Source: Urbifossiella limnaea
GTDB lineage: Bacteria > Planctomycetota > Planctomycetia > Gemmatales > Gemmataceae
Reading direction: 5' to 3'
Assembly (NCBI RefSeq): GCF_007747215.1
Contig: NZ_CP036273.1
Span: forward strand, 248,001-312,000
DNA length: 64,000 bases
Part shown: positions 1-64,000 of the stretch, piece by piece
Layout: each line of letters begins with the position of its first letter
Position numbering within the stretch: position 1 is the stretch's first letter
Program-made: the position numbers and the translations under genes
Notes under the pieces: generated by a model
Told to the model about the DNA's origin: nothing
The model's database searches: none
Seen by the model: only the letters and a program-made list of their open reading frames with translations

Positions 1-752
1 ACGCCCTGATCCAGGAACGCGGCGCAGAACCGCGTCAGCACGTCGTGCACGAGCGAGTCGGTGTCGGCGCCGGTGGCGCCCAGCAGCAGGTCGCGGTGGC
101 GCCGCGGGCCGGCCGGCGGCACCGGCGCGGCGGGGACGCCACGGAGGCCGGCGCCGCAGACGCGCCACAGGGCGGTGAGCGCGAACGCCTCCCACGCGGC
201 CTCGTCCCACGTCTCGATCCCGCCGACGCGGAACCCCTCGAACAGCCCGGCGCCTTCCGCCCGGCCGCGCAGGTCGCGCATCACCCACCGCCGCGTCTCG
301 GACACGAGCCGGCCGCGGTCGGCGGCGGACACGTCGGGCCGGCAGCGGCGCAGGGCGTCGGTCTCGGCGAGGAACCAGTCGAGCTCGGCGGCGGGGCCGG
401 TCCACACGGTGAACCGCAGCATCGCCAGCCGCAGCTCGAGCCGCGAGGCGAGGCCGACGACCGACTCGTCGGCGCGGCCGCCGAGGTCGTCGCGGAGGAC
501 GGCGCGGAGGCCGTCGAACCGGATGCGGCCGCGGCGGAGCTCGGCCCGGTAGCGCTCCTCACTCAGGTACGGCTGACAGCCGAACACGCGGGCGGCCTGC
601 GCCACCGCCTCGTCGAACGTGAGGTGCTCGAAGGCGTGCAGCGTGTTGTGGTGGATGAAGACGGTGATCGGCCCCTGCGCCGGCAGGAGGTGGGCGGCGT
701 GGTCGACGGCGCGGGCGAGACGGTCGTCCGGGGCATCACTGCGCTCGCCCAT
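1..752 (-). CDS. dabA: DabA, inorganic carbon transporter subunit (DUF2309), 5' part only
   Basis: Only the N-terminal ~250 codons lie in the window; the gene runs off the left edge. The frame starts at an ATG (752) with GAGG five bases upstream and reads HLLPAQGPITVFIHHNTLHA (about residues 21-40), the characteristic DabA/DUF2309 N-terminus, and ends near DSLVHDVLTRFCAAFLDQG. DabA is the carbonic-anhydrase-like subunit that, with the membrane subunit DabB, powers bicarbonate accumulation (known for the family). The zinc ligands lie further downstream and cannot be checked. The gene is divergent from a histidine kinase/sigma-54 regulator pair, and a sigma-54-like site lies 35 bases before the start. 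dabB would be expected just outside the window. Family assignment is firm; function in this heterotroph-like organism is inferred. Confidence 0.88.
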   Translation of the reverse strand, partial: MGERSDAPDDRLARAVDHAAHLLPAQGPITVFIHHNTLHAFEHLTFDEAVAQAARVFGCQPYLSEERYRAELRRGRIRFDGLRAVLRDDLGGRADESVVGLASRLELRLAMLRFTVWTGPAAELDWFLAETDALRRCRPDVSAADRGRLVSETRRWVMRDLRGRAEGAGLFEGFRVGGIETWDEAAWEAFALTALWRVCGAGLRGVPAAPVPPAGPRRHRDLLLGATGADTDSLVHDVLTRFCAAFLDQG

Positions 753-785
753 CGCGCCCTCGTGGTGTTCGAAAGCGAACCACAA

Positions 786-801
786 CGCATTCCCGGTGCC
801 G
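786..801 (-). promoter_or_regulatory. Candidate sigma-54 promoter of dabA
   Basis: On the reverse strand the sequence CGGCACCGGGAATGCG has GG and GC separated by exactly 10 bases, matching the -24/-12 layout TGGCACG-N4-TTGC. The GC is 35 bases from the dabA ATG. The neighbouring regulator is an NtrC-type sigma-54 activator. GC-rich background makes chance matches possible. Confidence 0.4.
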
Positions 802-919
802 CAGCCGGGCGTGGCCGATTTCGTGGCGAAACCGCTCGCCCGGCCGCCCGGCGGGTGGTGCCGCGGCGGTCACCGTGGTCGCGCGGCGGCCACCCTGGCG
901 ACGCCCGGCTCGCCGCCGG

Positions 920-925
920 TACAAC
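920..925 (+). promoter_or_regulatory. Candidate -10 element (GGTACAACAC type) for the kinase/regulator operon
   Basis: TACAAC preceded by GG lies 26 bases before the kinase ATG. The same GGTACAACAC string occurs before the ROK kinase gene (51806) and before the broken DUF1559 gene (44182, reverse strand). No convincing -35 box is seen. Confidence 0.4.
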
Positions 926-951
926 ACCCCCGTCCCCGCGCGGAGGTCGTC

Positions 952-2386
952 ATGCCCGGGTTCCGCCTCCGCTACCTCGGGCCGGTCGTCCTCACCACCC
1001 TGTGCCTCGTCTCGCTCTGCGGCATCACCGCCGTGTCGTTGTTCTACCAACAGGCCGCCGTCACCCGGGTCCTCCGCGAGGAGTTCACCAGTCGCAAGGC
1101 CGCGTCCGACCTGCGCGGCACCCTCAACGTGCTCATCGCCCTGGAGACGAACCACGTCGAGACCGTGTCCGACCTGCACGCCCGCGCCCAGGCCCAGATC
1201 GCCCAGACCCGCCGGCACGCCGACACCCCGTCCGAGCAGAGCCTGACCGACCGGATGGGCGACGGCTTCGGCCAGTACCTCCATCTGTGGCAGACCCTGC
1301 CGCCGCCCGCCGCCGCCGACCACGAGGCCCGCGTCGCCGACGCCACCCGCTTCCTCGAAGCCCACGTCCTGCTGCCGTGCCGCGAGCTGGAGGAGTACAA
1401 CGACAGCCGCGTCGAGGAGGCCGTGCGCGAGCACGAACAAACGCTCCGCAACATGGTCTGGGGGCTGGCCACCGTCGCCGGCCTCGGCGGGTTCGCCGGC
1501 GTCGTGCTCGGGTTCGGCGTCGCCCGCGGGCTGAGCCGGTCGATCCGCCGGCTGGAGGTGCAGATCCGCGACGCCGCCGGCAAGCTCGGCCCCGACCCGG
1601 CCGAGATCGTCGTCACCGGCGACGGCGACTTCCACGGCCTGCACGCCCAACTCGACCAGCTCGCGGGGCGGATCGAGGAGGCGGTGCAGACCATCCAGCA
1701 GCGCGACCGCGAGGTGCTCCGGGCCGAGCAGCTGGCGGCCGTCGGCCAGCTCGCCGCCGGCGTGGCCCACGAGATCCGCAACCCGCTCACGTCGATCAAG
1801 ATGCTCGTCCAGGCCGGGCTCGAGGACGGCGGCGGCCTCACCGCCGCCGACATGCGCGTCATCGAGGGCGAGGTCCGCCGCACCGAGCGGTCGCTGCAAA
1901 CGTTCCTCGACTTCGCCCGCCCGCCGAAGCCGCGGCGGGAGCGGTTCGACCTCACCGCCCTGGTCGGCGGCGTCGTCGAGCTGATCCGCGGCCGGGCCGT
2001 GAAGCAGCGCGTCGCCGTGGCCGTGGACACGCCGCCGGCGGTGACCCTGACCGGCGACGTGGAGCAGTTCCGGCAGGTGCTGGTGAACCTGTGCCTGAAC
2101 GCCCTCGACGCCATGCCGACCGGCGGCCGCCTGACGGTGGCGGTGCGGCCGCGGCCGGGCCGCGTCGAGGTGTCCGTCGACGACACCGGGCCGGGCATCC
2201 CGCGGGAGATTCTGCCGCGGCTGTTCGAGCCGTTCGTCAGCTCGAAGGACACCGGCCTGGGGCTGGGGCTGGTCATCTCGCGGCGGATCGCCGAAGATCA
2301 CGGCGGGACGATCCTGGCGTCCAACCTCCCCGGCGGCGGGGCCGGGTTCCTCGTCACCGTCCCCACCACCCTCCCGGCGAGACCCG

Positions 2387-2409
<23 letters not shown>
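952..2409 (+). CDS. Sensor histidine kinase (NtrB/AtoS/ZraS-like)
   Basis: Predicted 485-residue membrane sensor kinase. Two membrane segments (about 9-29 and 166-187) enclose a ~135-residue extracytoplasmic sensor region; a HAMP-like linker follows, then a HisKA domain with the phospho-acceptor in VAHEIRNP (His273), and a HATPase domain with the N box (Asn383), DTGPGIP and GLGLGL glycine motifs. The ATG at 952 has GGAGG five bases upstream. The stop overlaps the start of the sigma-54 regulator gene by 23 bases, so the two are a cognate pair. The sensor region is not a recognised PAS or Cache domain, so the ligand is unknown; bicarbonate or a related signal is a guess from the flanking dabA and SulP genes. 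Confidence 0.9.
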
Positions 2410-3829
<1,420 letters not shown>

Positions 3830-3838
3830 GGAACCAGA

Positions 3839-3934
3839 GGGATGAGGGATGAGGGATGAGGGATGAAGCCGGAACCGGGGCCGAAGCCCGGGTTTTCCTT
3901 CATCCCTCATCCCTCATCCCTCATCCCTCATCCC
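3839..3934. repeat. Intergenic long hairpin built from GGGATGA units
   Basis: Four tandem 7-base GGGATGA units (3839-3868) face five inverted units (3898-3934) across a 29-base loop. It lies directly after the regulator stop codon and ends ten bases before the candidate SulP promoter. No U-tract follows, so it is not a standard intrinsic terminator. It is one of about eighteen long intergenic inverted repeats in the window. Confidence 0.85.
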
Positions 3935-3943
3935 GTCCCGACG

Positions 3944-3959
3944 CGGCACGGCCCGTGCT
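3944..3959 (+). promoter_or_regulatory. Candidate sigma-54 promoter of the SulP gene
   Basis: CGGCACGGCCCGTGCT has GG at 3945-3946 and GC at 3957-3958, exactly 10 bases apart, with GGCACG matching the -24 consensus fully. The GC lies 37 bases before the GTG start, almost the same distance as the similar site before dabA. Confidence 0.45.
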
Positions 3960-3995
3960 TTCCCCCGGCGCACCCTGTCCGCCGAGGCGCCCCCC

Positions 3996-5699
<1,704 letters not shown>

Positions 5700-5721
5700 G
5701 GCGCGGCCGCGGCCCGCCGGC

Positions 5722-6870
5722 CTACTCCGCGTACAGCAGGTGTGCCGCCCGCCGCTCCGCGAACGCCGCCTCGCCCGCCTCCCACGCCGCCGCCAGCTCC
5801 GGCCACGGCACCCCGGCGTCGAGCCCGCGCCGCTCGCGGTCGCTGCCGAACAGCAGGTCGATCGCCGGCCGGTCGCGCACGAACTCGTACTCCTCCGTCC
5901 GCCACGCGAACCCTGCCGCCGCCCCCAGAGCAGCCAGCACCGCGAGCCCCGTCCGCACCGGCCGGAACGCGCGCCGGTCGGTGACGTGCAGCTGCACCCC
6001 GCCGCACTCCTCGCCCGCCCACTTCTGGAACGTCGGCCGGAACCACGCCGGCCGGAACCGCACCCCCGGCAACCCGTCCAGCTGCCGCGCCAGCGCCACG
6101 GGGTCGATCGTCGGCCCGCCGCAGAGCTCGAACGGCCGCGTCGTGCCGCGCCCCTCGGACTGGTTCGTCCCCTCGATCAGGCACCCGCCGGGGTACACCA
6201 CCGCCGTCTCGACCGTCGGCATGTTCGGCGACGGCAGCACCCACGGCAGGCCGGTTTCCTCGAAGTACATGCCGCGCCGCCAGCCGTCGCAGGGGATCAC
6301 CGTCAGGTCCACGCCGAGGCGGCGCTCGGCGGCGTACAGCCGGGCGAGTTCGCCCATCGTGAGACCGTGCCGCGTCGGGACCGAGTGCGGGCCGACGAAG
6401 CTCTCGAAGCCGGGATTAATACCCGGCCCTTCGACGGCGCCGCCGAGCGGGTTCGGCCGGTCGAGCACGACGACCGGCAGCCCGAGCGGCGCCGCGGCTT
6501 CGAGGCAGAACAGCATCGTGGCCTGGAACGTGTAGTAGCGGCTCCCCACGTCCTGCAGGTCGATCACGAGCGCGTCGAGCCCGGCGAGCTGGGCCGCGGT
6601 CGGCCGCAGGCTCTCGGCAGTGGCGCCGTAAAGGGAGTGAACCGCGACGGTGTCGGCGACGCCGATCAGGTCCTGGGCGGTGCCGTGGAACCCGTGTTCG
6701 GGGCCGAACAGGGCGACGAGGCGCGTCGCGCCGGCGAGCAGGTCGGCGGCGTGGCGCAGCTGCGAGTCGACGGAGGCGGGGTGGCAGACGAGCCCGACGC
6801 GGCGGCCGCGGAGGGGGGCGAAGTCGGCGTCGCGGAGGGCGTCGAGGCCGGTGCGGACGGTCGGCGTCAC
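5722..6870 (-). CDS. namZ: NamZ-type exo-beta-N-acetylmuramidase (DUF1343, GH171)
   Basis: 382 residues, GTG start. Family features include GLVCHPASVD near the N-terminus, LFGPEHGF, SLYG, VIDLQDVGSRYYTF, VVLDRPNPLGG, GTNQSEGRGTTRPFE and the C-terminal WVEY/RPAIDLLFGSD-type block. Family members remove terminal MurNAc from peptidoglycan fragments in muropeptide recycling. The start overlaps the stop of the upstream secreted-protein gene in a GTGA, so the two are translationally coupled. No signal peptide is seen in this frame, unlike many homologues, so cytoplasmic action or an alternative export route is possible. The 3' end faces the SulP gene 22 bases away. Confidence 0.85.
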   Translation of the reverse strand: MTPTVRTGLDALRDADFAPLRGRRVGLVCHPASVDSQLRHAADLLAGATRLVALFGPEHGFHGTAQDLIGVADTVAVHSLYGATAESLRPTAAQLAGLDALVIDLQDVGSRYYTFQATMLFCLEAAAPLGLPVVVLDRPNPLGGAVEGPGINPGFESFVGPHSVPTRHGLTMGELARLYAAERRLGVDLTVIPCDGWRRGMYFEETGLPWVLPSPNMPTVETAVVYPGGCLIEGTNQSEGRGTTRPFELCGGPTIDPVALARQLDGLPGVRFRPAWFRPTFQKWAGEECGGVQLHVTDRRAFRPVRTGLAVLAALGAAAGFAWRTEEYEFVRDRPAIDLLFGSDRERRGLDAGVPWPELAAAWEAGEAAFAERRAAHLLYAE

Positions 6871-7259
6871 AGGATCGGCGGGGTGTAGGGGCGGCCGAAC
6901 AGGGCGGCGTACTCGGCGCGGAGCGCGGGTCGCTCGGCGGCCGCTTCCACGCGGTAGACCAGGCTGCGGGCCACGCTCTCGCGCAGCGTCTCGCCGCGCA
7001 TCACGGTATGAACGCCGGCGAGGAGTGCTGCGTTTTCGGCGTGGGCGTCGAGGAAGCAGTCGGCGGTGTCGCCGAGGCCGATGCGGCCGGTGGCGAGCTC
7101 GTCGGTGAGGCGGTTCACGGCCGCGGTCGCCGCGTGGAGGGCGCGGCGGCGGGCGTCGAGGTCGTCGGGCGCGGGCGGCGCCGGCGGGCGGGCCGCGAGC
7201 AGCGCGAGGACGCCGGTGAGCACGAGCAGTACGGGCACGGGCCGCCGGGATTGCGTCAC
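6867..7259 (-). CDS. Small secreted protein of unknown function
   Basis: 130 residues. I place the start at the GTG at 7259, which has GGAGG seven bases upstream; a TTG six bases earlier is too close to the Shine-Dalgarno. The N-terminus (MTQSRRPVPVLLVLTGVLALLAA) is a signal peptide or membrane anchor, followed by a helical, Ala-rich region with a conserved-looking C-terminal FGRPYTPPIL. It ends in a 4-base overlap with the NamZ gene, suggesting a shared role in envelope or muropeptide handling, but I do not recognise the family. Confidence 0.7.
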   Translation of the reverse strand: MTQSRRPVPVLLVLTGVLALLAARPPAPPAPDDLDARRRALHAATAAVNRLTDELATGRIGLGDTADCFLDAHAENAALLAGVHTVMRGETLRESVARSLVYRVEAAAERPALRAEYAALFGRPYTPPIL

Positions 7260-7296
7260 GGGCAATCCTCCGCGGGGGGAGAGTGCGAGTCACCCG

Positions 7297-7302
7297 CTTA
7301 TA
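7297..7302 (-). promoter_or_regulatory. Candidate -10 (TATAAG) for the namZ operon
   Basis: Reverse-strand TATAAG lies 38 bases before the GTG at 7259, the same spacing as the TATAAG before the gene at 63143. No clear -35 is seen. Confidence 0.4.
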
Positions 7303-7413
7303 CGCGACCCCGGCCGAAAATGGGACACGAATTTCCGCGCGTTGCGGGCCCGGCCCGGCGGCGGTTGACTCCGCGGGCGGCGGGCGTAACCCGTCACCGT
7401 CCCCGGAGGCCGC

Positions 7414-8295
7414 ATGTTCACCCGCGCCCGGCAGCTCCTCGAACTCGTCCGCTTCAGCCACACCGTGTTCGCGCTGCCGTTCGCGCTCCTGGCCGCGGCG
7501 CTGGCGTGGAAGGACGAGCCGTTCCGCGCCGCGGACCTCGTCGGCATCCTGCTCGGCATGGTGTTCGCGCGCTCCGCCGCGATGGCGTTCAACCGCCTCG
7601 CCGACCGCCACATCGACGCCCGGAACCCCCGCACCGCCGGCCGCCATCTGCCCGCAGGGCTGCTGGGCGTCGGCACCGTGTGGGCGTTCACCGTGGCCTG
7701 CGGCGCCGGGTTCGTCGCCTCGACGCTGCTATTCCTGTGGCGCGAGCCGGCGAACCCGTGGCCGTTGTACCTCAGCGGGCCGGTGCTGCTGTTCGTGTGC
7801 GGCTACTCGCTGGCGAAGCGGTTCACGAGCCTGGCGCACGTGTGGCTCGGGGCGGCGCTGATGCTGGCCCCGGTGGCCGCGTGGATCGCCGTGAAGGGGC
7901 TGACGGACCTGACGGTGCCGCTGATCCTGGGCGCCGCGGTGATGGGCTGGGTGACCGGGTTCGACATCCTGTACGCCTGCCAGGACGCGGCGTTCGACAC
8001 GGCGGAAGGGCTGCACAGCATCCCGGCGCGGCTCGGCGTGGCGCGGAGCCTGCGGGTGGCGGCGGCGTGTCACGCGGGAATGTTCGCGCTCCTGGTGGCG
8101 CTGGGGTTCGCGTCGCCGCACCTGGGGGCGGTGTACTTCGCGGGGCTGGCGGCGGTGGGCGCGCTGCTGGTGTACCAGCACGCGCTGGTGCGCCCGGACG
8201 ACCTCTCGCGGGTGAACCGGGCGTTCTTCCACGTCAACGGCGTCATCAGCGTGGGGCTGCTGCTGCTCGTGCTGGCTCAGCTGGCGGTGCGCTGA
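7414..8295 (+). CDS. mqnP: UbiA-family prenyltransferase, probably MqnP (futalosine-pathway menaquinone)
   Basis: 293 residues, about eight membrane helices. The first prenyl-diphosphate site is N60-R-L-A-D-R-H-I-D with the following DARNPRTAGRHLPAG; the second is CQDAAFD followed by GLHSIP. This combination is typical of the 4-hydroxybenzoate/1,4-dihydroxy-6-naphthoate prenyltransferases, and in bacteria using the futalosine route the gene is mqnP. The ATG has GGAGG four bases before it. No other menaquinone genes are nearby, so the ubiquinone-type alternative (UbiA) cannot be formally excluded. The last 50 bases overlap the 3' end of the convergent gene. Confidence 0.82.
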   Translation: MFTRARQLLELVRFSHTVFALPFALLAAALAWKDEPFRAADLVGILLGMVFARSAAMAFNRLADRHIDARNPRTAGRHLPAGLLGVGTVWAFTVACGAGFVASTLLFLWREPANPWPLYLSGPVLLFVCGYSLAKRFTSLAHVWLGAALMLAPVAAWIAVKGLTDLTVPLILGAAVMGWVTGFDILYACQDAAFDTAEGLHSIPARLGVARSLRVAAACHAGMFALLVALGFASPHLGAVYFAGLAAVGALLVYQHALVRPDDLSRVNRAFFHVNGVISVGLLLLVLAQLAVR

Positions 8296-8977
8296 ACTCG
8301 ACCCGCACCGTCTCCCCCGCCTTGCCGACGACCGACTGCGTGCGCTCGACCGGGGTGCCGTTCTCGACCCACCGGGCCGTCAGCTCGTAGCGCACGTCGC
8401 GGCCGGCGTCCGTCGGCGGCGACTCGAACACGCGGTCGGCCCCGGCCTGCGCCGTCTTCACGCCGTCGACGTACAACTCGGCGCCCGCGGGCACGCTCAC
8501 CCGCACTGTCAGGCAGCTGCCGGCCGGCGCGGCCGCGACGACGCCCGGCCCGCCGGCCGGGGGGTACACGCTGACCGAGGTCGGCAGGTGCCGCGGCGAC
8601 GCGCGGTACGGGCCGACCCAGCCGTACGTGCCTACGCCGAGCCCGAGCACCGACCGCTTCGGCAGATGAACCGGGTCGGGGTTAGAGATCATCGCGGGAA
8701 TCGGCCCGTACACGGGGACCGGCGGCCGGTGCGGGCCGGGGCCGTGCGTCCAGAGGCCGCCGAGCGAGCCGCGATAGCCGGGCCAGCCGGCGAACGGGTA
8801 GCTCGTCGTGAGGTACGGCCCCGGCGGCAGGTTGTGGTACTGCCAGTCGGCGGGCGGCGTCGCGTAGTCGGGCTTGTGTGGCCCCGCCGTCGCTTCGCCG
8901 GGACTGACCAGCGCCCCACCAATGACCCACCATTGACCCAGGAAGACGGCCGCGGTCCGGGCTCTGAGCTTGGTCAT
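8246..8977 (-). CDS. TIGR03000-domain secreted protein of planctomycetes
   Basis: 243 residues if read from the ATG at 8977. The C-terminal ~75 residues (PAGAELYVDGVKT through VVGKAGETVRVEFSAPP) match the planctomycete TIGR03000 domain, a beta-rich module found in secreted proteins. The middle is Pro/Gly/Tyr-rich. The first ~27 residues are encoded inside a family-2 intergenic hairpin (8905-9001), which includes the ATG, so either the repeat supplied a new start and signal-like segment or the true start was lost. No other Met occurs until after residue 90. The 3' end overlaps the UbiA gene by 50 bases. Confidence 0.7.
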   Translation of the reverse strand: MTKLRARTAAVFLGQWWVIGGALVSPGEATAGPHKPDYATPPADWQYHNLPPGPYLTTSYPFAGWPGYRGSLGGLWTHGPGPHRPPVPVYGPIPAMISNPDPVHLPKRSVLGLGVGTYGWVGPYRASPRHLPTSVSVYPPAGGPGVVAAAPAGSCLTVRVSVPAGAELYVDGVKTAQAGADRVFESPPTDAGRDVRYELTARWVENGTPVERTQSVVGKAGETVRVEFSAPPAEPARAAAAPR

Positions 8978-9001
8978 GGGTGGGTCGTTGGTTATTGGTC
9001 G
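8905..9001. repeat. Family-2 intergenic hairpin overlapping the start of the TIGR03000 gene
   Basis: The left arm (8905-8941) carries AATGACCCACCATTGACCCA and the right arm (8969-9001) its imperfect complement. The loop starts GGAAGACGGCCG. The same core (AATGACCCACCA, GAAGACGGC) occurs at 33281-33378 and 39102-39191. This copy is the most degraded of the three and contains the ATG of the reverse-strand gene. Confidence 0.75.
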
Positions 9002-9075
9002 TTCCCCCTAAATGGGTCGGCCCGCCGGGCGGATCGCTCCACCCGGCGGGCCGATTGTGTTGACCGCGTCGGCGG

Positions 9076-12000
9076 TCAGTCCCGCGTTCCCGGCACCACC
9101 CGGCGGACCGTCCCGATCCGCCCATCCAGCGTGTGCCCGGCCACCACCACTTCATAGCCACCCGCGGCCGGGCCGGGGAAGAACGACAGCGTCGTCGTGC
9201 CGTCGGTCGGCAGCACGATCAGCGGCCGCCACAGCACCGTATCCGGGTGGGCGTCACCGGCGGCGGGCCGCGGGGCGGCGAACTCGCGGACGGCGAGCGG
9301 CGGCACCCACGGCACCGCCGCCCGCATCCGCTCCAGCGCGGCGTCGGGCTGCTTCACGTCGGCGAGCATCACCGCGATCGGTGTCGCCAGCCGGCCCGCC
9401 TGACCCAGACCCAGGTGCGGGTCGTCGGCCGAAGCTGCAGTAGGTGCGGCGGCCGAATTCACCCGCACGGCCGGGGCCGGCGGCGACATCCGCATCTCCG
9501 CGACCGGCCGTGGCGGCGCGATCTCGCTGTCGGGGATGGTCACCGGCGGGGCCGGCGGCGTCTTGTCCGGGATCGTCTTCGGCCCGAGCTTCTGCGCGCC
9601 GACGCTCGAGAAGAACGGCGACTCCGGCGGCTCGACCTGGCCCTTGGCGTTCACCTTCGCCACCTGCGGCGGCGGCGCCACCGGCATGCTCGGCGGCGCG
9701 CCCGTCGAGGCCGCGGGTGGCGTCACCGTTTCGGCGAGGGCGTAGTCGGGCGCGTTCGAGCCGTTGGCCATCTCGCTGAGCGTCAGCGCCAGCAGCCCGG
9801 CGCCGGCGGCGCTGGCGCACAGCGGCACCAGCCCGCGGACGCCCTTCGGCCGCACGTACCCGACCACCGCCGCCCCGGCCGCGAGCACCGCCAGCAGCAC
9901 CGCCCCGACGCTCACCCAGCCGCGCGCCGCGACCAGCCCGGCGGTCGCCTCTTCCGCCGCGGCCGCCAGCGCAGCCGTCTCGCGCCGCCGCGCCTCGTAG
10001 GCCGCCACCAGCCCGGCCACGTTCGCCGACGCGGCCGTCCGCTCGGCCTGCGCCGCCTGGAGCCCGTCCACCGCCGCCTCGTACTGCGGCCAGTGCGCCT
10101 CGTACACCCGCGCCGGCTCCGGCCCCACCGGCGCCGAGCCCGTCATCGCCAGCAGCCGATCGACCTTCGCCCGCAGCGCGACCGGGCCGGTGCCCTGCTC
10201 CGCGAAGCGCCGCCAGCCCTGCGTCGCCAGCACCAGGTCGAGCCCGGCGGCGGCCTGCGGGTGGTCGGTCAGCAGGAAGTCGGCGTGTTCCAGGTCGTCG
10301 GGCGCCTCTACCTCGCCCGCCAGGAGGAAGTGCGTCGGCAGCGACCGGTCCTTCGCCCCGGGGGCCGACGCGCTCGCCACCGCCGCCGCCCACACGACCG
10401 CGGCCGCGGGGTTCCCCTTCTCGTCGGTCGCCGTCACGCGCAGCGTCGTCTCGCCGGGCGAACCCGCCTCCATCGGCTTGAGGTCGAGCTTGAGCACCTC
10501 GGCGGGGCGGCGGAAGGCGAGGCGCTCGGCCACGGGGCGGAGGCCGGCGCCGTCCTCAAACACGGTCAGCCGCACGACGCCGCCGCGGGCGTCGGCCCCG
10601 GCCAGCAGCGTCAGCTCGACCGGCTCGTTCGCCTTCGCGGCTACGGCCTTCGTGTCGGACAGCCGGCCGCGGGTGTAGGCGCCGACCACGAGGTTGCGCG
10701 GGCCGCCCGCCGACACCAGCCTCACCCGCACGGCCTGACCCGGCCTGGTAACAGGATCGAGAACGGTCATCGCCACGCCGTCGGCGGCCGCGGCGGGCAG
10801 CTCGAACGACTTGCCGCCCCGCTCGTCGAGCGCCAGCGCGTAGCGGGCGCCGGCCGCCGGGGTGAACGTGATGACGCCGAGGCCGCGGGCCGTGAGCGCC
10901 TCGCGGGCCGGCTCCTCGACCTTCGCCACCGGCCCGGCCGGGCCGGTTACGGTGCCGCGGACGCCGACCGGCACGCCCGTCACGGACGTGGCGCGGACGT
11001 AGACGCGGTTCGGCACCCCGGCGACGAGCGTGCCGCCCTCGGGGAAGAATTCGACGACCACGTCCTTGCCGGCGACCGGGATCCGCGCTGCGACCGACTC
11101 GGCGACGCCCCCTTGGGAGACGGTCACGCGCAGCCGGGCGTCGCCGCGCGGCATCTCGGCCGGGCCGGGGAGCACCAACTCGATCCGGGCCTTGCCGGCC
11201 GCGTCGGTCTTCTTGTCGAGCACCTTCACGATCACGCTCGCGGAGCCGTCGGCGGTGGCGACGGCGTCCACCGTCGCGCCGGCGACCGGGGTGCCGCCGC
11301 TCTTCACCTGCACCGTGGCCGTGGTCTTCGGCCCCACGGCGGCGTCGAACGCGATCGTCTTCTGGAACCGACCCGTGGCGCCGGTCTCGACGCGGACGGT
11401 GCGCGTCACCGGGGCCGTCATCGCGGGGCTGCGGCCGCCGCGGCCGGGCACTTCTGCCAGCGTCAGCAGGTACTCGCCCTCCGGCAGCCCGGCCGGCAGC
11501 ACCACCTCGCCGACGCCGACGCCGCGGACCGTCCGGCCGTCCGGCCCCAGCACGGGGGTCGTGGCGCCGCCCGCGGTGCGGACCACGCCGGTGGTGCCGT
11601 ACACGGTCGTGCCGGGGATCTCGGTGCCGTCGCGCTTGCGGAGTGACGCGGCGAGCGCCTGCTCGTGCGGCGGCGGGAGGAACGTGGCGCGGTCGAGCGT
11701 CAGCGACCGGAACCGGACCGTCTCGCCCGGCCGGTACGCGGCGCGGTCGGTCACCAGCATCGTGGCGTACACCGGGCCGAACAGGCGGACCGGCTCGAGC
11801 AGGTCGGCCCGGGCGCCACCCGGACCGGTCGTGCTGACGGCGAACACGAGTTCGGCGCCGGGCGCGACGCCCTTCCACACGTCGGCCGGGACGCGGACCT
11901 TGTGCTCCTGGTTCGTGTCCTTCGGGTTCAGCGCCTGGGTGTAGACGACGGCCCCGGCGGCGGTGCGGACCTCGGCGGCGACGGACCGGCCGGCGAGGGC

Positions 12001-12618
12001 TTCCCCGTTCGGCCGCAGGGCGACGACGAAGTCGTTCGGCGCCCCGGGCTGGACGGACGCCGGACGGGTGACGGTCACCTCGGCCGGCCTGGCCTTCGCG
12101 GCGGTGTCGGCGGCGCGCTCGGCGGCGGCCCACGCCGCCAGCGCGTCGGCGGTCGCCCCCCGGGCGGCGGCGTACCTGGCCTCGGCCGCCCGCTGCTGCA
12201 TCGCGACGGCCGTGACGATGTTTGCGGAACGCCTCGCCTCGGCGAAGGCGGCGTCGGCCGGGCCGCGGCGGGCGGCCGCCTGCTCGTTCACCCGGCTCAT
12301 GGGGATCAGCGTGGCCGGGACGAGCGCCCACACGGCGGCGGCGACGGCCCACCGCCCCCACACCCGCTCGCGGGCGCCGGCGGGGGAAGCGTTGGCGAGC
12401 GACGACGGCACGGCGTCGGCGGGCGGAACGAACCGGACCTGCGGGAACGAGTGGCGGGCGGCTCGCGCGAAGAGGCCGGCGGCGCGGGCCTCGGCGGCGC
12501 GGGCGGCGGCGCAGGCGGCGCACGTGGTCAGGTGCGCGTCGACGGCCGCGGCCTGGGCGGGTTCGAGGAGCCCGTACAGGTGGTCGAGCAACAGGGGTTG
12601 GCAGTCATTGCACCGCAT
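9076..12618 (-). CDS. Zinc-finger anti-sigma-like protein with macroglobulin (MG2/A2M) domains
   Basis: 1180 residues. The N-terminus has a ZAS-type zinc motif H-L-T-T-C-A-A-C (H-x3-C-x2-C), as in ECF anti-sigma factors, then a membrane segment near residue 95. A long beta-rich region includes DRAAYRPGETVRFRS (MG2 type) and several immunoglobulin-like repeats. Two further hydrophobic segments lie around residue 900, followed by a Pro-rich linker and a C-terminal A2M-like end (LWRPLIVLPTDG, VVAGHTLDGRIG). No thioester CxEQ is present, so it cannot trap proteases covalently. The ECF sigma factor gene lies 117 bases upstream, so this is probably its membrane anti-sigma partner with an unusually large outer sensing region. 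Confidence 0.8.
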   Translation of the reverse strand: MRCNDCQPLLLDHLYGLLEPAQAAAVDAHLTTCAACAAARAAEARAAGLFARAARHSFPQVRFVPPADAVPSSLANASPAGARERVWGRWAVAAAVWALVPATLIPMSRVNEQAAARRGPADAAFAEARRSANIVTAVAMQQRAAEARYAAARGATADALAAWAAAERAADTAAKARPAEVTVTRPASVQPGAPNDFVVALRPNGEALAGRSVAAEVRTAAGAVVYTQALNPKDTNQEHKVRVPADVWKGVAPGAELVFAVSTTGPGGARADLLEPVRLFGPVYATMLVTDRAAYRPGETVRFRSLTLDRATFLPPPHEQALAASLRKRDGTEIPGTTVYGTTGVVRTAGGATTPVLGPDGRTVRGVGVGEVVLPAGLPEGEYLLTLAEVPGRGGRSPAMTAPVTRTVRVETGATGRFQKTIAFDAAVGPKTTATVQVKSGGTPVAGATVDAVATADGSASVIVKVLDKKTDAAGKARIELVLPGPAEMPRGDARLRVTVSQGGVAESVAARIPVAGKDVVVEFFPEGGTLVAGVPNRVYVRATSVTGVPVGVRGTVTGPAGPVAKVEEPAREALTARGLGVITFTPAAGARYALALDERGGKSFELPAAAADGVAMTVLDPVTRPGQAVRVRLVSAGGPRNLVVGAYTRGRLSDTKAVAAKANEPVELTLLAGADARGGVVRLTVFEDGAGLRPVAERLAFRRPAEVLKLDLKPMEAGSPGETTLRVTATDEKGNPAAAVVWAAAVASASAPGAKDRSLPTHFLLAGEVEAPDDLEHADFLLTDHPQAAAGLDLVLATQGWRRFAEQGTGPVALRAKVDRLLAMTGSAPVGPEPARVYEAHWPQYEAAVDGLQAAQAERTAASANVAGLVAAYEARRRETAALAAAAEEATAGLVAARGWVSVGAVLLAVLAAGAAVVGYVRPKGVRGLVPLCASAAGAGLLALTLSEMANGSNAPDYALAETVTPPAASTGAPPSMPVAPPPQVAKVNAKGQVEPPESPFFSSVGAQKLGPKTIPDKTPPAPPVTIPDSEIAPPRPVAEMRMSPPAPAVRVNSAAAPTAASADDPHLGLGQAGRLATPIAVMLADVKQPDAALERMRAAVPWVPPLAVREFAAPRPAAGDAHPDTVLWRPLIVLPTDGTTTLSFFPGPAAGGYEVVVAGHTLDGRIGTVRRVVPGTRD

Positions 12619-12735
12619 CGGCTACCGTCCTTCCCCCTGGGCGTCAGGGGTGGTCCTTTCCGGGCGGGGTTCGGCCGCGGCCCCGGGCTTGCGAGTCGGG
12701 GGGTCGCGGCGGGTCCGCCCGCGTGTCGATCACGT

Positions 12736-13341
12736 TCATCCCGGCGGCTCGGCGTCCGGACCGGCTTCCGGGTTTAGCACCTTGCGGAGCTTCTGCAAGG
12801 CCGCCCGCATCTGCGTCTTCACGGTGCCCACCGGGGCGCCGCGCTGCTCGGCGATCTGCTCGTAGGTGAGCTCGCCGTTCTGCCGCAGCAGGAACACCTC
12901 GCGCTCTTCCGGCCGCAGCCGGGTGAGCGCGTCCCGCAGTTGGGACACCGTCTCGCGGTCTTCGAGCGAGTCGCCGGGCGGGCCGTCCCGGTTGGGCGTC
13001 ATCAGGTCGTCGTCCGGCAGGGGCCGCGACTTCCGCTTCCAGGCGCTCCGTTGGTGGTCCTTCGCGGCGTTCAGGCCGATGCGAAAGATCCAGGCGCGGA
13101 CGTTCACCACGTCGTCCATCGTGTGCCGGCTGCGCCAGCACTTCAGGAACGCCTCCTGGGCGGCGTCCTGGGCGTCGTCGGCGTTGCCGATGACGTACAG
13201 GAGGGTGCTCACCAGTTCGTCCCGAATCTGGTTGAACAGTGCGACCAGGGCGTCGTCGTCCAAGCGGGCGGGTACGGCCCCGCCGGGTGAGGGGGGGTGC
13301 GGGGCCGGCCGGTCGCTCGGAGTCGGGCCGGGCTGGGCCAT
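12736..13341 (-). CDS. ECF RNA polymerase sigma factor
   Basis: 201 residues. Region 2 (VALFNQIRDELVS to VRAWIFRIGLNAAKDHQR) and region 4 (LRPEEREVFLLRQNGELTYEQIAE, APVGTVKTQMRAALQKLR) are both intact; the N-terminus is a Pro-rich extension. I choose the ATG at 13341 because AGGAG lies four bases upstream; the GTG one codon earlier would be too close. It is immediately upstream of, and presumably controlled by, the zinc-finger/MG2 protein on the same strand. Target promoters cannot be deduced here. Confidence 0.93.
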   Translation of the reverse strand: MAQPGPTPSDRPAPHPPSPGGAVPARLDDDALVALFNQIRDELVSTLLYVIGNADDAQDAAQEAFLKCWRSRHTMDDVVNVRAWIFRIGLNAAKDHQRSAWKRKSRPLPDDDLMTPNRDGPPGDSLEDRETVSQLRDALTRLRPEEREVFLLRQNGELTYEQIAEQRGAPVGTVKTQMRAALQKLRKVLNPEAGPDAEPPG

Positions 13342-13552
13342 CACACTCCTGCCTATCCGACGATCCCGGGTCGGGCGGGGATTGGAGGAAAAATGAGGAG
13401 TCGATCACGGAGCGGCCCCGCGGGGGGCGTTCGGGCATGGTACGATCCGGTCGGGCAAGCTGGCAAGGCGGGGGGAGCAATGCCGGCGGCGGGCGCGGGG
13501 TGCCCCGCCGGCGCATCCGGTGCAGCTGTCCCAGGTTACGAAGGGAACGAGT

Positions 13553-13594
13553 CGCCGCATGCGACGTTGCAGCGCTGCAACGCCTCATGCGGCG
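13553..13594. terminator. Hairpin just downstream of gatB
   Basis: Arms 13553-13572 and 13575-13594 (20 bases, three mismatches) form a tight stem centred on GCAGCGCTGC, seven bases past the gatB stop. There is no U-tract on the gatB side, so termination is probable from position only. Confidence 0.5.
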
Positions 13595-13600
13595 GAAGAA

Positions 13601-15118
13601 TTACACCTTCGCCAGCTCCTCGTCCACCAGCCGGCGCACCACGTCGTTCGGGGCGCCCTTGTTCGCCTTCATCACGGCGCCCACGATCGACATCTTCGCC
13701 GCGTCCTTGCCGCCCTTGAAGTCGGCCACTGCCCGCGGGTTCGCCGCGATCGCCGCCGCGACCGCCGCCCGCAGCGTCGCCTCGTCGAAGGAACTGGCGT
13801 CCTTCACGCCCTCCAACTCCATCGCCTTCTCGACCGGCACGCCGTCCGCCAGCATCCGCGCGAACGTCTTCCGCCGCGGGTCCTGGCCCACGCTCGCCGT
13901 CTTCTTCAGGAACGCCGCGAAGTCGGCGGCGGCGACCGGGAACTCGTCGATCTCCTCGTGCCGCTCCGTCAGCGCGGGGTAGACGAGGTCGCTCATGCGG
14001 TTCGCGGCCGCCTTGCCGTCGCCGATCGCGGCGGCCACCGCCTCGAAGTACGCGACCGTGCGCCGCCCCTTCGTGGTGAGCACGTCGGCGGCCTCGGCGG
14101 GGAGGCCGTACTGCGTCTGGAGCCGCAGCCGCTGCGCCTGCGGCAGCTCGCCCAGGTCGGCCTTCACCGCCGCCAGCTGCTCCGCGGTCACGACCACCGG
14201 CACGAGGTCCGGGTCGGGGAAGTAGCGGTAGTCGGCGGCCTCCTCCTTGTGCCGCTGCACCTCGGTGCGGCCCTTCGCGTCGTCCCACCCGGCCGTGGTC
14301 TTCAGCACCTTGCCGAAGCGGTTGTTCTCCGCGTCCTTCAGGAACGCCTCGTACTGCCGCTTCGCCTCGTAGGTGATCGCCCGGCCGACGCCGCGGAAGC
14401 TGTTCAGGTTCTTGATCTCGACCAGGGACGTGGCCGAATACCCCTCCGGCCGCGACGGGTCGGGGATGTGGACGTTCACGTTCGCGTCGCAGCGGAGCGA
14501 ACCCTCCTGCATCTCGCAGTCGGACACGCCGAGCTCGCGCATCATCAGGCGGACCTCGTCGAGGTAGGCCATCGCCTCCTCGGGCGTGTTCATGTCCGGC
14601 TGCGACACGATCTCCAGCAGCGGCGTGCCGGTGCGGTTGAGGTCCACCTTGGTGTCGCCGCCGCGGCCCGACTCGTCGTGCTGGTTCTTGCCGGCGTCCT
14701 CTTCGAGGTGCGCGCGGATGATGCCGACGCGCTTGGCGGTGTAGCCCTTCTTGGGGTCGGGGTGGACGTTGATGTCGAGCCAGCCGTCGTGGCTGAACGG
14801 CAGGTCGTACTGGCTGATCTGGTAGTTCTTCGGCAGGTCGGGGTAGTAGTAGTTCTTGCGGTCCCACTTGGTGAACCCGGCTGCCTGCCCGGGGTGGCTG
14901 GCGATGCTGCAGTTGAGCGCGAGCGCGGCCTTGAGCGCGAGGCGGAACGCCTCGGCGTTCATGACCGGCAGCGACCCGGGGAGGCCGAGGCAGACGGGGC
15001 AGGTAGCGGTGTTCGGCGGCAGCCCGAACTTGTTGAGGCACCCGCAGAACAGCTTGGTCTTGGTGAGCAGCTGGACGTGGACTTCCAGCCCGACCACGAT
15101 CTTGTACGGCTCGGCCAT
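13601..15118 (-). CDS. gatB: Asp-tRNA(Asn)/Glu-tRNA(Gln) amidotransferase subunit B
   Basis: 505 residues, full length for GatB. It begins MAEPYKIVVGLEVHVQLLTK, has the zinc-site cysteines (FCGC, TCPVCLG), the KNYYYPDLPKNYQISQYD block, and the C-terminal YqeY-like tail ending RRLVDEELAKV. With GatA and GatC (not in the window) it transamidates misacylated Glu-tRNA(Gln) or Asp-tRNA(Asn). The gene stands alone, with a hairpin after its stop and a family-1 hairpin upstream of its start. Confidence 0.97.
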   Translation of the reverse strand: MAEPYKIVVGLEVHVQLLTKTKLFCGCLNKFGLPPNTATCPVCLGLPGSLPVMNAEAFRLALKAALALNCSIASHPGQAAGFTKWDRKNYYYPDLPKNYQISQYDLPFSHDGWLDINVHPDPKKGYTAKRVGIIRAHLEEDAGKNQHDESGRGGDTKVDLNRTGTPLLEIVSQPDMNTPEEAMAYLDEVRLMMRELGVSDCEMQEGSLRCDANVNVHIPDPSRPEGYSATSLVEIKNLNSFRGVGRAITYEAKRQYEAFLKDAENNRFGKVLKTTAGWDDAKGRTEVQRHKEEAADYRYFPDPDLVPVVVTAEQLAAVKADLGELPQAQRLRLQTQYGLPAEAADVLTTKGRRTVAYFEAVAAAIGDGKAAANRMSDLVYPALTERHEEIDEFPVAAADFAAFLKKTASVGQDPRRKTFARMLADGVPVEKAMELEGVKDASSFDEATLRAAVAAAIAANPRAVADFKGGKDAAKMSIVGAVMKANKGAPNDVVRRLVDEELAKV

Positions 15119-15172
15119 TCTCGCCCCCGTTCGCCCTGGCGGTGAACGGGTATTCTAGCGGCGAAACCCGAT

Positions 15173-15281
15173 TTTTTGACAGGATGAACTGGATGAAGCA
15201 GGATGGAAAACAAAGACAGAAATCAATTTAAATCGTGTCTTTGTTTTCCATCCTGCTTCATCCAGTTCGTCCTGTCAAAAA
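15173..15281. repeat. Family-1 long intergenic hairpin (copy A)
   Basis: 46-base arms (15173-15218 and 15236-15281) with one mismatch and a 17-base AT-rich loop containing ATTTAAAT. Each arm carries TTTTTGACAGGATGAACTGG then GAAGCAGGATGG. It lies between the sigma-WD40 stop and the gatB start. The base of the stem is T5/A5, so neither strand ends in a U-tract. Copies B and C are at 18491 and 21049. Confidence 0.95.
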
Positions 15282-15290
15282 CTGCCCTCG

Positions 15291-17123
15291 CTACCGGCCC
15301 GTCACGCCGGCCACGTCCCACACCTGCACCACGTTGTCGAGGGTGCCGGCCGCGAGCGTGCGGCCGTCGGGGGCGAACGACACCGACAGCACCCAGCCGC
15401 GACCGCCGAACTGTGGCACCGGCTCCCCGATCCGCGCCAGCGACCGGCCCGTCGCCGCGTCCCACAGGCGGATGGTGCCGTCGATCCCGCCGGACGCCAG
15501 CGTCCGGCCGTCCGGCGAGTACACCAGCGCGAACAGGTCGTCGGTGTGGCCGGACAGCTTCGCCCGCTCGGCGCCGGTGGCCACGTCGCGCAGGATCACG
15601 TCCTTCCGCTGGGTCGTGGCCAGCGTCTTGCCGTCGGGGGCGAACGCGACCGGGCCGACGCCGTGGTGGCCGACTACCGTCCCCGTCAGCTTGTGCGCCT
15701 GTTCCTTGCCGGTCGCCGCGTCCCAGAAGCGGAGCACGTCCGGCTTGATCGTCAACCGGCGGACGGTCGGGTCGGGCTGCGGCGTCGGCGGGTGGCTGAC
15801 CGTCACCAGCGTCTTGCCGTCCGGGCTGAACCGTACGCGGCTGACGGTCAGGTGCTGGTCGTCGGGCGGCGTGGCGCGGAGGAGCTTCCCCTCGTCGGTC
15901 AGGTCGTACAGCTTCACCGTCTGGTAGCCGCCGCACGCGATCCGCTTGGAGTCGGGGGAGAAGGCGAAGCACCCGCCGTCCGCGGGGTACGACCGGATCT
16001 TCGTCCCGGCCCGGTCCCACTGCAGCACCGCGAACTTGTCCTGCGGCTCCCGCCGGACGGCGGCGAGGGAGTTGGCGTCGGGCGCGTACTCGACGTGGTG
16101 GAACGTCCACTCGCGCGGCTCGCCGACGAGCGGGCGGCGGTCGGGGAGCTCGTCGGCGCCGAGCCGGTACAGTTCGCGGCCGGTCCTGGCGTCCCACACG
16201 CGCACGGTGCCGTCCCACGACGCCGACGCCAGCTGCGTGCCGTCCGGCGAGTAGGAGACGCCGGTCACGCGGTTGGCGTGGCCTTTCAACGTACGAACCA
16301 GCTTCGGCGCGGCAGGCGGCGCCGGCTGCGCGGCGGGCTGCGGCGCGGGCGGTTGCCCGTCGCTCGTCCCGACGGCGCCGGCCACCAGCAGGGCAGCGGC
16401 CGCAGCGACCAGCCCGCCCGCGGTGTACGTCGGCGTCATACTCGTCGCTCCTTTGGCGAGCCGGCGGACGACCGGCGACACGCCCGCCGGGTCCGCGACC
16501 CGGTGCAGTAGGGCGGGAGGAACGGCGTGGGCTGCGGCCGCAGTGCCGAGCGCGGCCAGCGCCGGGGCGACGCCGCGGCCGGCGAGGCGCGTCACGAGCC
16601 GCGCCTTCGCCCGCGCCACCTGCCCGGCCACGGCGCCCGGCGTGCGGCCGAGCCGGGCGGCGGCGTCGGCTTGGGTCAGTCCGTCGAGGACGCACAGGAC
16701 GAACGCCGCCCGGTCGGTCGCGGGCAGCGCCGCGACCTCGCGGTGAACGACGGCCATCGTGTCGGCCCAGTGGTCGGGCGCGGGTGAGGCTTCGGGCACC
16801 GCGGCTGCGCGCTCCCGGGCGCGCCGCCGCGCCGCCTGCCGCCGCGCCAAGAGCCCGACGCGTAGCGCCGCGCCGTGGAGCCACGCCGGCAGGGCCGCCG
16901 GGTCGCGGACGGTGGCGCGGTGCAGCGCCAGAAACGTGGCCTGGAAGGCGTCCTCGGCGTCGGCCTCGTGGAGCAGTTGCCGGCAGACGGCCCACACGAG
17001 CGGGCCGTGGCGCGCGACGAGCTCGGCGAACGCGGCGGGGTCGTCGCGGGCGGCGAGCAGCGCGGCGTCGCCGCGCGGGTCGGGGGCGACGCGGCGGGCG
17101 AAGGCGGCGAACGGGCGGGTCAC
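15291..17123 (-). CDS. ECF sigma factor fused to a membrane segment and WD40 repeats
   Basis: 610 residues from a GTG at 17123. Residues ~20-190 are an ECF sigma factor (GPLVWAVCRQLLHEADAEDA, region 4 GLTQADAAARLGRTPGAV). A hydrophobic segment follows near residue 230-250 (TAGGLVAAAAALLVAGAVG), a Pro/Ala linker, then about six WD40-like blades (for example GHANRVTGVSYSPDGTQLAS, GHTDDLFALVYSPDGRTLAS). Such ECF-WD40 fusions are described in planctomycetes; the WD40 part is thought to sense or scaffold outside or at the membrane, so sigma release must involve cleavage or conformational change (inference). It is divergent from the LRR gene, 77 bases apart. Confidence 0.9.
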   Translation of the reverse strand: MTRPFAAFARRVAPDPRGDAALLAARDDPAAFAELVARHGPLVWAVCRQLLHEADAEDAFQATFLALHRATVRDPAALPAWLHGAALRVGLLARRQAARRRARERAAAVPEASPAPDHWADTMAVVHREVAALPATDRAAFVLCVLDGLTQADAAARLGRTPGAVAGQVARAKARLVTRLAGRGVAPALAALGTAAAAHAVPPALLHRVADPAGVSPVVRRLAKGATSMTPTYTAGGLVAAAAALLVAGAVGTSDGQPPAPQPAAQPAPPAAPKLVRTLKGHANRVTGVSYSPDGTQLASASWDGTVRVWDARTGRELYRLGADELPDRRPLVGEPREWTFHHVEYAPDANSLAAVRREPQDKFAVLQWDRAGTKIRSYPADGGCFAFSPDSKRIACGGYQTVKLYDLTDEGKLLRATPPDDQHLTVSRVRFSPDGKTLVTVSHPPTPQPDPTVRRLTIKPDVLRFWDAATGKEQAHKLTGTVVGHHGVGPVAFAPDGKTLATTQRKDVILRDVATGAERAKLSGHTDDLFALVYSPDGRTLASGGIDGTIRLWDAATGRSLARIGEPVPQFGGRGWVLSVSFAPDGRTLAAGTLDNVVQVWDVAGVTGR

Positions 17124-17188
17124 GGCGGCCTCCGGGGCGGCGTTCGCAGTGTAGTTGCCGCGGCCGCCCCGGTTCTGCGCGGGTTGAG

Positions 17189-17194
17189 TATCCT
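17189..17194 (+). promoter_or_regulatory. Candidate -10 of a leaderless transcript (LRR gene)
   Basis: TATCCT ends exactly six bases before the ATG at 17201 and no Shine-Dalgarno is present. The context GAGTATCCTTTCCGCATG resembles those before 27525, 30217 and 54180. Confidence 0.4.
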
Positions 17195-17200
17195 TTCCGC

Positions 17201-18481
17201 ATGGACGACCACGCCGCGCTGCTCGCCGCCGTCGTCGACCGGCCCGACGACGACACCCCGCGGCTCGTCCTCGCCGACTACCTCGACGACCACGGCGACC
17301 CCGACCGTGCCGCGTTCGTCCGCGCGCAGGTGGAGCTCGCCCGCACCCCCGAGTGGGAGCCATTCGCCGTCGAGTGCCGGCACCGGCGCACGGAGTGGTC
17401 CGACTTCGGGAAGCCGTTCCGCGCCGTGCTGCCGGCGTTCCCGGACGGGTGCGGCGTCGAGTGGGCCGAGCCGCCGTTCCGCCGCGGGTTCGGCTGGCGC
17501 GTCCGCGTCGGCAACCTCCACGGCTGGGCGGGAGTCGCCCCCGAGCTGTTCCGCGCCGCACCGGTCGGCGCGCTCCACCTCCGCGCCGACACCACGCTCG
17601 ACGACTGGCGCGCGTTCGCCGCCGGCCCGTGGCTCGCGCGAATCCGCGAGGTGCATCTCGAAGCGGGAAGAAGCCCGGTCGAGCCGGTGCGGGCGCTCGC
17701 CGCCGCGGGCACGCTCACCGGCCTCGACTCGCTCCACGTCCACCACGCCGACATCCCCGGCATCGACTTCCTCGTCGCCGACGTGCTCGCCGGGCCGCTT
17801 GTGGCGAACCTGCGCGGCCTGTCGTTCCGCCTCAGTTCGCCGGCGTCGCTCGACGACCTCCTGGACGTACTCGCGGCGCACGCCGGGCGGTTCGAGAAGC
17901 TGGCGCTGCGGAAGATGTACCTGACCGGCGCGCAGGTCGGCCGCTGGGCCTCCGCCGGGCTGCACGGCCTGCACGGCCTGGACCTGAGCGACAACTACGT
18001 GTTCAGCCAGGACGGCGCCCGCGCCCTGGCCGACGCGCTGGCCGGCGGGTGGACCGGGCACACGCTCGGCCTGTCGCGCTGCGGCATCGCCGTCCCGGGG
18101 GTGCGGGCGCTGGCGGCGGCGCCGGGAATGGCGTCGGTACGGCGGCTGGACCTGAGCCGGAACGTGTTCGGCCCGACGGGGGTGCAGGTGCTGGCCGCGT
18201 CGCCGCACCTGGCGGGGCTGCGGATGCTGGACCTGCGCGACTGCGGGTTCGGCGACCAGGCCGTGCGCCGCCTGGTCCGCGGCACGTTCTGGCCGAACCT
18301 GACGGAACTCGACCTGCGCGGCAACCCGATCACCGACCGCGGCGCCGGCTACCTGATGGCGGCGCCGCCCGCGCCAGACCTGACGGCGCTGCTGGTGAGC
18401 GGCCGCCACCTGCGCGGCCCGGCCCGGGCGACGCTGGCGAAGCACTACGGGGGACGGGTGGTATTCGAGAATGACGAATGA
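17201..18481 (+). CDS. TIGR02996-domain leucine-rich repeat protein
   Basis: 426 residues. The N-terminus (MDDHAALLAAVVDRPDDDTP, then LVLADYLDDHGDPDRAAFVR) is the planctomycete TIGR02996 motif, which heads many LRR proteins in Gemmata-like genomes. From about residue 175 on there are leucine-rich repeats of the ribonuclease-inhibitor kind (LHGLDLSDNYV, VRRLDLSRNVFG, LRMLDLRDCGFG, LTELDLRGNPITD). Function is unknown; the repeats suggest protein binding. No signal peptide. A -10-like hexamer six bases before the ATG suggests a leaderless mRNA. The stop is ten bases from a family-1 hairpin. Confidence 0.88.
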   Translation: MDDHAALLAAVVDRPDDDTPRLVLADYLDDHGDPDRAAFVRAQVELARTPEWEPFAVECRHRRTEWSDFGKPFRAVLPAFPDGCGVEWAEPPFRRGFGWRVRVGNLHGWAGVAPELFRAAPVGALHLRADTTLDDWRAFAAGPWLARIREVHLEAGRSPVEPVRALAAAGTLTGLDSLHVHHADIPGIDFLVADVLAGPLVANLRGLSFRLSSPASLDDLLDVLAAHAGRFEKLALRKMYLTGAQVGRWASAGLHGLHGLDLSDNYVFSQDGARALADALAGGWTGHTLGLSRCGIAVPGVRALAAAPGMASVRRLDLSRNVFGPTGVQVLAASPHLAGLRMLDLRDCGFGDQAVRRLVRGTFWPNLTELDLRGNPITDRGAGYLMAAPPAPDLTALLVSGRHLRGPARATLAKHYGGRVVFENDE

Positions 18482-18490
18482 TCCGATCTA

Positions 18491-18599
18491 TTTTTGACGG
18501 GATGAACAGGAAGAACCAGGATGGGAGACAAAGACAAAATTTAAATTGATTTCTGTCTTTGCTTCCCATCCTGGTTCTTCCTGTTCATCCCGTCAAAAA
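18491..18599. repeat. Family-1 long intergenic hairpin (copy B, opposite orientation)
   Basis: 46-base arms (18491-18536, 18554-18599) with two adjacent mismatches; the loop is the reverse complement of the loops of copies A and C, so this copy is inverted. Arm-specific variants (GACGGG, GGAAGAACCAGG) are present in both arms. It lies between two convergent genes. Confidence 0.95.
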
Positions 18600-18604
18600 T
18601 GTCT

Positions 18605-20992
18605 TCAACTCCCCTCTGGCGCCTCTTCGGCGATTCGCAGGTACGTCTGCACCGCCTGCCGGAAGGTGCGCTCGGCCTCCTCGCGCTCCGCGGCCGCGAT
18701 CCCCGGGCCGCGCACCGCCCACAGCCGCTCGATCGTGCCGATACACCACTTCGCGCTCGCCCGGCTGACGCGGATGGGCCTGTCGCCCACCAGCACCGTC
18801 ACCGGGTTCGTGTGCAGCTGCGGGAACTGCCGCAGCGCCACCCAACTGCTCGCGGCCACGTCCACGTCGAACGCCACGTCGTGCGGCTTGCCGTCGGCCG
18901 GCACCTCCTTCGTCGCCACCACCTTGCCGTTCATCACCAGCTCGACCGTCCGCGTCGGGCCGGCCGGGGCCGCGCCGCCGACCGCGGTGCCGAGGGGCGT
19001 GTCGCCCGCGAACGCCACCGTCGCCTTCACCGCCGTCTTGCCCGGCGCCGCCAGCTTCACCGGCGTCGGCCCCGGTGACACCCCGTTGACACTGAACGCC
19101 AGCGCGTGGGCGTAGCCGTCCGAGACGTAGCTCTTGCCGTCGCGGATGCCGCGGCACCACTGGCCGTAGTCGACGTGATCCACCTTCCCGAGCTGCACGT
19201 ACACACGCCCCTGGCCGACGCGGCTGCCGGTGATGCACGGGAAGTCCGTCTCGCCGCTCACCTTCAGCGGGAAGCCGCAGTTCATGACGTGGTACCAGCA
19301 GTTCCACTCCGGCACCCGGGCCGTGTCCATCGCGCTGATGAAGTCGCACAGCCCCAGCGCGCTCGTCACGCAAATCTCCTGCGCGCCGATGCCGTTCATC
19401 TCGGGGATGACCAGGTTCGGCAGGTTCCCCTTCGTCCGCTGCGTGCTCTGTGCCAGCTCCACCTCCGTCACCTTGCCGTCGCCGTCGGCGTCGACCTTGG
19501 CGAACGCTTCGGGCAGCGGCCACCGCCCCGCCGCGGCCTGTTCCTTGGTGATGAAGCCGCGTGTCCCCTTGTCCAGTTCCACGAACAGCCGCCGCGTCGC
19601 GGCCGGGGCGTCGATGCCCAACCCGTTCGCGGAGTGGGCGTAGCCGGTGACGGCGCCCTGCTCCTTCGCCCAGCGCATCAGCGGCGTCGTCCACGTCGGC
19701 CAGCCGCGCAGCTTGCTGCCGCCGGAACCCGGGTACGTCTGGTCCTTCAGGTTCAGCAGGTTGACGTGGCCGAGCGCCTGCGACCCGAAGCCGCTCACCT
19801 CCACGTCGTACTTGATGACGGTGAACGGCTCGCTGAGCCGGTGCGGGCCGACCTCGAAGAACTGCCGCTGGTAGTCGTAGCACGGCCCCCACGTCAGGCA
19901 GCAGCCGACGTTCAGCCCCTCGCCCTTGACGTGCATGAACATGTCTTCCGGCAGCACCCCCTCGGCCGGGTTCGTGTAGTGGGCGCACCCCGCGGCGTGG
20001 ATGTGGTGGTCGCCGCTGTACCACCCCTGCGTCGCCGGGTTGATCCAGCGCTCCAGCTTCACCTCGAACGTGTTGTCGCGGCCGGCTTCGACCTTGATGC
20101 GCGCGGTCTTGAGTGCGTACTCGGGGCCGCGGCCGTACTCGACGGCGAACTCGCCCGGCGGCAGCAGCACGAACCCGCCGTCGGCGCGGTACACCTGGCG
20201 CTGGAAGAACAGGTCTGGCGCGAGCCGCTTCGGCTGCGGCGGGTAGACGCGGCCGCCGGCGTCGGTGAACGTGAACCGGCCGACGGTCGGCGTGCCGTCG
20301 AAGTCCTTGACGCCGAGCCGGACGCGCACCGCCGGCTTCACGTCGAACAGCACGGGCGCTTCGCCGCGGAAGCCGAGGTCTTGAGTCCCCTGCCCGATGT
20401 CGAAGCCGACGGTCGCCTCGCGCTTGCCGGCCTCGGTACTGTAGACGAGCAGGATCGCGTACTCGACGCGCAGCCCGCTGAGGTTCGTGGTCATCGGCGG
20501 CGCCGTGAACAGTTCCAGTTCGAGGAACCGCTTCACGATGGTGGGGTCGGCCTTCGGGTCGCGCTCCTGCCGGCCCTGGCCGCTGTACACCGGCCCGGCC
20601 TGCGGGCTCGTGGGCGCCAGCTTCTTCTTCACCGTGCTGTCGTTCACGACCTTCACGAGCACCGGCGTCCAGCCCGCCTGTTGAATCGTGGCGTCGGCCG
20701 GCCCGCGGGCGACCTTCACCCGCGCCTCGGGGTTGAGGTTCACGACGAACAGGACGTGCGGGTCGAGCGCCTTCTGTACGGCCACGGCGTCGCGCGCCGT
20801 GACGGCGGCGTCGAGCTGCTTGGCGACGGCCGGCGCGAGCGGCGCGCCGAGGAACTGGAGCGCCTTGCCGAGCCGCTCGGCGTTGGCGGCGAGCGGCTGG
20901 CCTTCGACATCGCTGACGGGCGGGGGCGGGTCGGCGGCGCGGGCGGCGGGCGCGAGCGCGCCGAGGACGAGGAGCGCGGCGAGGCGGGACAT
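18605..20992 (-). CDS. CehA/McbA-family metallohydrolase (PHP domain), secreted
   Basis: 795 residues. The ATG at 20992 has GGAGG six bases upstream and starts a signal peptide (MSRLAALLVLGALAPAARA). The PHP-type catalytic core begins at WYSGDHHIHAAGCAHY, the CehA/McbA signature with its metal-binding HxH, and continues through GHVNLLNL, GAVTGYAHS and the later TGSRVGQGRVYVQ region. A perfect EF-hand loop (D-A-D-G-D-G-K-V-T-E-V-E, around 19455-19490) sits inside the catalytic part. The family hydrolyses carbamate or phosphoester-like bonds (CehA cleaves carbaryl), but the physiological substrate is not known. The C-terminal ~180 residues are beta-rich. The stop lies five bases from hairpin copy B. 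Confidence 0.85.
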   Translation of the reverse strand: MSRLAALLVLGALAPAARAADPPPPVSDVEGQPLAANAERLGKALQFLGAPLAPAVAKQLDAAVTARDAVAVQKALDPHVLFVVNLNPEARVKVARGPADATIQQAGWTPVLVKVVNDSTVKKKLAPTSPQAGPVYSGQGRQERDPKADPTIVKRFLELELFTAPPMTTNLSGLRVEYAILLVYSTEAGKREATVGFDIGQGTQDLGFRGEAPVLFDVKPAVRVRLGVKDFDGTPTVGRFTFTDAGGRVYPPQPKRLAPDLFFQRQVYRADGGFVLLPPGEFAVEYGRGPEYALKTARIKVEAGRDNTFEVKLERWINPATQGWYSGDHHIHAAGCAHYTNPAEGVLPEDMFMHVKGEGLNVGCCLTWGPCYDYQRQFFEVGPHRLSEPFTVIKYDVEVSGFGSQALGHVNLLNLKDQTYPGSGGSKLRGWPTWTTPLMRWAKEQGAVTGYAHSANGLGIDAPAATRRLFVELDKGTRGFITKEQAAAGRWPLPEAFAKVDADGDGKVTEVELAQSTQRTKGNLPNLVIPEMNGIGAQEICVTSALGLCDFISAMDTARVPEWNCWYHVMNCGFPLKVSGETDFPCITGSRVGQGRVYVQLGKVDHVDYGQWCRGIRDGKSYVSDGYAHALAFSVNGVSPGPTPVKLAAPGKTAVKATVAFAGDTPLGTAVGGAAPAGPTRTVELVMNGKVVATKEVPADGKPHDVAFDVDVAASSWVALRQFPQLHTNPVTVLVGDRPIRVSRASAKWCIGTIERLWAVRGPGIAAAEREEAERTFRQAVQTYLRIAEEAPEGS

Positions 20993-21048
20993 GGGAACCC
21001 TCCGGGGAGTGCGGCCATCAGACCGCGCCGGAGGGGGGAACGCGAGCA

Positions 21049-21158
21049 TTTTTTGACAGGATGAACAGGACGAAGCAGGATGAAATCCAAAGACAAAATC
21101 AATTTAAATCTTGTCTTTGGTTTTCATCCTGCTTCGTCCTGTTCATCCTGTCAAAAAA
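21049..21158. repeat. Family-1 long intergenic hairpin (copy C)
   Basis: 48-base arms (21049-21096, 21111-21158) with one mismatch and a 14-base loop AATCAATTTAAATC. Arms carry GGATGAACAGGACGAAGCAGG, a variant shared by both arms but not by the other copies. It lies between the CehA-like gene's start and the stop of the VOC gene. Confidence 0.95.
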
Positions 21159-21167
21159 TTCCTTGAT

Positions 21168-21650
21168 CTACGCCGCCCCGCCCTGGCTCATCTGCGCCAT
21201 CATCGCGTCCATGCGCTTCTGCATCTCCGCCGGCTCCACGTCCTCGACGTGTGTGGCGACCGTCCACGTGTGGCCGAACGGGTCGATCACGCTGCCGGAG
21301 CGGTCGCCGTAGAACTGGTCCGCCAGCGGCTTCATCACCGTCGCCCCGTGGGCGAGGGCCGCGGCGAACACGGCGTCGCAGTCGGGCACATAAATCATCA
21401 GCCCGGACGCGGTGCCGCCGAGCGTCTCCGGGCTCTTGTTCCCCCACTCCGGTTTCTCCTCGCCCATCATGATGACCGAGTCGCCGATCTTGATCTCGGC
21501 GTGCGCCACCGACCCGTCGGGCATCGGCATCCGCAGCACCTCGACGGCGCCGAACGCCGCCTTGTAGAAGTCGATGGCCTTGGCGGCCCCGCGGATTGTC
21601 ATGTACGGGGTGACGGAGTGGTAACCGTCGGGAATCGGCTTCACGGCCAC
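21168..21650 (-). CDS. VOC-superfamily (PhnB/glyoxalase-like) protein
   Basis: 160 residues; the GTG at 21650 has GGAGG seven bases upstream. The opening [22 protein letters not shown], the middle [25 protein letters not shown] and the end [15 protein letters not shown] are typical of PhnB-like VOC proteins. Members include glyoxalases, antibiotic-resistance and demethylase-like proteins; no catalytic role can be assigned. It ends in a Met-rich acidic tail. The operator and partner genes are not evident. Confidence 0.85.
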
Positions 21651-21775
21651 GGGCAGACCTCCGAATCGTGTGAGGGGACGCCCGGACTCTACATTACTGT
21701 ACGGATGGACACAAGCGAGGAAGTGGCGAACGTGGATGGGACCGCGGCGGGAGAACCGGCACGACCGGCGCCGCA

Positions 21776-21781
21776 TAGAAT
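21776..21781 (+). promoter_or_regulatory. Candidate -10 (TAGAAT) for the esterase-like gene
   Basis: TAGAAT lies 29 bases before the ATG at 21811. The same hexamer is found before 45326. No clear -35. Confidence 0.35.
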
Positions 21782-21810
21782 GCCCGCCCCTTTCCCCACG
21801 GGCGCCCGCC

Positions 21811-22674
21811 ATGAAGCACGCCGTTCCGCTCCTCGTCGTCCTCGCGTTCGCCGGCCGCGCCGACGCCCAGGAGGCGAAGAAGACCTTTCCCTACGCCGCC
21901 CCCGCGCACGAGCGCCAGGTGCTCGACGTGTACGCGCCGAAGGGCGCGAAGGGGCTGCCGGTCGTGTTCTGGATTCACGGCGGCGGCTGGCAGGCCGGCG
22001 ACAAGTCGGACGTGCAGCTGAAGCCGACGTGGTTCATGGAGAAGGGCTACGTCTTCGTCTCGACCAACTACCGGCTGCTGCCGGCGGTGGACATGGGGAC
22101 GATCGTCCGCGACGTGGCGAAGGCGGCGCGGTGGGTGCGCGAGCACATCGCCGAGCACGGCGGCGACCCGGACCGGCTGTACGTGATGGGCCACTCCGCC
22201 GGCGCGCAGCTGGCCGCGCTGCTCTGCACCGACGAGCGCTACCTCCGGGCCGAGGGGGTGCCGCTGACCGCCATCAAGGGCTGCGTGCCGGTGGACGGCG
22301 ACACGTTCGACATCCCGGCGATCATCGAGGTGGCCGAGACGCGGTGGCGCGTCCACGGCCTGCCGGCGTCGAAGCTCGGGCACCGCGAAAAGTTCGGGAA
22401 CGACCCGGCGAAGCACAAGGACTTCTCGGCCGTGACGCACGCGGCGAAGGCGAAGGGCATCCCGCCGTTCCTGGTCCTGCACGTGGCCGAGCACCCGGAC
22501 ACGACCGCGCAGGCGCGCCGGCTGGCCGCGGCGCTGACGGCCGCGGAGGTGCCGGTGACCGTGTTCGGCGGGCGCGACACGACGCACGGCCGCATCAACG
22601 CCGACCTCGGCAAGCCCGACGACCCGGCGACGAAGGCGCTCGCCGACTTCCTCGCCGCCGCGGGGAAAAAGTGA
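21811..22674 (+). CDS. Secreted alpha/beta hydrolase (esterase/lipase-like)
   Basis: 287 residues. A signal peptide ([20 protein letters not shown]) is followed by an alpha/beta hydrolase of the HSL/BD-FAE type: oxyanion-hole motif WIHGGGW, nucleophile elbow GHSAGA, and a His in DTTHGRIN near the C-terminus. Substrates are probably carboxyl esters; polysaccharide deacetylation is an alternative in this family. One base after the stop a small gene starts, so the two are probably cotranscribed. Confidence 0.87.
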
Positions 22675-22675
22675 C

Positions 22676-22930
22676 ATGATCGACCGCACCACCTTGCGCC
22701 CCGTTCCGGGCACGGCCCGCCTGATGTTCAGCGGGCGAGTCGGTCGGTGCGACGTGTGCATCTTTACGCTGGAGGACGCCCCGCGTGTATTCGTGGGCGG
22801 TGGTGTATCCGGGTACGACGGGCTCGTGAATGAAGTGGACCGCGTGGCCGCCGAAACGCTGGCCGATCAGTTCGGGCTGTCCGAGCTGCGAGAGGTGGCG
22901 GCTCGAATACCATCGTCGCTCGGCTCCTAA
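22676..22930 (+). CDS. Small protein of unknown function
   Basis: 84 residues beginning one base after the esterase stop (TGAcATG). The sequence (FSGRVGRCDVCIFTLEDAPR, then VDRVAAETLADQFGLSEL) is balanced and soluble-looking, without membrane segments or a recognised domain. The close spacing suggests cotranslation with the upstream gene. I do not recognise the family. Confidence 0.6.
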   Translation: MIDRTTLRPVPGTARLMFSGRVGRCDVCIFTLEDAPRVFVGGGVSGYDGLVNEVDRVAAETLADQFGLSELREVAARIPSSLGS

Positions 22931-22979
22931 CCCGCAGGTTGTCCAGGTTGCGGTGTGGCACCCGGTTCTCGTCGTGCGT

Positions 22980-23202
22980 GGTTAACCCCCTCACCCCGCG
23001 TGCTTCGCCGCGACCCTCTCCCCCGAGGGGAGAGGGTGGGACGGCCCCGCGCCCGTCACGGGCGGGCATCGACCCGCGGACGCAGTGGCGTGTTTCTCTG
23101 GCGTCGGCGAGTGGTTGCCCGCCCGTACTGGAGTCCGGGTGCGGCCGCCAGCCCCCCGGGGGAGAGGGTCGCGGCGAAGCACGCGGGGTGAGGGGGTTAA
23201 CC
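22980..23202. repeat. Large inverted repeat with 133-base spacer
   Basis: Perfect 45-base arms (22980-23024 and 23158-23202), GGTTAACCCCCTCACCCCGC outward, enclose 133 bases. This fills most of the 332-base gap between the small gene ending at 22930 and the one ending at 23263. The spacer starts with the hairpin CCCCCGAGGGG and has no convincing gene; its translated frames have no family resemblance. It differs from the other hairpins in its long loop, like a small non-autonomous mobile element, but no flanking target duplication was found. Confidence 0.85.
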
Positions 23203-23262
23203 GCGATTGATGGGGACCAGCAACCACGCACTCCGCGCCGACTACCTGCGGGCCGTAATGTA

Positions 23263-23430
23263 CTACCCCCGCTCTTCGCGCTCGGCGATGATGTCCGCCG
23301 ACAGGCTGCCGGGAATCTTCGACATGATCTCGCGGACTTCTTCCAGGGTCGGCACCGGCGACGTGTCGGCCGCGCACTCCACCTCGTACTCGGTGTCGAA
23401 TACCCGCTCCGAACGCGGTTTCTTCGGCAT
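23263..23430 (-). CDS. Small acidic protein, antitoxin-like
   Basis: 55 residues, ATG preceded by AAGGAGG at good spacing. A basic start (MPKKPRSERVFDTEYE) leads to a helical tail TLEEVREIMSKIPGSLSADI followed by IAEREERG, which resembles the C-terminal toxin-binding end of some type II antitoxins. No toxin-sized gene is adjacent: ftsK is upstream, and an inverted repeat is downstream. Antitoxin function is therefore only a resemblance. Confidence 0.6.
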   Translation of the reverse strand: MPKKPRSERVFDTEYEVECAADTSPVPTLEEVREIMSKIPGSLSADIIAEREERG

Positions 23431-23462
23431 GGTCGGCCTCCTTGCGGGCATTGTACCGGCCG

Positions 23463-25796
23463 TCACCCCGCGGTCTTGCGGGCTGCCCACTCGTCGGGCG
23501 TCACCAGCACCTGGCGGGCGTTGCTGCCGTTGAACCCGCCCACGATGCCGTCCTCGGCCATGTAGTCGATCAGCCGCGACGCCTTGCCGTAGCCGATGCC
23601 CAGCGCCCGCTGCAGCAGCGACGTGCTGCCGCGCTGCTCGCGGATCACGATCTCCACCGCCTGCTCGTACTGCGGGTCGCGCTCGCGCAGCTTCTCGCCC
23701 GTCACCTCGCCGCCGTCGGCCTGGTCGCGCGTCTTCAGGTTCAGCAGCTCGCTGTCGTAGTTCGGCGTGTCCGTCGCCACCGCGTCCACTACCGCCTCGA
23801 TCTCCCGGTCGCCGACGTAGGCGCCCTGCGCCCGCAGCAGCGACCCGTTCTGCAACAGCAGCATGTCGCCCCTGCCCAGGAGCTTGTCGGCCCCCTTCTC
23901 GTCCAGCACCACGGCGCTGTCGGAGCGGTTCGTCACCTGGAAGCAGATGCGCGCCGGCAGGTTGGATTTGATTAACCCCGTAATCACATCCACGGTCGGC
24001 TTCTGGGTGGCGAGGATGAGGTGGATCCCGGCGGCGCGGGACTTCTGCGCCAGCAGGATGATGCTCCCCTCGATCTCCTTCTTCATCTGCATCATGAGGT
24101 CGCCGACCTCGTCGATGAGGATCATGATGTAGGGCATGCTGCGGGGGATGGCGCGGCGCTCCTCCTCGCTGTCGGGGTTGATGCGGCGCACCACCTCCTC
24201 GAAGGGGAGCTCGTTGTAGCTGGCGATGTTTCGGACGCGGGCGCGGTGCAGCCACTCGTACCGCTCCTCCATCTTGTCCACCGCCCACGCCAGGATCGCC
24301 TCCGCCTTCTTCGGGTCCTTCACCACCGGCGTCATCAGGTGAGGGATCTTGGCGTAGTCGCTCAGCTCGACCTTCTTGGGGTCGATGAGGATCATGCGGC
24401 ACTCGTCGGGCCGCTTCGAGAGGAGGAGGCTGACGATGATCGTGTTCAGGCACACCGACTTGCCGGTGCCGGTGCGGCCGGCGATGAGGAGGTGCGGCAT
24501 CGCGGCCAGGTCGTAGGCCAGGGCCCGGCCCTCCACGTCCTTGCCGACGAACATCGGGAGCTTGTACTTCGCCACCTTCGGCGTCGCGGCCAGCGCGCCG
24601 ACCACCTCCTTGAGGCACACCGTCTGGCGGATCTCGTTCGGCACCTCGATGCCGACCGTGTTGCGGCCCGGCAGCGGCGCCACCACCCGCACCGACGGCA
24701 CCCGCAGGTTCAGCGCCAGGTCGTCGGCCAGGTTCGTCACCTTGTTCAGCCGCAGGCCGGTTTCGAGCGCGATCTCGTACTGCGTGATGACGGGGCCGGT
24801 GTGGATGCCGACCACCTTCACCGTCAGGCCGAAGTCGGTGAACGTCTTTTCGAGCAGCACCGCCATCTCGCGCAGCTTCTGCGCGTGGTCCTCGACCGGG
24901 AACGGCTCCGGGTCGGCGAGCAGGCTGAGCGGCGGCAGTTCGTAGGGCGTGGTGTCGTCCTCGGGGGCGACGGCGCGGAGCAGCGCCGCGAGCGCCGCCG
25001 GGTCGTGCGGGTCGGCGTGCGAGTGGATCGGGATGTCCTCGACGTGCGTGTCCCGCGGCGTGTCGGACTCGGGCTCGGGCTCGGGGACGTAGACCGTCGG
25101 CCGCGTGATCGGCACGGCCGCGGGCGTCGCTGCGACCGGGGGCTTCGGGTCGCGCGTCAGCGCCGCGCCGACGCGGCGGCCGACGGCACGCGCGGCGCGC
25201 CAGCCGGCGCCGAGCAGCGCGGCCGAGGCGTCGCCGACCTTTTCGTTCACCCAGCCGGCGGCCCGCCACGCCAGCCGCAGGCCGGCCCACACGCCCCGCG
25301 CCGCGGCGAACACCAGCCGGTGCGCCGCGAGCACGAGCCCGACCAGCGCCGCGCCGGCGAGCACCACCAGTTCCCACGGCGCGACCGTGGCGTCGTCCAG
25401 TTCGAGCCGCACGAACGCGCCCACCGAGCCGCCCGCGCCGGCCACCGCCGCCGGCGGCAGGCGCGCCCCGTCGGCCCACGCCGCGGCCGCGACGGCGAGG
25501 ATCAGCCAGCCGGTCACCCGCGTCACGACCCGCAGGGGGTTGCGCGTCAGCACCAGCTGCGCGGCGACGGCGAACCAGCCGGCCAGGAACACGGGCGCCG
25601 CCCAGCCGAGCGGCTCGACCACGAGCGCCGCGAGCGAATCGCCGACCGCTCCGAACACGTTCGGGCCGCCGGCGAGCGCCTCGCCGCTGCCGACGGCCAC
25701 GGCCAGCGCCGCGCCAACGGCGGCGAGCGTGAGCACGACGGCGTCGAGCCGCCAGCGCGGGGTCGGGGGGGAATCGGGGGTGGTGTCGTCGGCCAT
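23463..25796 (-). CDS. ftsK: DNA translocase FtsK/SpoIIIE
   Basis: 777 residues from the ATG at 25796. Four hydrophobic segments occupy the first ~190 residues; a short linker leads to the motor with Walker A GRTGTGKS (about 437-444), Walker B MILIDEVGDLMMQ, and ATQKPTVDVITGLIKSN. The C-terminal gamma domain is present (EIVIREQRGSTSLLQRALGI, SRLIDYMAEDGIVGG), which in known FtsK proteins binds KOPS DNA. It pumps chromosome ends at division to allow dimer resolution. An upstream in-frame ATG (25883) would add a Pro/Ala-rich extension with no family support. Confidence 0.95.
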   Translation of the reverse strand: MADDTTPDSPPTPRWRLDAVVLTLAAVGAALAVAVGSGEALAGGPNVFGAVGDSLAALVVEPLGWAAPVFLAGWFAVAAQLVLTRNPLRVVTRVTGWLILAVAAAAWADGARLPPAAVAGAGGSVGAFVRLELDDATVAPWELVVLAGAALVGLVLAAHRLVFAAARGVWAGLRLAWRAAGWVNEKVGDASAALLGAGWRAARAVGRRVGAALTRDPKPPVAATPAAVPITRPTVYVPEPEPESDTPRDTHVEDIPIHSHADPHDPAALAALLRAVAPEDDTTPYELPPLSLLADPEPFPVEDHAQKLREMAVLLEKTFTDFGLTVKVVGIHTGPVITQYEIALETGLRLNKVTNLADDLALNLRVPSVRVVAPLPGRNTVGIEVPNEIRQTVCLKEVVGALAATPKVAKYKLPMFVGKDVEGRALAYDLAAMPHLLIAGRTGTGKSVCLNTIIVSLLLSKRPDECRMILIDPKKVELSDYAKIPHLMTPVVKDPKKAEAILAWAVDKMEERYEWLHRARVRNIASYNELPFEEVVRRINPDSEEERRAIPRSMPYIMILIDEVGDLMMQMKKEIEGSIILLAQKSRAAGIHLILATQKPTVDVITGLIKSNLPARICFQVTNRSDSAVVLDEKGADKLLGRGDMLLLQNGSLLRAQGAYVGDREIEAVVDAVATDTPNYDSELLNLKTRDQADGGEVTGEKLRERDPQYEQAVEIVIREQRGSTSLLQRALGIGYGKASRLIDYMAEDGIVGGFNGSNARQVLVTPDEWAARKTAG

Positions 25797-25912
25797 GCGG
25801 GCGGCTCGGGGCGCGGGCGGTGCGGCTCTATCTTCCTCCCTCGGACGCGCGGCTGAACCGTCGGTCGCGCCGCCGGGCGGCAACTTTTACAACGCCGGCG
25901 CGGCGCCGCCGG

Positions 25913-25918
25913 TACAAT
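25913..25918 (+). promoter_or_regulatory. Candidate -10 (GGTACAAT) for trmL
   Basis: TACAAT preceded by GG, 31 bases before the chosen GTG start at 25950. It is only four bases before an upstream GTG (25923), which argues against using that codon. Confidence 0.4.
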
Positions 25919-25949
25919 CGGCGTGGCCCGCCCGACCGGAGTCGCCCGC

Positions 25950-26405
25950 GTGCTGCACGTCGCCCTCTGGGAGCCGGAAATCCCGCCGAACACGGGGAAC
26001 GTGGCCCGCCTCTGCGCCGCCACCGGCGCCCGCCTCCACCTCGTCGGCCGCCTCGGCTTCCGCCTCGACGACAAGAGCCTGAAGCGTGCCGGCCTCGACT
26101 ACTGGCCCGCCGTCGATTGGGTGCGGCACGCCACGATGGGAGACTTCGAGGCCGCCGTCGCGGGGCAGCGCGTCTGGGTCGTGGAGACGCCGGCGGACGT
26201 GGCGTACACCCGGGCCGCCTTCGCCGACGGGGATTGCCTGCTGTTCGGCAGCGAGTCGAAGGGGCTGCCGGCCGGGGTGCGGGAGCGGTACGCGGGCCGC
26301 CTCGTGGGGGTGCCGATGCCGACGGGCGCGGTGCGCAGCCTCAACCTCGCCACGACCGTCGGCATCGTCCTGTACGAGGCGCTGCGGCAGGTTCACGACT
26401 GGTAG
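25950..26405 (+). CDS. trmL: tRNA (cytidine/uridine-34 2'-O)-methyltransferase TrmL
   Basis: 151 residues, the normal TrmL size. SPOUT knot motifs are all present: EPEIPPNTGNVARLC, LLFGSESKGLP, and MPTGAVRSLNLATTVGI. It methylates the wobble ribose of tRNA(Leu) isoacceptors using SAM. I place the start at the GTG at 25950 because TrmL proteins begin right before this motif; the earlier GTG (25923) adds nine residues without family support. Confidence 0.92.
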   Translation: MLHVALWEPEIPPNTGNVARLCAATGARLHLVGRLGFRLDDKSLKRAGLDYWPAVDWVRHATMGDFEAAVAGQRVWVVETPADVAYTRAAFADGDCLLFGSESKGLPAGVRERYAGRLVGVPMPTGAVRSLNLATTVGIVLYEALRQVHDW

Positions 26406-26522
26406 AACCCGCACGACCGACGTGCCGCCGGGTCGGGGCCGGCGCGTTCACCTGCCGCCGGCCGCGTCGGCCGGCCGAAGACTCCCGCAGACGACACCAC
26501 GTGTTCGGCACCAGGGGGCGGG

Positions 26523-26816
26523 ATGGCGGGACCGGTGTTGGCGTTCGCCGCGGTCGAGGAACTGGTCGCGTTCGTGCACAAAACCCTGTGCGAGCAGGAC
26601 GCCCTCGACCCGGCCCAGACGCCGCTGTACCGCACGCCGCTGAAGCGCGGCGGGCGCGTCTGCGGGCTCATCTTCCACGTCGAGGGGCCGCGGCTGCTGC
26701 GCACGAGCGCCGTGTGGTCGGCCGACGACGGGCGGGTGCTCTTCTACGACTCGACCGGCACCCGGGCGCAAGAGGTGCGGCTGAGTGAATCGCCGGAGGT
26801 CAGCCGCGCGGCGTGA
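26523..26816 (+). CDS. Small conserved-looking protein of unknown function
   Basis: 97 residues starting after a GGGGGCGGG stretch. It has a helical N-terminus (VLAFAAVEELVAFVHKTLCE) and a beta-rich rest (VCGLIFHVEGPRLLRTSAV, DGRVLFYDSTG). No membrane segment or known motif. It is convergent with the redoxin gene, nine bases away. Confidence 0.6.
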   Translation: MAGPVLAFAAVEELVAFVHKTLCEQDALDPAQTPLYRTPLKRGGRVCGLIFHVEGPRLLRTSAVWSADDGRVLFYDSTGTRAQEVRLSESPEVSRAA

Positions 26817-26825
26817 GGGCAGGCC

Positions 26826-27446
26826 TCAGTCGTCCCGCTTCGGGTTGAACCGGATCGAGCACCCCGCGGCCGGGCTCGTCTCGGCCACCGGCGCCGCCTT
26901 CCCGGCCGCCAGCGCCGCCACGGCGTCCTCCAGGTAGCGCGCCTTCACCTCGCCGGTCGCCTTGTCGTCGAACGCGCCCATGTAGACCACCTTGCGGGCC
27001 TTGTCCAGCAGGAACACCTCGGGCGTGTTCTTCGCGCCGTACTTCCGGGCGACCTCCTGCGTCGGGTCGTAGAGGTACGCGAACGGGAAGCCCTTCTTCG
27101 CGGCCCGCTCCGTCATCGCCGGCAGGGCGTCGTCCTTGCCGGTGTTCACGTTGATCGCCACCACCGCGAGCGTGTCGGCGTGCTTCTTGGCGAGCGCCGC
27201 GAGGCGGCCCTCGTAGGCCACGGCGACGGGGCAGCTGTTGCACGTGAACACGACCACGACGGCGGACTTGTCCTTCAAGTCGGCGAGGGAGTGCGTTTTG
27301 CCGTCGGTGCCGGCGAGCTTCTCCCACGCGGGGGCAGCGCTGCCGACGTCCAGTACCTTGTTGAACTTGCCGGCGTGGGCGGGCGTGGTGGGGCCGGCGG
27401 CGACGGCGAGCGCGGCGGCGACGAACGCGGGGACGAAGCGGGTCAT
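26826..27446 (-). CDS. Secreted thioredoxin-like redoxin (AhpC/TSA-type)
   Basis: 206 residues, ATG preceded by AGGAGG. The N-terminus is a signal peptide (MTRFVPAFVAAALAVAAG). The thioredoxin fold contains the active site FTCNSCPVA (CxxC), AINVNTGKDD, and GAKNTPEVFLLDKA with the cis-Pro. Likely an extracytoplasmic disulfide reductant or redox partner. The C-terminus has a single Cys (AGCSIRFNPK), a conserved ending in similar planctomycete proteins. No partner reductase is nearby. Confidence 0.88.
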   Translation of the reverse strand: MTRFVPAFVAAALAVAAGPTTPAHAGKFNKVLDVGSAAPAWEKLAGTDGKTHSLADLKDKSAVVVVFTCNSCPVAVAYEGRLAALAKKHADTLAVVAINVNTGKDDALPAMTERAAKKGFPFAYLYDPTQEVARKYGAKNTPEVFLLDKARKVVYMGAFDDKATGEVKARYLEDAVAALAAGKAAPVAETSPAAGCSIRFNPKRDD

Positions 27447-27512
27447 GGGTGGGCCTCCTGTTCCCGGCTATTGTGGGCGCGGCAGGCGGTTGCGTCTCGC
27501 GGGCCGGTCGGC

Positions 27513-27518
27513 GAGAAT
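27513..27518 (+). promoter_or_regulatory. Candidate -10 of a leaderless transcript (SUMF1-domain gene)
   Basis: GAGAAT ends six bases before the ATG at 27525, with no Shine-Dalgarno between. The spacing equals that at 17189 and 30205. Confidence 0.35.
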
Positions 27519-27524
27519 GGCCGC

Positions 27525-28790
27525 ATGCCGCCCGACCCACCCGCGCCGGACTCGCTCCCCTGCCCCGGGTGCGGGCTGCCGCGCGCCGGCGACCCGACCG
27601 CCGCGTGCCCCGTCTGCGCGTTCACCGAGCCCCCCGCGCCGCCGCCACCCCCGCCTCCCGCGCCGGAGCCGGAACCGACCCCGCCGGCGGACGGGCGTTC
27701 GCGGCAAGTCGTTCCCCTGATCGCGGTCGCGCTGCTGGCCGGCGCCCTCGGGTGGTGGGGCGGCCGCGCGACTGCGCCCGTCGTCCTCGTCGCCCCGGAG
27801 CCGCTCGCGTCCGTCAGCGCCGCCGACCCGCCGGTCGGTCCGCCGCCGCCGGCCGTGGGGCCGACGCGCCCGTCGCCGACGCGCCCGACTACGCCCGCCA
27901 CCAAGGCCACGCGCCCGCCGCCGCCGGCCGACCTGCCGCCGACGGAGCGGAGCAAGACCGGCGAGTTCGACCTGGCGCTCATCGCGGCCGGCTCCTTCCG
28001 CATGGGCTCGTGGGAGCACGAGAAGGGCCGGCAGGCCGAGGAGGAGGAGCACGAGGTCAAGCTGACGCGGCCGTTCTACCTGGGCGTCCACGAGGTCACG
28101 CAGGAGCAGTACCAGAAGGTCATGGGGACGAACCCGAGCTGGTTCGCGGCCACCGGCCCCGGCGCCGACCGCGTCGCCGAAATGCCCGACACCGGCCGCC
28201 TGCCGGTCGAGCGCGTGTCGTGGTTCGACGCCGTCGACTTCTGCAACAAGCTCGGCAAGGCGGACGGGCTGCCGCCGTACTACGCCCTCGAGGTCGTGTC
28301 CCGCGACGAGGGCGCGATCGCGTCGGCGAAGGTGACGGTGCTCGGCGGCACGGGCTACCGGCTGCCGACCGAGGCGGAGTGGGAGTACGCCTGCCGGGCG
28401 GGTAGCAAGACGCCGTTCCACTTCGGCCCCCTGAACACCGGCGCCGAGGCGAACGTGAAGGCGAGCATGGTCGCCAGCGGCTACGGCACGTCGCCGCGGT
28501 GGCGCGAGGTGGGGCGCACCGCCCGCGTCGGCAGCTACCGGCCGAACCGGTGGGGGCTGTTCGACACGCACGGCAACGTCGCCGAGTGGTGCCACGACTG
28601 GTACGACCGCGGCTACTACGACCGCTCGCCGGAAGCCGACCCGCCCGGCCCCGACGTCGGCCGCCAGCGGGTGCAGCGCGGCGGGTCGTGGCTCGTCGGC
28701 GAAACCGCGGCGCGGTCGGCGGCGCGGTTCGGCGCCGGCCCCGCCAACGCCACCTCCCACGGCGGCATTCGCGTCGCCCGCACGCCATGA
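27525..28790 (+). CDS. Zinc-ribbon, membrane-anchored SUMF1/FGE-sulfatase-domain protein
   Basis: 421 residues. The N-terminus has a zinc ribbon (C13-P-G-C and C28-P-V-C), then a Pro-rich stretch, a single membrane segment (about 62-80, VVPLIAVALLAGALGWWGG) and another Pro/Thr-rich spacer. Residues ~145-421 are a SUMF1 domain (GSFRMGS, YLGVHEVTQEQYQKVMG, GYRLPTEAEWEYACRAG, GLFDTHGNVAEWCHDWY). The cysteine pair that binds copper in true formylglycine-generating enzymes is missing: the region reads GGSWLVGETAARSAARF. It is thus more likely a binding or scaffold protein than an oxidase. Its stop overlaps the next gene in ATGA. Confidence 0.88.
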   Translation: MPPDPPAPDSLPCPGCGLPRAGDPTAACPVCAFTEPPAPPPPPPPAPEPEPTPPADGRSRQVVPLIAVALLAGALGWWGGRATAPVVLVAPEPLASVSAADPPVGPPPPAVGPTRPSPTRPTTPATKATRPPPPADLPPTERSKTGEFDLALIAAGSFRMGSWEHEKGRQAEEEEHEVKLTRPFYLGVHEVTQEQYQKVMGTNPSWFAATGPGADRVAEMPDTGRLPVERVSWFDAVDFCNKLGKADGLPPYYALEVVSRDEGAIASAKVTVLGGTGYRLPTEAEWEYACRAGSKTPFHFGPLNTGAEANVKASMVASGYGTSPRWREVGRTARVGSYRPNRWGLFDTHGNVAEWCHDWYDRGYYDRSPEADPPGPDVGRQRVQRGGSWLVGETAARSAARFGAGPANATSHGGIRVARTP

Positions 28791-30187
28791 CTCGCCGGCT
28801 CCTCCTCGTCGCGCTCCTCGCCGCCGGCTGCTCGCGCCCCGCGCCGCCGCCGCCCGCGCCCGCCGCGCCGCCGGTTCGCTTCCGCGACCACAACCTCGTG
28901 CTCGTCAGCTTCGACGCGCTCCAAGCGGCGCACGTCGGCCACCTCGGCTACCCGCGCGACGTGACCCCCACCATCGACGCCCTGGCCCGCGACGGCGCCA
29001 CCTTCACGAACTACTACTCGGCCGCGTCGTGGACGGTGCCGGCGACGATGACGTGGTTCACCGGCGTGTACCCGTCCGAGCACCGCATGGTGAACAAGTT
29101 CGCCCGCTACACCGCCCGCGAGAAGACGCCCGCCACCCTCCGCGAGTTGGCCCCCGCGCTGACCACGCTCGCCGAGGTGCTGCGCGGCGCCGGCTACGCT
29201 ACCGGCGGGTTCACCGGCAACGCCGGCGTCAGCCCCGGGTTCGGCTACGAGCAGGGCTTCGACACCTACTTCGCCGAGCCGAACCGCTTCGGCTCGTTCG
29301 ACAAGAGCGTGCCGAAGGCGGTCGAGTGGCTGGAGGCGAACCGCGACCGCCGGGTATTCCTGTTCCTGCACGGGTACGACGCCCACGGCCAGTGCGAACC
29401 CGCCGGCGGCCTCGACTACCGCTACGTCGAGCCCGGCTACGACGGCCGGTTCGCCGGGTCGGTGCTGGAGCAGGAGGCGCTGCGCGAGGAGGGGCTGGCG
29501 AGCGGCAAGGTGACGCTCCGCGACGCCGACGTGCGCTTCTGGCGGGCCGTGTACGACGAGAAGATCGCCCGCGCCGACGACCGCTTCCGCCACTTTCTGG
29601 ACGCCGTCCGCCGGCTCGGTCTGGAGGGGAAGACGGTGTTCGTTCTGACCTCCGACCACGGCACGGAGGTGTACGAGCACCGCCGCTTCGACCACGGCTT
29701 CACGCTGTACGACGAACTCGTCCACGTGCCGCTGGTGATCCGCGCCCCGGGCCTGGCTGCGCGCCGGGTGGCCGACCGCGTCGGCAGCATCGACCTGATG
29801 CCGACTCTGCTGGACCTGCTGGACGTGCCCGTGCCGCCGGCGGTGCGCGCTCAGCTGCGGGGGACGAGCCTGGTGCCGGCGCTGCGCGGGGAACCGGTGG
29901 CGCACGACGTGTACTCGGAGACGGACTACCGCGAGTACACGTTCAAGCGGTCGCTGTTGACGCCGGACGGGTGGAAGCTGATCGCGACGCTGGAGCGGGG
30001 GACGCGCGAACTGTACCACCTGCCGACGGACCCGGGTGAGCAAAAGGATTTGGCGGCGGCGGAGCCGGCGCGGGCGGCGGCGCTGGAGGCACAGCTGTTC
30101 GCGCACTTCCGGGCGATCGGCCACGACCCGGCGGCGCGGCGGTGGGAGGTGGGGCTGAACCCCGTCTACAACTCGCAGGCGAAGTGA
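28787..30187 (+). CDS. Sulfatase-like lipoprotein hydrolase (alkaline phosphatase superfamily)
   Basis: 466 residues. The N-terminus has a lipobox LLAAGC (Cys15). The superfamily metal ligands are visible in LVSFDALQ and LTSDHGTEVYEH. At the position of the sulfatase C/S-x-P-x-R motif it has SWTVPATMTWFTGVYPSEH, with Thr as the probable nucleophile and no Cys or Ser suited to formylglycine. It may cleave phosphoesters or phosphonates, or transfer a phospho group, rather than act as a classical sulfatase. The ATG overlaps the SUMF1-gene stop, so the two are made together. It is an outer-facing lipoprotein by prediction. Confidence 0.85.
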   Translation: MTRRLLLVALLAAGCSRPAPPPPAPAAPPVRFRDHNLVLVSFDALQAAHVGHLGYPRDVTPTIDALARDGATFTNYYSAASWTVPATMTWFTGVYPSEHRMVNKFARYTAREKTPATLRELAPALTTLAEVLRGAGYATGGFTGNAGVSPGFGYEQGFDTYFAEPNRFGSFDKSVPKAVEWLEANRDRRVFLFLHGYDAHGQCEPAGGLDYRYVEPGYDGRFAGSVLEQEALREEGLASGKVTLRDADVRFWRAVYDEKIARADDRFRHFLDAVRRLGLEGKTVFVLTSDHGTEVYEHRRFDHGFTLYDELVHVPLVIRAPGLAARRVADRVGSIDLMPTLLDLLDVPVPPAVRAQLRGTSLVPALRGEPVAHDVYSETDYREYTFKRSLLTPDGWKLIATLERGTRELYHLPTDPGEQKDLAAAEPARAAALEAQLFAHFRAIGHDPAARRWEVGLNPVYNSQAK

Positions 30188-30204
30188 CGGGCCGGGTCGC
30201 GGCG

Positions 30205-30210
30205 TACACT
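30205..30210 (+). promoter_or_regulatory. Candidate -10 of a leaderless transcript (GNAT gene)
   Basis: TACACT ends six bases before the ATG at 30217 (GCGTACACTTCCCGCATG) and no Shine-Dalgarno is visible. Confidence 0.4.
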
Positions 30211-30216
30211 TCCCGC

Positions 30217-31140
30217 ATGGGCACCGCCACCGCCGCCGGGCCGGACGACCTCGCCGCCGCCTGCCGCGCCCTCGCCTCCACCCGCCCCGCCCTCGCCCGC
30301 GACGACGCCGCCCGCCGCTTCCTCGACCTCCTCCGCTCCGGCGAGTTCGACCCCGCCGGGCTGTTCGTCACCCGCGGGGCCGGCGGCACCGTCCGCGGCG
30401 CCGTGCTGGCGCAAACCCTTCCCGGCGCCCTCGGCATCCTCTTCCCGCCGCGCACCACGCCCCACCGCCCCGCCGACGCCGAGCCGCTGTTGGCCGCCGC
30501 GCTGGACTGGCTCCGCGGCCGCGGCGTGAAGGTGTGCCAGTCGTTCGCCCCCCGCGGCGACCGGGCCGACGAGCCGACGCTCGCCCGCGCCGGCTTCCGC
30601 CACGTCACGGCCGTCGTCCACCTGCGGCGCGAGCGGCGCGACGACCCCGAGCCGGCCGGCGCGCTGACGTTCGAGCCAGTGGACGACGCGAACCGGGCGG
30701 CGTTCACCGCGGCGCTGCTGAGAAGCCACGACGGCAGCCTCGACTGCCCCGAGCTCACCGGCACACGCACCGAAGCCGACCTGCTGGCCGGCTTCCACGC
30801 CCCGCCGCCGAAGCGGCCCGACTGGTGGGCGCTGGCGCGGCACGGCGGCGAGGCGGTCGGCGTCGTGCTGCTCGAACCGGGCACCGAGATCGGCGCCGTG
30901 GAGCTGAGCTATTTGGGGCTGGTGCCGGCGGCGCGCGGGCGGGGGTGGGGCGAGGGGCTGCTGCGGTTCGCGCTGCGGGCCGCCGGCGACGCCCGCGCGC
31001 TGACGCTGAGCGTGGACGCGCGGAACGGCCCCGCGCGCCGGTTGTACGAGCGGCACGGGTTCCGCGAGGCCGACCGCCGCGAGGTGTTCCTGTGGCGCGA
31101 CGGCGACGCGACTTCAGTCAAACTTCCCGGAATCGCCTGA
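30217..31140 (+). CDS. GNAT-family N-acetyltransferase
   Basis: 307 residues. The C-terminal half is a GNAT fold with the acetyl-CoA loop LVPAARGRGWGEGLLRFAL (R-x-x-G-x-G type), preceded by the strand GAVELSYLG and followed by SVDARNGPARRLYERHGF. The N-terminal half may be a degenerate second GNAT domain (LFVTRGAGGTVRGAVL and GVKVCQSFAPRG). Substrate unknown. Its -10-like hexamer is six bases from the ATG. Confidence 0.87.
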   Translation: MGTATAAGPDDLAAACRALASTRPALARDDAARRFLDLLRSGEFDPAGLFVTRGAGGTVRGAVLAQTLPGALGILFPPRTTPHRPADAEPLLAAALDWLRGRGVKVCQSFAPRGDRADEPTLARAGFRHVTAVVHLRRERRDDPEPAGALTFEPVDDANRAAFTAALLRSHDGSLDCPELTGTRTEADLLAGFHAPPPKRPDWWALARHGGEAVGVVLLEPGTEIGAVELSYLGLVPAARGRGWGEGLLRFALRAAGDARALTLSVDARNGPARRLYERHGFREADRREVFLWRDGDATSVKLPGIA

Positions 31141-31385
31141 GCTCGCGCCCGGGGCGGTGTTCTCACCCGGGTACGCGGGTGTTCCCGCCTGCGGTGCGGG
31201 TCCGGTGGTGCCGCCCGTGCCGCGGGCGCCACGCGCGCCCGGCGCGCCGCCGGGTGAGCTCGCGCACGAGGCGTTGGCGCCCCGGTTCGGGGCTGCATAG
31301 TGGAGTGTGTCCCCGGAGCATCGTCGGGGGTCACGCCCGCTCGCCGGCGGGGCAAGGACGTCCGCCGTGCTGCTGGGGGTTCGTC

Positions 31386-32927
31386 GTGTCGGCCCGTTCG
31401 TCGCAATCCCCCCGACCCCCCGCGGCCGCACCGGCCCCGCCCCCCGCCCTCGACAAGGCGGTGGCCGACGCCGTCGCCGCGCGGATCGGCGCCGAGCGCT
31501 TCGCGCTGTGGTTCGCCGCCCACGTCCGGTTCGTCGGCCTCGGCTCCGAACTGGTCGTCGTCGCCCGCAACGACTCCTGCCGCGACTGGATTGAGCACAC
31601 GTTCGGCCAGGCCGTCCGCGCCGCCGCGGCCGAGGCCGCCGGCGCGCCGCTGCCCGTGCGGTGGGTCGTGGACGCGGAGGCCTTCGCGGAGCCGGTCGGA
31701 ACGAAATCCGAAGCGCGAGACCCGAAACCCGACCCCCCGGGCGCCAAGCCCGACGCGCCGCGGACGCGCACCGATTCCGGGAGCCGGCCCGCACGCCCGC
31801 AGACGGACCTGTTCGGCGACCCGGTCGAGCCGCGGCGGGCGAAGCCGAAGCGGGCCGACCCCGAGGCCGTCGGGTTCGACCTGGCCCCGCGCGCCGGGCG
31901 GCGGTGGAAGAAGCTCGACGACTTCGTCGTCGGCCCGTGCAACCGGGTGGCACACGCCTCCGCCGCGAGCGTCGTCGAAGACCCCGCCCAGGGCGCGAAC
32001 CCGCTGGTGCTGCACGGCCCCACCGGCGTCGGCAAGACGCACCTGCTCGAGGGCATCTTCCTCGGCCTGCGGCGCGCCGGCGAGCGGCCGTGCTACGTCA
32101 CCGCGGAGGAGTTCACCACGCGGTTCGTGCAGGCGTCGCGGCTCGGCAAGATGGGCTCGTTCCGCCGGCAGTTCCGCGAGTGCTCGGCGCTGCTGCTGGA
32201 CAACCTGAACTTCCTCGCCACCAAGCGGGCCACGCAGGAGGAGTTCCTCAACACGTTCGACGCGCTCGTGGCCGACGGCCGGCAGGTCGTGGTGACAACC
32301 GACTGTCACCCGCGGCTGGCGGACGACCTGCTGCCGGAGCTGGCCGACCGGCTGCTCGGCGGCGCCGTGTGGGGGCTGCTCCCGCCCGACCCCGAGACGC
32401 GGCTCGGCATCCTGCGGAAGAAGTCGAGCACGGCCGGGCCGCCGGTGCCGGACGCGGTGCTCAAGTACCTGTCGAGCCACCTGCGGGGGAACGTCCGCGA
32501 GCTGGAGGGCGCGGTGAACAGCGTCCGCCACTACGCGAAGGTGACGGGCCGACCGGCCGACACGTCGCTGGCCCGCGAGGCGCTCGGCGATCTGCTGCGG
32601 CACGCGGTCCGGGTGGTGACGGTGCCCGACGTGGACGCGGCCGTGTGCACGACGCTGCGGCTGGCGACGGGCACGCTGCAATCCAAGGCGCGGACGTGGG
32701 CGGTGACGCACCCGCGGATGGTGGCGGTGTTCCTGTGCCGCAAGCACACCGCGGCGACGTACGGCGAGATCAGCAAGCACTTCGGGGCGAAGACGCACAG
32801 CACGGCGGTGGCGGCCGAGAAGAAGGTGCGGGCGTGGCTGGCGGCCGACGCCCGGGTGGCGATCGGCGACCGCGACTGGCCGGCGAAGGAGTTGGTGGAC
32901 CGCGTCGAGCGCGAGCTGCAACGCTGA
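31386..32927 (+). CDS. dnaA: Chromosomal replication initiator DnaA (divergent)
   Basis: 513 residues from a GTG at 31386. Domain I (about 15-85, ALDKAVADAVAARIGAERFA and ERFALWF) is followed by a Pro/Arg-rich linker; domain III has Walker A GPTGVGKTH (about 211-219), a Walker B variant LLLDNLNFLA with Asn where Asp is usual, and LRGNVRELEGA; domain IV has the DNA-binding signature HFGAKTHSTAVAAEKKV. It binds DnaA boxes and opens oriC. No DnaA-box cluster was seen in the 245 bases upstream or after the stop, so the origin is probably elsewhere, as in many planctomycetes. Start choice is moderately certain. Confidence 0.9.
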   Translation: MSARSSQSPRPPAAAPAPPPALDKAVADAVAARIGAERFALWFAAHVRFVGLGSELVVVARNDSCRDWIEHTFGQAVRAAAAEAAGAPLPVRWVVDAEAFAEPVGTKSEARDPKPDPPGAKPDAPRTRTDSGSRPARPQTDLFGDPVEPRRAKPKRADPEAVGFDLAPRAGRRWKKLDDFVVGPCNRVAHASAASVVEDPAQGANPLVLHGPTGVGKTHLLEGIFLGLRRAGERPCYVTAEEFTTRFVQASRLGKMGSFRRQFRECSALLLDNLNFLATKRATQEEFLNTFDALVADGRQVVVTTDCHPRLADDLLPELADRLLGGAVWGLLPPDPETRLGILRKKSSTAGPPVPDAVLKYLSSHLRGNVRELEGAVNSVRHYAKVTGRPADTSLAREALGDLLRHAVRVVTVPDVDAAVCTTLRLATGTLQSKARTWAVTHPRMVAVFLCRKHTAATYGEISKHFGAKTHSTAVAAEKKVRAWLAADARVAIGDRDWPAKELVDRVERELQR

Positions 32928-32941
32928 GGCGGCGCAACGAG

Positions 32942-33052
32942 GATGGCCACAAAAAGGCACGAAAAGACACAAAAAGGAAGGCTAAACCAAGCCTGAGTTC
33001 AGGGTTTGGTCGGCCTTCCTTTTGTGTCTTTTCGTGCCTTTTTGTGGCCATC
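32942..33052. repeat. Long intergenic hairpin with GGCCACAAAAAGGCACG arms
   Basis: 40/41-base arms (32942-32981 and 33012-33052) that differ by one A, with a 30-base centre. The right arm contains the stop codon of the small gene on the reverse strand. AT-richer than the surrounding genes. Confidence 0.92.
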
Positions 33053-33263
33053 ATTCCGTGTCTTCGTCCTCGCCCGGCGGCTTCGGCGGCGGCAGGTCTT
33101 CCGGCATCCCGCCGGCGAACGCCTGCCTGGCGTGCTTGTCGCGGATCGCCTGGTCGGCGCTCGGCCCGCCGCGGCGCCGCCGGTCGCCGTCCGGGTGGAC
33201 GAACGGCTTGCCGGGCACGGGACCCTTCTTCGCCGCCTTCCGCTTCTGCTTGTCCGACGCCAT
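33051..33263 (-). CDS. Small basic, disordered protein
   Basis: 70 residues, Lys/Arg-rich at the start (MASDKQKRKAAKKGPVPGKP), Pro- and acid-rich at the end (MPEDLPPPKPPGEDEDTE). A GAAGGGG sequence lies upstream of the ATG. It resembles small conserved planctomycete proteins of unknown role. Its stop codon is inside a hairpin arm. Confidence 0.65.
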   Translation of the reverse strand: MASDKQKRKAAKKGPVPGKPFVHPDGDRRRRGGPSADQAIRDKHARQAFAGGMPEDLPPPKPPGEDEDTE

Positions 33264-33280
33264 GACGCGCCCCTTCGGGG

Positions 33281-33378
33281 GAAATGACCAAGGACCAATG
33301 ACCCACCAATGACCAAGGAAGACGGCCGGGGGTTCGCGGCTCGGGTCTTTCCCTTGGTCCTTGGTCCTTGGTCATTCC
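33281..33378. repeat. Family-2 intergenic hairpin
   Basis: Left arm 33281-33323 (AATGACCAAGGACCAATGAC, then CCACCAATGACCAAGGAAGAC) and right arm 33345-33378; the arms match over about 34 bases with an internal length difference of one unit. Core shared with 8905-9001 and 39102-39191. It contains the stop codon of the next gene (33372-33374). Confidence 0.85.
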
Positions 33379-34145
33379 TGACAGAATCGCACCCGGAACG
33401 CGGTGACGACCTCCCGCAGCGGGTCGTCGAGTCGCGCCAGCGTCGGTTGCGCGATGGCCGCCGGGACGCCGCCGTAGAACGCCTCCGCCACCGCGCCGGC
33501 GACCGCCGCCATCGTGTCCGCGTCGCCGCCGAACGACACCGCCAGCCGCACCGCGTCCTCGAAGCCGGTCGAGTCCAGGAACGCGATCAACGACTGCGGC
33601 ACGGAGCCGGCGCACGACACGTCGAACTTGTACGCCGGCCGCAGCCCCGCGACGGTGCCGGACAGGTCGTAGCCGAACAGGCTCTGCACGTCGGCGCGGA
33701 TGCGGTCCTTCGACTTGCCGGTGCGCGCCAGGAACACCGCGGCCGCGACCGCCTGCGCGCCGCGGACGCCGTCCGGGTGGTTGTGCGTCACCGCCGCCGA
33801 GCGCTCGGCCTCGTTCAGCACGTCGGAGAGGGTGTCGAACGCCCAGCCGACGGGGGCGACGCGCATGGCCGAGCCGTTGGCCCAGCTGCCGTAGGGCGCG
33901 CGCTGGCGCTCCTGCGCCCACTTCACGAACGTGCCGCCGTACCCGGCCGCGGGGTAGCGGTGGTAGTAATCCTGGAACGCGCTGGTGTAGTCGCCGCCGT
34001 GCAGGAGCACGTCGGCGACGGCGACCGAGAGCACGGTGTCGTCGGTGAACCGGGCCTTCGGCGGGAACAGGTCGAAGTGCGTGGTCTTGGTGCCGGCCTT
34101 CTCGTGGACCGAGCCGATCACGTCGCCGGCGATGCCGCCGAGCAT
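33372..34145 (-). CDS. ADP-ribosylglycohydrolase family protein
   Basis: 257 residues. The N-terminus MLGGIAGDVIGS and the metal motifs FTDDTVLS and GGDADTMAAVAGAVAEA define the DraG/ARH family, whose members use two Mg ions to remove ADP-ribose from proteins or small molecules. The GDxxGxxxE-like opening and the two Asp pairs are intact, so it should be active. No ADP-ribosyltransferase is nearby, so the substrate is unknown. Confidence 0.92.
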   Translation of the reverse strand: MLGGIAGDVIGSVHEKAGTKTTHFDLFPPKARFTDDTVLSVAVADVLLHGGDYTSAFQDYYHRYPAAGYGGTFVKWAQERQRAPYGSWANGSAMRVAPVGWAFDTLSDVLNEAERSAAVTHNHPDGVRGAQAVAAAVFLARTGKSKDRIRADVQSLFGYDLSGTVAGLRPAYKFDVSCAGSVPQSLIAFLDSTGFEDAVRLAVSFGGDADTMAAVAGAVAEAFYGGVPAAIAQPTLARLDDPLREVVTAFRVRFCQE

Positions 34146-34250
34146 GGTTCGCCCCCGCGTGGTGTGGGGGAAGCATACCCGCCGGCCGCGGGGGCGTGCA
34201 GTGTCGGTAGGGATGAAGGTCCACCCGCCGCGGCTGGTGGGCTTCGCCCC

Positions 34251-34682
34251 TTACGCCGTCCCCAACTCGGCCAGGATGGTGGCGGCCTTGTTGGCGTCGG
34301 CGACGGTGTCGAAGGTGGCGTAGCCGATGAACTTGCCGCTGATGACCGACAGCACCAGCCCGTGCAGGTTGATGCCGGCCAGCTCCCAGGCCAGCGTCAG
34401 CCGGCCGCTCAGGCCGGCCTTGTCGTCGCCCTCCACCCGCATGACGATCGGCTCCGGCACCTCGTGGAGCCCGGCCTTCTTCGCCGCGGCGAGCTGTCCC
34501 TGCCCCTGGATCGGGGCAACGTACAGGTCGCCCATCCCCGCCTTGGTCGCCGACCGCTGGCTGTACACGTATTCGAGGTGCGCGCCGCTCTCGGCCAGGG
34601 TCTTGAGCTTGCCCGAGATCCCGCCCGGCTTGTCGTCCACTTCCCCGTGGAAGATGTGGACCCGCTGCATCTTAAAGCTCAT
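34251..34682 (-). CDS. Protein with two ACT domains
   Basis: 143 residues. I place the start at the ATG at 34682 (AGGAG eight bases before). Two ACT-like halves are visible: MQRVHIFHGEVDDKPGGISG and EPIVMRVEGDDKAGLSGRLT, each with the beta-alpha core D-K-x-G-x-x-x. ACT pairs bind amino acids or act as sensors. It is not fused to an enzyme. Convergence or operon partners are absent. Confidence 0.82.
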   Translation of the reverse strand: MSFKMQRVHIFHGEVDDKPGGISGKLKTLAESGAHLEYVYSQRSATKAGMGDLYVAPIQGQGQLAAAKKAGLHEVPEPIVMRVEGDDKAGLSGRLTLAWELAGINLHGLVLSVISGKFIGYATFDTVADANKAATILAELGTA

Positions 34683-34790
34683 CGGAGGCACTCCTCGGGG
34701 GGACCGGACGCGGCCCCATCACGGGATGATACCCCTGGCGGCGGGGGTTGGAAACGGGTACGTTTTCGGAATCAGGGGGACGCGGCCGGC

Positions 34791-34897
34791 GCCGCGTGAA
34801 GGGGCGAAGGGGTGAAGGGGTGAAGGGGTGACGAAAACCACCTGTTCGTCACCCCTTCACCCCTTCACCCCTTCACCCCTTCGCCCCTTCACGCGGC
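34791..34897. repeat. Long hairpin of GGGGTGAA units
   Basis: The left arm (34791-34836) has GCCGCGTGAAGGGGCGAAGG followed by three GGGGTGAA-type units; the right arm (34845-34897) has the complement with one extra unit, ending at ACGCGGC. The unit-based arms resemble those at 3839-3934. It lies directly upstream of the amidohydrolase gene. Confidence 0.85.
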
Positions 34898-34913
34898 ACA
34901 AGAAAGCGGCACG

Positions 34914-37604
34914 ATGATACTTCGCCTTCTACCCTCCACGGGCCTCGCCGCCGTCGCCCTCGTGCTGGCGTTCGTCCCCGCCCCGGGCCGCGCCGTGCAG
35001 CCGCCCCCGCGCGAGGCGCCGCCCGCCGAGCCGCCGCCGACGGCGACCGTCGTGTACCGCAACCTCACCCTGTACACCGCCGCGGCCGGCGCCGACGCGC
35101 CGATCCCGAACGCCGTGCTGATCGTGAAGGACGGCAAGGTGCTGTATGCCGGCCCCGCCGCCGCCGCGCCCGCGCAGCCCGCCGACCCCGAGGTGCGCGA
35201 CCTGGCCGGCGCCGTGGTCATCCCCGGTCTCGTGGACACGCACTCGCACATCGGCCTGTTCGGCCGGCCGGGCGTCGGCGCCAACGCCGACGGCAACGAG
35301 ATGAGCGGCCCGGTGCAGCCCGGCGTCCGCGCCCTCGACTCGATCAACCCCGACGACCCCGGCATCCGCATGGCCGTCGCCGGCGGCGTCACCACCGCCA
35401 ACATCATGCCCGGCTCCGGCAACGTCATCGGCGGCCAGACGCTCTACGTCAAGCTCCGCGGCCGCACCGTCGAGCAGATGGTGATTCTCGGCCGGCTGCC
35501 CGACGGCTCGATCATCCTCGGCGGCCTCAAGATGGCGAACGGCGAGAACCCGAAGGGGTACGGCCGCAACCGCAGCCAGGCGCCGTTCACGCGGATGAAG
35601 GTGGCGGCGCTGCAGCGCGAGCAGTTCGTGAAGGCCCGCGAGTACAAGGCGAAGCGCGACGCCGGCGAGAAGGTCGAGCCGAACCTCGACCTGGAGCCGC
35701 TCGTGGAGGTGCTGGAGAAGAAGCGCACCGTCCACTTCCACTGCCACCGCGCCGACGACCTGATGACCGCGGTGCGCATCAGCGAGGAGTTCGGCTTCGA
35801 GCTCGTGCTGCAACACGCCACCGAAGGCTACCGCGTCGCCGACATCCTGGCGAAGAAGCGCATCCCGGTGTCGCTGACGCTCATCGACAGCCCCGGCGGC
35901 AAGCCCGAGACGATCGGCCTCCTGGAGGAGAACGCCGCGGTGCTGGCGAAGGCCGGCGTGACGGTGACGATCAACACCGACGACAGCATCACCGAGTCGC
36001 GGTTCTACCTGCGCACCGGGGCGATCGCGCTCCGCGGCGGGCTCCCCGAGATGGACGCGCTGCGGGCGCTCACGTCGAACGCGGCGAAGCTATTGCACCT
36101 CGACCACCGCCTCGGCTCGCTGGAGAAGGGGAAGGACGCCGACTTCGTGGTGCTGTCCGGCCCGCCGTTCTCGACGTACACGCAGGTGCTCGAAACGCAC
36201 ATCGACGGCCGCAAGCGCTTCGACCGCAGCAAGAAGGCCGACTGGGTGTACCAGGCCGGCGGGTTCGCGCTGCCGGACGCGGCGAAGGAACTGCCGGCAC
36301 CGTTCGCCCCGACCGCGGCCCCGAAGGCGGGTCCGAAGGTGAATGTGCTTGAGGGGCGGGAGCCGAACAACTCGAAGAAGCTGGTCGTGCTAGCCGGCCG
36401 CATCCACACCGCCGCCGGGCCGCCGATTGACGGCGGGTCGCTCCTGATCGTGAACGGGAAGATCGCCGCCGTTCTCCGTGGTGACCCGCAGATTCCCGCC
36501 GACGCCACGGTCCTCACCGCCAAGGAGGTGACGCCCGGCCTCATCGACCCGTTCACCACGGCCGGCCTCAGTGGCGCGTGGAACCTGCCGCAAGACCAGG
36601 ACCAGGACGAGCCGTCGGACCCGAACCAGTCCGACCTGCGGGCGCTCGACGGGTTCAACGCGAAGGAACCCCTCCTCGACTTCCTGCGGGCGCAGGGGAC
36701 CACGATCGTGCACTCGACGCCCGGCCGGGTGAACCCGATCGCCGGCCGCGGCGGCGTGTTCCGCAGCGACGGCATGACGGCCGAGGGCGCGGCGCTGGTA
36801 CCGGTCGGCGCCGTGATCGTAAACCTGGGCGAGGAGCCGAAGGCGGCGAAGGGGAAGGCGCCGGGCACGCGCATGGCGACAGCCGCGCTCGTGCGCCGGG
36901 CCTTCGCCGACGCGAAGGCGTACGGCGCGAAGCGCGCCGCCGACGCCAAGACGCCGCAGAACGCGAAGCACGAGGGGCTGCTGCCGGCGCTCGCCGGCAA
37001 GGTGCCGGTCTTCTTTGCGGCGCACCGCGCCGACGACATCGCCACCGCGCTGCGCCTCGCGGACGAGTTCAAGCTGAAGCCCGTGCTGGCGCTCGGCACC
37101 GAGGCGTACCGGCTCGTCCCCGAGCTGAAGAAGGCGGGCATCCCGGTCGTCGTTCACCCGACGATGCAGCGGGCGGCGTCGAGCCTGGAGACGATGCACG
37201 GCTACGTCGGGAACGCGGCGGTGCTCGCCGACGCGGGCATCCCGGTCAGCTTGTGTACCGGCTTCGAGGGGTACGTTCCGAAGGTGCGGGTGCTGCGCTT
37301 CGAGGCGGCGATGGCGGCGGCGAACGGTTTGGGGCACGACCGCGCGTTGAAGGCCATCACGGTCGAGCCGGCAAAGCTGCTGGGGATCGCGGACCGGTTC
37401 GGGACGATCGAGGTCGGCAAGGCGGCGGACCTGGTGCTGTACGACGGCGACCCGTTCGAGCACGCCACGCACGTGACGCACACGGTGGTCGGCGGCCGGG
37501 TGGCGTACAGCCGGGCGGAGTACCTGGCGCTGCCGTTCGAGCGGCGCATCCTGCCGCTGCTCGGCGGCGGCCCCGGCGCCGGCTGTTGCTTGGAGGGCTG
37601 GTAA
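34914..37604 (+). CDS. Secreted tandem amidohydrolase
   Basis: 896 residues made of two amidohydrolase (metal-dependent TIM barrel) halves after a signal peptide (residues 1-25). The first half has the metal motif GLVDTHSHIG, VHFHCHRADDLM, the NTDDSIT block and the composite-domain end GSLEKGKDADFVVLSGPPF. The second half (from about 470) repeats this architecture but lacks the HxH motif: it reads GLIDPFTTAG, while keeping FFAAHRADDI and FGTIEVGKAADLVLYDGDPF. So only the first barrel should be catalytic; the second probably supports folding or dimerisation. Imidazolonepropionase-like or dipeptidase activities are possible; substrate unknown. Confidence 0.85.
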   Translation: MILRLLPSTGLAAVALVLAFVPAPGRAVQPPPREAPPAEPPPTATVVYRNLTLYTAAAGADAPIPNAVLIVKDGKVLYAGPAAAAPAQPADPEVRDLAGAVVIPGLVDTHSHIGLFGRPGVGANADGNEMSGPVQPGVRALDSINPDDPGIRMAVAGGVTTANIMPGSGNVIGGQTLYVKLRGRTVEQMVILGRLPDGSIILGGLKMANGENPKGYGRNRSQAPFTRMKVAALQREQFVKAREYKAKRDAGEKVEPNLDLEPLVEVLEKKRTVHFHCHRADDLMTAVRISEEFGFELVLQHATEGYRVADILAKKRIPVSLTLIDSPGGKPETIGLLEENAAVLAKAGVTVTINTDDSITESRFYLRTGAIALRGGLPEMDALRALTSNAAKLLHLDHRLGSLEKGKDADFVVLSGPPFSTYTQVLETHIDGRKRFDRSKKADWVYQAGGFALPDAAKELPAPFAPTAAPKAGPKVNVLEGREPNNSKKLVVLAGRIHTAAGPPIDGGSLLIVNGKIAAVLRGDPQIPADATVLTAKEVTPGLIDPFTTAGLSGAWNLPQDQDQDEPSDPNQSDLRALDGFNAKEPLLDFLRAQGTTIVHSTPGRVNPIAGRGGVFRSDGMTAEGAALVPVGAVIVNLGEEPKAAKGKAPGTRMATAALVRRAFADAKAYGAKRAADAKTPQNAKHEGLLPALAGKVPVFFAAHRADDIATALRLADEFKLKPVLALGTEAYRLVPELKKAGIPVVVHPTMQRAASSLETMHGYVGNAAVLADAGIPVSLCTGFEGYVPKVRVLRFEAAMAAANGLGHDRALKAITVEPAKLLGIADRFGTIEVGKAADLVLYDGDPFEHATHVTHTVVGGRVAYSRAEYLALPFERRILPLLGGGPGAGCCLEGW

Positions 37605-37606
37605 AG

Positions 37607-37745
37607 AAGATTAACCACAGAGTCACAGAGGGCACAGAGGAAAGACAGAAGACCGAGACGGAACAGAGTTTGAAATCAACTCCTGTCTCCACTCCGCCTT
37701 TTTGTCTTCCCTCTGTGCCCTCTGTGACTCTGTGGTTAAATCTTT
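37607..37745. repeat. Long hairpin with CCACAGAGTCACAGAGGGCA arms
   Basis: Arms 37612-37647 and 37702-37738, nearly perfect over ~36 bases, outer ends extend to AAGATT/AATCTTT. Loop about 55 bases, AT-richer than the genes. Family of CACAGAG-unit hairpins. It sits in the gap before the cytidine deaminase gene. Confidence 0.9.
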
Positions 37746-37771
37746 TTGAACTCCCACCCCGCGAGGCCGCC

Positions 37772-38167
37772 GTGACAGCTGATCCACTCGTCGCCGCCGC
37801 CGCCATCGCCCGCAGCCGGGCGTTCGCGCCGTACTCGAAGTTCCAGGTCGGCGCCGCGCTCGAAACCGCCGACGGCGCCATCGTCATGGGCTGCAACGTC
37901 GAGAGCGCCAGCTACGGCCTCACGATGTGCGCCGAGCGGACCGCGATCTTCAAGGGCGTGTCGGAGGGGCTGCGGCGGTTCGTGAAGGTCGCGGTCGTGA
38001 CCGACACCGACGCCCCGACGCCGCCGTGCGGGGCGTGCCGGCAGTTGCTGTGGGAGTTCGCCCCGGACGCGGTCGTGCTGCTGGCGAACCTCAAGGGCGA
38101 CGTGCTGAAGTTCACCGTGCGCGAGTTGCTGCCGGCGGCGTTCGACGCGGGGCAGCTGGGGGGGTAA
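37772..38167 (+). CDS. cdd: Cytidine deaminase
   Basis: 131 residues from a GTG, the size of tetrameric cytidine deaminases. The zinc site is C53-A-E55 (the catalytic Glu) and P-C86-G-A-C89-R. The substrate-binding N-terminal FAPYSKFQVGAALE is present. It deaminates cytidine and deoxycytidine to uridine in pyrimidine salvage. It follows a long hairpin. GluQ is on the opposite strand, convergent, three bases away. Confidence 0.95.
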   Translation: MTADPLVAAAAIARSRAFAPYSKFQVGAALETADGAIVMGCNVESASYGLTMCAERTAIFKGVSEGLRRFVKVAVVTDTDAPTPPCGACRQLLWEFAPDAVVLLANLKGDVLKFTVRELLPAAFDAGQLGG

Positions 38168-38170
38168 GTA

Positions 38171-39118
38171 TCACCCGTACCCGATCCCGCGCAGCAGCTC
38201 CGCCGTCAGCACGAACGGCGCCGCCGGGATCGCCCCCAGCCGGAAGCGCGGCAGCAGCTCCCGCGGCGTCGCCGGCCGCGGCTCGTCCAGCCACCCGCAC
38301 GACCACGCCAGCAGCCCCACCACCGCCTCGGGCGCCACGCCCGCGGCGCGCAGCGCCGACAGGCGCGTGTCGCCGTGCCGCTTCGCCAGCCGGCGGCCGT
38401 CGGGGCCGACCACCAGCGGCAGGTGCGCGAACGCCGGCGCGGCCCATCCCAGCGCCCGGTACAGCAGTAGCTGCCGCGGCGTCGAGGGCACCAGATCGTC
38501 CCCACGCACCACCTCGGTCACGCCGGCGTCGGCGTCGTCGGTCACGACCGCGAGCTGGTACGCCGGCGTGCCCGCCGCCTTCCACACCACGAAGTCGCCG
38601 CCGGCGGCGCGCAGATCGACCCGCGTGTGGCCGCGGTACAGGTCGTCGAACGGCGGCGAGTCGGCGACGCGGAACCGCCACGCGAACGGCACCGCCAACC
38701 CCGCGGCGGCGGCGGGGGTGCGGCCGGCGCACGTCCCCGGGTAGGTGGGCGGCTCGTGCTCGGCGTGCGGGGCGCTGGCCGCGGCGGCCACGTCGGAGCG
38801 GGTGCAGGTGCAGGGGTAGACGAGGTCGAGTTGCTTCAGCCGGTCGAGCGCCGCCTCGTAGAGCGGCAGCCGGCGCGTCTGCACGACGGGCTCGCCGTCC
38901 CAGTCGAGGCCGAGCCAGCGGAGGTCGTCCTGCGCCTGCTCGGCGGCCCCGGCCTTCACGCGCGGCGAGTCGATGTCCTCGATGCGGAGCAGCACGCGCC
39001 CGCCGGCGGCGCGGGCGCACAGCCACGCGGCGAGGTAGGTGCGGGCGTTCCCGAGGTGCTGCGCGCCCGTCGGCGACGGGGCCAGCCGCCCGACGGGCGG
39101 GAATGACGAATGACGAAT
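38171..39118 (-). CDS. gluQ: Glutamyl-Q tRNA(Asp) synthetase with a missing canonical start
   Basis: About 315 residues, GluQ/YadB type without an anticodon-binding domain. Visible: the class I motif GRLAPSPTGAQHLGN (HIGH equivalent), LLRIEDIDSPRVKAG, the zinc site YPCTCTRSD/YPGTCAGR, and the KMSKS-like LAKRHGDTRL. It would glutamylate queuosine-34 of tRNA(Asp). In frame, between the upstream stop (39173-39175) and the motif there is no ATG, GTG, TTG or CTG; ATT at 39118 would give an N-terminus of the usual length (8 residues before the motif). The 5' end coincides with a family-2 hairpin, so the start may have been overwritten by it. The 3' end is three bases from the cdd stop. Confidence 0.78.
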   Translation of the reverse strand: MRHSSFPPVGRLAPSPTGAQHLGNARTYLAAWLCARAAGGRVLLRIEDIDSPRVKAGAAEQAQDDLRWLGLDWDGEPVVQTRRLPLYEAALDRLKQLDLVYPCTCTRSDVAAAASAPHAEHEPPTYPGTCAGRTPAAAAGLAVPFAWRFRVADSPPFDDLYRGHTRVDLRAAGGDFVVWKAAGTPAYQLAVVTDDADAGVTEVVRGDDLVPSTPRQLLLYRALGWAAPAFAHLPLVVGPDGRRLAKRHGDTRLSALRAAGVAPEAVVGLLAWSCGWLDEPRPATPRELLPRFRLGAIPAAPFVLTAELLRGIGYG

Positions 39119-39191
39119 GACCCACCACTGACGAAGGAAGACGGCACCGTGTCTTTCTTCGTCAGTGGTGGGTCATTCGTCATTCGTCATT
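39102..39191. repeat. Family-2 intergenic hairpin at the gluQ start
   Basis: 41-base arms (39102-39142, 39151-39191) with one mismatch, loop of only eight bases (GGCACCGT). Arms read AATGACGAATGACGAATGAC then CCACCACTGACGAAG. It is between the gluQ 5' end and the kinase gene's 3' end; gluQ codons lie inside the left arm. Confidence 0.95.
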
Positions 39192-39193
39192 TT

Positions 39194-41233
39194 TCAGAGG
39201 TCGGTGCGGTACTGCACGCCGTACACGGCGTCGCGGGCGCCGAGCGGCGACACCGACCGCACCACCCGCACCAGCACCGCCAGCCCGGCCGCCTCCGGGA
39301 CGGCGTCGAACTCCAGGTACGCGTACTTCGTGGCGATCGGCTCGCTTGCCGAGAACGCCAGCCCGCCGACGGACACGTCCACGCACGCGGCGCGGACCGC
39401 CGCGTCGGCCGTGCCGTCCGAGTGGAGCGGGTGGACCGTCACCGGCAGCGTCGTCGCCACCCGCGGGTGTTTGCGGCGGTCCTCGACGTTCCCGAGCTCC
39501 CGGCGGATGTCGGCCACCAGCCGGGGGATCACGTCGCTGGCGACCTGAACGAACTGGCGGTCCGGCTCGCCGGTCAGGTAGCCGGTAACGCACGCCTCGC
39601 CGACCGACTTCCCGGGCTTCGGCAGCTGCACCTCGACCGCGAACCCCGTCTTCTTCTTCGAGAACCAGCCGCCGCCCGCGGCCGTGCGGCGGAGGACCAC
39701 CAGCCCCGGCTCCGGCTGCTCGACCGTCACCGCCCAGGTTTTCTGGAGGACGCTGAGCTTCAGCGGCACCACCTGCGGGGGGACGGTGGACGGGAACCGG
39801 CACACCCACGCCCCGTCGGCGGTGTGGCCGAGGTCGCCGGGCAGCTGCGGCACCCGGCCCTCGCCGGCCGCCGCCCGGACCACCGCGTGGGCGAAGTCGG
39901 TGCCCGACACCGCCGCCCGCGGCAGCGCTTCGCCGCGCAGCAGGCCGGCCGGGATGACCGACTTGATCGGGTTCACGCGGACCCGCTCCGCCGGCTCCGG
40001 CTCGGCCACCGGCAGGTCTTCCGGGGTCGCCGCGACCGGCGCGCGGGCGGGTGTCGGCGGCAGCGGCGGCAGCGGCACCCCGGGCCGGCTCCCGCCGGGC
40101 GGCAGCGGCACCCCCGGCCGGCTGCCCGGCGGCCCCGTTCGGACGCCGGGGTTCGACGCCCCGGGCGTGCCGAACCGCGTGCCGGGGGGCGACATCCCCG
40201 GCGTCACCAGCCGCGGCACCGTCTGCCAGGTGGCGTTCTTGCTCATCTCCCCGGTCCGCGCCGCTTCCCCGGACAGCGGCGGCTGCGGGTGGCGGCCGGT
40301 CAGATCGCCGGTCGGCGGCGTGGTGTCGATGACGCGCGCCGAGCGCGGGACCGCGGCGTTCCGCCCGGCCGGCGGGTCGTCCTCGGGCTGGTAGTCGGCC
40401 TCGCGCAGCGCGCGGGCGAAGGCGAGGCACGACGGGAAGCGGTCCTCCGGCTTCTTCTGCAGCGCCGTCCACACCGGGCCGCGGTCGCACGCCGGCAGCG
40501 CCGACACGTCCGGCTCGCTGGACACGTGCGCCAGCATCATCTGCTGCGGCGTCCGGGCCGGGTACGGGAACTCGCCGGTCAGCAGCTCGCAGTACACGAG
40601 CGCCAGGCTGTACTGGTCGGACCGCGTGTGGATGGACCCGCGGAGCGTCTCGGGGGCGACGAACTTCGGCGTCAGCCCGCGGCTCTCGCCGCCGCCGCCG
40701 AGCTGCGCCACCAGCCCGTAGTCGCCGACCTTCACGTGCCCGGCGGTGACGAACAGGTTGGCCGGCTTCACGTCGAGGTGCTGCAGCCCGTACTGGTCGG
40801 AGATCACGTCCAGCGCCTCGGCCGCCTCGATGAGGTAGCCGACGAGCTCGGCCCGCGGGATGCCCCGCAGGCCGGCGGCGCGGCAGTCGGCGAACCGGTC
40901 CTGCAGCTGCTGGTCGGCCAGCTCCATCACCATGACGAGCTCGCCGCCGAGGACTTCGACCCGCTCGAGGCTGAGGAGGAACGGGTGGCGGATCTCCTTG
41001 ATCCGCTCGAAGGCGTCGAGCTCCTGGCGGAACTGGGCGGCCTCGCCGTCGAGGCCGGCGGAGACGAACTTGACGGCCTTCTTCAGGCCGCCGGGGGCGA
41101 CGCAGGCCCAAACTTCGCCGAACCCGCCGCGGCCGAGGGGGCGGGTCAGGGTGTAGCCCGGGAGCGGCTCGTCGCCCGGACTGTGGGCGGTGGCGGCGAG
41201 GGCGGCATCGCCGCCGTCGGGGTCACGGGGCAT
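39194..41233 (-). CDS. Ser/Thr protein kinase with C-terminal PilZ domain
   Basis: 679 residues. The N-terminal kinase (about 25-280) has the glycine loop LGRGGFGEVW, the beta-3 Lys in KKAVKFV, a catalytic loop LQHLDVKPANLF (HLD instead of HRD), a DYG in place of DFG, and APETLRGS. A Pro/Gly-rich linker (repeats of GTRFGTPG and PGVPLPP types) spans about 310-410. The C-terminal ~100 residues (from ~582) form a PilZ domain with both c-di-GMP motifs intact: R-K-H-P-R (RxxxR) and D-V-S-V-G-G ([D/N]xSxxG). The kinase may therefore be controlled by c-di-GMP, or target c-di-GMP output. No partner phosphatase is near. A further start at 41281 is possible. Confidence 0.88.
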   Translation of the reverse strand: MPRDPDGGDAALAATAHSPGDEPLPGYTLTRPLGRGGFGEVWACVAPGGLKKAVKFVSAGLDGEAAQFRQELDAFERIKEIRHPFLLSLERVEVLGGELVMVMELADQQLQDRFADCRAAGLRGIPRAELVGYLIEAAEALDVISDQYGLQHLDVKPANLFVTAGHVKVGDYGLVAQLGGGGESRGLTPKFVAPETLRGSIHTRSDQYSLALVYCELLTGEFPYPARTPQQMMLAHVSSEPDVSALPACDRGPVWTALQKKPEDRFPSCLAFARALREADYQPEDDPPAGRNAAVPRSARVIDTTPPTGDLTGRHPQPPLSGEAARTGEMSKNATWQTVPRLVTPGMSPPGTRFGTPGASNPGVRTGPPGSRPGVPLPPGGSRPGVPLPPLPPTPARAPVAATPEDLPVAEPEPAERVRVNPIKSVIPAGLLRGEALPRAAVSGTDFAHAVVRAAAGEGRVPQLPGDLGHTADGAWVCRFPSTVPPQVVPLKLSVLQKTWAVTVEQPEPGLVVLRRTAAGGGWFSKKKTGFAVEVQLPKPGKSVGEACVTGYLTGEPDRQFVQVASDVIPRLVADIRRELGNVEDRRKHPRVATTLPVTVHPLHSDGTADAAVRAACVDVSVGGLAFSASEPIATKYAYLEFDAVPEAAGLAVLVRVVRSVSPLGARDAVYGVQYRTDL

Positions 41234-41360
41234 GGGCGGGCCGGTCGTCAGGGGGTCGGTTGACCCAAGCGTAGGACACAATTCGTGCGACGGTCGGAAT
41301 TTGCCCGCGACGGCGAAGTTCTGTTCCGGCCTGAACCGGCGGGGGCTCGGGGGAGGTGGG

Positions 41361-41543
41361 TCAGCCGGACCGGCGGGCGCGGGCGATGAGCTGATCGACG
41401 CTGTAGATGCCGGTCTTCGTGGGGTGCTCGGCGGCCTCGTTGCCGTCGTCGTCGTAGCGGAGGCGGAGCCGCGCGAGCAAATCGGCCCGCTCGGCAGGGG
41501 TGAGGTCGCCGACGTGCTGGAGAATGGCGTCCACGGTCATCAT
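41361..41543 (-). CDS. Small antitoxin-like protein
   Basis: 60 residues from the ATG at 41543, with AGGGGG just upstream and a reverse-strand TATACAAT -10-like element at 41560-41567. The helical first half (AILQHVGDLTPAERADLLAR) resembles addiction-module component proteins; the end is GIYSVDQLIARARRSG. No adjacent toxin gene on this strand, so the antitoxin idea is unsupported. Confidence 0.55.
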   Translation of the reverse strand: MMTVDAILQHVGDLTPAERADLLARLRLRYDDDGNEAAEHPTKTGIYSVDQLIARARRSG

Positions 41544-42193
41544 TCGCCCCCTGGTACGGTCGATTGTATACCGCCGGCCCAGCGGCCGCACCAGCCCGAC
41601 CGCCCGGGGAACGCCCAAAGCTCGGCCCGAGTGTATTGTGTGCACGGCTCCCCCCGGGGGGTCAGGGCACGCAATGAGTGGATGCCACAAAAGAGTGTCG
41701 GAGCGACGCGGCCGCGTCGGGTCAGTCGAGGGGGGTGGTCTCGCCGCCGTCGCGGGTGACGGCGGCCCAGAAGGCGGACGGGTCGATGCCGCCGCGGACG
41801 GTCCGCACGGAGCCGTCGAACAGCAGGACGAGCATGCCGCCCGGGTGCGGCGTCTGGGGGAGGTTCGGGTCGCAGTCCTCGACCTGCGGGGCCACCTGGA
41901 ACGTCGCCCCGGCGCGGGACGGCTGCGTGACGCCGTTGGCGGTCACCGGCACCACGTCGCCGTAGTAGGCGTCGGCGAACGAGCCGCGGCGGTGTCGATT
42001 CAGTTGGTCGTAATATTGATCGGGCGGTGCACCCATGACCGAGGACCCGATGAGACTATGGGAGAAGTTGTAACGGATTCCGGGGCCGCACCTTGCGTAA
42101 TGTTCTCCGAACGCGATGGTCGCGGACGTCCCGTCGGGGTAGCCCTCCGGGAGGCGGTAGGCGGCGTAGAAGGCGACGAGGTTCGCGGCGTAG

Positions 42194-42204
42194 CTCGTAT
42201 TACC
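42194..42204. repeat. Target-site duplication, left copy
   Basis: CTCGTATTACC directly outside the left inverted repeat; identical to 43702-43712. Length 11 fits IS4-family targets. Confidence 0.95.
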
Positions 42205-43701
42205 CAGGCCATTCACGGTGTGAGACTCACGGATTCCGGCTGACTTTCGCCTGACGGGTCTTCTTCCCCTCGTCGAGCAACCGGGCCGTGGAAACATGTG
42301 GGCTCTTGTCCTTGATCCGTCGGGTCGCCGTCCTCGTCGGCTTCCGGGGCGGCGCTTTCTTGATCCTCCCAAGGTCGACCTTGCCCGCCCACTCGCGGAG
42401 GTGGCCGGCCAACTCCGGGCTGGGCATCGGACCGAACGCCTCCCATTCCGACGCGGGCAGGGCGATCATCATCCCCGCGTACACCATCGCCCACTCCAGC
42501 GCCAGGTAATACCCCGACACCTCCTCCTGCACCTTCTTCTCACCATGCACCGCCCGCAGGGCCGCCTTCAGTACGGCCAGCACGTTGTACGCGGCCACCG
42601 CCACGCAGAACCCGAACAGCGCGGCCCTGGGGTACCCCAGGGTGTTCACCTCACAGTTCAAGGCGACTGTCAACTCGTGGAAGGCCCCCTCGATCTTCCA
42701 CCGCTTGAGGTAGATCTCGGCCACCTTCTTGGCCGGCACCTTCGCCGGCAGGTTGGTCAGGATCTCCACCTCCGCGTCCCCGTCCGCGGTCGGCGCCCGC
42801 AGCCGCACCCGCACCTGCCGCAGGCGCACCAACCGCGCCCCACCCCAGCAGACCCAGACCCGCCGCTCGCCCACCCAGCCCCGGTCCGTCGCGACCTCGG
42901 CCCCGTACCCGGCTTCGGCCTCGACGCTCAGGTTCCCGTGGCGTCGGATGACGACGTAGGCCCGCCGGGCGGCCACCTCACACAGGAACTCCGCCGTGCA
43001 GAAGTTGCGGTCCGCGACCCACACGTCCCGCTCCCGCACCAGCGGCACAATCTGGTCGATCAGCGCCCGCTCCTGGGTGTGGGCGTCCTCGCACGGGACG
43101 ATGTCGGTGACCAGCATCAGGGCCGGGTCGAGCACGACCAAACTCTGCCCGGGCAAGGGGCCGGCGGTGTGCCCCCGGGTGACGCCCAGCCGCCGCTGGG
43201 TGGCGGCCAGGTGGTTGCCGTCGAGGACCCGCACCCGGTAGCCCGGCAGCAGGCTCTTGCACCCCCCGCCCAGCGCGGTGATCAGCCCCTCGCACCGGCC
43301 CGACACGTGCGCGACCAGCCCCGCGGACACGCCCGTCTCGATGTTCCGGAGCTTGTCGTAGACGCACTTGAGGGTGACCGGGACGCGGTCCCGCAGGTGC
43401 CGGTAGGCGGCCTGGACGTGGAGGGCCTTGCCGCCGACCACCAGGGTCATCAGATCGACCGTCGTGGAGAACAGCAACTCCCGGGTGTACCCGCGCTCGG
43501 CGGTCCGGTCGAACAGCGCGTCGAGGGCCGAGGCCGAGAGGGCGTGCTCGATGGTCGCCCGGGACATCACGCTGAGCGGGCTCTCCTCTAGGAACCGCTC
43601 GAAGACCCCACCGAACAGCATGGGCGCGCCCTCTCCCTGGCTTGGCCAAGTCCCTGCCAGCGGACGGCTTACGACCGGGATGCGTCACCGTGAATGGCCT
43701 G
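42205..43701. mobile_element. IS4-family insertion sequence, 1,497 bp
   Basis: Ends are 16-base perfect inverted repeats CAGGCCATTCACGGTG (42205-42220 and 43686-43701) flanked by an 11-base target duplication. It contains one transposase gene, reverse strand, spanning almost the whole element. Both ends and the target duplication are intact, so insertion looks recent. It splits a DUF1559 gene. Confidence 0.97.
42227..43621 (-). CDS. IS4-family DDE transposase
   Basis: 464 residues. The catalytic triad is placed as D in [12 protein letters not shown] in [13 protein letters not shown], and E in the IS4 signature [14 protein letters not shown] (Y-x2-R-x3-E). It is a complete gene within intact ends, so it may be active. 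The protein binds the terminal repeats and performs cut-and-paste transposition. The N-terminus [20 protein letters not shown] is as expected for IS4-group enzymes. Confidence 0.95.
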
Positions 43702-43712
43702 CTCGTATTACC
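43702..43712. repeat. Target-site duplication, right copy
   Basis: CTCGTATTACC immediately after the right inverted repeat. Encodes GNTS in the original DUF1559 frame. Confidence 0.95.
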
Positions 43713-44176
43713 CCAACCGGATTGTTCGTCCGGGATCGGGTAGGTGATCACGAACCGCGTCGGGTCAGCTGGGCTGAGGAAGAACGCGACGTGCGGGCCG
43801 TACTGCTTCTCCGGCGCGACGAAAGGTGTGACCTCGTTGAGGGGTGATCCGCTCCGGTGGTCCAGGTCTCCGATCAAGTTGTAACTCGGCACGCGACCGC
43901 CCCGGCACTCGACCCACTGGTGTAGCCCCAGCCCGATCTGCCGCAGCTTGTTGGCACTCTGCGCGCGGACGGCCGCCTCCCGGACCTTCTGAACGGCAGG
44001 AAGAAGGAGGCCGATCAGCACGGCCAGAATCGCGACGGCGACGAGGAGTTCGAGCAGGGTGAGGGCGGCCCGCCGGTCGGTCGGCTTCGTCCGTGCCATT
44101 CCCGCTCCTTCGGCTCGCTCGCGGTGGCCGGGCGGGAGGTGAACCGCGAAAACACCTGTCCGCCGCCCACTGCCGT

Positions 44177-44182
44177 GTTGTA
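44177..44182 (-). promoter_or_regulatory. Candidate -10 (GGTACAACAC type) of the broken DUF1559 gene
   Basis: Reverse-strand TACAAC in the string GGGTACAACACGG. Same core as at 920 and 51806. Confidence 0.4.
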
Positions 44183-44236
44183 CCCGCGCGGCGCGGCCGC
44201 CCACAAGGCCGCGCCCCCGAGCCCAGGAACGTGCCC

Positions 44237-45262
44237 ATGTCGCGCAAGCCGTCGGTCCTCATCACGGGCGCGTCGGGCGAGATGGGGCACGGCCTCATCG
44301 AGCGCCTCGCCGCCGCCGAGCCCGACCGGCCGGTCGTCACCCTCGACGTGAACCCGCTGCCGCCCGAGGTCGCGCCCAAGGTTCGCGCCCAGATCGTCGG
44401 CTCCATCCTCGACCGCGAGGTGCTCGACCGTGTCAACGCCGAGTACGAGGTCGATCGCGTCTTCCACCTCGCCGCGCTCCTCAGCACCCGCAGCGAGTTC
44501 AGCCCGGCGCTGGCCCACAAGGTGAACGTCGAGGGCACCCTCAACCTGCTGGAGTTCGCGCAGAAGGAGGGCGAGAGCCACGGCCGGCCGGTCGTGTTCT
44601 TCTACCCGTCCAGCATCGCCGCCTACGGCCTGCCCGACCTGCCCACCAAGGCGCAGGCCGGCCGCGTCGCGGAGGACTTGTTCAACGTGCCGACGACGAT
44701 GTACGGGGCGAACAAGCTGTACTGCGAACACCTCGGCCGGTATTACGCCCGCCACTACAAGCAGCTGTCGGCCGGGCCGTCGGCGGCGAAGGTGGACTTC
44801 CGGTGCATCCGCTTCCCCGGGCTCATATCGGCGGTGACGGTGCCGAGCGGCGGCACCAGCGACTACGCCCCGGAGATGATCCACGCCGCGGCGGAAGGCA
44901 AACCCTACGCCTGCTTCGTGCGGCCGGACACGCGCATCCCGTTCATGGCGATGCCGGACGCGGTGGACGCCATCTTCCGGCTGGTGACGGCCCCGCGCGA
45001 GGCGCTGACGCGGACGGTGTACAACATCGGCGCGTTCGCCCCCACGGCCGGGGAGGTGGCGGCGGTGGTGCACGAGGCGTTTCCGGGCGCGTCGATGACG
45101 ACGGACGTGGACGAGAAGCGGCAGGGGATTGTGGACAGCTGGCCGGCGGACGTGGACGACGGCGCCGCGCGCCGCGACTGGGGCCACGCCCCGCGGTACG
45201 ACTTCGCGGCGGCGTTCGGCGACTACCTGATCCCGACCATCCGCAAGCGCTACGGGGGCTGA
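44237..45262 (+). CDS. L-threonine 3-dehydrogenase-like SDR (NAD-dependent epimerase family)
   Basis: 341 residues. Rossmann motif [21 protein letters not shown], the active site Y-G-A-N-K in [12 protein letters not shown], and the region [20 protein letters not shown] then [10 protein letters not shown] and [13 protein letters not shown] match the SDR-type threonine dehydrogenases, which convert threonine to 2-amino-3-ketobutyrate with NAD. A UDP-sugar epimerase is the alternative, but the [12 protein letters not shown] block favours threonine dehydrogenase. The start is ATG at 44237. No 2-amino-3-ketobutyrate CoA ligase gene is adjacent. Confidence 0.8.
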
Positions 45263-45282
45263 CGGCGGCTCGGCCGGCGTGG

Positions 45283-45288
45283 TAGAAT
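45283..45288 (+). promoter_or_regulatory. Candidate -10 (GGTAGAAT) of the PD-(D/E)XK-like pair
   Basis: TAGAAT preceded by GG, 37 bases before the GTG at 45326. Confidence 0.4.
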
Positions 45289-45325
45289 CGGGTATTCACC
45301 CGCGAGCCGCCCGGCAGGTGACGAC

Positions 45326-45796
45326 GTGGGCACCGAAGACACCGGCAGCCGGGGCGAGGCGGAGTGCCACATTCTGCTGTCGGAACTCTGCGGGCGGCGC
45401 GACCCGTTGTTCCGGCCTCAGTTCCTCGGGGACAAGCACCCGGCCCTCGACTTCCTGGTCATTCTGCTAGACCGGCCGGAGTTCTACTTTTTCGTCCAAG
45501 TGAAGGCCACCCGGCTGGGCTACACCAAAAACCCCCGGCGGCTGCGGGTGTCGTTGGAGCAGGCGGAGGTCGATCAACTGGTCGCGTGCCCGGCCCCGAC
45601 TTATCTCGTGGGGGTGGACGCGGCGGCCCGGGGTGTCGGGTATCTCCTCTCGGTAAACGAGCCCCGGAGGCGGGTGGCGAGCCTGACGACGAAGTTCCCG
45701 ATCGACAGCACCCTGCTGCTCGACCTTCAGGACGAAGTGGTCGCCTTCTGGACGACCCAACACACCCGGCTCCGTAACTCCCGGTTTCGTGAATAG
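45326..45796 (+). CDS. PD-(D/E)XK-like protein, member 1 of a pair
   Basis: 156 residues from a GTG. The region HPALDFLVILLDRPEFYFFV followed by QVKAT fits the nuclease core D-x(10-18)-(E/Q)-x-K: Asp in ALDFLV and QVK after about 15 residues. An upstream Glu in RGEAECHILLSEL could complete the active site. It resembles DUF4365-type proteins, which are found in defence-like contexts, but I am not certain. It is followed ten bases later by a related-looking gene. Neighbours give no partner such as a helicase or modification enzyme. Confidence 0.65.
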   Translation: MGTEDTGSRGEAECHILLSELCGRRDPLFRPQFLGDKHPALDFLVILLDRPEFYFFVQVKATRLGYTKNPRRLRVSLEQAEVDQLVACPAPTYLVGVDAAARGVGYLLSVNEPRRRVASLTTKFPIDSTLLLDLQDEVVAFWTTQHTRLRNSRFRE

Positions 45797-45805
45797 GGGT
45801 GCGGC

Positions 45806-46279
45806 ATGGCGACCGAAAAGCTCCCGTGGTTCGTGACCGAGCGGAGCGAAATCCTGACCACGCTGCTCGTGACCGAGCGGCCTGATCTGCGGCTCCTCCA
45901 CCGGCGGGAGCGGGAGGACGGGGTGGACTTCGTGGTCGGGCTCGGCGGCGCGGCCGGGCTCGACACCCGGATGTTCGTCATCCAGGTGCGCGGGACGACG
46001 ACGTCTGACCCGGACGAGTGCCGCCGGGCCGTAGACCACCTGATCCCGGGCGACCCGGCAGCCATCTTCGGGCCGACGTGCGTGTTCGTGATCGACGTCC
46101 GCGACAACCGGCACTTCTACGCATGGGTCGCGGCCCCGGCGGTCGAGCGCGGGCGGCCGGTCCTCCGGTTCCCCGAGGTGCCGGACTTCCAACCGCTCGA
46201 CCGCGCGGCGCTCGACCAGATCGTCGACCGGGTTGCCGGCTGGCACGCCGCGCTCGCCCGGGTGCTGCAACCCGCGTAA
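45806..46279 (+). CDS. PD-(D/E)XK-like protein, member 2 of a pair
   Basis: 157 residues; ATG ten bases after the upstream stop. It contains GVDFVVGLGGAAGLDTRMFV then IQVRGTT, the same D...(Q)x[K/R] pattern as the preceding protein, but with Arg in place of the catalytic Lys. The N-terminus (MATEKLPWFVTERSEILTT) is different from its partner. If the fold is right, this may be an inactive partner of the first protein, or an immunity-type subunit. Unknown function. Confidence 0.6.
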   Translation: MATEKLPWFVTERSEILTTLLVTERPDLRLLHRREREDGVDFVVGLGGAAGLDTRMFVIQVRGTTTSDPDECRRAVDHLIPGDPAAIFGPTCVFVIDVRDNRHFYAWVAAPAVERGRPVLRFPEVPDFQPLDRAALDQIVDRVAGWHAALARVLQPA

Positions 46280-46333
46280 CCGCCCCGCCGGCCCCCGCCC
46301 CCACTTCGCCTTCCGCGCCGCGCCACGAGCGGC

Positions 46334-46339
46334 TATCAT
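46334..46339 (+). promoter_or_regulatory. Candidate -10 (TATCAT) of dnaE
   Basis: TATCAT lies 41 bases before the dnaE ATG. Confidence 0.35.
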
Positions 46340-46380
46340 GCCCTTTCGCGCACGTCCGTTCACCGCCGAGTGTTCCGCCG

Positions 46381-49300
46381 ATGGCCGACCGCAAGTTCGC
46401 GCACCTCCACCTCCACACCCACTACAGCCTCCTCGACGGGTTCAACCGCATCCCCGCCCTCGTCGAACAGACCGCCAAGCTCGGCATGACCGCTCTGGCC
46501 GTCACCGACCACGGCAACCTGTACGGCGCGATCGAGTTCTACACCAAGTGCCGCGAGAAGGGGATCAACCCCGTCATCGGCTACGAGGCGTACCTCGCCC
46601 CCGGCGCCCGCACCGAGAAGAAGGCGGCGCGGCAGGGCGACGCCTACAGCCACCTCACGCTCCTCGCCAAGAACGAGCAGGGCTTCCGCAACCTCATCAA
46701 GCTGTCCAGCATCGCCTTCCTCGAAGGGTTCTACTACCACCCGCGCATCGACCGCGAGGTGCTGGAGGCGCACAAGGACGGCCTCATCTGCCTCAGCGGC
46801 TGCCTCGCCGGCGAGTTCAACCAGTACATCCTCGCCGACAAGCCGAAGGAGGCGAAGGCGCTCGCGGCGTGGTTCGCCAGGCTGTTCGGCAAGGATTTTT
46901 ACGTCGAGATCCAGAACAACGGCATCGGCCTGCAGGACCAGTGCACGCCGGTCGCGGTCGAGATCGCCAACAAGCTGGGCGTGCCGCTCGTGGCCACGGC
47001 CGACGCGCACTACCTGTGCGCGACCGACGCCGAGGCGCACGACGTGCTGTTCTGCATCAACACCGGCCAGAAGCGCGACCCGCGCAAGCGCAAGTACCCC
47101 GAAGAGCGGATGCCGAACCCGTACTACGTCCGCTCGCCGGACGACATGTACAAGCTGTTCCCCGGGTTCGAGGACGCCGTCGCCCGCAGCCAGGAAATCG
47201 CCGACGGGGTGGACATCCGCCTCGACTTCAAGAAGCGCCACTTCCCGGTGTTCCAGCCGCCGACGGGGATGACGCCCGAGGACTACCTGCGCCAGCTGTG
47301 CGTCGAGGGCGTGAGGGAGCGGTACGGCGACAACCCCTCCGACGCGGTGACGGCCCGGCTGGAACACGAGCTGAACACCATCAACAAGATGGGGTTCGCC
47401 AGCTACTTCCTCATCGTGTGGGACTTCGTCCGCTACGCGCGCGCCGAGGGCATCCCGAGCACGGCCCGCGGCTCCGGGTGCGGGGCGATCGTGTCGTACG
47501 TGCTGTACCTCAGCCACGTCTGCCCGCTGGAGTACGACCTGCTGTTCGAGCGGTTCCTCGACCCGAACCGGAGCGAGGCGCCCGACATCGACATCGACTT
47601 CTGCCAGGACCGCCGCGGGCTGGTGATCGAGTACGTGAAGCGGAAGTACGGCGCCGAGAGCGTGGCGCAGATCGGCACGTTCGGCACGCTCGCCGCGAAG
47701 GCGGCGCTGAAGGACGTGGGCCGCGTGCTCGACGTGCCGCTCGACCGGGTGAACGCGCTGTGCAAGCTGGTGCCGATGAAGGGGGCCATCGCCGCCGACC
47801 TGGACGAGGCGATGGCGTCGCCGGACTTCCGCCGCGAGTACGACCAGGACCCGCAGGTGAAGACGCTCGTCGACATCGCGCTGAAGTTGGAGGGCACGAA
47901 CCGCAACGTGGGGACGCACGCCGCCGGCGTGGTGATCGCCAACGGGCCGATCACCGACTACGTGCCGGTGCAGCGGCCGCCGAAGAAGGGCGCCGACGGG
48001 TCGGAAGCGTCCGACGTGACGATGACGACGCAGTGGGAGATGGGCATCCTCGAGAAGGTCGGGATGCTCAAGATGGACTTCCTGGGCCTCCGCAACCTGA
48101 CGGTGCTGGACAACTGCGTGAAGCTGATCAAGCGGACGCGCGGCCTCGACGTCGACCCGATGGCGTTCCCGCTGGACGACAAGGCGACGTACGACCTGCT
48201 CCAGCGCGGCGACGCGAAGGGGGTGTTCCAGCTCGAAAGCGAGGGCATCCGCGAGCTGCTGAAGCGGATGAAGCCGGACAACATCCGCGACCTGATCGCG
48301 GTGCTGGCGCTGTACCGCCCCGGCCCGCTGGAGGGCGGGATGGTGGACGAGTACATCGAGTGCAAGCACGGCCGCCGCAAGCCCGCGTACCCGCACCCGA
48401 TCACCGAGCCGATCCTGGTCGAGACCCACGGGGTCATGGTGTACCAGGAGCAGGTGATGCGCATCCTGAACAAGCTCGGCGGCATCGAGCTGGCGCAGGC
48501 GTACGCGTGCATCAAGGCCATCTCGAAGAAGAAGTACGACATCATCGACGCCCGCAAGGCCGACTTCGTGAAGGGGTGCGTGGCCAACGGGCTGACGGAG
48601 GAGAAGGGCGCGGAGATCTTCGACCTGATCGTGAAGTTCGGGGGGTACGGGTTCAACAAGTCACACACGGCCGCGTACGCGCAGATCGGGTACCAGACGG
48701 CGTACCTGAAGACGCACTTCACCGCCGAGTACATGGCGGCGCTGCTGTCGTCCGAGATCGACGACGGCAACAAGCGCGACGTGATGGTCGACCACATCGC
48801 CGACGCCCGCCGGCTCGGCGTCGACGTGCTGCCGCCGGACGTGAACCGCGGCCTCGCCGACTTTACGGTTCACAACAACCGCATCGTCTTCGGCCTCACC
48901 GCCATCAAGGGGCTCGGCCGCGGCGCCGCCCAGGAGATCGTCCGCGCCCGCGAGCAGGACGGCAAGTTCAAGGACATCTTCGACTTCGCCGAGCGCGTGG
49001 ACCGCCGCACCGTCCAGAAGGCCGCCGTCGAGAAGATGGTGCAGGCCGGCGCGTTCGACGCCTTCGGCAAGCGGGCGGCGCTGTTCCAGGCCATCCCGAA
49101 GGCGTACCAGTCGGCCGACGAGAAGGCCAGCGAGCGGAAGCGCGGGCAGAAGAACTTCTTCGACATGTTCGGCGACGGCGACGACGGCGCGGGGCCGGCC
49201 AAGGCCGGCACCGCCCACGGCCTGCTCGACGTGCCCGAGTGGCCGGACGCCGAGAAGCTGAAGTTCGAGAAGGAGGCGCTCGACTTCTACGTCAGCAGCC

Positions 49301-49896
49301 ACCCGCTGGCGCAGCACGACGACCAGCTGAAGCGGTTCCGCACCCACGACGCGGCGCAGGTGCTGAAGCTGCCGACCGGCACGTCGGTGCTCGTCGCCGG
49401 GATGGTGACGCAGTTCCAGATGCGCACCGCCCAGAAGAGCGGCAAGCGGTGGGGCATGTTCTACCTCGAAGACTTCACCGGCCAGTGCAAGTGCATCCTG
49501 TGGAGCGACGAGTACGCGCGGCTGAAGGACGTGGTGGTGAACGACGCGGTGTTCCTGTTCGAGGGCGTGGTGGAGTGGCGCGAGGGCGGCAGCAGCGGCG
49601 ACCTGATCGTCAAGAAGGTGCTGACCGTGGACGAGGCCCGCCGCGAGATGACGAAGAGCCTGCTGCTGAAGATGCCGTACACCGACGACCAGGAAGTGCT
49701 GCGGAAGCTGGACGCGGTGAGTTTGGTGCTGAAGCGGAACCGCGGGCAGACGCCGGTGTACCTGAGCGTGCGCGACGGGAACGGCCGGCAGGTGCAGCTG
49801 AAGGTGAGCGCCGAGCTGGCGATCAACCCGGGCACGCTGCGGGCCGAGGAGCTGGAGATGCTGCTCGGGCCGGGGGCGGTGCTGTTCACCCGGTAG
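46381..49896 (+). CDS. dnaE: DNA polymerase III subunit alpha
   Basis: 1171 residues. It starts MADRKFAHLHLHTHYSLLDG (PHP domain, HxH), with palm motif SEAPDIDIDF (catalytic D402 and D404), RYGAESVAQ-type and GTHAAGVVI blocks, GEVEYQEQVM-like motif HGVMVYQEQVMRI, helix-hairpin-helix region, and a C-terminal OB fold (SGKRWGMFYLEDFTGQC). The replicative polymerase; the gene's ATG follows a TATCAT. An upstream in-frame start is ruled out because it would lie in the preceding gene. A perfect 36-base hairpin follows the stop. Confidence 0.97.
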   Translation: MADRKFAHLHLHTHYSLLDGFNRIPALVEQTAKLGMTALAVTDHGNLYGAIEFYTKCREKGINPVIGYEAYLAPGARTEKKAARQGDAYSHLTLLAKNEQGFRNLIKLSSIAFLEGFYYHPRIDREVLEAHKDGLICLSGCLAGEFNQYILADKPKEAKALAAWFARLFGKDFYVEIQNNGIGLQDQCTPVAVEIANKLGVPLVATADAHYLCATDAEAHDVLFCINTGQKRDPRKRKYPEERMPNPYYVRSPDDMYKLFPGFEDAVARSQEIADGVDIRLDFKKRHFPVFQPPTGMTPEDYLRQLCVEGVRERYGDNPSDAVTARLEHELNTINKMGFASYFLIVWDFVRYARAEGIPSTARGSGCGAIVSYVLYLSHVCPLEYDLLFERFLDPNRSEAPDIDIDFCQDRRGLVIEYVKRKYGAESVAQIGTFGTLAAKAALKDVGRVLDVPLDRVNALCKLVPMKGAIAADLDEAMASPDFRREYDQDPQVKTLVDIALKLEGTNRNVGTHAAGVVIANGPITDYVPVQRPPKKGADGSEASDVTMTTQWEMGILEKVGMLKMDFLGLRNLTVLDNCVKLIKRTRGLDVDPMAFPLDDKATYDLLQRGDAKGVFQLESEGIRELLKRMKPDNIRDLIAVLALYRPGPLEGGMVDEYIECKHGRRKPAYPHPITEPILVETHGVMVYQEQVMRILNKLGGIELAQAYACIKAISKKKYDIIDARKADFVKGCVANGLTEEKGAEIFDLIVKFGGYGFNKSHTAAYAQIGYQTAYLKTHFTAEYMAALLSSEIDDGNKRDVMVDHIADARRLGVDVLPPDVNRGLADFTVHNNRIVFGLTAIKGLGRGAAQEIVRAREQDGKFKDIFDFAERVDRRTVQKAAVEKMVQAGAFDAFGKRAALFQAIPKAYQSADEKASERKRGQKNFFDMFGDGDDGAGPAKAGTAHGLLDVPEWPDAEKLKFEKEALDFYVSSHPLAQHDDQLKRFRTHDAAQVLKLPTGTSVLVAGMVTQFQMRTAQKSGKRWGMFYLEDFTGQCKCILWSDEYARLKDVVVNDAVFLFEGVVEWREGGSSGDLIVKKVLTVDEARREMTKSLLLKMPYTDDQEVLRKLDAVSLVLKRNRGQTPVYLSVRDGNGRQVQLKVSAELAINPGTLRAEELEMLLGPGAVLFTR

Positions 49897-49916
49897 GGGC
49901 GTAAGCTAGCAGCCCC

Positions 49917-49998
49917 GGCGAGCCGGGAGCGTGAGCGACCGGAGTCCGACGCCACTCGCGCCGCGTCGGACTCCGGTCGCTCACGCTCCCGGCTCGCC
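49917..49998. repeat. Perfect 36-base-arm hairpin after dnaE
   Basis: Arms 49917-49952 and 49963-49998 are perfectly complementary with a 10-base loop (CACTCGCGCC). The arms are GC-rich (GGCGAGCCGGGAGCGTGAGC). It starts about 20 bases after the dnaE stop and ends 18 bases before the SDR start. No U-tract. Confidence 0.97.
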
Positions 49999-50016
49999 AG
50001 CACCACGCGAGACCCC

Positions 50017-50799
50017 ATGACCCGCCCCCTGGCCCTGGTGACCGGCGCGAGCGCCGGGATCGGCAAGGAGATCGCCCGCGTCCTCGCCGCCGACCACGAC
50101 CTCGTCCTGTCCGCCCGCCGGGCCGACGAGCTCGCCGCCCTCGCCGCCGAGCTCGGCGGCACCAGCTGCACCGTCGTCCCCGCCGACCTCGCCGACCCCG
50201 CCGCGCCGCAGCTCCTCTTCGACGCCGTCGCCGCCGGCGGCCGGCCGCTCGACGTGCTGGTCAACAACGCCGGCTTCGGCGACTTCGGGTACTTCGCCAC
50301 GGCCGACCTGCCGAAGCTGCTCCGGATGGTGCAGGTGAACTGCACCGCGCTCACGGAGCTCACCCACCGCTTCCTGCCGGGCATGGTCGAGCGGAAGACC
50401 GGCCGGGTGCTGAACGTCGGCTCGGTGGCGGGCTTCCAGCCGGGGCCGCTGATGGCCGTGTACTACGCGACGAAGGCGTACGTGAACTCGCTGTCGCAGG
50501 CGCTGTCGAACGAGCTGGCCGGGACCGGCGTGACGGTGACGTGCCTGTGCCCGGGGCCGACGCGGACGGAGTTCGCGGCGGCGGCGGGGCGGCGGGAGGG
50601 GAAGTCGTTCAGCGTGGCGCAGCGGCTGACGGCGCGGGACGTGGCCGAGATCGGCGTGTCGGCGATGACGCGCGGCACGCCGGTGGTGGTGCCGGGGATG
50701 GGGAACAAGCTGCTGATCGCGGCGGAGCGGCTGCTGCCGCGCGGGGCCGTGGTGCGGGCGGTGCGGTGGATGCAGCAGAAGAGAATGCCTGAGGCGTAA
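50017..50799 (+). CDS. Short-chain dehydrogenase/reductase
   Basis: 260 residues with classical SDR motifs: TGASAGIG, LVNNAGFG, catalytic YYATKAY (Y-x3-K), and CPGPTRTEF after the sixth strand. NAD(P)-dependent oxidoreductase of unknown substrate, resembling DltE/YqjQ-like SDRs. The ATG at 50017 directly follows a hairpin. No operon partner on this strand. Confidence 0.93.
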   Translation: MTRPLALVTGASAGIGKEIARVLAADHDLVLSARRADELAALAAELGGTSCTVVPADLADPAAPQLLFDAVAAGGRPLDVLVNNAGFGDFGYFATADLPKLLRMVQVNCTALTELTHRFLPGMVERKTGRVLNVGSVAGFQPGPLMAVYYATKAYVNSLSQALSNELAGTGVTVTCLCPGPTRTEFAAAAGRREGKSFSVAQRLTARDVAEIGVSAMTRGTPVVVPGMGNKLLIAAERLLPRGAVVRAVRWMQQKRMPEA

Positions 50800-50804
50800 T
50801 TTGG

Positions 50805-50900
50805 AATTGGTCCGTTGAAATTTGGCTGACGAGCGGCTCAGCCCCGAGAAGTCGGTCCTGGGCCTGCCCCGCTCGTCAGCCAAATTACAACGGACCAATT
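50805..50900. repeat. Long hairpin with AATTGGTCCGTTG arms
   Basis: 32-base arms (50805-50836, 50869-50900), one mismatch, loop of 32 bases. Arms read AATTGGTCCGTTG then AATTTGGCTGACGAGCGG. It is between the SDR stop and the convergent HEAT gene, 6 bases after the SDR stop. Confidence 0.93.
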
Positions 50901-50912
50901 ACAACGGACGTC

Positions 50913-51623
50913 TCACGCCATCGCCACCATCACGCCGGCGCCGACCGGCGCCGTGGTGTCCATCGGGCTCGGGGTGTGCGTCAGCGCCTCGCCAGCCCGG
51001 CGGCGGACCTCGGCGTCGTCGTCCTCGACCACCAGCCGCAGCGCCGCCGCCACCTGCGGGTCGTCCGGGGCCATCTGACCCAACAGGGTCGCACAGCGGC
51101 CGCGCAGCTCGGGGTCGATGTGGCCGAGCCCCTGCACCACGGCGCCAAGCGCCGGCCGGCCCACCTTCCGCAGCGACGCCGCGGCTACGACGCGGGTGCG
51201 CGTCTCGGGCTCGCCGAGCATCGTCACCAGGCCGGGGGCCGCGGCCTGCGCCGCGGGGCCGAGGCGGCCGGACGTGCCGGCGGCGTCGCGGCGGACGCTC
51301 GGGTCCGGGTCGCGGAGGCAGTTCACCAGCGCCGGCAGCGCGGCCAGCGCGTGCGTGCCGAAGTCGCCGAGCGCCCGCGCCGCCCGCCGCCGCACCCGGG
51401 CGTACGGGTCCTTCAGCGCCGTCGTCAGCGCCGCCACCCGCTTCGACGGCGACACGGCCAGCTCGGCGAGCGCCACCACGGCCAGCTCGCGGACTTGGCC
51501 GTTGGGGTTCTTCTGGGCGTCGGTCAGCACGTCGAGCGCGATGCCGGTCTGCGCGTCGGGGAGCCCGTGCACCAGGATGGTGAACACGAGCTTGTGCATG
51601 ACCTGCGGCGTGAGCGGTTCCAT
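50913..51623 (-). CDS. HEAT-repeat protein
   Basis: 236 residues composed of helical HEAT-type repeats, e.g. VRRRAARALGDFGTHALAAL, VRRDAAGTSGRLGPAAQAAA, TRVVAAASLRKVGRPALGAV and VRRRAGEALTHTP. Such Ala-rich repeat proteins serve as scaffolds for protein binding. No catalytic domain and no signal peptide. Convergent with the SDR gene across a hairpin. Substrate or partner unknown. Confidence 0.88.
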   Translation of the reverse strand: MEPLTPQVMHKLVFTILVHGLPDAQTGIALDVLTDAQKNPNGQVRELAVVALAELAVSPSKRVAALTTALKDPYARVRRRAARALGDFGTHALAALPALVNCLRDPDPSVRRDAAGTSGRLGPAAQAAAPGLVTMLGEPETRTRVVAAASLRKVGRPALGAVVQGLGHIDPELRGRCATLLGQMAPDDPQVAAALRLVVEDDDAEVRRRAGEALTHTPSPMDTTAPVGAGVMVAMA

Positions 51624-51805
51624 GGCGGCCGGTCGTGGTGCGGAGGGCGAGCCGTCGTGGCGTCGGCGGGTGTGAAACCTTAGCTCACCGCGCCGGCGGC
51701 TGTCGGGCCGCGGCCGCGGATTTTGCCCCGCCCGCAGAACCGGACGCGTGGGATTCGGCTCCCGCCTCATTTCCCGGCCCCCCGGCCGGAGAATGGGGGC
51801 GTCGG

Positions 51806-51811
51806 TACAAC
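51806..51811 (+). promoter_or_regulatory. Candidate -10 (GGTACAACAC type) of the ROK gene
   Basis: TACAAC in CGGTACAACACC, 28 bases before the ATG at 51840. Confidence 0.4.
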
Positions 51812-51839
51812 ACCTCCCGAACCACACCCGGGGGTGATC

Positions 51840-52832
51840 ATGGCCGGAGGCCAGCAGTACGTCGGGCTCGACGTCGGCGGGACCACGATGAAGGCGGCCG
51901 TCGTGGGCGACGACGGCTCCCCGCGCTCCAAGCCGGTCGTCATGGACACGAACCCGGAGCGCGGCCAGGACGCCGGCCTGGAGACGATGTGCGAGGCGAT
52001 CCGCCGGGCCGTCGCCGCCGCCGGGCTCACCCTCCCGGACGTCACCGCCATCGGCGTGGCCACGCCCGGCCTCATGGACATCAAGGCCGGCCTGATCCTC
52101 GACCCGCCGAACCTCAAGCCGTGGAAGAACGTCCCGGTCCGCGACCACATCCAGGGCGTGTTCCGGATCCCGACCATTTATCAGAACGACGCGAACGCCG
52201 CGGCCTACGGCGAGTTCTGGGTCGGCTCGGGGCAGGAGGCCCGCAGCATGGTGCTGTTCACCCTCGGCACCGGCGTCGGCGGCGGGATCATCATCGACGA
52301 CGTGATCCTGTCCGGCGAGCACAGCCACGGCGGCGAGCTGGGGCACATGCGGATCGAGATGCCGGACCGCGGCCGCCTCTGCGGGTGCGGCGCCCGCGGC
52401 TGCCTGGAAGCCTACGCCAGCGCCACGAACGTGGTCCGCCGGGCCCGCGAGGACATGGCGGCGTACCGCGGGGCGACGAAGCTGCGCGACTACTACACCG
52501 CCAACGACGACGTGCTGACGGCGAAGGTGGTGTTCGACCTGGCGCACGCCGGCGACGAGCTGGCGACGCAGGTGGTGGACGACACGGCGTTCTACCTGGC
52601 GCTGGGGGCGACGGCGCTGACGGCGGTGGTGGACCCGGAGATGGTGGTGTTCGGCGGCGGCATGGTCGCGGCCGGCGAGTGGTTCCGGGCGAAGATCGAT
52701 GCGCAGGTGAGGCGGTTCGGCCTGCCGTTCCCGACGAAGTCGCTGAAGGTGGCGTTCGCGTCGCTGGGCTCGGACGCGGGGTTCATCGGCGCCGCCGGGT
52801 GGGCGCGGGCGGCAACGCGCGGCAAGGCGTGA
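51840..52832 (+). CDS. ROK-family sugar kinase (glucokinase-like)
   Basis: 330 residues. ATP-binding GLDVGGTTMKAAVVG; sugar-binding DVTAIGVATPG; catalytic Asp in IYQNDANAA; glycine-rich LGTGVGGGIIID; and the ROK zinc motif GELGHMRIE/CGCGARGCLEAYAS. It probably phosphorylates glucose or another hexose with ATP. ROK members can also be repressors, but this one has no helix-turn-helix, so a kinase. The start ATG at 51840 follows GGGGGTG. Confidence 0.92.
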   Translation: MAGGQQYVGLDVGGTTMKAAVVGDDGSPRSKPVVMDTNPERGQDAGLETMCEAIRRAVAAAGLTLPDVTAIGVATPGLMDIKAGLILDPPNLKPWKNVPVRDHIQGVFRIPTIYQNDANAAAYGEFWVGSGQEARSMVLFTLGTGVGGGIIIDDVILSGEHSHGGELGHMRIEMPDRGRLCGCGARGCLEAYASATNVVRRAREDMAAYRGATKLRDYYTANDDVLTAKVVFDLAHAGDELATQVVDDTAFYLALGATALTAVVDPEMVVFGGGMVAAGEWFRAKIDAQVRRFGLPFPTKSLKVAFASLGSDAGFIGAAGWARAATRGKA

Positions 52833-52854
52833 CGCCGGGGCGGGGTGCCCGGAA

Positions 52855-53646
52855 TCAGTCGCGGTCCCAGATCGTGTCGTCGATTCCCAGGTCGAAGATG
52901 TCCTGGTCGTCGCGCAGGGCCACGACCGCCGCCGGGTCGGTGGGCAGCGGGGCGTTCCGCGTCCGGTCGGTACGGGCCTCGACGTGCCCGTCCAGGAACA
53001 GCACGTTGGCCACCTTCGGGTCCAGCCGGAAGTGCACCGTCGGGTAGCGGCGGCTCGGCGGCTCCATCACCGCCACCTCGATCGAGCTCGGCTGCCCCGT
53101 CGGCCGCGGGTCCGGCGTGGTGCCGGCGGCGTTGGCGAAGCACACCGTCTGCGACGTGCTCGCCACGTGCTCGATCCTCACCGGCTGCCACGCCTCGGGG
53201 CTCGTCGGCAGCGTGCCGTCGGCGGGCGGGGTGGGGGTGAGCGGGGCGAGGTAGCGGTAGTTGTAGCCGTACCCGCCGGTGCCCGCGTCGAACGTGACGA
53301 ACACCTTGCCGGGCGCCCGGGCCGGGTTGCGGAGGAAGCCCTGGTTGTTCTCCACGAACGGCATCAGGTGGCCGCGGGTGTAGTCGATCTGCTTGCCGCC
53401 GGTGTCGCACAGGGCGAACCACCAGCGGACGTTGCCGTTCTCCCAGGTGCGGGCCGGCGGCAGGCTGCCGTGGGTGCCGGCGTAGTTGTGGACGGCGGCG
53501 CCGAGCTGCTTGAGCGAGTTGGCGTCGCGGGTGCGGTTGGCCGCGGCGCGGACCTTCTGCACGGCCGGCAGCAACAGCCCGACCAGCACCGCGATAATGG
53601 CGATGACGACGAGCAGCTCGATGAGCGTGAACCCGCGGCGGCGCAC
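52855..53646 (-). CDS. DUF1559 pseudopilin-like protein
   Basis: 263 residues from a GTG with GAGG seven bases upstream. Type IV pilin-like start [20 protein letters not shown], then [17 protein letters not shown], followed by the DUF1559 body ending in [20 protein letters not shown] and IWDRD. These are secreted, pilin-like proteins expanded in planctomycetes; function unknown. It is intact, unlike the copy at 41722-44099, and is a convenient comparison for that broken gene. Confidence 0.93.
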
Positions 53647-53688
53647 GGGGGAACCTCGGGTGACGATGACAGGATAGCAGAAGCCGAG

Positions 53689-53757
53689 CGGCCCGCGTGA
53701 GCGGGCTGTTCCGGTGCGGCCGAGAGGCGCTTCGGACCAGCCCGCTCACGCGGGCCG
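53689..53757. repeat. GC-rich hairpin with CGGCCCGCGTGAGCGGGCTG arms
   Basis: 20-base arms (53689-53708, 53738-53757) pair almost perfectly around a 29-base loop. The right arm overlaps the 3' end of the next reverse-strand gene (stop at 53746). Confidence 0.85.
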
Positions 53758-54117
53758 CTCGCCGGCCACGAGGCGTGCCGTCCGCCGCACCGCCAGGCGC
53801 GGGTGAGCGGCCGCTGCGGCGCGCACGTCGGCGGGGCAGCCGCGCTGGTACAGCGCCGCGCACATCAGCGCCGTGCCGAGGTTCGCGTCGGGGTCGGCGG
53901 CGCCGAGCGCGAACAGGGTGCGGCACTCGTCCGCCGTGAGGTGGGCGCGCTCCTCGGCCCAGTCGCGGGCGGCGGCCCACCGCCACGCCCGCGCCGACAC
54001 GTCCGGCGCGGCCGCGGCGTAGCGGGTGAAGTCGGCCGCGGACTCGGCGCTCACGAGGCCGGCGGCGTACCAGCTGGGCGGAAACACGGCGCCCCCACGG
54101 TCAGTGCACCACAGCAT
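53746..54117 (-). CDS. Protein of unknown function
   Basis: 123 residues from the ATG at 54117 (MLWCTDRGGAVFPPSWYAAG). Predicted helical, Ala/Arg-rich (ARAWRWAAARDWAEERAHLT, CRTLFALGAADPDANLGTAL) with two Cys-containing helices (LMCAALYQRGCPADV). I do not recognise it; the pattern of short helices suggests an ankyrin- or TPR-like fragment. Its 3' end lies in a hairpin arm. An upstream GTG-like extension would run into the palindrome at 54118-54167. Confidence 0.6.
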   Translation of the reverse strand: MLWCTDRGGAVFPPSWYAAGLVSAESAADFTRYAAAAPDVSARAWRWAAARDWAEERAHLTADECRTLFALGAADPDANLGTALMCAALYQRGCPADVRAAAAAHPRLAVRRTARLVAGERPA

Positions 54118-54167
54118 ACGCCGCCCGCGGCGTCGCGACACCGACGCCGCGACGCCGCGGGCGGCGT
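54118..54167. repeat. Perfect 20-base-arm palindrome between divergent genes
   Basis: Arms 54118-54137 and 54148-54167 (ACGCCGCCCGCGGCGTCGCG) are perfect, loop of 10 bases. It occupies the whole gap between a start codon on each strand and could be a shared operator or a hairpin element. Confidence 0.85.
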
Positions 54168-54172
54168 AAACT
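54167..54172 (+). promoter_or_regulatory. Candidate -10 of a near-leaderless transcript
   Basis: TAAACT ends seven bases before the ATG at 54180 (GCGTAAACTTCTCCGTATG). Similar to the context at 30205. Confidence 0.35.
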
Positions 54173-54179
54173 TCTCCGT

Positions 54180-55043
54180 ATGCGCGCCACCCCCGACCGC
54201 GCCGCCGAGCTGGCGGCGCTCGACGCCAAAATCAACGCCCTCCTCCCGCCGCGCTACCAGCACTGCTACGGCTCCGTGCGCACCGGCTCGATGGGCTCCG
54301 CCCCGCTCACGTTCGGCCCCGACGGGCTCGTCGCGTGGGACCGCATCTGGACGACGTTCTGCGACCTGGCCCTCGCCGGCGGCCCGCCGCACCGCGGCAC
54401 CCTGCTCGAACCCGTCGATCCCAAGAGCGTCGCCGCCGAGCCGGCCCGCTACCGCACCATCGCCGACGAGATCGCCCGCGCCTTCGCGCTCGTCACCGGG
54501 CTCCCCGTGCTGACCGACGAGCCGGGCTGGGTGGGCGTGCGCTGCGAGTCGGCGGACATGGCGGCGTGGCTGCTCGCGGCGGTGACGGCGGAGAACGTGA
54601 CCGCCCGCCGCCGCGGCGACTGCCTCGACCTCCCCGCGGGGCCGCGGTTCGTGCTCGGCAAGGAGGTGAAGAACGTGGTGGTGGCGCTGGCGAAGACGTG
54701 CCACTACTGGAGCGGCCACATGCCCGACGAGTGGGTGGCGCGGCCGGACCCGCCCGAGCCGATCGGCCCGCCCGCGGCCCCGGTCGCGGACCGCGCCGCG
54801 CTCGTCGCCCCGATCGCCGCCGCCGGCTGGCCGACGGAGTCGAAGCGGTACGCGGGCTGGGTGGGGCTGGAGTGCGCGGACGAGGACGCGGCGGTGTGGC
54901 TGCTGCGGGCGGTGGCGGTGGCCGACGTGCTGGTCCGCCGCGAGGGGGCGACGGTGTACGTGCCGACGGGCGCGACGCCGGCCGAGGCGGAGCGGGTGGC
55001 CGGGGTGCTCACCAACGCCCGCGACCTGTGGGCCGCGCGCTAG
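54180..55043 (+). CDS. Protein with an internal duplication, unknown function
   Basis: 287 residues. Two similar segments of ~60 residues are visible: around 117-180 (GWVGVRCESADMAAWLLAAV, LDLPAGP) and around 225-285 (GWVGLECADEDAAVWLLRAV, VYVPTGA), each followed by a helix ending in W. The N-terminal ~110 residues (HCYGSVRTGSMGSAPLTFGP) are distinct. No membrane segment. I do not recognise the family. It ends in a CTAG shared with the stop of the convergent J-like gene. Confidence 0.7.
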   Translation: MRATPDRAAELAALDAKINALLPPRYQHCYGSVRTGSMGSAPLTFGPDGLVAWDRIWTTFCDLALAGGPPHRGTLLEPVDPKSVAAEPARYRTIADEIARAFALVTGLPVLTDEPGWVGVRCESADMAAWLLAAVTAENVTARRRGDCLDLPAGPRFVLGKEVKNVVVALAKTCHYWSGHMPDEWVARPDPPEPIGPPAAPVADRAALVAPIAAAGWPTESKRYAGWVGLECADEDAAVWLLRAVAVADVLVRREGATVYVPTGATPAEAERVAGVLTNARDLWAAR

Positions 55044-56428
55044 TCCCCCAGCCGGCAGGCGAGCCACACCACCCGCAGGGCGCCGTCGCCGCGGAGCAAG
55101 TGCACCGCCTCGCGGACCGCCGCCGTGGGGTGGAGGCGGCAGGCGTCGGCGAACGCCAGCGGGTCCACGGCCTCGGCCAGCAGGAACGACAGCAGCTCGC
55201 CGCGCAGCCCGTCGTAGTCGCGCCGCCACCCGGCGGGGAAGCCGGCCGCCAGCCCGCGGATCAGGTCGGCGTCCGGCCCCGGCTCGGCCGGCGGGTGCGC
55301 CGCGCGGTAGTCTTCCAGCGCCCGCGTGATCAGGAACACGAACGCCCGCTGCGCCTCGTGCGGGCACCGGTCCAGCGCGCCGAGCGCCGCCAGCGGCCGG
55401 GCCGCCACCTCGCCGATCACGCGGCCGAGCGGCACCGGGTGGAGGTCGCCGCACCAGGCGTGCGGCACCAGCCCCAGCAGGCCGAACGACCCGAGCGTCT
55501 CGGTGTACCCGCGCCACGCCCGCGCCAGGTACTCGGCCTCGTCGATCCGGTCGAAGTGCGAGCTGTACCGGAGTTCGAGGTGGCGGAGCTTGTCGAGCTC
55601 GGCCCGGCACAGGTCGTAGACGCGCGGCGGCCGCAGCCACGCCGCCCACCCGTGCGCCGCCACCAGCAGGTCGAGCCACGCCGGCTCGTTCTCGTACGGC
55701 AGCGTTCGGGCCAGGGTGCGCAGGTCGGACGCGGCCGGCACCCACGCCTCGGACCGCCCCGCGGCGGCGACGCGCCACCGGCCGACGGTCAGCCGGTCGC
55801 GGCCGGCGGCGGCCGCCTCCAGCAGCCCGGCGTAGGGGCCGTGCAGCGCCGCGGTCGGGTCGGCGTCGAGCTCGCGGCGGTACAGTTCCGCGGCAGCGCC
55901 GCTCAGCCCGCCGGCCTTCAGTGCGGCGGCGAGCCAGTCGTGCCGGGTGCGGGTGGCGTCGAGGGCGGGGTTGAGGCCGAGGAGCCAGTACAGCCGCAGC
56001 GGCAGGTCGCCGCGCGTATCGCCGTCGTCGCTGAGGCGGACCAGCCCGGCGTAGGCCGCGGTCTCGTCGCCGGCGACGGCGAGCTCCCACAGCCGGTCCA
56101 CGTCGTCGCCGCGCGCGGGTTCGGGCTCGGCCCGGCGTGGCGGTTCCGGCTCCGGGCGCGGCGCGGCGTCCGGCCCCGGGTCGCGCCGCGGCGGCGCGGC
56201 GTCCCAGTGGAACTCGGGCGGCGGGGCGAGCCAGCGGAAGCCTTCGAGGCAGGCCTCGTAGGCCTCGCGGACGCGGCGGAACTGCTCGGGCGCGTGCTCG
56301 GGCTTGAACCGCTTGATGAGGCGGGTGTAGGCCCGCTTGATGTCGATCTCGGCGGCGCCGCGCTCGACGCCGAGGACCGCGAACGGGTCGGTCGGCCACT
56401 CGGCGGGGTCGTCGGGCAGGTCGGGCAT
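55040..56428 (-). CDS. J-like domain protein (DjlB/DjlC-like), degenerate HPD
   Basis: 462 residues. The N-terminus (DPFAVLGVERGAAEIDIKRA, then YTRLIKRFKPEHAPEQFRRV) is a J domain in sequence, but the HPD motif is replaced by HAP, so the classical stimulation of Hsp70 ATPase may be lost or altered. The rest (about 110-462) is a helical region of unknown fold. E. coli pairs HscC with DjlB/DjlC proteins of similar size and architecture. Here the HscC-like gene heads an operon on the same strand ending 200 bases upstream, with a hairpin between. Its stop overlaps the neighbouring convergent gene by four bases. Confidence 0.8.
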   Translation of the reverse strand: MPDLPDDPAEWPTDPFAVLGVERGAAEIDIKRAYTRLIKRFKPEHAPEQFRRVREAYEACLEGFRWLAPPPEFHWDAAPPRRDPGPDAAPRPEPEPPRRAEPEPARGDDVDRLWELAVAGDETAAYAGLVRLSDDGDTRGDLPLRLYWLLGLNPALDATRTRHDWLAAALKAGGLSGAAAELYRRELDADPTAALHGPYAGLLEAAAAGRDRLTVGRWRVAAAGRSEAWVPAASDLRTLARTLPYENEPAWLDLLVAAHGWAAWLRPPRVYDLCRAELDKLRHLELRYSSHFDRIDEAEYLARAWRGYTETLGSFGLLGLVPHAWCGDLHPVPLGRVIGEVAARPLAALGALDRCPHEAQRAFVFLITRALEDYRAAHPPAEPGPDADLIRGLAAGFPAGWRRDYDGLRGELLSFLLAEAVDPLAFADACRLHPTAAVREAVHLLRGDGALRVVWLACRLGD

Positions 56429-56467
56429 CAGGCAACCTTCGGGCGGCCGGGCCGGTGTCGGGTGCTT

Positions 56468-56531
56468 GTTAGGCCGGGGCGCAAGCCCCGTCCGGTATCT
56501 GAGCCCGACGGGGCTTGCGCCCCGGCCTAAC
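56468..56531. repeat. Family-3 hairpin (copy A)
   Basis: 25-base perfect arms (56468-56492, 56507-56531), GTTAGGCCGGGGCGCAAGCC outward, loop of 14 bases. The 25-base arms are identical to those at 61396-61460; loops differ. It lies between the HscC operon's last gene and the J-like gene. Confidence 0.95.
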
Positions 56532-56627
56532 GGCTCGCCGGTGCCCGTGTGGCCGAAGCCCGACGTCGAGCGGTAGTCGGACTACGACCAAGTCCCGAGC
56601 CGGCGGCAGGCCCGTGCGGTTCGGGCA

Positions 56628-57350
56628 TCACGGTGTCTTACCGGCCGGCTTCCCGGCGGCGACCCAGTCGGCGTACCCGGCCGGCGGCCCGAGCAGCCTC
56701 CGGAAGCGCGGGGCGACGTGGTACGCCTGGTACGACTGCACTTCGGCCGGCGTGAACGTCGTCCGTGTCGGGGGCCCCGCCCCGGCCCGCCCGGGGGACA
56801 GTTGGCCCACCAGCACCAGTGCGATCACCGCCACGCCCGCCACCCCGGAGCAGAACAGGAGGCTCTGGTTGACCCGGTCGGCCAGGAAGCCCTTCAGACT
56901 CCACTTGTGCCCCCGGCGGCGCGAGCGTCGGTCCAGGACCACGCCCAGACCGTCCAGCGTGTCGTACAGGAACTCGACGAACACGACGGCCGTCGTCCGC
57001 CTCGCCTCGCGCTTCTCGACCCGGGCCCGCCGGCGGATCGCGGCGAGCTCGCGGACGAGCTGGTCGAGAGTCGTCGGCGTCGGGTCGTCGCCCGCTTCGC
57101 GGGTCACGTCGAGGCCGGATTCGAGAAGCCCAAGTCGGGCCGCGGCGGGTCCGTAGGCGGCCGCCGAGAGTCGGTCGTACCGCGCGCCCCGTTTCGCCGG
57201 CGGCAGCGACCAGTACGCCGCCGCGAACCCCTCGACCGCGGCGCGGAACTCGGCCGCGCGGGTGGCGACCGACCACGGCGCGGCGTCCTCCGGCGGCAGG
57301 AAGCCGACGGCCGGAAGGCGCGCCAACAGGTCCGCGCGGGCCGGCGGCAT
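56628..57350 (-). CDS. HscC-operon membrane protein D (paralogue family)
   Basis: 240 residues. Shared family parts: the N-terminal LLARLPAVGFLPPEDAA, the middle YWSLPPAKRGARYDRLSAAA then GPAAARLGLLESGLDV, a membrane helix near 170-190 (VAGVAVIALVLVG), and the C-terminal TFTPAEVQSYQAYHV and YADWVAAGKPAG. It is the last of four related genes after the Hsp70 gene; the preceding paralogue ends 24 bases upstream, so this gene has its own start. Function unknown; likely cytoplasmic N-terminus with a short external C-terminus, orientation not determined. Confidence 0.75.
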   Translation of the reverse strand: MPPARADLLARLPAVGFLPPEDAAPWSVATRAAEFRAAVEGFAAAYWSLPPAKRGARYDRLSAAAYGPAAARLGLLESGLDVTREAGDDPTPTTLDQLVRELAAIRRRARVEKREARRTTAVVFVEFLYDTLDGLGVVLDRRSRRRGHKWSLKGFLADRVNQSLLFCSGVAGVAVIALVLVGQLSPGRAGAGPPTRTTFTPAEVQSYQAYHVAPRFRRLLGPPAGYADWVAAGKPAGKTP

Positions 57351-57373
57351 CGGCTCCTTTCCGTGGTGGTGGT

Positions 57374-57745
57374 TCACCGCACAAGTCCGCCGAGGCACCC
57401 GCACACCATGATGAACACGACCGCCACCCCGCCGAGGACGATCAGCGCCGTCATCGGCAACACGAACAGCCGGCCCGCCACCCGTTCCAGCCAGCGGCCG
57501 CGCCGCTCGCGCACCGCCGCCGCCTCGTTCGCCGCCAGCGCCGTGCGGAACGCCGCGACCGCCGCCGACACCGCCGCCGGGTCGGCCGTCGGCTCCCACG
57601 GCGGCACCCGCTCCACGCCCGCCCACGACCGCGGCGGCTTCCCGACCGGCCGCGGCCGCGCCCACGGGGCCACGTCCGGGGGTGGCACGAACCCCAGCGC
57701 CGGCAGCCGCGCCAGCAGCGCCGCGCGGGCGGCGGGGTCGGTCAC
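57374..57745 (-). CDS. HscC-operon membrane protein C (short paralogue)
   Basis: 123 residues. It has the N-terminal family motif LLARLPALGFVPPPDVAPW and one membrane helix near the end (TALIVLGGVAVVFIMVCGCL), but lacks the middle LPPAxRR region and the C-terminal W-V-x-x-G-R-P motif, so it is a truncated family member. The start GTG overlaps the upstream stop (GTGA). Confidence 0.75.
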   Translation of the reverse strand: MTDPAARAALLARLPALGFVPPPDVAPWARPRPVGKPPRSWAGVERVPPWEPTADPAAVSAAVAAFRTALAANEAAAVRERRGRWLERVAGRLFVLPMTALIVLGGVAVVFIMVCGCLGGLVR

Positions 57746-58743
57746 GGCGCGAACCCCGCCTTCGGCCGGCCGAGTTCCACCCACCGGTCGTACCGCGGCG
57801 GCGGCCGCTCGCCCGGCCGCATTGCCTTCGACTGCTTCATGATGTCGTAGACCCTGAAGTCCTGCACCTCATGCGCCGTGAACCGCTCGCCCGTCGGCGA
57901 CCGTCCCGCCTTCGGGAGCGGCGGGCCGACGGCCGGCGGCCCCACGTCCGGGAAGTTCGGCGGGTGGATCTGCGGGAAGTTCGGCGGGTTGAAGTCCGGG
58001 AAGTTCGGCCCGACGCCCGGCGGCCGCGTGTCGATCGGCGGCATCACCGGCGGCGTGACCACCGGCGGCCGGTACGGCGGTGGTTGGGACGACGACCGCG
58101 ACGGCCCGCCGGCGGCGAAGATGAGCCGCAGCACGACGACGACGACAACCAGGATCGCCCCCGGCCCGGACAGGCAGCCCAGGCCGCCGGCCGCGGCGGG
58201 TGCGACGGCGACCGGCTGCGGGCGGCGCCGCACCCACGCCTTCGACTCCGCCACCGCCGCCACCGCCGCCGGCCGCTCGCCGCGGGTGAACCAGTCGAAC
58301 AGCCGCGCGTCGAGCCGGGCCAGCGGCAGGTCGGAGCGGAGCACCGCCCGCGCCGCGGTCGCCCACGCCGTGCCGGTGCGGTCGGCCGCGGTCAGCCACG
58401 CGAGGCGGCGCGCGGCGCGGGCCGCCGGCGGCATCACGAACAGCTCCTTCACCAGCTGCGCGACCTCCGCGGCCCGCGGGTCGGCCTGCGCCACGGGCTC
58501 GACGCCGAGGCCGGGTTCGAGCGCCACCAGCCGCGCCGCCGCGGGGCCGACCGGGTCGTCGGCGAGTGCCTGCCAGCGCTCGCGCCGGTCGGCCGGGTTC
58601 AAGCCCCAGAACGCGGCCGCGAGCGCCTGCACGTCGGCGTCGAAGGCGACGTGGGGGTCGGTCGGCACGGCGGCGGGCGGCGGCGGGGCGAACCCGAGCC
58701 GCGGCAGCGCGCGGAGGACGGCGGTGCGGTCGGGCGGGCTCAT
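57742..58743 (-). CDS. HscC-operon membrane protein B (paralogue family)
   Basis: 333 residues. Family parts: LRALPRLGFAPPPPAA, FWGLNPADRRERWQALADD and GPAAARLVALEPGLGVEP, then ELFVMPPAARAARRLAWL; membrane helix ~195-215 (GAILVVVVVVLRLIFAAG); a Pro-rich region with N-F-P-D/Q repeats (PNFPDFNPPNFPQIHPPNFP); C-terminal FTAHEVQDF, RYDRWVELGRPKAG. Start ATG overlaps the upstream stop in TGATG. The family's conserved C-terminus on the far side of the membrane suggests a common partner. Confidence 0.78.
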   Translation of the reverse strand: MSPPDRTAVLRALPRLGFAPPPPAAVPTDPHVAFDADVQALAAAFWGLNPADRRERWQALADDPVGPAAARLVALEPGLGVEPVAQADPRAAEVAQLVKELFVMPPAARAARRLAWLTAADRTGTAWATAARAVLRSDLPLARLDARLFDWFTRGERPAAVAAVAESKAWVRRRPQPVAVAPAAAGGLGCLSGPGAILVVVVVVLRLIFAAGGPSRSSSQPPPYRPPVVTPPVMPPIDTRPPGVGPNFPDFNPPNFPQIHPPNFPDVGPPAVGPPLPKAGRSPTGERFTAHEVQDFRVYDIMKQSKAMRPGERPPPRYDRWVELGRPKAGFAP

Positions 58744-59555
58744 CAGTTCACCCCCGCGGGGCGGCCGGCTCTCACCCACTCGTCGTACCGCCGCGGCACC
58801 GGTCTGTCCCACCCGTTCCGCTCGTAGGCGGCCAGCGCTTCCGCCTCCGCCGCGGTGAACGGGTTCGTGGGAGCGACCCGGGCGCGGGGTGGCGGCGGCC
58901 GCAGGGCCGGCGCCGGGGCCGGGCGTTCGATCGGGGCCGAGCGAACGGCGACGAAGAAGACGACGAGGGAAACCGCGAACAGGAGGCCGGCGGCGTACCC
59001 CACGACCGACGCGACCCGGTCGGCCCACTGCCGTCGGGCGCGGGCGCGGTTCTGGTATTCGACCCACGGGTCGAGCGCGACCCGGGCCGGCGGGTGCCGC
59101 GCGGCGAGGGCGGCGATCAGTCGCGCGTCGAGTTCCGCCAGCGCCGGGTCGGCGAGGCACGCGGCACGGCCGGCGGCGCGCCAGCGGGGGAAGCTCGCGG
59201 CGCACCCGACGAGCCACGCGGTTCGCCGCGCCGCCCGCGCCCGCGGCGGCACCGTGACCAGCTCGCGCGCCACCGCCGCCACCGCCGCCGCGTCCGACTC
59301 GGGCTGCGTCGCCGGCGTCACGTCGAGGCCGTCGCCCAACTCGGCGAGCCACGCCGCGGCCGGGCCGGTGGCGCGCGTGCTGAGTGCTTCCCACCGGGTG
59401 CGCCGCTCGGCCGGCGGCATGGCCCAGAACTCGGCCGTGAACGCCCGCACGTCCGCCGCGAACTGCGTCACCGCGTCGCCCGTGGGCACGGCGCCGTCGG
59501 GCGGTGTGAACCCGTGGCCCGGGAGCGCGCGGAGGAACGCGGCGCGGGGCGTCAC
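58743..59555 (-). CDS. HscC-operon membrane protein A (paralogue family)
   Basis: 270 residues from a GTG. Family parts: FLRALPGHGFTPPDGAV, FWAMPPAERRTRWEALSTR and GPAAAWLAELGDGLDVTP, VPPRARAARRTAWL; membrane helix ~190-212 (VGYAAGLLFAVSLVVFFVAV); C-terminal NPFTAAEAEALAAY and PRRYDEWVRAGRPAG. It follows the Hsp70 gene directly (GTGA overlap), making translation coupled. I know no named family. Confidence 0.78.
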   Translation of the reverse strand: MTPRAAFLRALPGHGFTPPDGAVPTGDAVTQFAADVRAFTAEFWAMPPAERRTRWEALSTRATGPAAAWLAELGDGLDVTPATQPESDAAAVAAVARELVTVPPRARAARRTAWLVGCAASFPRWRAAGRAACLADPALAELDARLIAALAARHPPARVALDPWVEYQNRARARRQWADRVASVVGYAAGLLFAVSLVVFFVAVRSAPIERPAPAPALRPPPPRARVAPTNPFTAAEAEALAAYERNGWDRPVPRRYDEWVRAGRPAGVN

Positions 59556-61291
59556 TCGGCGTCCCCCGCGTCGTCGCCGGTCGGGTCGTGCGCCGACAGG
59601 AAGTGCCGCAGCATCTCCCGCGCGGACGCCACCGCCGCCGGCTCCTGCGACTCCAGCGCCGCCTCGAACCCGTCCAGCAGCTCGCTCAGGATGCGCCGCG
59701 GCTCGGTGGACAGCTCCTTGAACACCCGCTCGGCCCGCGCCAGCAGGAAGCGGTTCTCCGCCTCCTCGCGCGGGTGCGCCTTCAGCTTCGCCATCGCTTC
59801 CACCGCCGCCCGCACCTGCGCTTCGGTCAGCCCCTTGGCGTGCCGGGTGATGACGTGCGTCACCGTCTTCTTCGTCGCCACCACCGTCGCCTGCACTTCG
59901 AGGACGCCGTTCAGGTCGTAGGTGAAGCGGATGTCCACGCCCTGACCCGCGGGGCCGGGCGGGAAGCCCTTCACGTCGAACTCGCCGAGCAGCAGGTTCT
60001 CGCCGACGCGCCGGCTCTCGCCCTGGTACACCTTCAGCGTGATCATCGGCTGGTTCGGCGACATGGTGAAGTACCGCTTCACCCGGCTGATGGGGATGGT
60101 GGTGTTGCGGTCGATCACCGGGTCGAAGTAGCCGGCCTGGATGTCCTGGCCGAACGTCTTCGCCACCTCCACCCCGAGGGTGAACGGCGACACGTCGGTC
60201 ACCACCAGGTCGTCCACGGCGCCGGCCTTCGCCACCAGCCCGGCCTGCACGGCGGCCCCGAGGGCCACCACCTCGTCGGGGTTGAGGCGGCCCTGCGGCG
60301 GCTTGCCGAAGTAGTCGGCCACGAGCTTCACCACCACCGGCATCCGCGTCGCCCCGCCGACCAGGATGACCTCGTCGATCTTGTCGCGGGTCAGCTTCGT
60401 GTCGGCGAGCGCCCGGCGGATCGGCAGCTCGCACCGGGCCAGCGTCGGCCCCACCCACTTCTCCAGCTGCTCGCGGGTGATCGTGACTTCCCGCGCCGCC
60501 GCGCCGTACTCGCCGGCCGCGTCCGGCACGCGGACCGCGGCGCCGTCCTCCTTCGACAGCCGCCGCTTGGCCAGCTCGCACTGCTGGATGAGCCGCGACA
60601 CCAGCAGCGGCGTCACCGCCTCGGCGCGCTCGAACGACTGGCCGAGCCCCTCCAGCACGCGCGCCGCCATCGTGCGGGTGAAGTCCTCGCCGCCGAGCGA
60701 CGTTTCGCCGGCCGAGGCGCGCACCTCCAGCGTGCCGTCGAAGATCTCGACCACGGACACGTCGAACGTGCCGCCGCCGAGGTCGAAGATGAGGAGCGTG
60801 CGGTCGGTGCGGCCCTCGTGGAACCCGTAGGCCACGGCCGCGGCCGTCGGCTCGTTCAGGATGCGCTCGACGGTGAGGCCGGCGATGCGGCCGGCGGCGA
60901 GGGTGGCCTTCCGCTGGCGGTCGTTGAAGTAGGCCGGGCAGGTGACGACGGCGCGGGTGACCGGGCAGCCGAAGTGCGCCTCGGCGTCGGCCTTCAGCGA
61001 GCGGAGCACGAGGCCGGACAGCTCCTCGGGCGTGAACGACTTGCCGCCGACGGTGTGGGTGTGGTCGGTGCCCATGTGCCGCTTGAACAGCGCGGCGCAG
61101 CGGTCGGGGCGGAGGACTTGCAGTTCCTTCGCCGCGGCGCCGACGAGCACCTTGCCGTCCTCGTCGACGCCGACGACGGACGGGGTGAGGCGGCCGCCGA
61201 GGGCGTTGGGGATGATGGTGGGGCCGTCGGGGCCGAGGTGGGCGACGGCGGAGTTGGTGGTGCCGAGGTCGATGCCGATGATGGGGTCCAC
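59552..61291 (-). CDS. hscC: Hsp70-family chaperone, HscC type
   Basis: 579 residues, shorter than DnaK (~640), as for HscC. The N-terminus GIDLGTTNSAVAHLG, the HscC-typical RCAALFKRHMGTDHTHTVGG, the ATPase motifs VVTCPAYFNDRQRKAT, FDLGGGTFDVSVVEI and VILVGGATRMP, and a substrate-binding domain (NTTIPISRVKRYFT) are intact; the lid is short. HscC-type Hsp70s act with specialised J proteins on few clients. Here it heads an operon with four membrane paralogues and a J-like gene further on. GTG start; a GC-rich inverted repeat (61317-61348) lies in the upstream region; a family-3 hairpin follows. Confidence 0.9.
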   Translation of the reverse strand: MDPIIGIDLGTTNSAVAHLGPDGPTIIPNALGGRLTPSVVGVDEDGKVLVGAAAKELQVLRPDRCAALFKRHMGTDHTHTVGGKSFTPEELSGLVLRSLKADAEAHFGCPVTRAVVTCPAYFNDRQRKATLAAGRIAGLTVERILNEPTAAAVAYGFHEGRTDRTLLIFDLGGGTFDVSVVEIFDGTLEVRASAGETSLGGEDFTRTMAARVLEGLGQSFERAEAVTPLLVSRLIQQCELAKRRLSKEDGAAVRVPDAAGEYGAAAREVTITREQLEKWVGPTLARCELPIRRALADTKLTRDKIDEVILVGGATRMPVVVKLVADYFGKPPQGRLNPDEVVALGAAVQAGLVAKAGAVDDLVVTDVSPFTLGVEVAKTFGQDIQAGYFDPVIDRNTTIPISRVKRYFTMSPNQPMITLKVYQGESRRVGENLLLGEFDVKGFPPGPAGQGVDIRFTYDLNGVLEVQATVVATKKTVTHVITRHAKGLTEAQVRAAVEAMAKLKAHPREEAENRFLLARAERVFKELSTEPRRILSELLDGFEAALESQEPAAVASAREMLRHFLSAHDPTGDDAGDAE

Positions 61292-61316
61292 GGGGCGGCT
61301 CCGGGCGGCCCCTGTG

Positions 61317-61348
61317 GGCGGGCGGCGGGTTGATTTTCGCCGCCCGCC
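61317..61348. repeat. Short GC-rich inverted repeat before hscC
   Basis: Arms 61317-61327 and 61338-61348 (GGCGGGCGGCG type), 11 bases each, 26 bases before the hscC start. It is not a CIRCE element (no TTAGCACTC) but could affect expression. Confidence 0.45.
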
Positions 61349-61395
61349 GCGCGACCGTCAACGGGCGCGGCGCGCCGACAGACTCCGGCAAACGC

Positions 61396-61460
61396 GTTAG
61401 GCCGGGGCGCAAGCCCCGTCGGGATTGAGACACCCGACGGGGCTTGCGCCCCGGCCTAAC
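61396..61460. repeat. Family-3 hairpin (copy B)
   Basis: 28-base perfect arms (61396-61423, 61433-61460), 9-base loop. The outer 25 bases of each arm match copy A at 56468. Copies A and B lie outside opposite ends of the HscC operon. Confidence 0.95.
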
Positions 61461-61499
61461 GGCTGGCCAAACTCCACAGGCATACCCGCGGGGCGGCCG

Positions 61500-62882
61500 T
61501 TACATCTTCCCGATGTGGTGGATGATGCGGTCGGCGAACTCGGTGCTGCTCGCCCCCGCCCCTTCGCCGTAGCCGGGGAACTGGCGGGCGATGTCGTACG
61601 TCACGTACAGCTTCCCGCCCGGGCCGGCCTTCGCCGTCGCGTCGGCCTCGGCGAACGTCGCCTCGACCGCCTTGTTCACCAGGTTCGCCGCCTCGAACCA
61701 CTGCAGGAACTCCAGCAGCAGCGCCCCGCTCAGCAGCACGGCGCCGGGGTTCGCGCGGTTCTTGCCGGTGTACTTCGGGGCCGTGCCGTGCGTCGCCTCG
61801 AACATCGCCGCGCCGTCGCCGATGTTCGCGCCGGCCGCCAGCCCGATGCCGCCGGTCAGCGCCGCCACCGCGTCGCTCAGGTAGTCGCCGTTCAGGTTCG
61901 GCGTGGCGATCACGCTGTACTCGTCCGGCCGCAGCTGGATCTGCTGGAACATGCTGTCGGCGATGCGGTCCTTCACCACGATCTTGCCGGCCGGCGCCTT
62001 GCCGCCGTGGTCCTTGTACACCTCGTCCTCGGTCACGATGTGGTCGCGGAACTCGGCCTTCGCCAGCTCGTAGCCCCAGTCCTTGAACGCGCCCTCGGTG
62101 AACTTCATGATGTTCCCCTTGTGGCACAGCGTCACGCTCGGCAGCTTCTTGTCCACGGCGTACTGGATCGCCATCCGCACCAGCCGCCGCGTCCGCTCCG
62201 GGCTGATCGGCTTGATGCCGATGCCGGCGCTGTCGAGCAGCACGTCCGGGCCGTAGCCCATCTCGCGCAGGAAGGCGACGAGCTTCTTCTGCTTGTCGGT
62301 GCCGCTCTTGAACTCGATGCCGCAGTACACGTCCTCCGTGTTCTCGCGGAAGATGCACATGTCCACCTTGTTGGCGTTGCGGTTCGGGGCGTCCACGCCC
62401 TGGTAGTACCGCACCGGGCGGACGCACCCGTACAGGTCGAACTTGAACCGCAGGTAGACGTTGATGCTGCGGAACCCGCCGCCGATCGGCGTCGTCAGCG
62501 GCCCCTTCAGGCCGACCTTGTAGTAGTCGAACGCCTTGAGGGTGTCGTCCGGCAGGTAGGCGGCGCGCTGGCCGTCCTCGGGGAGCGCCTTCAGGGCGTC
62601 GTCGGTGAGGTCGGGGCAGTACCGCTTGCGGGCCTCGTCGCCGGCCTCGGCCTCGAACCACACCACCTTCTTGGTGCCGCCGTACGCCTTCTTCACCGCG
62701 GCGTCGAGCACCTTCACCGCGGCGGTGGTGATGCCGGGGACGTTCCCCACGTCGGCGCCGATGCCGTCGCCCTTGAGGAGGACGACGATCGGGTCGTTGG
62801 GGATGGTCCACTTGCCGCCGTCGTACGTGACGCGGGTGCCGGACGTGGGGGCGGTGAGCTTGTCGTAGGTCGGGGCGGTCAT
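61500..62882 (-). CDS. icd: NADP-dependent isocitrate dehydrogenase
   Basis: 460 residues. E. coli-type Icd: GDGIGADV, the phosphorylatable-serine loop GGGFRSINVYLR, RPVRYYQG, IFRENTEDVYCGIEF, KGNIMKFTEGAFKDWGY, and the NADP-discriminating K-Y in HGTAPKY. It converts isocitrate to 2-oxoglutarate in the TCA cycle. ATG at 62882. The gene is alone; a GC-rich hairpin is about 75 bases before its start. No AceK or glyoxylate genes are visible. Confidence 0.96.
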   Translation of the reverse strand: MTAPTYDKLTAPTSGTRVTYDGGKWTIPNDPIVVLLKGDGIGADVGNVPGITTAAVKVLDAAVKKAYGGTKKVVWFEAEAGDEARKRYCPDLTDDALKALPEDGQRAAYLPDDTLKAFDYYKVGLKGPLTTPIGGGFRSINVYLRFKFDLYGCVRPVRYYQGVDAPNRNANKVDMCIFRENTEDVYCGIEFKSGTDKQKKLVAFLREMGYGPDVLLDSAGIGIKPISPERTRRLVRMAIQYAVDKKLPSVTLCHKGNIMKFTEGAFKDWGYELAKAEFRDHIVTEDEVYKDHGGKAPAGKIVVKDRIADSMFQQIQLRPDEYSVIATPNLNGDYLSDAVAALTGGIGLAAGANIGDGAAMFEATHGTAPKYTGKNRANPGAVLLSGALLLEFLQWFEAANLVNKAVEATFAEADATAKAGPGGKLYVTYDIARQFPGYGEGAGASSTEFADRIIHHIGKM

Positions 62883-62956
62883 GGCGGAACCCGGGGTGTG
62901 ACGGAAGAACGGGTAGCTTACAGATGGGAACCGTTCGCGGCTTCGCCCCCGCGAGA

Positions 62957-63010
62957 CGCGAAGCCGCAAGCGGCAGCGTCACCACCCGAGTTGCCGCTTG
63001 CGGCTTCGCG
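62957..63010. repeat. GC-rich hairpin with CGCGAAGCCGCAAGCGGCA arms
   Basis: 19-base perfect arms (62957-62975, 62992-63010) around a 16-base loop. Lies in the gap between icd and the following divergent gene. Confidence 0.9.
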
Positions 63011-63099
63011 CTTCCCCGCGCAACGCCGCAACCGGCGGCGCGTAACCGCCCTGTAACACCGCGGGACGCGCGCCCTTCCCCCGCCGTCCGAACTTCGTC

Positions 63100-63105
63100 T
63101 ATAAG
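63100..63105 (+). promoter_or_regulatory. Candidate -10 (TATAAG) of the gene at 63143
   Basis: TATAAG 37 bases before the ATG, as at 7297 on the reverse strand. Confidence 0.4.
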
Positions 63106-63142
63106 ACACCAGCCGTCGCCTCCCCCGGTCGAGGATTCCGTC

Positions 63143-64000
63143 ATGCCCCGGTCGAAGCGCTTCCTCGCCGTCGGCGCCGCGCTGTGCGCCGCCGCCGTCG
63201 CCGCCGGGCTCGTCGCCACCTCCGACACCGCCGCCCAGCCGCGGCCCGAGCAGTGGAAGAAGGTGCAGGAGGCCGTCAACAAGGGGCTGCCGAAGACCGC
63301 CATCCAGGAGCTGGAGCCGATCATCGCGGCGGCGATCAAGGACAAGGCGTACCCCGAGGCGGTGAAGGCCGTCTGCACGAAGATCAACCTCGAAGGGAAC
63401 ATCCAGGGGAACAAGCCGGAGGAGAAGGTGGTGCGGCTGAAGGCCGCCATCGCCACCAGCCCGGCCGAGATGCACCCGGTGATGAACGCCGTACTCGCCC
63501 ACTGGTACTGGCACTACTTCCAGCAGAACCGCTACCGCATCATCGGCCGCACCGCCGCCGGCGACACCACCGGCGACGACGTGACGACGTGGGACCTGCC
63601 GCGCATCCTCACCGAGGTGGAGCGGCAGTTCGACCGCGCCCTCGCCGCCGACGCGCGGCTGAAGGCGACGCCCGTCGCGCAGTACGACATCCTGCTGCAA
63701 AAAGGCACGATCCCCGACCAGTTCCGGCCGACGATGTACGACGTGCTGGCGTTCGACGCGCTCGGCTTCCTCTCCGCCGGCGAGCACGGGCTGACGAAGG
63801 GCGAGGACAGCTTCGAGATCGCCGCCGACAGCCCCGTCTTCGCGCCGGCCGCCGACTTCCTCAAGTGGCAGCCGAAGACCGACGACGCCGGCTCGCGGTT
63901 GCTCAAGTCCATCAAGCTGTACCAGACGCTGCTGACGTTCCACGCCGGCGACGAGAACCCCAGCGCCCGCCTCGACGCCGACCTGCACCGGCTCCGCTTC
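63143..64000 (+). CDS. Start of a large secreted protein, probably alpha-2-macroglobulin-like
   Basis: 286 codons before the right edge. The N-terminus is a signal peptide (MPRSKRFLAVGAALCAAAVA). The mature start PEQWKKVQEAVNKGLPKTAI and VRLKAAIATSP resembles the N-terminal helical region of the long (~2000 residue) planctomycete MG2/alpha-2-macroglobulin proteins, which recur in these genomes. The MG2 domains, if present, lie outside the window. Function for such proteins is inferred from animal protease inhibitors. The ATG is 37 bases after a TATAAG. Confidence 0.7.
   Translation, partial: MPRSKRFLAVGAALCAAAVAAGLVATSDTAAQPRPEQWKKVQEAVNKGLPKTAIQELEPIIAAAIKDKAYPEAVKAVCTKINLEGNIQGNKPEEKVVRLKAAIATSPAEMHPVMNAVLAHWYWHYFQQNRYRIIGRTAAGDTTGDDVTTWDLPRILTEVERQFDRALAADARLKATPVAQYDILLQKGTIPDQFRPTMYDVLAFDALGFLSAGEHGLTKGEDSFEIAADSPVFAPAADFLKWQPKTDDAGSRLLKSIKLYQTLLTFHAGDENPSARLDADLHRLRF

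Follow-up and report, generated by a model that had tools for sequence, protein, structure and literature searches.

The window analyzed in this work is a stretch of 64,000 nucleotides, bases 248001-312000 of a 7.80-Mb single-contig genome, and it harbors three hairpins, A, B and C, each constituted by 46-bp inverted arms (positions are those of the window, and features are given without strand). In hairpin A, the left arm (15173..15218) is separated by a loop of sequence GAAATCAATTTAAATCG (15219..15235) from the right arm (15236..15281), to which it is 98% complementary; a minus-strand ORF on the right has its stop codon (15291) 9 nt beyond the end of this right arm. Hairpin B (18490..18600) is flanked by a pair of convergent genes, whose stop codons lie 9 and 5 nt away, and its loop is reversed with respect to that of A. 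Hairpin C (21048..21159) also has a minus-strand ORF on its right, the stop codon of which (21168) is found ~10 nt from the right end of the repeat.

A previous sequence-only reading of this DNA had described three such hairpins, and they were recovered in the same places (A 15173-15281, B 18491-18599, C 21050-21157); for copy C the hairpin is present, but its start needed adjustment, as TTTTTGAC begins at 21050 and the repeat itself spans 21048-21159. That reading had counted one or two mismatches between the arms of a copy and more between copies, in agreement with the identities over 46 nt (45/46 in A, 44/46 in B and 45/46 in C) and with the fact that every arm of A, B and C is nearest to its own partner among the 22 paired arms of the genome. 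The changes it had regarded as private to one copy and present in both arms were found as AACTGGATG in A, GACGGG plus GGAAGAACC in B and GGACGAAGC in C, but GACGGG is not private, being one form of an A/G dimorphism common to several copies. The inversion of B relative to A was likewise apparent in its loop, which fits the A loop better when reversed (score 29 vs 18) and is inverted relative to the loops of A, C and another copy of this genome (c203k).

The arm pattern was matched six times in the window, with 0.00 matches expected in shuffles, which rules out a chance origin. The predicted folds of A, B, C and other long, well-paired copies are very stable (-81 to -103 kcal/mol), and a search of the window against Rfam gave 0 matches reaching the gathering score. 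Other inverted repeats were observed in the same stretch, namely one with 76-nt arms, 84% complementary and 121 nt apart (22955-23227), and one with 59-nt arms, 83% complementary, in which one arm holds two ATTACAACGGAC-like direct units (50787-50918). GC-rich hairpin families (GAGCGGCCCGCGTGAGCGGGC; GGCGAGCCGGGAGCGTGAGCGACCGGAGTC; GTTAGGCCGGGGCGCAAGCCCC), also repeated throughout the genome, are located at 53685-53761, 49917-49998, 61395-61461 and 56468-56531.

Copies in this genome and elsewhere, and their position after stop codons

A genome-wide search with the arm pattern, tolerating 3 mismatches, yielded 23 arm matches, corresponding to 11 inverted pairs (22 arms) and one single arm; these copies are referred to as family 1, or the ACAGGAT family, and include a near-identical pair (c203k and c7378k). 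Copies were also found in four of the five congeners searched, with 39 matches on each strand in one of them (G001) and none in another (G003), and most of the bacterial family, as searched, held no copies of the arm pattern. At least 118 stretches, from many phyla, contain the exact arm 20-mer; by our estimate, chance alone would account for ~2 occurrences in 257 Gb. A partner was recognizable within 1.6 kb for 83 of 131 arm matches and, judging from this search, many arms in other phyla are unpaired or decayed. By eye, the ACAGGAT hairpin of some loci in other phyla (L048, L072, L098, L033) is nested inside arms made of other unit repeats, e.g., CACAAAG or CACAGAG, as if one element had entered the loop of another.

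Family-1 copies occur after genes: among 55 classifiable copies, 23 are in convergent, 31 in tandem and one in divergent context, and this last assignment (L153, in G001) is probably an error of the ORF caller, because the empty site in this genome shows two plus-strand genes. In a census of all long hairpins covering 864 kb, the median distance to the facing stop codon was 8 nt and 98 of the 137 distances fell in the range of 0-40 nt; the background density of hairpins was about one per 6 kb. The same positions may be occupied by other hairpins in relatives. In G001 a GC-rich hairpin stands at the site of A, where G002 has a CGCAAAG hairpin; a different GC-rich hairpin is found at the site of C in G005, and two family-1 sites of G001 (L145 and L171) match other hairpin families in this genome. 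Three more G001 sites (L153, L165 and L174) match short hairpin-free sequence here; the counterpart of L165 lies in the window (26810..26830), between two convergent stop codons. No clear target-site duplication was seen at these three empty sites, whose flanks have diverged. The refilling of slots fits a useful 3' hairpin slot or a preferred insertion site, either one.

Changes shared by the two arms

The arms of each copy change together. Arms that differ independently within single copies do exist, in 4 of the 11 copies of this genome (128k, 609k, 1099k and 3390k, whose arms have no more than 67-80% identity over 46 nt, the inner part differing most), but coupling over 56 copies was far above shuffles. 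These 56 copies, from five genomes, were included when both arms had at most 3 mismatches from the consensus and lay within 700 bp of each other, arm-to-arm match not being a selection criterion. At an A/G dimorphic R-site, the arms agree in 53 of the 56 copies (mean 33 and maximum 47 in 5000 within-genome shuffles). Furthermore, 14 non-consensus changes are common to both arms (shuffle mean 4.0, maximum 9), many paired changes being private to a single copy, and in 26 of the 40 copies that could be scored the inter-unit spacer is the same in both arms (mean 4.6 and maximum 14 in shuffles). One-sided changes amounted to 53 in the 56 copies, some of them owing to shifted units.

The stem also proved to covary in an alignment of 32 copies, which were chosen for length and general integrity and thus lean toward well-paired copies: 19 of 36 pairs showed two-sided changes, a value reached in none of 500 shuffles. 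Two-sided cells in this alignment numbered 101; shuffles gave 28.4 and slid controls 6-23. RNAalifold independently reported 17 pairs with two-sided changes. Two-sided transversions (GC to CG, UA to AU, AU to CG) were frequent, and one-sided G.U cells were few. The mismatch load varies among copies, many being perfect and others displaying up to 12 mismatches.

The same behavior is displayed by orthologous copies, several hairpins standing behind the same genes in this genome and in G001. Between c6200k and its counterpart L173 we counted six paired and 0 one-sided differences. Similarly, six paired changes separate c3007k from L152, together with two one-sided ones at the outer edge, and one of the paired changes is located at the stem foot (TTTTTGGAC vs TTTTTGAC). 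Because they have in common a spacer, AACGA, that is absent from every other tabulated copy, c3007k and L152 look inherited by descent. For these orthologous comparisons, rough estimates under independence are ~1e-6 for the paired changes and 1e-5 for the absent one-sided changes. Other orthologous pairs are less clean, with paired and one-sided changes numbering 2 and 5 (c203k/L157), 2 and 6 (B/L156), 3 and 6 (c1099k/L164) and 3 and 13 (L149/L188), and these many one-sided changes indicate that any correction is incomplete. In these comparisons the flanking DNA of this genome and G001 is ~16-20% different; single events are not resolvable and double changes not demonstrably simultaneous. Regarding loop orientation at orthologous sites, scores for the inverted and direct alignments were equal or nearly so. 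The paired changes at orthologous hairpins support the sequence-only reading, which saw either selection for pairing or correction of one arm by the other as necessary.

Related hairpins that enclose a gene

Some family-1 copies have a long loop, which at orthologous sites of this genome, G001 and G004 holds a GxxExxY gene (PF13366, E 3.5e-42; with a match to TIGR04256); ACAGGAT arms flank these genes, and the arm sequences differ between species. We searched the 160 bp to the left and right of genes of this and other families for inverted repeats, using the best-scoring family members as loci. PF13366 genes were found inside inverted repeats at 35 of 55 loci (20/28 in planctomycete relatives and 15/27 in other phyla), and genes of the S23/IVP family (PF05635) at 37 of 54 (18/27 and 19/27, respectively), the genomes of other phyla having been picked for holding the ACAGGAT 20-mer, so that their rate is not an unbiased estimate. 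PIN genes (PF01850), taken as a control in planctomycete relatives only, gave 0 of 25, and swapping of flanks gave means of 1.35/47 (PF13366) and 0.5/47 (PF05635) vs 32/47 observed for each family. For the internal period of the arms, the best score fell at 8-10 nt in 28 of the 35 PF13366 cases; among the PF05635 cases it fell at 7 or 14 nt in 29 of 37.

The arm families that flank such genes in this genome are those of bare hairpins in the window, namely ACAGGAT (L234), CACAAAA (L348), GAGGGAT (L341), GTGAAGGG (L269) and AATGACG (L280); the element family occurs with and without a gene. In the window, bare hairpins include one of the CACAAAA family (32942..33052), whose arms flank a GxxExxY gene at L348, and one of the CACAGAG family (37611..37739), which flanks GxxExxY genes in other genomes. 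Bare counterparts of arms flanking PF05635 genes in this genome are those with 7-nt GAGGGAT units (3837..3929), with GTGAAGGG units (34791..34897) and with 7-nt AATGACG units (39102..39191), the last family reading GTCATTC at L280. One family-1 copy (c1099k; L009:1500-1896, genome 1099956-1100351) contains a loop ORF of ~110 codons with no Pfam match, and its orthologues in G001 and G005 are without this ORF.

Among 29 GxxExxY proteins, G24, E27, Y30 and Q90 are invariant, and D66, E76, K78 and Y94 are conserved at 90% or more. E27, D66, E76-x-K78 and Q90xxxY94 are the residues expected of a RecB/Cas4-like PD-(D/E)XK nuclease, and GxxExxY is a predicted nuclease of this kind. Comparison with the PDB by sequence and fold, the latter using a structure model of modest quality (mean pLDDT 73.6) built from five sequences, gave no significant match (by fold, none with E ≤ 0.001). 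A phage origin was also considered and set aside, just 3 GxxExxY relatives having been confirmed in viral contigs.

Origin of the matched arms and resemblance to known systems

Selection on RNA pairing is the competing account that best survives, and we regard it as unlikely, though to be taken seriously: the hairpins would be mRNA 3' ends (exonuclease protection or Rho-linked), with the stem kept by compensatory substitutions. The closeness of copies to stop codons, their almost exclusively convergent and tandem contexts, the stability of the predicted folds, the occurrence of other hairpin families in the same slots and the reality of the covariation are all in line with it. However, under selection on RNA pairing, one-sided changes should produce G.U in the transcribed strand more often than A.C, and no such preference was observed: one-sided changes read in the transcribed sense comprised 29 G.U, 26 A.C and 34 transversions in tandem contexts, and 23 G.U, 20 A.C and 28 transversions in the census of all long hairpins, which overlaps the tandem set. 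Two-sided transversions and the coexistence of many perfect copies with others bearing up to 12 mismatches also speak against it, and the six paired and no one-sided changes of c6200k and L173 would mean repeated crossing of a fitness valley.

A source whose arms were already matched might have supplied each hairpin as a unit, by transposition or ectopic conversion, so that the hairpin would be young or replaced whole; copying of this kind is in our view improbable. Near-identical pairs such as c203k and c7378k, the hairpin-free sites in the sister genome and the strongly uneven copy number among congeners, from none to 39 arm matches per strand, are compatible with such copying. Conversely, c3007k and L152 have a private spacer in common at the same locus and yet differ by six paired changes, and the many paired changes private to one copy demand that the source of each has been lost. 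Paired changes having arisen at the same locus in a congener, duplication of pre-matched copies is therefore not the whole story. Ordinary intrinsic transcription terminators, which the location after stop codons might suggest, are scarcely credible and were rejected, as the T-run is 5' and the A-run 3' of the stem on both strands, and the terminator scan called 2 sites in 8 kb, neither of them here, with 3.4 in shuffles.

We favor recopying of the arms at the DNA level, by template switching, over selection on RNA pairing, because of the lack of a G.U preference, the two-sided transversions and the fact that c3007k has a paired change at the foot of its stem. Selection may act as well, since the position after stop codons and the reappearance of other hairpin families in the same slots suggest that hairpins may be useful in such places. 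Template switching has been documented to homogenize the arms of inverted repeats and to invert spacers (PMC8604942). The full explanation, to which we assign a moderate probability, is that A, B and C represent the ORF-less form of a family of hairpin elements, whose arms would be matched by template-switch recopying. The element would be formed by two inverted arms of short purine-rich units (ACAGGATGA-like); between them would lie a short loop or, for some copies, a small gene that is often GxxExxY. The hairpin would form in single-stranded DNA during replication, and the polymerase would switch template and recopy one arm from the other, as in the known correction of quasipalindromes. A single event could give both arms several changes at a time, or transversions or indels, and could also invert the loop; between events the arms would drift apart, giving rise to a mixture of perfect and partly decayed copies. 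As a hypothesis only, the gene in the loop might contribute to spread or correction. Covariation is commonly taken to prove functional RNA structure, and in this large natural family strong covariation may stem from recopying of DNA arms; the comparison of G.U with A.C by strand constitutes a simple discriminator of RNA selection and DNA recopying.

Quasipalindrome correction, described in bacteria and yeast (PMC8604942), resembles our case in its homogenized arms, inverted spacer and clustered multi-base changes, whereas here the process is deduced from the sequences of a dispersed natural family with arms of 40-50 bp. Several other known systems share features with these hairpins. The intervening sequences (IVSs) of 23S rRNA consist of a terminal-inverted-repeat stem with a small ORF (S23/IVP, PF05635) in the loop, replace the small loop of a pre-existing hairpin, and have long been suspected of mobility (PMC4990558). 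The 7-nt-unit hairpin families of this genome similarly carry PF05635 in the loop. Unlike IVSs, our hairpins are located between protein genes, have degenerate unit-repeat arms and are mostly ORF-less; moreover, the ACAGGAT family pairs with PF13366 instead of PF05635, its copies being bare or carrying PF13366 or an unassigned ORF. The two 23S genes of this genome, ~2.77 kb long, are found elsewhere than the hairpin copies.

The REP/REPIN and RAYT systems also combine many short extragenic palindromes with a related form that has a gene between inverted copies, but by inspection no GTAG or CGTC tag was seen in our arms, which start with TTTTTGAC, the stems are longer, and the associated protein belongs to a PD-(D/E)XK-type family and not to the HUH tyrosine transposases. 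Like MITEs, the hairpins are non-autonomous-looking inverted repeats with empty sites in relatives, but no target-site duplication was evident at three empty sites, with diverged flanks. The TAACTGA heptamers of Beggiatoaceae are likewise abundant intergenic 7-nt units, direct almost throughout with one inverted case, and PF05635-type genes are unmentioned in the searched text on these repeats (PMC4679880). In the open-access literature, which leaves most subscription papers and preprints outside and thus makes for a weak absence, we found neither the arm motif as a bacterial repeat nor a link of GxxExxY or IVP to such repeats, nor a description of intergenic, ORF-less, unit-repeat IVS-like hairpins or of a GxxExxY counterpart.

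We tentatively propose, as a joint statement that we hold to be somewhat less than evenly probable, a widespread and apparently undescribed class of hairpins in which inverted unit-repeat arms flank a small gene, the protein family tracking the unit length (GxxExxY with 8-10-nt units and the four-helix-bundle IVP with 7-nt units); gene-free derivatives would lie by hundreds after stop codons, kept palindromic by recopying, and the 23S rRNA IVSs would be the rRNA-dwelling branch. Two common families of unknown role, GxxExxY and S23/IVP, would gain a testable context, that of inverted unit repeats with a unit length of their own across phyla, and the link between repeat and protein could help explain the origin of the 23S rRNA IVSs. 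A further repeated element of ~190-220 bp, with outer arms like CGGTTTTCAGGCCGAAGGCCTGACAGCCCTCAGCCCAGGGCAA, was observed at six sampled loci of this genome (L322, L316, L342, L327, L318 and L325), and its build is unlike that of the unit-repeat hairpins.
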